15,741 bases of DNA, taken from JACRDV01 sp024860865 [NCBI: Methanobacteriota archaeon]. GTDB lineage: Archaea > JACRDV01. Each line of letters opens with the position of its first letter. Within the stretch, counting starts at the first letter, position 1. The notes beneath the pieces were generated by a model that worked only from the letters and a program-made list of their open reading frames with translations, ran no database searches and had not been told where the DNA came from. A program made the position numbers and the translations under genes. Positions 1-15,741 of this stretch are shown one piece after another. The stretch is from NCBI GenBank assembly GCA_024860865.1, contig JACRDV010000049.1, forward strand, positions 1 to 15,741, read 5' to 3'.

Positions 1-900
1 AAGCATTCCAGCATTTGCATGAATAGTTATATTCGGTCTAAGAACATATTTAAAGAGCTGATCAATTGCCATTTCAGCTTCAATGCGATTGGTAACGATA
101 AGCGAACCTGGTTGACAAGCAACGCAACCTCGATAAATTTTTTCAGCTGAAATGCCAGTTATGTGCATTCCAACTCGATCGCCAACTTTTGCTTCAGCTC
201 GGCTTTCCTTAAAAGTCTGAATCGATTTAATTTTACATTCATTTCCAATGGGTTGAATTTGAATTTTGTCTCCTACTCTTATTTCACCGCGCAAAATCGT
301 TCCTGTGATGACAGTACCAATACCTTTAATTTCAAAAGCATGATCAATTGGCATTTTAAAAGGTCCTGCTTGCCTTACAGGAGGCTTAATTTGTTTATAA
401 AGAATTTCCTTAAGCTGAAGAATCCCTTCTCCAGTTTTTGCTGAAATAGGAACAATAGGGGCATTTTCAAAAATAGTTCCAATTAGAACTTTTTTTATTT
501 GAGAGCCGACCTTTTCGGTTTGATCTTTATTGACTAAATCGACCTTATTTAGAGCAACAACTAAATTTTTAATTCCAAAATAATTTAGAATTAAAATATG
601 CTCGCCAGTCTGGACCTCGGGACCTTTTTGTGCATCTATAACTAAGATTGCAGCATCAATAATATCTGCTCCTGCTACTACATTTCTAATTAGATCAGCA
701 TGGCCGGGAACATCGACTAATGTAACTATATACTCATTTAAAATAAAACTAGTGAAACCTAAGTCAATCGTTATCCCTCTGCGTTGAGCTTCCGGGTGTT
801 TATCTAAACCTGCAGTTGAGACTATTTCTGTCAATCGTCTTGCAACTTCAGTTTTACCGTGATCTATATGCCCAAAAAGACCAACATTGATAGATGTCAA
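1..900 (-). CDS. selB: Selenocysteine-specific elongation factor SelB, N-terminal 300 codons (partial)
   Basis: This is a translation GTPase that would deliver Sec-tRNA(Sec) to ribosomes at UGA codons. The minus-strand frame is open from 900 to the window edge, so the C-terminus lies outside. I translated it by hand. It shows G1 GHIDHGKT (residues 10-17), RGITIDLGF (41-49), G3 DVPGH (63-67) and G4 NKVD (118-121), then a beta-barrel domain II containing GTGTVITG-like text. The DLGF run after RGITI is typical of SelB rather than EF-1A or eIF2-gamma. The start is taken as the TTG at 898-900, giving a short N-terminus before INVGLFG as in archaeal SelB. An in-frame TGA lies eight codons further upstream, and no in-frame ATG or GTG exists in between. 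A GAGGTGA Shine-Dalgarno-like run sits 18 nt upstream, which is long. PSTK in the same window supports the assignment. A divergent SelB-like paralogue is the main alternative. Confidence 0.9.
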   Translation of the reverse strand, partial: MTSINVGLFGHIDHGKTEVARRLTEIVSTAGLDKHPEAQRRGITIDLGFTSFILNEYIVTLVDVPGHADLIRNVVAGADIIDAAILVIDAQKGPEVQTGEHILILNYFGIKNLVVALNKVDLVNKDQTEKVGSQIKKVLIGTIFENAPIVPISAKTGEGILQLKEILYKQIKPPVRQAGPFKMPIDHAFEIKGIGTVITGTILRGEIRVGDKIQIQPIGNECKIKSIQTFKESRAEAKVGDRVGMHITGISAEKIYRGCVACQPGSLIVTNRIEAEMAIDQLFKYVLRPNITIHANAGML

Positions 901-1090
901 CCCATTATACGTGATTTTTCACCTCGTACATGTCTATGAGCTATCCATCTTTGATCTTTCATTGAAGTTAATTTTTTTCTCTTCTTAATTTATTAAATTA
1001 GATTGTAGTTAGCTCATATCTATTATGCCTTTATACATAACTAGATAGATAAAAGAATATAGAAAAAACTATTAACAATTTTAAAACTAA

Positions 1091-1231
1091 CAAACTATTG
1101 ACGCGATAAGAGAAAAGTTATTCACTATAATTTTAGTCACTCACGACCCAAGAGTCAGTGAGCTAACGGAAAGGATAATTTACCTTCAAGATGGAAGAAT
1201 TGCAGGAGAAGAAATAAGAAATAAATTATGA
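1091..1231 (+). pseudogene. C-terminal remnant of an ABC transporter ATPase
   Basis: An open stretch of 46 codons ends in TGA at 1229-1231. It reads as the tail of an ABC ATPase of the LolD/MacB type: a beta strand followed by ILVTHDPRV (the H-loop histidine), then ERIIYLQDGRI and a short hydrophilic tail. An in-frame TAA at 1088-1090 blocks upstream extension and no start codon is present. Walker A, the signature motif and Walker B are all missing, so it cannot be functional. It lies between the start of selB and the 3' end of the radical SAM gene, both on the other strand. I infer that this is what remains of a deleted export system. I found no further ABC-like sequence between 901 and 1090. 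Confidence 0.7.
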
Positions 1232-1241
1232 AAAATTATTT

Positions 1242-2855
1242 TTAACGCCGCCACAACATGTTAATTCGATTGCTAAAATGCTGACGCAATAGGTTAATTC
1301 GATTGCTTAAACCACGCTGTTTTTGCCTGTTTTTGTTATAAATCCTTTCAATAATTTTTTCTGGCGACTCTCTTAGGTATCCACGAAGCCCAAATCTAAT
1401 ACCGTGTGCTACAAATTTTAGCCCAGCTCTTGCTGCAATATTGATTTGATTCATTTTGGTGTACTCTTTAAGAAGACAGTCCACCCAATAAAGATCATGT
1501 TTAAAACAAACTTTTAGTAGTTCCACATGTTCAGGTAGCATCGCCTCTTTTGTAAACGACGATGCTCCATTAAGTCTAGAAGTATCTATCGGCACAAAAA
1601 GCAGCGGGACTATAAGGCTCTTATAAGGCTTTAAAGATTCGATCAATTCAACAGTCTTTATTACATCATTACTAGTTTCTCCAGGTAATCCTAAGATTAA
1701 AGTTGCGGCTGGCACCCAATGATTATCATGTAACAAAGCAAAGGCCTCTTCAACCACTTTAGGCCAGTCTTCAACGTTAAATGGAAGGACTTTCCCAGGC
1801 ATATATTTTTCAATAAGTGCAGGGCTACCGGTTTCTACTCCAGTTTGAACGCCTATCCACAATCTATCCTTTGATCCTAAATTCATTAATTCAGATAGTT
1901 GAACTAAAAGTTTAAAGTTAGAACATACCGAGGCAAGAGCGATATGGCTGACCGAGATATCAGTTACTCCTGGGAAATTTAGAATTGAGCTAAATAAATC
2001 TAAAACTGCTTCAGAGTTAGCTTTAAGCCCTCTAGCTTGATAACGCAGTATATCTTCTGAATGAAGCAAAATTTTGCAACTTTTTCCTTTTTCTACATTT
2101 ACTTTTACTTCTCTGAGTATTCTCTCCCTAGGCAAACTTCTAAATTTTAACAATGTTGGGCTACAAAACCGGCAGTCACGGCCACACCCTCTTGAAATCT
2201 CAATAAACCCGTCTACAGCAGGATTCCTTATCACTGGAATTTCATCAACTTCAGCTACATCTCCATATACTAAACCCGGAAGTGGTTCATTACCAATTGC
2301 TTTTTTAAAAAGAGGGCCAACAACCTTTTCGCCCTCTCCAATCACAACAGTATCTATCCCTAATTGCTTTCGAATAGATTCGGACTCAAGTTGCCAAGCC
2401 CCTGGTCCACCGACAATTATTTTTGGTCGAAAGCGACGTATTGCTGGATGATTTAAAAGCTCTTTAAATTTAAAGGCCATCTGCGTTTCTCCGCCAAATA
2501 TATTTGTAAAGGTAGAACTGGCCGGACCTATTCCAAGGGGATCCATCTCTGAAATTCCAACGACTTTAGTATCGCTTCCAACTGCCTCATGCAAGCGCTC
2601 TGGATGGGTTACAACCAACTCTTCTTCCTTAAAACCGTAATCTAACAGCGCAGCTTCAATTTTGCGCAAACTATAAGGGGCTAGCAAAGGTTTACCATCC
2701 TTTTCAGGAACTGAAGGACAAAATATCCAATAATAAAGCCAGTCTGGGATGTGCCCTCTCGGAAAGCATGCGCTAAACCCTAAAAAAATACCGCCTCGAT
2801 AGGTGCTCATTAAGGTACGATCTGCAGTTAGTACGATTTTGTAACCGCTATTCAT
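1242..2855 (-). CDS. Radical SAM protein with N-terminal B12-binding-type region
   Basis: The protein is 537 residues. Residues about 1-215 look like the Rossmann-type cobalamin-binding-like region of the B12-binding radical SAM superfamily (PKIIVGGPGAWQ, then DTVVIGEGE). The radical SAM core follows, with the [4Fe-4S] motif CGRDCRFC (CxxxCxxC, C224, C228, C231) and a GVETGSP-like strand characteristic of this superfamily. The substrate is unknown to me. The start is the ATG at 2853-2855, which has a strong GGAGGTG Shine-Dalgarno six bases upstream. The GTG at 2862-2864 lies inside that element and is unlikely to be the start. The last 22 residues are two near-identical 11-residue units (SNRINLL.., SNRINML..). 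The gene stands alone on its strand between the ABC remnant and an AT-rich non-coding stretch. The motif assignment is confident; the function is not known. Confidence 0.85.
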   Translation of the reverse strand: MNSGYKIVLTADRTLMSTYRGGIFLGFSACFPRGHIPDWLYYWIFCPSVPEKDGKPLLAPYSLRKIEAALLDYGFKEEELVVTHPERLHEAVGSDTKVVGISEMDPLGIGPASSTFTNIFGGETQMAFKFKELLNHPAIRRFRPKIIVGGPGAWQLESESIRKQLGIDTVVIGEGEKVVGPLFKKAIGNEPLPGLVYGDVAEVDEIPVIRNPAVDGFIEISRGCGRDCRFCSPTLLKFRSLPRERILREVKVNVEKGKSCKILLHSEDILRYQARGLKANSEAVLDLFSSILNFPGVTDISVSHIALASVCSNFKLLVQLSELMNLGSKDRLWIGVQTGVETGSPALIEKYMPGKVLPFNVEDWPKVVEEAFALLHDNHWVPAATLILGLPGETSNDVIKTVELIESLKPYKSLIVPLLFVPIDTSRLNGASSFTKEAMLPEHVELLKVCFKHDLYWVDCLLKEYTKMNQINIAARAGLKFVAHGIRFGLRGYLRESPEKIIERIYNKNRQKQRGLSNRINLLRQHFSNRINMLWRR

Positions 2856-2861
2856 ATCCAG

Positions 2862-2868
2862 CACCTCC
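2862..2868 (-). promoter_or_regulatory. Shine-Dalgarno GGAGGTG that sets the start of the radical SAM gene
   Basis: On the minus strand GGAGGTG lies six bases before the ATG at 2855. It also contains a GTG in the same frame, which would otherwise give a start three codons longer. Optimal spacing favours the ATG. Confidence 0.75.
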
Positions 2869-2901
2869 TAGCAGGCTAGTTTTATTAGATTGAATGATTT
2901 A

Positions 2902-2949
2902 ATAAACAAAGCTAAAAACTAAAATTTTTTACTTATTTGTTTTGTTTAT
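2902..2949. repeat. Perfect 9-bp inverted repeat in an AT-rich gap
   Basis: ATAAACAAA (2902-2910) and TTTGTTTAT (2941-2949) are exact inverted copies with a 30-base spacer. They lie in the gene-free stretch from 2869 to 3265, which is otherwise strongly AT-rich; I see no other gene in it. The repeat could be a regulatory site or weak hairpin upstream of the radical SAM gene. In DNA this AT-rich, a chance match is quite possible. Confidence 0.3.
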
Positions 2950-3265
2950 ATTTAAAAATTACTAAATTATAAATTATTAAAATAAATTACAACTGTATTG
3001 CTTCAGAAAATTTTGATATTGCCGAATAAAAAAAACACATCTCCAAGAGAAGGAATGGATCGCAAAAAAATATCCCAATTGTTTTCGATTCCAACTTGCT
3101 AAAACTAAGAGGGGAAATCAGTAATATTACTTAAAGCCATCGAAAAAAAGAGATTTTGTTAGCCAAATTTCCTACTCTACAATTTTTTTGTTTGTAAGCA
3201 ATGCAGAAAATTATTATAGCCCCTCAAGTAGCACAAATATCAACGATAGTAAGAGAAATTCTAAA

Positions 3266-3588
3266 ATGAAAGAGATATTAAAAGAGATATTGAAAGCTTA
3301 TAAAAAGCGTGTTTTATTTACTGTACACGCATTAAATCAAATGAACTTAATTGAAAGAATGATATCAAAAGATGAAGTCTATGAGGTTATTGAAAAAGGG
3401 GAAGTGATAGAAGATTATCCAGATGATCCGAGAGGCCATAGTTGTTTATTAGGAGGAAAAACTAAAAATGAAAGATGGGTTCATGTATTATTGCCCCAAA
3501 GGATGAATACCTAGCAATAATTACCGCATATTTACCGGACCCAGAGGAATGGGAAGTAGATATGAAAACAAGGAGGAGGAAAAAATGA
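3266..3588 (+). pseudogene. DUF4258 toxin-like protein, interrupted by a -1 frameshift
   Basis: From the ATG at 3266 the frame encodes a lysine-rich helix, then FTVHALNQM and a VYEVIEKGEVIEDYP stretch typical of DUF4258 proteins, then PRGHSCLLGG. After WVHV (about 3476-3487) the frame runs into a TAG at 3512-3514. In the -1 frame the expected end of the domain continues at once from 3487: IIAPKDEYLAIITAYLPDP, then EEW and a basic tail, with TGA at 3586-3588 overlapping the next gene's ATG. The family's usual ending therefore exists but in the wrong frame, so one base appears to have been lost near 3485-3493. DUF4258 genes often precede YgiT-type zinc-finger genes in toxin-antitoxin-like pairs. 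A sequencing error or true inactivation would explain this equally well. No obvious ribosome-slippage heptamer is present. An upstream in-frame TTG at 3188 is a less likely start. Confidence 0.7.
3571..3579 (+). promoter_or_regulatory. Shine-Dalgarno AGGAGGAGG before the YgiT-type gene
   Basis: AGGAGGAGG ends five bases before the ATG at 3585. This fixes the zinc-finger gene start there rather than at the earlier in-frame ATG at 3549, which lies inside the preceding coding region. Confidence 0.75.
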
Positions 3589-3803
3589 AATGCCATTATT
3601 GTGGAGGAAAAATGGCCAAAGGAAAGACGACTTATAGCATAAATAAGAAAGGATATCACTTGCTTGTAGACGATATCCCAGCCTGGATTTGCTCCCAATG
3701 TAAGGAGATATACTTTGAAGGAGATGCTGTAGATATAATTCAGAATGTTATTAAAAATATAGATGTAGGAGTAGCAAAATTAAAAGAGGAAATAACAGCT
3801 TAA
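3585..3803 (+). CDS. YgiT-type (MqsA N-domain-like) zinc-finger protein
   Basis: A 72-residue protein with two CxxC pairs, CHYC at C3/C6 and CSQC at C36/C39. This is the four-cysteine zinc site of YgiT/MqsA-type antitoxins. A hydrophobic strand (YHLLVDDIPAWIC) leads into the second pair, and an amphipathic helix ends the protein. The usual MqsA C-terminal helix-turn-helix is absent, as in many short YgiT-type proteins paired with DUF4258. The ATG overlaps the TGA of the upstream toxin-like reading frame as ATGA, and a strong AGGAGGAGG lies five bases upstream. From this context I infer that it is the antitoxin or partner of the DUF4258 protein. With the partner frameshifted it may be an orphan. 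Confidence 0.8.
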   Translation: MKCHYCGGKMAKGKTTYSINKKGYHLLVDDIPAWICSQCKEIYFEGDAVDIIQNVIKNIDVGVAKLKEEITA

Positions 3804-4204
3804 TGTCAAAATCTTTAATTACCCGCCGTGGAGAAGATGTAGTTGGTATGAAAAAAGATTGAATTGATTGTGGCCTATTTAGCTTCAATCTGCTTTAAAA
3901 TGGCTGATTTAGTCCTTCAATTTTTTTCATTTTTCTTCTAATGGCGCAGCCAATGTTTTGTTTATTGTAATCCTTTAGTAAGGCTTATTACCTGCCATTC
4001 CAATGTCAAATTGTTTAGTGCACCACTAAATTAGTCGCTCCCACTATAAATGGGGTGACCTACTAACTTTCCTTGTACTTTATATTACAATAAAAAATAA
4101 ATAATTTTCAAATTTTCAAAATTCTTGTAAGTGCCTACAAAAATCGAAGCCTTATAGCCTGCAGGTTGCAAATTTCTAAAATATTGCTTTATTGTTAATT
4201 AATT
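3804..4204. other. Non-coding stretch with several inverted repeats
   Basis: No convincing gene is seen on either strand across 400 bases. Two inverted repeats stand out. ATGAAAAAAGATTGAA (3848-3863) and TTCAATTTTTTTCAT (3916-3930) match apart from a one-base indel. TTTAGTG-CAC-CACTAAA (4014-4030) is a perfect 7-bp hairpin with a 3-nt loop. A short ATG frame from 3803 gives only 19 codons before TGA. The region separates the YgiT-type gene from the convergent methyltransferase gene. Confidence 0.5.
4014..4030. repeat. Perfect 7-bp hairpin with 3-nt loop
   Basis: TTTAGTG (4014-4020), loop CAC, CACTAAA (4024-4030). A possible G-T pair extends the stem by one. No T-run follows on either strand, so a terminator role is not clearly supported. 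It may be an operator-like palindrome or a chance feature. Confidence 0.35.
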
Positions 4205-4942
4205 CTAGATTTTTTTCTGATGGTGTTTCCTACATTTTAAAACTAAGCTTGCACCTAAAAATGGCGGGTGGACTTTATTTTCAAGGTGTTTAAAATAAAA
4301 TAAAAGTGATTTATTTAACCACGAGTTTGCAATGTCCTTTTGAGAGTAATTCTTATGCAGCAACCCGACTTTAATTCCCATTAAAACTAAAGCTCCTACA
4401 CTATTCCAGTATCTCACCATCTGAATTAAAAAACCAGCTTTTATTAGTTTGTTTATTATTTCCTTTTTAGTGTATCGACGCTCATGTCCCACTAGATCAT
4501 CATGTTCCGTCCATAGCCTAGGTAATGCAGGCACAGTCACTATCAAAACTCCATCACTTTTTAATGCCCGATAGGATTCGCTGAGTACAAAGTTATCATC
4601 TTTAGTATGTTCAAGCACATCTGAGAGTATAATACAATCAAAAGGTGTAAAAAAATTCCACGGTCTTTCAGCATCTAAATTCACAAAATTGATTTCATTA
4701 GATCCTCCATTATTTAACAACGAATTGCTAATATCCATAACATCTGCAGCTGTTACTTTGCATCCTTTTTTTGCAAGAGCTACCGCTAAAGAGCCGGTAC
4801 CGCATCCCATATCTAGCACAGTCTTTCCTTCAATTAGGCTGAGAATTAATTCTTGTTTGGCTGATATCCAAAAGTAACTGAGATTTTCTAACTCTTGCAG
4901 TTCTTTAAGAGTTGTTAAGTTTTCTTTTAAAATACTCTCCAT
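4205..4942 (-). CDS. Class I SAM-dependent methyltransferase
   Basis: A 245-residue protein of the UbiG/Methyltransf_11-like fold. Motif I VLDMGCGTG lies at residues 42-50, an acidic strand-2 end follows (VTAADVMD), then the strand-4 motif with LSDVLEH and a post-motif SDGVLIVTVP strand. The C-terminal third contains GHERRY, seen in many archaeal and bacterial methyltransferases of lipid or glycan gene clusters, and a short hydrophobic stretch (about 180-195). The substrate cannot be deduced. The start is the ATG at 4940-4942. A TATA-like element centred about 28 bases upstream suggests a leaderless transcript. It is divergent from ccmA across about 275 bp, and no functional link to the ccm genes is evident. 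Confidence 0.85.
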   Translation of the reverse strand: MESILKENLTTLKELQELENLSYFWISAKQELILSLIEGKTVLDMGCGTGSLAVALAKKGCKVTAADVMDISNSLLNNGGSNEINFVNLDAERPWNFFTPFDCIILSDVLEHTKDDNFVLSESYRALKSDGVLIVTVPALPRLWTEHDDLVGHERRYTKKEIINKLIKAGFLIQMVRYWNSVGALVLMGIKVGLLHKNYSQKDIANSWLNKSLLFYFKHLENKVHPPFLGASLVLKCRKHHQKKI

Positions 4943-4964
4943 GAAATATTGTAAAAATTACAGA

Positions 4965-4976
4965 CAATATAAATTT
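4965..4976 (-). promoter_or_regulatory. TATA-box-like element for the methyltransferase gene
   Basis: On the minus strand the sequence reads AAATTTATATTG, centred about 28 bases upstream of the ATG at 4942. That is the spacing expected if transcription starts at or near the start codon of a leaderless archaeal mRNA. No Shine-Dalgarno is present before this gene, which fits. Confidence 0.4.
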
Positions 4977-5084
4977 TTTGGGTTAAAACTAGCAAAGTAT
5001 AAAATCAAGAGAAAATTTCCTAAAAACTCACTCTAAAGACCTCTTATTCAATATTCCATAAAAATTACCAATATCTCTCGAATG

Positions 5085-5129
5085 TCGGAACATAGTTTCT
5101 ATAAACTTCGGGATGAGTTATTGTTCCGA
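5085..5129 (+). promoter_or_regulatory. Composite inverted repeat in the ccmA upstream region
   Basis: An exact outer repeat, TCGGAACA (5085-5092) and TGTTCCGA (5122-5129), encloses an inner stem AGTTT (5094-5098), loop CTAT and AAACT (5103-5107). A one-base 5' gap and a 14-base 3' gap form an asymmetric internal loop. It lies about 90 bases before the ccmA start in the divergent methyltransferase/ccmA region. It could be an operator or a structured RNA. I know of no named family it belongs to. Confidence 0.35.
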
Positions 5130-5218
5130 AAAGCATATACTAACAAAAGAAATAGAAAACTCAAATAAGTAAAATTTTTTGGTTAATAAAAGTCGAAACA
5201 AATCATTGAGGGCACCGT

Positions 5219-5965
5219 TTGCGAAAACATAATATTACGCTTGAAGTGAGCAACTTAACCAAGAAATATAATGATTTTATAGCCATCGATCATGTGAATT
5301 TTACGGTTTTTAATGGCGAATTTTTAGGTTTATTAGGTCCCAACGGTGCTGGAAAAACCACATTGGTAAAGATCATTTCAGCAGCAATCAAACCATCAGA
5401 AGGCATAATCACAATTAACGGTCATAAAATCCATGAAGAACCTGGAGAAGTTAAAAAATCAATAGGTGTTGTGTCTCATAATTCTTATTTATATGAAGAA
5501 CTAACTGCTTATGAAAATCTCGAATTCTTTGGCAAAATTTACGGCATCCCAAGCAAAGAATTGGATGAGCACATTAAATGGGCTCTCGAAAGTGTAAACT
5601 TGCAACATCGCTCTCATGATGCAGTATCTACTTTTTCCCGCGGAATGAAACAAAGGTTATCAATTGCAAGAGCAATGATACATCATCCTAAACTGTTAAT
5701 TCTCGATGAACCTACTGTTGGTTTAGATCTTCAGAGCAAAAACATATTTTATGATTTAATCAAAGAAATCAACAAATCTGGGAGCACTATCTTTCTAACC
5801 ACCCACTATATACTTGAAGCCGAAACTCTTTGTGATAGAATAATTATCCTCTCAAGGGGAAAAGTTGTACTTGAAGGTAAAGTCACTTCTATTAAAGAGC
5901 AATATCCCAATATGACATTTGAAGACATATATCTTGAAGTTACAAAATCAGGAGCAAAGCTGTAG
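5219..5965 (+). CDS. ccmA: Heme exporter ATPase CcmA
   Basis: A 248-residue ABC ATPase. It has Walker A GPNGAGKTT (40-48), signature FSRGMKQRLSIARA, Walker B LLILDEPTVGLD and H-loop LTTHY. The fold alone would fit many ABC-2 exporters. The call as CcmA rests on the directly following ccmB, ccmC, ccmD, ccmE and ccmF. In System I, CcmA hydrolyses ATP to release heme-loaded CcmE from the CcmABCD complex. It is longer than the bacterial protein of about 205 residues, having a C-terminal extension. The start is the TTG at 5219, with GAGGG six bases upstream. The next gene begins immediately after the TAG stop. Confidence 0.88.
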   Translation: MRKHNITLEVSNLTKKYNDFIAIDHVNFTVFNGEFLGLLGPNGAGKTTLVKIISAAIKPSEGIITINGHKIHEEPGEVKKSIGVVSHNSYLYEELTAYENLEFFGKIYGIPSKELDEHIKWALESVNLQHRSHDAVSTFSRGMKQRLSIARAMIHHPKLLILDEPTVGLDLQSKNIFYDLIKEINKSGSTIFLTTHYILEAETLCDRIIILSRGKVVLEGKVTSIKEQYPNMTFEDIYLEVTKSGAKL

Positions 5966-6640
5966 TTGATAAATGAAATTTTAATCGTTGCATCAAAAGA
6001 TTTACGAGTGGAATTTAGATCTAAAAGCACAATCAATTCAATGGTATTATTTGCGATGATAACCATCATAATATTTAGCTTTGGTTTGGGTCCATTTCCA
6101 CCTTATATTGGAGAAGTAGGCCCAGGTTTATTATGGTTAGTGTTTCTATTTACAGGCATGTTAGGATTTGCTAGAACATTTGTTCATGAAAAAGAAATGG
6201 GAACATTTGAAGGGCTTAAAATCTCCCCCTTAAGCACTCTTTCAATTCTCATTGGAAAAGCTATCTTTAATTTTACATTAATGTTGATAGTAGAAATTTT
6301 AGCATTCCCGCTCTTTCTTGTAATGACCGGTTATAATGTAAAAGGAAGCTTAGTATTAGCATTTTTTTTAATTGTACTCGGCACTATAGGTTTTGTTATC
6401 ATCGGGTCTATGATGTCTGCGCTTATAATCAACGCTAGAACTCGAGAAATGCTTCTACCAATTATTACATTTCCGTTGGCAGTTCCACTAGTTATTGCTG
6501 CAACACTATCGCTCAAAAAAGTTTTAGCAGATGGTTCAGGCTTTAGTGAAGTTTTTGTAGAAGTTGAGTTTATGTTTATATACATTGTGATAATGAGTAT
6601 AGTATCTATGCTAACGTTTGATTACGCTGTTGAAGAGTGA
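5966..6640 (+). CDS. ccmB: Heme exporter permease CcmB
   Basis: A 224-residue membrane protein with about six hydrophobic helices, the size of CcmB. It carries the family's cytoplasmic motif EKEMGTFEGLKISPLS after the second helix, followed by GKAIFNF. It partners CcmA and CcmC in the complex that handles heme-loaded CcmE. The start is a TTG directly abutting the ccmA stop, with GGAG twelve bases upstream. The nearby ATG at 5973 is out of frame. The TGA stop overlaps the ccmC start as GTGA, indicating translational coupling. Confidence 0.88.
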   Translation: MINEILIVASKDLRVEFRSKSTINSMVLFAMITIIIFSFGLGPFPPYIGEVGPGLLWLVFLFTGMLGFARTFVHEKEMGTFEGLKISPLSTLSILIGKAIFNFTLMLIVEILAFPLFLVMTGYNVKGSLVLAFFLIVLGTIGFVIIGSMMSALIINARTREMLLPIITFPLAVPLVIAATLSLKKVLADGSGFSEVFVEVEFMFIYIVIMSIVSMLTFDYAVEE

Positions 6641-7374
6641 TTTCTGCAAGAACAATGGGTGATATAGTGAAACTCGAAAGAAAATATGCGTTCCTACTAC
6701 TTTGCGCTTTGTATGTAATAATTCTAATTGGCATGTATGAAGCACTAATAGTTTTAGGGCCACTTAGCCCAGAATCCTTGAGGTGGATAGGAGACCCAAT
6801 GGAGCAAGGTTACAGGATATTTTTTTTCTCAATGCCAAATGCTGCTGTGGTTTATCTTGCATTTTTTGTTATACTAATAGCTAGCATAATGTATCTAAGA
6901 GATAGACAAATTAGGTGGGATTTAATAGCATCGGGCTCTGCCAAACTCGGTTTAGTGTTTTGCACAATTCTCTTAATCACAGGGTCAATATTTTCTAACC
7001 TAGCATGGGGTGCATATTGGAACTGGGATCCTCAACAAACAGCGGCACTTGTGCTTTGGTTTATACTCGCTGGCTACCTTTCTTTACGCTCAGCTATTGA
7101 AGACGACGAGGCGAGAGCAAGACTTTCAGCCATATTTGGCATATTTGGATTTTTAGGTGTTCCCTTAAGCTATGTTTCTGCGGTGATTTGGTCATCTATC
7201 CATCCACGATTTGCGACTGGTTTCAGCTTAGATCCCTTAGGTAAATTAGTTACAATAATCATAGTACTTGGCCTTCTCATACTTTTTGCTTACTTACTTT
7301 GGCTCGAAGTTAGCGCCAAAAAACTAGAAAAGGAGTACCAAAGGCTACTGTCTAAAGCTAAGAGAGAGGAGTAA
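6637..7374 (+). CDS. ccmC: Heme handling protein CcmC (WWD family)
   Basis: A 245-residue protein with six predicted membrane helices and the tryptophan-rich WWD motif WGAYWNWDP (124-132). CcmC loads heme onto CcmE at the outer face of the membrane. The second conserved heme-ligand histidine fits H189 (SSIHPRF). At the place of the first (HVPxAW in bacterial CcmC) this protein reads FFFSMPNAA, with serine at 65. The missing ligand is unusual. The GTG at 6637 overlaps the ccmB stop; an ATG at 6655 is an alternative start. A 90-base gap separates it from ccmD. Confidence 0.88.
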   Translation: MISARTMGDIVKLERKYAFLLLCALYVIILIGMYEALIVLGPLSPESLRWIGDPMEQGYRIFFFSMPNAAVVYLAFFVILIASIMYLRDRQIRWDLIASGSAKLGLVFCTILLITGSIFSNLAWGAYWNWDPQQTAALVLWFILAGYLSLRSAIEDDEARARLSAIFGIFGFLGVPLSYVSAVIWSSIHPRFATGFSLDPLGKLVTIIIVLGLLILFAYLLWLEVSAKKLEKEYQRLLSKAKREE

Positions 7375-7432
7375 GTATTTGTTAAGTTAGAATATAACAA
7401 TTTTCACGATAAAAAACGAATTTTGGAAAAGT

Positions 7433-7441
7433 TATTTAAAT
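7433..7441 (+). promoter_or_regulatory. Possible internal promoter (BRE/TATA) for ccmDEF
   Basis: GAAAAG followed by TTATTTAAAT (about 7426-7441) resembles an archaeal BRE plus TATA box. It is centred about 28 bases before the ccmD ATG at 7465, the spacing of a leaderless start. It lies in the only sizeable gap (90 bp) within the ccm cluster, so ccmDEF may have its own promoter. Confidence 0.4.
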
Positions 7442-7464
7442 CATATAAAAAATAATAGTTTTCT

Positions 7465-7602
7465 ATGCCTGAGTTTGAGAGCATTCTAGCAGTAGCAATA
7501 ATACTGTGGTCTGGTTTAATATTATATGCGATATATTTGGACTCAAGAGTTAGAGATTTGGCCAAAAAAATATCGAATTTGGAAAAAATGTTTGAGAAAT
7601 GA
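7465..7602 (+). CDS. ccmD: Small membrane protein CcmD
   Basis: A 45-residue protein with one hydrophobic helix (about residues 6-23: ILAVAIILWSGLILYAIY) and a charged, coiled-coil-like C-terminal tail rich in K, E and R. Size, topology and position between ccmC and ccmE match CcmD, the small subunit needed to release holo-CcmE from the CcmABC complex. Sequence conservation in CcmD is weak, so the name depends on context. The stop codon overlaps the ccmE start as ATGA. Confidence 0.75.
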   Translation: MPEFESILAVAIILWSGLILYAIYLDSRVRDLAKKISNLEKMFEK

Positions 7603-8021
7603 AGTCAGTGACAATTATGGTTAAGATGAGTAAAAACTTAAAAATTGGAATTGGTATTTTGTTAATTGCAGTGTGCATTGCAATTGGATATAGCACTGTC
7701 TTCAAATTTTTTAATCCATACCATTTTGTCAGCAACTTAACTGCAAATCCAGATCAATATATGAACAAACAAGTGCAAGTAATAGGGGTTGTAGTTCCGG
7801 GCACTATTGAACTGGCTTCTGGTACCTTGAAATTTGATATCACAGATGGTAACTCAAGAATAAAAGTTGCATATGGCGGATCTCCTGTTCCAATAAGAGA
7901 GAGTATAAATGTTGTTGTTATTGGATCACTTATATCCCCAACTCAATTTCAAGCTACAAAAATTCTAACCCAATGTCCATCAAAGTATGAACAAACATTA
8001 AGCGCTGCTAATAAGACTTAA
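7599..8021 (+). CDS. ccmE: Heme chaperone CcmE, CxxxY type
   Basis: A 140-residue protein with an N-terminal signal anchor (about 14-32) and an OB-fold domain (VQVIGVVVPGT.., FDITDGNSRIKVAYGGSPVP). The heme-binding segment is near the C-terminus and reads TQCPSKYE (C126, Y130). Classical CcmE binds heme covalently through His in HxxxY. The Cys-for-His form, CxxxY, belongs to the variant System I* known from archaea and some Deltaproteobacteria, and this protein has that form. It carries heme from CcmC to CcmF outside the cytoplasm. The ATG overlaps the ccmD stop; later methionines at residues 7 and 10 are possible starts. Confidence 0.92.
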   Translation: MKSVTIMVKMSKNLKIGIGILLIAVCIAIGYSTVFKFFNPYHFVSNLTANPDQYMNKQVQVIGVVVPGTIELASGTLKFDITDGNSRIKVAYGGSPVPIRESINVVVIGSLISPTQFQATKILTQCPSKYEQTLSAANKT

Positions 8022-8067
8022 ACAGGCAACCACATGCTACTTTTTTAAATTTTAGGATTTGATAAGA

Positions 8068-10044
8068 ATGACATTAGGGTCTATACTATTAATAATAAGC
8101 TGGCTTGCTGGTTTTGCATCGTTAGCTTTGCTATTTCTGCTAGATTTGCGTTTTAATGAATACTTGAAAGATAAAACAATAAATTATATGATTGAAAGTT
8201 TAAAAAATAAATATACAATTTCAATTCGCGCATACACTTTGTTATTAACATCATGTTCTATTCTTCTTTTCAACGCATTTTTATACTCAGATTTTTCACT
8301 TGCGTATGTATTTGAATACAGCAGCTCAGAACTTTTATGGTTTTATAAAATTTCAGCATTCTGGGCAGGAACATCTGGCTCTCTTTTATTATGGGCATGG
8401 TTGATTTCTCTATTCATTTGGTGGTGGAGTGAAAAAGTAGACTTTAATTCCCAATTTGTTAGAAGAACTACAATTTTTTCAATAATAATTGGATTATTTT
8501 TCTTAACAATAACGCTGGTTGATTCGCCCTTTAGATCAATCACAGGCTCGGTCCTAGAAAATCTCTGGCGTGCCGGAGTTGATGGGATGGGGCTAAACCC
8601 TTTGCTTCGTGACCCCTGGATGGTTATTCACCCTCCAATTTTATTCGTTGGATATGCTGCGATAACGCTACCTGCTGCTGCGGCTATTGCGTATCTAATT
8701 AATCCCGATGAAAGTTGGGAAAAACTTACGCGGCAATGGTCTAGAATTGCTTGGATATTCTTGATGGCTGGCATTGCTATTGGCGGATTTTGGTCGTATA
8801 AGGTATTAGGGTGGGGTGGATTCTGGGCCTGGGATCCAGTTGAAACTACTTCATTCATCCCATGGCTTACGATGACGGCATTTTTACACGGAACGGTTCA
8901 ATACCGCAAGAATAGAAAGTTTAATTTCATAACTCCGCTTTTAGGAATCGTATCACTTCTATTAGTTGTATATGCTACGTTTGTTACTAGAAGTGGAATT
9001 CATGAATCCTTCCATTCTTTTGGCGAAAGTGCTACATCACCATTTTTCTTGATATTTATAGCAGCTGTAATTATTGCAACAATAGCGTCTGCTATCCGAT
9101 TTATAAGCAAACAAATAAAATTGACTGGCGAAGAAAGTATTTCGCTACTCTCTAAACAAAATTTAATTTTACTTACAATTATCGCATTTGTTATGTTAAC
9201 ATTCATATCTTTATGGGGAACAACCTATCCAGTAATTTATGAGATCTTAACAGGCATGAAAATTTCAATTGAAAAATCATTTTTTAACTTTTGGAGCCTT
9301 CCATTCACTATTATATTGTTTTTAACTATGTGGGCATGCATGTTATTTGGTTTCCTTAAAGAAGGTCTATTAGTAAAAACTTTAATGTTGTTAATTGCGG
9401 CCACAGTAGGTTCTATACTTATCAAACCTACTGAAAATTTCTATGCTAATGCCTTGTTACCCTCAGCATTTCTAGTAATTGGCGGGGTTATATTTGGGCT
9501 ATTAAAAATTATTAAAACTCCAAGAAGTTTTGCTAGATCTATTAAATTAATCTCTCCTTATGTGATTCATTTAGGAGTTGCATTTATAATAATTGGTATT
9601 GTGGTGAGCACGGCATTTCAAAAAGAGATTTTTGAGAAATTTAACATCGGCGAAAATAAAGAAATCGGTCGAGAATACGGTCTGAGTGTAACTAATATTA
9701 GCGCGTATGTTAATTGGCAAGATTTTACTTGGGCACAAAAAACTGATTTATTTTTAAATAAAAACGGTGTTAGAGTTGGAGAAGGTAACCCATTAATCTA
9801 TTATAATTTAAGACCAATGCTGTGGGGGGGCGAGTCAGAGGGTCCCTTCGCAAAAGTATACATCCATCGCACTCTGCTCTTCGATATTTACGTAGCTTTC
9901 GAAGGTGTAGGCTCAGAAGAGGAAATTGAACAAGGTATCCCGTTGAGAATTAAAATGTTTCCACTAGTTAATTTTCTATGGTTTGGGGTCATACTTGTAT
10001 CATTAGGTGGAGCGCTGTTGATAATTTCAGAGCCAAAAAAGTAA
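8068..10044 (+). CDS. ccmF: Cytochrome c heme lyase subunit CcmF
   Basis: A protein of about 658 residues with many membrane helices. The WWD motif is WGGFWAWDP, followed by VETTSFIPWL. It has histidines in the expected places: MVIHPPILF, FLHGTVQ, the GIHESFHSF loop, and IHLGVAF near the C-terminal helices. CcmF takes heme from CcmE and attaches it to apocytochrome c. In System I* it appears to act without CcmH. The start is taken at the ATG at 8068, with AGGA about ten bases upstream; the in-frame TTG at 8059 directly follows that element. No ccmG or ccmH follows: downstream is a 160-bp gap, then a convergent heme-synthesis gene. Confidence 0.92.
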   Translation: MTLGSILLIISWLAGFASLALLFLLDLRFNEYLKDKTINYMIESLKNKYTISIRAYTLLLTSCSILLFNAFLYSDFSLAYVFEYSSSELLWFYKISAFWAGTSGSLLLWAWLISLFIWWWSEKVDFNSQFVRRTTIFSIIIGLFFLTITLVDSPFRSITGSVLENLWRAGVDGMGLNPLLRDPWMVIHPPILFVGYAAITLPAAAAIAYLINPDESWEKLTRQWSRIAWIFLMAGIAIGGFWSYKVLGWGGFWAWDPVETTSFIPWLTMTAFLHGTVQYRKNRKFNFITPLLGIVSLLLVVYATFVTRSGIHESFHSFGESATSPFFLIFIAAVIIATIASAIRFISKQIKLTGEESISLLSKQNLILLTIIAFVMLTFISLWGTTYPVIYEILTGMKISIEKSFFNFWSLPFTIILFLTMWACMLFGFLKEGLLVKTLMLLIAATVGSILIKPTENFYANALLPSAFLVIGGVIFGLLKIIKTPRSFARSIKLISPYVIHLGVAFIIIGIVVSTAFQKEIFEKFNIGENKEIGREYGLSVTNISAYVNWQDFTWAQKTDLFLNKNGVRVGEGNPLIYYNLRPMLWGGESEGPFAKVYIHRTLLFDIYVAFEGVGSEEEIEQGIPLRIKMFPLVNFLWFGVILVSLGGALLIISEPKK

Positions 10045-10203
10045 ACAACCCTAATTCCTAAAACCAACTCTACCAATATCATGGTTCCTATGAAAAAGTA
10101 TTTGTGGAAATTTAGTTTATTATGCTAACTTTTATGAGCAAGCAAAATTTCAGAGTCAAGCAAAATAAAGAAATTAATAGGCATCCTTCAAAAATGTTAA
10201 ATT

Positions 10204-11262
10204 TTAACTTTTAGCACTTACTTTTTTCGGCTGGTACATACAATAAGGTTCTTCGGCTAGATAATCGTTATAGCGCGAATAGGCTCTTGCCCTGCAACCA
10301 CCGCAAATATTTTTAAATTCACAATATCCACATTTTCCCTCTAGCTTGCTGGTATCTCTAAGATCGGTAAAAAGTTTGGAATTTAACCATATTTCCTTAA
10401 ATGTCAAATCTCTAACGTTGCCAGCTTTAACTGGTAAATAACCGCAGGGATAAACATCGCCTACGTATGAAACAAAACAAAAGCCAGTTCCAGCAAGACA
10501 ACCCTTAGTCATTGCGTGCATGCCTTCTCTTTGTAACTTAAGAGTTGTCCCTTCGGCTTTAGCTCTTTGGAGCATTATTCTAAAATAATGTGGAGCACAT
10601 GTTACTTTAACATGCATGTTAACTTTTTTCTGCACATCGTATAGCCAATTCAATGCGCGCTCATATTCTTCAGGAGGTAGCTCTTTTTCTTCAATTAACT
10701 TTCCACGTCCCGTTGGCACGAGAAAGAAAACATGCCATGCGTCTACTCCAAGTTTAATTACTAAGTCTAAAATTTTTTCAATTTCCTCAATGTTTTGTTT
10801 CGTGACAGTAGTATTAACCTGAAGACTTATACCCGCTTGTCTACAAGCTTCAATCCCTTTTAAAGTGCTTTCAAATGCACCAGGAACCTTTCTAAAATTA
10901 TCATGAGACTGGGGTGAGGCTCCATCTAAACTAGCAGTGACGCGCTTTATTCCAGCTTCCTTTAATTTTTTAGCAATTTCAGGTGTGATAAGTGTTGCAT
11001 TTGTACCCAGTACTACTCTTAATCCTTTTTTCGTGCCATATTCTGTTAATTCAAAAATGTCTTTTCTAAATAATGGCTCGCCACCAGTCATAATTAATAT
11101 AGGCTTACTGAAGCTTGCTATGTTATCGATCAATTGCTTAGCTTCTTGTGTAGTTAACTCATTTGGATCGGGTTCTGTTATTGCTGAAGCTCTGCAATGA
11201 ATGCAGGCCAAGTTGCATGCGCGAGTAAGCTCCCATGCAATTAGTCTAGGCAGATATTCCAT
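10204..11262 (-). CDS. ahbD: Radical SAM/SPASM heme synthase-like protein (AhbD/NirJ family)
   Basis: A 352-residue protein with the radical SAM motif CNLACIHC (C16, C20, C23) and MTGGEP. A C-terminal SPASM-like region has GCLAGTGFCF, VYPCGYLPVKAGNVRD and then CGYC..CGGC, providing ligands for auxiliary Fe-S cluster(s). These features match the AhbC/AhbD/NirJ group of tetrapyrrole-modifying radical SAM enzymes. AhbD converts Fe-coproporphyrin III to heme b in the siroheme-dependent pathway. The choice of AhbD over AhbC, NirJ or a related SPASM maturase is my inference. It is aided by the neighbouring ccm cluster, which needs heme b. The ATG directly follows the PSTK stop with no gap, so it is probably co-translated with PSTK. 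Confidence 0.75.
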   Translation of the reverse strand: MEYLPRLIAWELTRACNLACIHCRASAITEPDPNELTTQEAKQLIDNIASFSKPILIMTGGEPLFRKDIFELTEYGTKKGLRVVLGTNATLITPEIAKKLKEAGIKRVTASLDGASPQSHDNFRKVPGAFESTLKGIEACRQAGISLQVNTTVTKQNIEEIEKILDLVIKLGVDAWHVFFLVPTGRGKLIEEKELPPEEYERALNWLYDVQKKVNMHVKVTCAPHYFRIMLQRAKAEGTTLKLQREGMHAMTKGCLAGTGFCFVSYVGDVYPCGYLPVKAGNVRDLTFKEIWLNSKLFTDLRDTSKLEGKCGYCEFKNICGGCRARAYSRYNDYLAEEPYCMYQPKKVSAKS

Positions 11263-12069
11263 TTAAAAAACCTTATGATGTTCTTTTAATAATTTTTTAG
11301 CTTTACCTACAAATAATGTTTTAGCTTGTTCTATTTTCATTGTCTTAGATAATGCGGTTTGTATAATTTCTCTCCTTAGTTTGCTCAACTTTTGACCTAA
11401 TTCTTTCGATTTGTATTTTTTCATCAATTCACTCATGACTCTTCTAGTCATAACATCAATCTTCTCAGCACGAGTTATTTTTGGTCTCAGTTTTCTCTTT
11501 TTGATTTCACAAACTTTTTCGCCTTTTTCCCTTTTGAATAGCTCAACAAAAGCTGAAGCAATTAAGGTTCCTGCTTTTCCCGGATCAGTTGAACCCGAAT
11601 CAATAATAAGATTAGGTCTATCCCATCTATATTTGCCAGGTATGTCAAATTTACGAGAAATATCGCTAATTACTTCAGGCGGAATTGGTTCGCCTCTTTG
11701 TTTGTTTCTTTTAAGAGCAATTTCAGTTGAACATTGAATGAAGACAATTTTATAGGGAACTCTCAATTTTTGAGCGATTCTGATCAAATCACGCCTCATG
11801 GTCGTGTAATAATTAGTATCATCGCAGATTGCGACATACCCTGCTTTTAATGCGAGCTTTATGAGTTCTTTCATAGTATTGCGGATAAATGGTTCGTGGA
11901 TGGGATTGAATTTTTCAGTATCAGCTGGTATCATCTCTCTTATATTGTCTGTTCCAACAACTAAGGCCGGCATTTTATGCTGTAGCTCTAACTTTTTGGC
12001 AGCTGAATAGGCTATCTCACTTTTGCCTGCCCCCGGAATTCCGCAAAAGATAATAAGCAATGTGCTCAC
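11263..12069 (-). CDS. pstK: L-seryl-tRNA(Sec) kinase (PSTK)
   Basis: A 268-residue P-loop kinase. It phosphorylates Ser-tRNA(Sec) to Sep-tRNA(Sec), the substrate of SepSecS, in the archaeal and eukaryotic route to selenocysteine. It has Walker A GIPGAGKS (10-17), GTDNIRE (39-45), EPFIR (59-63), DDTNYYTTMRRD (83-94), RNKQRG (121-126) and FDIPGKYRWD (141-150). From memory these follow the order of the methanococcal PSTK. A helical, lysine-rich C-terminal domain (KIDVMTRRVMSELMKK) corresponds to its tRNA-binding part. The main alternative is a KTI12-like kinase, but the C-terminal domain and SelB in the same window argue for PSTK. The start is the GTG at 12067-12069, 13 bases after the coiled-coil gene. 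Confidence 0.88.
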   Translation of the reverse strand: MSTLLIIFCGIPGAGKSEIAYSAAKKLELQHKMPALVVGTDNIREMIPADTEKFNPIHEPFIRNTMKELIKLALKAGYVAICDDTNYYTTMRRDLIRIAQKLRVPYKIVFIQCSTEIALKRNKQRGEPIPPEVISDISRKFDIPGKYRWDRPNLIIDSGSTDPGKAGTLIASAFVELFKREKGEKVCEIKKRKLRPKITRAEKIDVMTRRVMSELMKKYKSKELGQKLSKLRREIIQTALSKTMKIEQAKTLFVGKAKKLLKEHHKVF

Positions 12070-12082
12070 TCGATATTGAGAA

Positions 12083-12355
12083 TTAACTTAACTTTAATTT
12101 CATAAATTTAATTTCAAGTTCTGCCAATTCTTTCTGTTTAATTTCTAACGCCTTTTCTAATTCTTCTCTAGCAATTATACCGCTTCGGAAATCTCTCACT
12201 AATTTAGTTACTTCATCTCTCTTAACTTTAATTTGTGCTTTTAAGCTTTCAAATTCCTCATCTTTCCCAATACCTTTCTTTGAAGCTTCTCCCTTTCTCT
12301 CTTTAAGATTTTTGATATACTCTTTTAATTGCTTTTCAATTTCTTCTTTAGACAT
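12083..12355 (-). CDS. Small coiled-coil protein of unknown function
   Basis: A 90-residue, highly charged protein (mainly K and E) with no glycine-rich or cysteine motif. It looks almost entirely helical: a helix over about 1-22, a flexible KKGIGKDEE linker, then a long heptad-like helix over about 30-88. It shares only general coiled-coil character with known families, and I cannot name it. It lies 13 bases upstream of PSTK on the same strand and 83 bases downstream of the DUF89 gene, so it is probably co-transcribed with PSTK. A partner or RNA-binding accessory role would be a guess. The start is the ATG at 12353-12355. Confidence 0.7.
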   Translation of the reverse strand: MSKEEIEKQLKEYIKNLKERKGEASKKGIGKDEEFESLKAQIKVKRDEVTKLVRDFRSGIIAREELEKALEIKQKELAELEIKFMKLKLS

Positions 12356-12438
12356 TTTTAATTCCAGACTAAAATCGATTGGTCAATGAGATAACCATGT
12401 GCCTAGTTATGGGCACAATAATTAGGCAAATATTCCTA

Positions 12439-13302
12439 CTATAGAACCTTCACTACATTGGAGTTAAGCGCAACACCTAAATTAGTTGCAACTGGATTAC
12501 ATTTTGCTTTTAAAATAAAAACAATCTTTTGTTGCAATGAACTATCTCCTAAAGACTCATAATTGCCCATACCTTTACAAATTACTAAGTCAGACGACTT
12601 AAGCTTTTGAATGAATTCAGTTGAACACTCTTCGAGAATGGTTCCAATTGTATTAGTTCCGGTGGTAATTAGCTCATCTATAACTTCTGTAATACCGGCT
12701 ATTTGAGCGTCCTCAATTGTAGCATCATTCAAAATTGGATCTCCTTTCACTGCACCAATTACCCTAACTTTAAATTGGCGTTTAATCTGCTCGATTAGTA
12801 AACGATCAAATACTATCTCAGCTGCATTATCAAAAACATAAAATATATTTTTAGATTTATTGAGAAGATCTAACATAACTTCAGTTTCATCAATTGCAAA
12901 CTTTTCATTCAAAGCTTTTTCAAACTCGCTTTCAATATTATAATCCTTCCCTACTGCAAAATCCACAGAGTTGCCCGCTAATGCAGCTTTTAAAGCTACT
13001 TGAAATGGAGCCGAACTACTACTGATTATTTCCTGAATATCAGGAAGCAATTCTAAAGCCTTTAGGTTGCTGATGTGCTTTTCCTCGCGATAAGGGTCTG
13101 GATTATCTAGAGCTTGGCTAACAAATCGATGAATTGTTGTTCCTAATTCGGCTGGCACCCCGTTAAGATCAAAAAGATAGTTTAGTTCAAATAACGCTTT
13201 TTCAAATACCTTTAGCTGAAGGCTTTTGTCAGATGTTGCATAATTTGCAACCCTAATCACTTGGCGCAACAAGCATGGTAAACACTCATACATAGCTTTC
13301 AT
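12439..13302 (-). CDS. DUF89 (ARMT1-like) damage-control phosphatase
   Basis: A 287-residue protein matching the archaeal DUF89 family of metal-dependent phosphatases, thought to remove harmful phosphorylated metabolites. The N-terminus MKAMYECLPCLLRQ has the CxxC found in this subfamily. Further motifs are GNSVDFAVG (110-118), the metal site FDNAAEIVFD (157-166), VKGDPILNDATIEDA (185-199) and VICKGMGNYES near the end. The substrate is unknown. The ATG at 13300-13302 is preferred over an in-frame TTG at 13309-13311 because it gives the family's usual N-terminus. It is the first gene of the minus-strand string with the coiled-coil gene, PSTK and AhbD. Confidence 0.87.
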   Translation of the reverse strand: MKAMYECLPCLLRQVIRVANYATSDKSLQLKVFEKALFELNYLFDLNGVPAELGTTIHRFVSQALDNPDPYREEKHISNLKALELLPDIQEIISSSSAPFQVALKAALAGNSVDFAVGKDYNIESEFEKALNEKFAIDETEVMLDLLNKSKNIFYVFDNAAEIVFDRLLIEQIKRQFKVRVIGAVKGDPILNDATIEDAQIAGITEVIDELITTGTNTIGTILEECSTEFIQKLKSSDLVICKGMGNYESLGDSSLQQKIVFILKAKCNPVATNLGVALNSNVVKVL

Positions 13303-13333
13303 ACATATCAATTATTTAGTAGGCCCTATTTAG

Positions 13334-13345
13334 TTTTTAAATAAG
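13334..13345 (-). promoter_or_regulatory. TATA-box-like element upstream of the DUF89 gene
   Basis: On the minus strand the sequence reads CTTATTTAAAAA, about 37 bases before the DUF89 ATG at 13302. That spacing would give a short leader of roughly ten bases. It may drive the whole DUF89-to-AhbD string. Confidence 0.35.
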
Positions 13346-13386
13346 CTCTTAAAATGTTCCTATATCACTTATTTATTAGTAGTTTT

Positions 13387-13500
13387 ATGATTCGTAAAAA
13401 ATATCTACCACTTGACTATGCTTGAGTCCAATTTTTAATTGGAATAGCTTTAGCAATATTCATAATTGGTGCAGTTACCTGGTTCAATAGAGAAATATGA
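13387..13500 (+). CDS. Membrane micro-ORF with one in-frame TGA (selenoprotein candidate or broken gene)
   Basis: ATG at 13387 opens a 37-codon frame ending in TGA at 13498-13500, interrupted by another TGA at codon 13 (13423-13425). The first 12 residues are MIRKKYLPLDYA. After the TGA comes VQFLIGIALAIFIIGAVTWF, a near-ideal single membrane helix, then NREI. The basic N-terminus followed by a helix gives a sensible inside-positive topology, which suggests real coding. No ATG, GTG or TTG follows the internal TGA in frame, so the helix can only be made by reading through it. In a genome with SelB and PSTK, TGA could be selenocysteine. A TGG-to-TGA change of a Trp at the membrane interface would look the same. 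No Shine-Dalgarno is visible. I do not recognise the family. Confidence 0.4.
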
Positions 13501-13505
13501 ATACC

Positions 13506-13550
13506 ATACTGCTCAGTTAGCCAACTCAGGATGCAGTATTCCATTTTTTT
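13506..13550 (+). terminator. Hairpin followed by T7: terminator, or possible 3'-UTR RNA element
   Basis: The outer stem is ATACTGC (13506-13512) with GCAGTAT (13533-13539). Inside it is a second stem AGTT (13515-13518), loop AGCC, AACT (13523-13526), with unpaired TC on the 5' side and CAGGAT on the 3' side. Seven T residues follow at 13544-13550. It begins five bases after the micro-ORF stop. A hairpin plus T-run fits a terminator on the plus strand. A 3'-UTR position is also where archaeal SECIS elements lie, but the short GC stem with GAA/A internal loop of methanococcal SECIS is not evident. Confidence 0.45.
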
Positions 13551-13552
13551 CG

Positions 13553-14815
13553 CTAAGGTATCTCTTTGAAAACCGGAAGTTCTGGGGGATTAGTAGAGAG
13601 TATCAAAATTATGAGTAAAAAAATTGCGAGGATTTTTCTTTTGTTGTCGATTTTACTTGCATCATTCAGAGGGCGCGGATGTTCATACCAAGAAAGCCAA
13701 AATACCAATAAAGCCATTATCCACCATCCAGTCATAAAAAGCCAAAAAATAACAGGAAAAGTGAGCCACTTATGCGATTTTGGTCTAAATATAGCTCTAG
13801 CAACATGACCGCCATCGAGTTGACCAGCTGGCATTAAATTAAGCATAGTAACAATTAACCCTGCCCAACCAGCAAAAGCAAGGGGATGCAAGTACAAAAC
13901 TTGCCCTTCTGCTGGACCAAATCCCATTATTTTTGCTAACAACATCATCAATACAGGTATAGGAATACGTATGGCTTCTGCTATAGGTTCTCCAATTATT
14001 GACATTTTAAGACCAATTATCACTATGGGCAAAGTTACTAACAATCCAGCAATTGGCCCAGCAGCTCCTATATCAAATAGAGCCTTTCTGCTTGGTATTG
14101 GCGAGCGCATACTGATAACAGCTCCAAATGTTCCTAGCGGAAATGGTAGTGGAGGAGCTGGAACAAAAAAGGGCAGAGTTGCTTTAACACCGTATTTTCT
14201 AGCCATGATTGTATGCCCTAGTTCATGAAAACCAATTATTGCCATTAATCCAAAGGCAAAGAGCAATGCATTCTCAAATTGAGGGGCCCATCTTTCCGAG
14301 AGAATATAGCCAGCAACAAAAGTAGTTCCGAGCGTAACTATCAACAAACCAAGATTTATCAAGGGGCTTCTCATTTTTGGCTCAACTTTGGGCCTAGGAA
14401 GGACAGCAACTAGAAGTTTCCCATTTTCCTCGGCAATCATCGGCAAATATCCGAGATTCGTAAATTTGAGCTTAAGGCGTTCAAACGATTGCTCAATATC
14501 ATAGCGAGGCTGAACTCTAAACAAAACGGCATTATTTTCTATCTTTTTAGAAGCTATTACAAACTCTGCATTTACTGATTGTTCTATTTGTTCAAGCACA
14601 ACGAACTCAGGAGCTTTGGTTACGTCACCAGTAAATTCGTAGATACCGGTTATCACTAAGTCGCTCTTGCAGAGAGGACATGCGTTTGGTAGTGTTTTTC
14701 CAACATAATCACCAACACCAAATGGTTGGAGTTTAGAATATTTACAAGAGATGCACTTGATCTCACTGGCTGTTTGTGTCTTTTCTTGTTTCTCTTTTGT
14801 GCCCAAACTATTCAC
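13553..14815 (-). CDS. Site-2-type membrane metalloprotease (M50) with N-terminal zinc ribbon
   Basis: A 420-residue intramembrane zinc metalloprotease. It has HELGH (197-201) in a hydrophobic helix and the second metal motif LDGGH (333-337) within [12 protein letters not shown], as in M50/S2P proteins. About six further hydrophobic segments are present, and the long [18 protein letters not shown] loop seen in archaeal and plant EGY-like members. Ahead of the protease lie a CISC (C21/C24) plus CPLC (C46/C49) zinc ribbon and a soluble domain of about 90 residues, probably regulatory. S2P proteases release membrane-bound factors by cleavage within the membrane; the target here is unknown. The GTG at 14813-14815 overlaps the stop of the dehydratase small-subunit gene by eight bases. 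Confidence 0.88.
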
Positions 14816-15215
14816 CTATTTCTACTGTTCCCTCGGTAGCATTCACCCTCACAAAATTATTTGTTTTAATTACTTCAACTGGATTTTGGTCAAGCTTATC
14901 TATTAATGGAATGTTTGATATAATTGCTCCAATTGCAACTATTGGTTCAGCTTCATAATTAATTATTGCTTTAGGAGCGGTTCCAATTTTTTTCATTTGA
15001 AATAGGACATATGAACCTACAGTTGATCCTTTGCCGAATGGGAACACTATGATTTTGTTTGTTATATTTTTGTTTTTAAGCTCATGCGTTCTTTCTATTA
15101 TTGTCCCCGTTTTGGGGTCGACACTTCCTAGAAACGAGATTGGCTTTGATGTAACCAGCGCATGGCCTTCAGCAGTTCCCTTTGAAATACATCTGCCTCT
15201 AAGAATAACTTTCAT
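14808..15215 (-). CDS. Phosphomevalonate dehydratase small subunit (aconitase X swivel domain)
   Basis: A 135-residue protein of the AcnX swivel (DUF126) family. Its signature is [14 protein letters not shown] (61-74), preceded by the Gly-rich strand of the swivel fold and followed by [20 protein letters not shown] and IPLID. With the large subunit it dehydrates (R)-5-phosphomevalonate to trans-anhydromevalonate 5-phosphate in the archaeal mevalonate pathway. A hydroxyproline-type AcnX activity is less likely in an archaeon. The start is the ATG at 15213-15215, which overlaps the large-subunit TGA as ATGA and gives the family N-terminus MKVILRGR. A longer in-frame start at 15248 would lie inside the large-subunit gene. 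Confidence 0.88.
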
Positions 15216-15741
15216 TTGAATCCCCCGTTTAATGCTACTTGAAGGCAATTAGATGTTGATACGAATGCCACGTCGGTTTTGCAAAGAGAAGGTGCATAGT
15301 GAGCAGCTTTTGCTGAATTTGTAACTATATTTTTGATTCCTAACTCTTCCACAGGTGAAACAATCATACAGGTATCACAAAGGACTTTTCCGCCAGCTTT
15401 TTCGATGACCTCAACCTCATATTTTGCTTTTTCTTTTATAGCTCTTGAAGTGCAAACCCAAAGTTGAGTTTTCACGCGCTTTCCCCTCAGTTCATTTGCA
15501 ATAGCACTTAGTTCTTTTGCCGAGCAGTGAGGACAACCAATTGCTACTAAATCAATATTCTTTGGTCTAGAAGAAGTTAATTTTTCGTATGTTTTATCTA
15601 TTTCAGCTTTACTAACTGTAACTCGCTCGATTTGTTTCTCTTTAAAGATTTTTTTCTCTAATTTAGCTTCCGGTGTTTCACCGAGTACATGGTAAAGCGC
15701 AATAGCTCCCCCGGCTGCAAGTGCAGCGCCTAATGCTTTAT
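15212..15741 (-). CDS. Phosphomevalonate dehydratase large subunit (aconitase X catalytic), partial
   Basis: The minus-strand frame is open from the right edge to TGA at 15212-15214, giving about 175 C-terminal residues; the N-terminus lies outside. I translated the part upstream of 15475 by hand. It reads [20 protein letters not shown], then ETPEA, followed further on by [46 protein letters not shown] and [12 protein letters not shown]. This is the conserved layout of the AcnX catalytic (DUF521) family. The cysteines in GCPHC and CDTC are candidate Fe-S ligands or active-site residues. The GTG at 15473-15475 is only an internal valine codon. It is coupled to the small subunit by an ATGA overlap. 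Confidence 0.9.

What the first reader, a model, noticed from the sequence alone, without database searches (positions are those of the whole stretch)
11263..12069. PSTK in the same window as SelB: likely selenocysteine-decoding archaeon
PSTK is needed only for selenocysteine synthesis on tRNA(Sec), and SelB only for its insertion. Few archaeal groups have the trait (Methanococcales, Methanopyrus, Lokiarchaeota-related). Here PSTK sits among heme and mevalonate genes, and SelB starts about 10 kb away, so genes in this genome may be mis-annotated at in-frame UGA codons.
Basis: partly seen in the sequence, partly recalled or inferred. Interest (0 to 1): 0.75.

Follow-up and report, generated by a model that had tools for sequence, protein, structure and literature searches.

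The report
Selenocysteine-using archaeon with intron-split selenocysteine tRNA
The window comes from an archaeon, of a group that could not be named here, that very probably reads the stop codon UGA as the rare amino acid selenocysteine; its selenocysteine tRNA gene appears to be interrupted by two small introns that hide it from standard gene finders.

Summary
The ORF at 11263-12069 (-) is a PSTK; the ORF at 1-900 (-) is an archaeal SelB cut by the contig end, 10.4 kb away on the same strand. The rest of the genome supports selenocysteine (Sec) decoding. selD has an in-frame UGA at the known Sec site (HGUACKV). Three hdrA and three flpD (vhuD-like) genes carry nine more UGAs, all at Cys positions. 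Beside selD lies a tRNA-Sec gene (UCA, 9/4 fold, 7-bp D-stem, G73, CCA) interrupted by 13-nt and 17-nt bulge-helix-bulge-like introns; it scores only 35.5 bits and the whole-genome search missed it. Eukaryote-like SECIS candidates end three of four selenoprotein transcripts. SepSecS was not found; in the two Jordarchaeia loci checked it follows selB directly, and this contig breaks inside selB, so an assembly gap is likely. An RNA-polymerase tree puts the genome outside the Asgard, Methanococci and Methanopyrus-type genomes included; its phylum holds no second genome here and could not be named.

The parts
11263..12069 (-). [quoted passage not shown]
   Evidence: TIGR03574 195.6 bits; PDB PSTK 3a4l E 7.9e-39; P-loop, DDTNYY motif and C-terminal region align with PSTKs of other Sec-decoding archaea; cut-off control
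1..900 (-). aSelB, Sec-specific elongation factor, N-terminal 300 aa; the gene is cut by the start of contig C153
   Evidence: TIGR00475 297.9 bits, over cut-off; 4ac9 E 3.1e-91; 60-61% identity to Jordarchaeia SelB; intact GHIDHGKT, RGITIDLGF and DVPGH motifs

Best explanation
The window belongs to an archaeon that decodes UGA as selenocysteine by the archaeal/eukaryotic route. Inferred working: SerRS charges tRNA-Sec with serine after both introns are spliced out by the archaeal tRNA splicing endonuclease. PSTK (this window) phosphorylates it to Sep-tRNA(Sec). SepSecS, probably encoded just beyond the contig break behind selB, converts Sep to Sec with selenophosphate made by SelD, itself a selenoprotein. 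[quoted passage not shown] The products are HdrA- and FlpD-type electron-transfer proteins. Shown by sequence: PSTK, SelB, SelD with UGA, tRNA-Sec, UGAs at Cys positions, SECIS-like hairpins. Inferred: splicing, SepSecS, SECIS function, actual Sec insertion.
For: PSTK and aSelB. SelD: PRK14105 381.4 bits over 291, single UGA at residue 16 in QMVALHGUACKVRER, with AGGAGG before the GTG start. tRNA-Sec at L003/L068:1402-1519 (-): with the 13-nt and 17-nt inserts taken out, the 88-nt RNA folds into the full 9/4 cloverleaf, is followed by G and CCA, and its anticodon loop CUUCAGA and T arm GGGGUUCGAUUCCCC equal those of Methanocaldococcus tRNA-Sec. Over 14 aligned archaeal tRNA-Secs, 89.5% of cells pair, with 123 double changes (0 of 500 shuffles reach either). 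Both inserts fit bulge-helix-bulge drawings, and the T-loop one recurs at the same place in a Freyarchaeota tRNA-Sec. Selenoproteins: 9 UGAs in 3 hdrA and 3 flpD genes, each aligned with Cys in a paralogue from the same genome. SECIS-like hairpins at 3 of 4 selenoprotein transcript ends against 1 of 57 other ORF ends (limits stated in the full report). One genome: tetranucleotide correlation among the window and seven other own contigs 0.79-0.90, to five other archaea 0.10-0.69.
Against: SepSecS was found neither by TIGR03531 nor by an alignment of 8 archaeal SepSecS; both PF05889 and that alignment hit only a SepCysS. The PSTK is under the curated TIGR03574 cut-off. tRNA-Sec is under the Rfam gathering score (35.5 against 47), and the whole-genome search did not list it. 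Taken alone, the anticodon-loop insert folds slightly better in another way than in the bulge-helix-bulge drawing (-8.4 against -7.0 kcal/mol). No SECIS-like hairpin was found for the C132 hdrA-flpD transcript.
Confidence: 0.93

Rival explanations
1. The Sec-synthase step is done without SepSecS: SepCysS, which this genome has, acts on Sep-tRNA(Sec) and makes Cys-tRNA(Sec) or, with a selenium donor, Sec-tRNA(Sec), so that UGA is read as Cys or as a Cys/Sec mixture.
For: SepSecS was not found in the assembly, while SepCysS is present (PRK09331 337.7 bits over 301; TIGR02539 294.2, under its 365.25, the gene being cut). Passages report that SepCysS accepts Sep-tRNA(Sec) in vivo and that selenite raised activity in one E. 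coli strain with a bacterial SepCysS. A passage says bacterial SelB cannot fully tell sulfur from selenium.
Against: 22 of 25 genomes searched have SepSecS over cut-off; of the 24 others only 2 lack it. In the two Jordarchaeia loci checked SepSecS starts 13 and 37 nt after selB, and this contig ends inside selB; the selB C-terminal part is missing from the assembly as well. selD would hardly be kept for a Cys-only readout (inference).
Confidence: 0.05
2. [quoted passage not shown]
For: PSTK is under its cut-off and matches the Pfam KTI12 model. SelB-like factors occur in many archaea without Sec (passages).
Against: tRNA-Sec, SelD and 7 genes with UGA at Cys/Sec sites are present. aSelBLs often have a degraded G domain, whereas the window SelB has intact G motifs. 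The cut-off and KTI12 arguments fail on other archaeal PSTKs.
Confidence: 0.02
3. The Sec genes are contamination from a Jordarchaeia-like Asgard archaeon in the bin.
For: SelB is 60-61% identical to Jordarchaeia SelB, and the tRNA-Sec T-loop intron site is shared with a Freyarchaeota genome.
Against: The five contigs with Sec features match the rpo contig in tetranucleotides (0.82-0.89) and differ from Freyarchaeota (0.51-0.62). The PSTK tree does not put the window inside Jordarchaeia. Seven other window proteins have no match in the Jordarchaeia loci held at that time. Listed contamination is 0.73%.
Confidence: 0.03

Closest known systems
Sec-decoding system of Jordarchaeia/Freyarchaeia (Asgard)
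   Same: PSTK (up to 42% identity), SelB (60-61%), PSTK and selB on one strand a few kb apart, tRNA-Sec with a T-loop intron at the same site in the one Freyarchaeota gene found, eukaryote-like SECIS in print for the group
   Different: RNA-polymerase tree places this genome outside the Asgard genomes included; genes between PSTK and selB differ; second tRNA intron is in the anticodon loop rather than the D arm
Sec-decoding system of Methanococcales and Methanopyrus
   Same: PSTK, aSelB and Sec-SelD; HdrA and VhuD as selenoproteins in print; anticodon loop CUUCAGA and, in Methanocaldococcus, the same T arm of tRNA-Sec
   Different: the tRNA-Secs of those groups in the alignment are intronless; SECIS candidates here were found with the eukaryote-like model; the euryarchaeal GAA_A model was not run as a scan; a cytochrome c gene set, unlike those groups (from general knowledge)
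Lokiarchaeota tRNA-Sec with a T-arm intron
   Same: intron in the T arm (passage in PMC5330540)
   Different: two introns here; the Lokiarchaeota sequence was not seen here
AK8/W8A-19 group archaea (Sec plus SepRS-SepCysS)
   Same: Sec system together with SepCysS outside Asgard and methanogens (passages in PMC5424206)
   Different: their SPS is split into two fragments, here it is one ORF; whether this genome is related to that group could not be tested
aSelBL family (SelB-like factors of archaea without Sec)
   Same: homologous, shares the acyl pocket (passages)
   Different: G domain intact here; the C-terminal domain cannot be judged because the gene is cut

Membership tests
PSTK | reaches the curated score of TIGR03574 (290.5 bits) | tested here: not met
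   195.6 bits; 7 of 8 PSTKs from other archaea also fail
PSTK | closest solved structures are PSTK, over N- and C-terminal parts | tested here: met
   3a4l and 3adb, query residues 4-252 and 4-247
PSTK | falls among PSTKs of Sec-decoding archaea in a tree | tested here: met
aSelB (against aSelBL) | intact GTPase motifs (G1, RGITI, DxPGH) | tested here: met
   GHIDHGKT, RGITIDLGF, DVPGH line up with five other SelBs; criterion from passages of PMC3037878
aSelB (against aSelBL) | C-terminal SECIS-related domain | tested here: inconclusive
   gene cut at codon 300 by the contig end; the C-terminal part was not found elsewhere in the assembly
archaeal tRNA-Sec | UCA anticodon, 9/4 fold, 7-bp D-stem with 4-nt loop, long variable arm, G73 | tested here: met
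   (one U-U mismatch in the D-stem); depends on removing two predicted introns
archaeal tRNA-Sec | Rfam RF01852 gathering score (47 bits) | tested here: not met
   35.5 bits on the unspliced gene
Sec-decoding trait | at least three Sec-system genes including tRNA-Sec and at least one known selenoprotein (rule used in PMC11227280) | tested here: met
   PSTK, SelB, SelD, tRNA-Sec; 7 UGA-bearing genes; rule in a passage
Sec-decoding trait, archaeal route | SepSecS present | tested here: inconclusive
   not found in a 92.45% complete assembly whose contig breaks inside selB
eukaryote-like SECIS (Asgard model) | AUGA or GUGA ... GA/AA core, 7-15 bp stem, 8-20 nt loop near the 3' end of a selenoprotein gene | tested here: met
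   3 of 4 selenoprotein transcripts, 1 of 57 other ORF ends; function not testable here

The most novel reading that the evidence does not exclude
The eukaryote-like SECIS (AUGA..GA core with an A-rich apical loop), reported as complete structures in Asgard archaea and eukaryotes in the passages seen, and tRNA-Sec genes with a T-loop intron at 59/60 both occur in a deep archaeal phylum that is neither Asgard nor methanogen. That would mean the eukaryotic style of Sec insertion is older than the Asgard lineage, or moved between phyla together with the Sec genes.
Probability: 0.35. Interest if true: 0.75.

Novelty: new member of a known kind. Interest (0 to 1): 0.58.

Why it matters
Sec decoding in archaea is reported in print for a short list of lineages, and the origin of the eukaryotic system is argued mainly from Asgard genomes. 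A Sec system in another phylum, with eukaryote-like SECIS candidates and a tRNA-Sec intron site shared with a Freyarchaeota genome, bears directly on that argument. It also shows a possible blind spot: one survey of GTDB archaea used Secmarker with a score threshold of 40 (passage in PMC9723677). Here the unspliced gene scores 35.5 with the Rfam model (a different model), and the five Jordarchaeia/Freyarchaeota genomes searched gave no hit over the Rfam cut-off, so intron-bearing tRNA-Secs may be undercounted. Seven redox genes of this genome are likely to be cut short by standard annotation.

Tried and rejected
RF01852 on the whole own genome listed only two hits, which ARAGORN calls tRNA-Ser. 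The tRNA-Sec was found only by cmscan of the selD locus, and the multi-genome search missed it again. ARAGORN without introns also missed it.

SelD-like hits L004-L008 are weaker, without UGA, and were not followed beyond that table.

The PF05889 hit is SepCysS, not SepSecS.

The Rfam hit RAGATH-12 over the selD 3' end (22 bits against 75) is taken as chance.

I read it as a tRNA-Asp(GUC)-like gene with a D-arm insert, because Rfam finds an ordinary tRNA core there and the acceptor is 7 bp; this reading is by eye and was not tested. The same ARAGORN setting gave nothing on L068, where the tRNA-Sec lies.

A phylum-wide survey was not possible: the phylum holds one genome here.

SECIS scans: a strict scan (perfect stem, GA suffix) found selD and gave 2 of 296 background windows of 400 bases, the background containing selD itself. 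A scan with a loop pattern was post hoc, since the pattern came from the hits: 4 hits in 186,208 bases of the own genome (both strands) against 6 in 1,547,260 shuffled bases; 3 of the 4 lie at selenoprotein ends. Its control list had 58 rows, of which selD itself was one, leaving 57; these are mechanical stop-to-stop ORFs of at least 150 codons and include the ends of Sec-type hdrA genes. The one control that reached the range is the end of an FdhD-like ORF at L093:890 (-), score 18.

Full report
What was claimed and what is there. The finding names a PSTK at 11263-12069 and a SelB about 10 kb away. Both are present. The ORF at 11263-12069 (-) is best described by TIGR03574, L-seryl-tRNA(Sec) kinase (E 9.5e-58), and its best solved relatives are PSTK structures. 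It lies under the curated TIGR03574 cut-off, but 7 of 8 PSTKs taken from the 48 loci do so too, and the Pfam KTI12 match is shared by the 4 archaeal PSTKs tested. The ORF at 1-900 (-) passes TIGR00475, is closest to archaeal SelB in the PDB (50.8% identity) and is 60-61% identical to Jordarchaeia SelB. Its GTPase motifs are intact, unlike the divergent SelB-like aSelBL proteins of archaea without Sec (passages of PMC3037878). It is cut at codon 300 by the start of contig C153.

The rest of the Sec machinery. The window's assembly has 1,544,231 bases in 160 contigs and is 92.45% complete. SelD is on contig C124 with one in-frame UGA, in QMVALHGUACKVRER, over two curated cut-offs, with AGGAGG before its GTG start. 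About 220 bases beyond the end of selD, on the other strand, cmscan finds a tRNA-Sec at 1402-1519 (-), 35.5 bits against a gathering score of 47. Its low score goes with two inserts. Removing 13 nt after position 37 and 17 nt after position 59 leaves an 88-nt RNA that folds into the full cloverleaf with 9-bp acceptor and 4-bp T stem, followed by G and CCA. Both inserts can be drawn as 3-nt bulge, 4-bp helix, 3-nt bulge; the drawn structures have energies of -7.0 and -8.4 kcal/mol, against minima of -8.4 and -8.7 for the same stretches, so for the anticodon insert another fold is favoured on its own. Over 14 archaeal tRNA-Secs (own and 13 others) 89.5% of cells pair and 123 cells change on both sides; 0 of 500 shuffles reach either. 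The variable arm is the weak part (52.4% of cells paired); its length differs between rows.

Selenoproteins. FlpD-domain hits in the own genome number 8, of which 3 contain UGA. Each of the three lies beside an hdrA with UGA. The sites are: HdrA in C132, C68 and C147 at the last Cys of FPTxxCxxC; a second site in the C147 HdrA at a CxCG motif; FlpD in C132, C68 and C147 at FACxKUGYAA; a second FlpD site in C68 and C147 at the first Cys of a CxxGxC stretch. With SelD that makes 7 genes and 10 UGA codons inside the conserved region of the protein, every hdrA/flpD one aligned with a Cys in a paralogue of the same genome. UGAs printed before the start or at the natural end of an ORF were not counted.

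SECIS. The published Asgard model (passages of PMC11227280), narrowed to AUGA or GUGA and used without any loop rule, was applied to the last 30 and next 110 bases of ORFs, with pair weights of my own; limits and weights were set after the hits had been seen. selD scores 20, C68 flpD 21.5 (its UGA stop is part of the AUGA core), C147 flpD 16.5 with two mismatches and overlapping the end of the coding region; C132 flpD gave none, nor did the end of the hdrA-flpD gene behind it. Of 57 other ORF ends, 1 reaches this range (an FdhD-like ORF, 18). The three loops share A-rich starts and a CC...GG core, noticed after the fact. These are candidates; nothing here shows that they work.

The missing SepSecS. 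TIGR03531 and an alignment of 8 archaeal SepSecS find no SepSecS; what PF05889 and the alignment hit is a SepCysS on C74. I gave 21 of the 48 loci plus G000, G009, G022 and G053: 22 of 25 genomes have SepSecS over cut-off (G053 and G078 show identical coordinates and are probably one genome); G000, G066 and G071 do not. In the two Jordarchaeia loci checked SepSecS starts 37 nt (L022) and 13 nt (L081) after selB. Contig C153 ends inside selB and the rest of selB was not found elsewhere in the assembly (one chance-level hit, E 0.06). An assembly gap is therefore the simplest account; a SepCysS-based route stays possible.

Which organism. The phylum has no second genome in the search set, and no name could be obtained; membership of a lineage already in print for Sec, such as the AK8/W8A-19 group, is therefore not excluded, although that group's SPS is described as split and here it is one ORF. 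An RpoA1 tree of 20 genomes groups it with unnamed G001 and G002 (SH-aLRT 94), next to but outside the group holding Thor-, Frey- and Jordarchaeota (98), and apart from the Methanococci and Methanopyrus-type rows; an earlier 26-row tree agrees on G001 and G002. It is a single-gene tree with a midpoint root. G001 and G002 show only weak hits to the PSTK model and no tRNA-Sec over cut-off. Tetranucleotides tie the window and seven other own contigs together (0.79-0.90) against 0.10-0.69 for five other archaea.

Kinship of the Sec genes. SelB is closest to Jordarchaeia (60-61%, against 44.5-52% for Thorarchaeota and relatives). A Freyarchaeota genome carries a tRNA-Sec with a T-loop insert at the same site with the same flanking letters, plus a D-loop insert. 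None of the five Jordarchaeia/Freyarchaeota genomes gave a tRNA-Sec over cut-off, while 13 of the 21 genomes searched did. The PSTK tree does not nest the window in Jordarchaeia. Common ancestry and transfer cannot be told apart here.

Print. Passages seen: PMC13188914, PMC5330540, PMC9499178, PMC8450103, PMC11227280, PMC5424206, PMC8762117, PMC3037878, PMC11291895, PMC11459464, PMC9723677. They place archaeal Sec use in Methanococcales, Methanopyrales, Asgard groups, the AK8/W8A-19 group, Bathyarchaeota and one Archaeoglobi species. A T-arm intron is reported for Lokiarchaeota tRNA-Sec and pervasive tRNA introns for Freyarchaeia. In these passages and in the listings of six searches I saw no archaeal tRNA-Sec described as having two introns and no complete eukaryote-like SECIS reported in archaea outside Asgard; supplements were not seen, and most subscription papers are not in the library.

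Noticed in passing
L068 (G000:C124) 2416-6294 (+): hdrC, hdrB, a GcvH-like lipoate-binding protein gene and two radical-SAM-like genes in a row beside the selD/tRNA-Sec locus, resembling sulfur-oxidation-type Hdr clusters (names and resemblance by eye, not tested).
   Followed up: no
L091 (G000:C147) 230-333 (-): tRNA gene with a D-arm insert near a 5S rRNA gene (727-847 -); ARAGORN calls it tRNA-SeC(tca), but it reads better as tRNA-Asp(GUC). Suggests that odd tRNA introns may be common in this genome.
   Followed up: partly
G000:C100:7956-12044 (L118, L121, L150): RpoA1 is interrupted by about 1.5 kb in frame at model position 450; G007 has an insert at the same place. Probably an intein, not tested.
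   Followed up: no
L092 (G000:C68) 3780 (-): A weak SECIS-like hairpin with the same loop type lies about 110 bases upstream of a Sec-type hdrA.
   Followed up: no
window 5219-10044 (+); L093 (G000:C67) 1784-3064 (-): CcmA, B, C, E and F-like cytochrome c maturation genes in the window and a CxxCH-rich multiheme-like protein elsewhere: this archaeon probably makes c-type cytochromes.
   Followed up: no
L069 (G000:C74) 7899-8894 (-): SepCysS (tRNA-dependent cysteine synthesis) coexists with the Sec system; the gene is cut by the contig end.
   Followed up: partly
window 3188-3803 (+): Two small ORFs (108 and 84 aa) that look like a toxin-antitoxin-type pair (a DUF4258-like and a CxxC MqsA-like N-terminal protein); names recalled, and the first had no NCBIfam match.
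   Followed up: no
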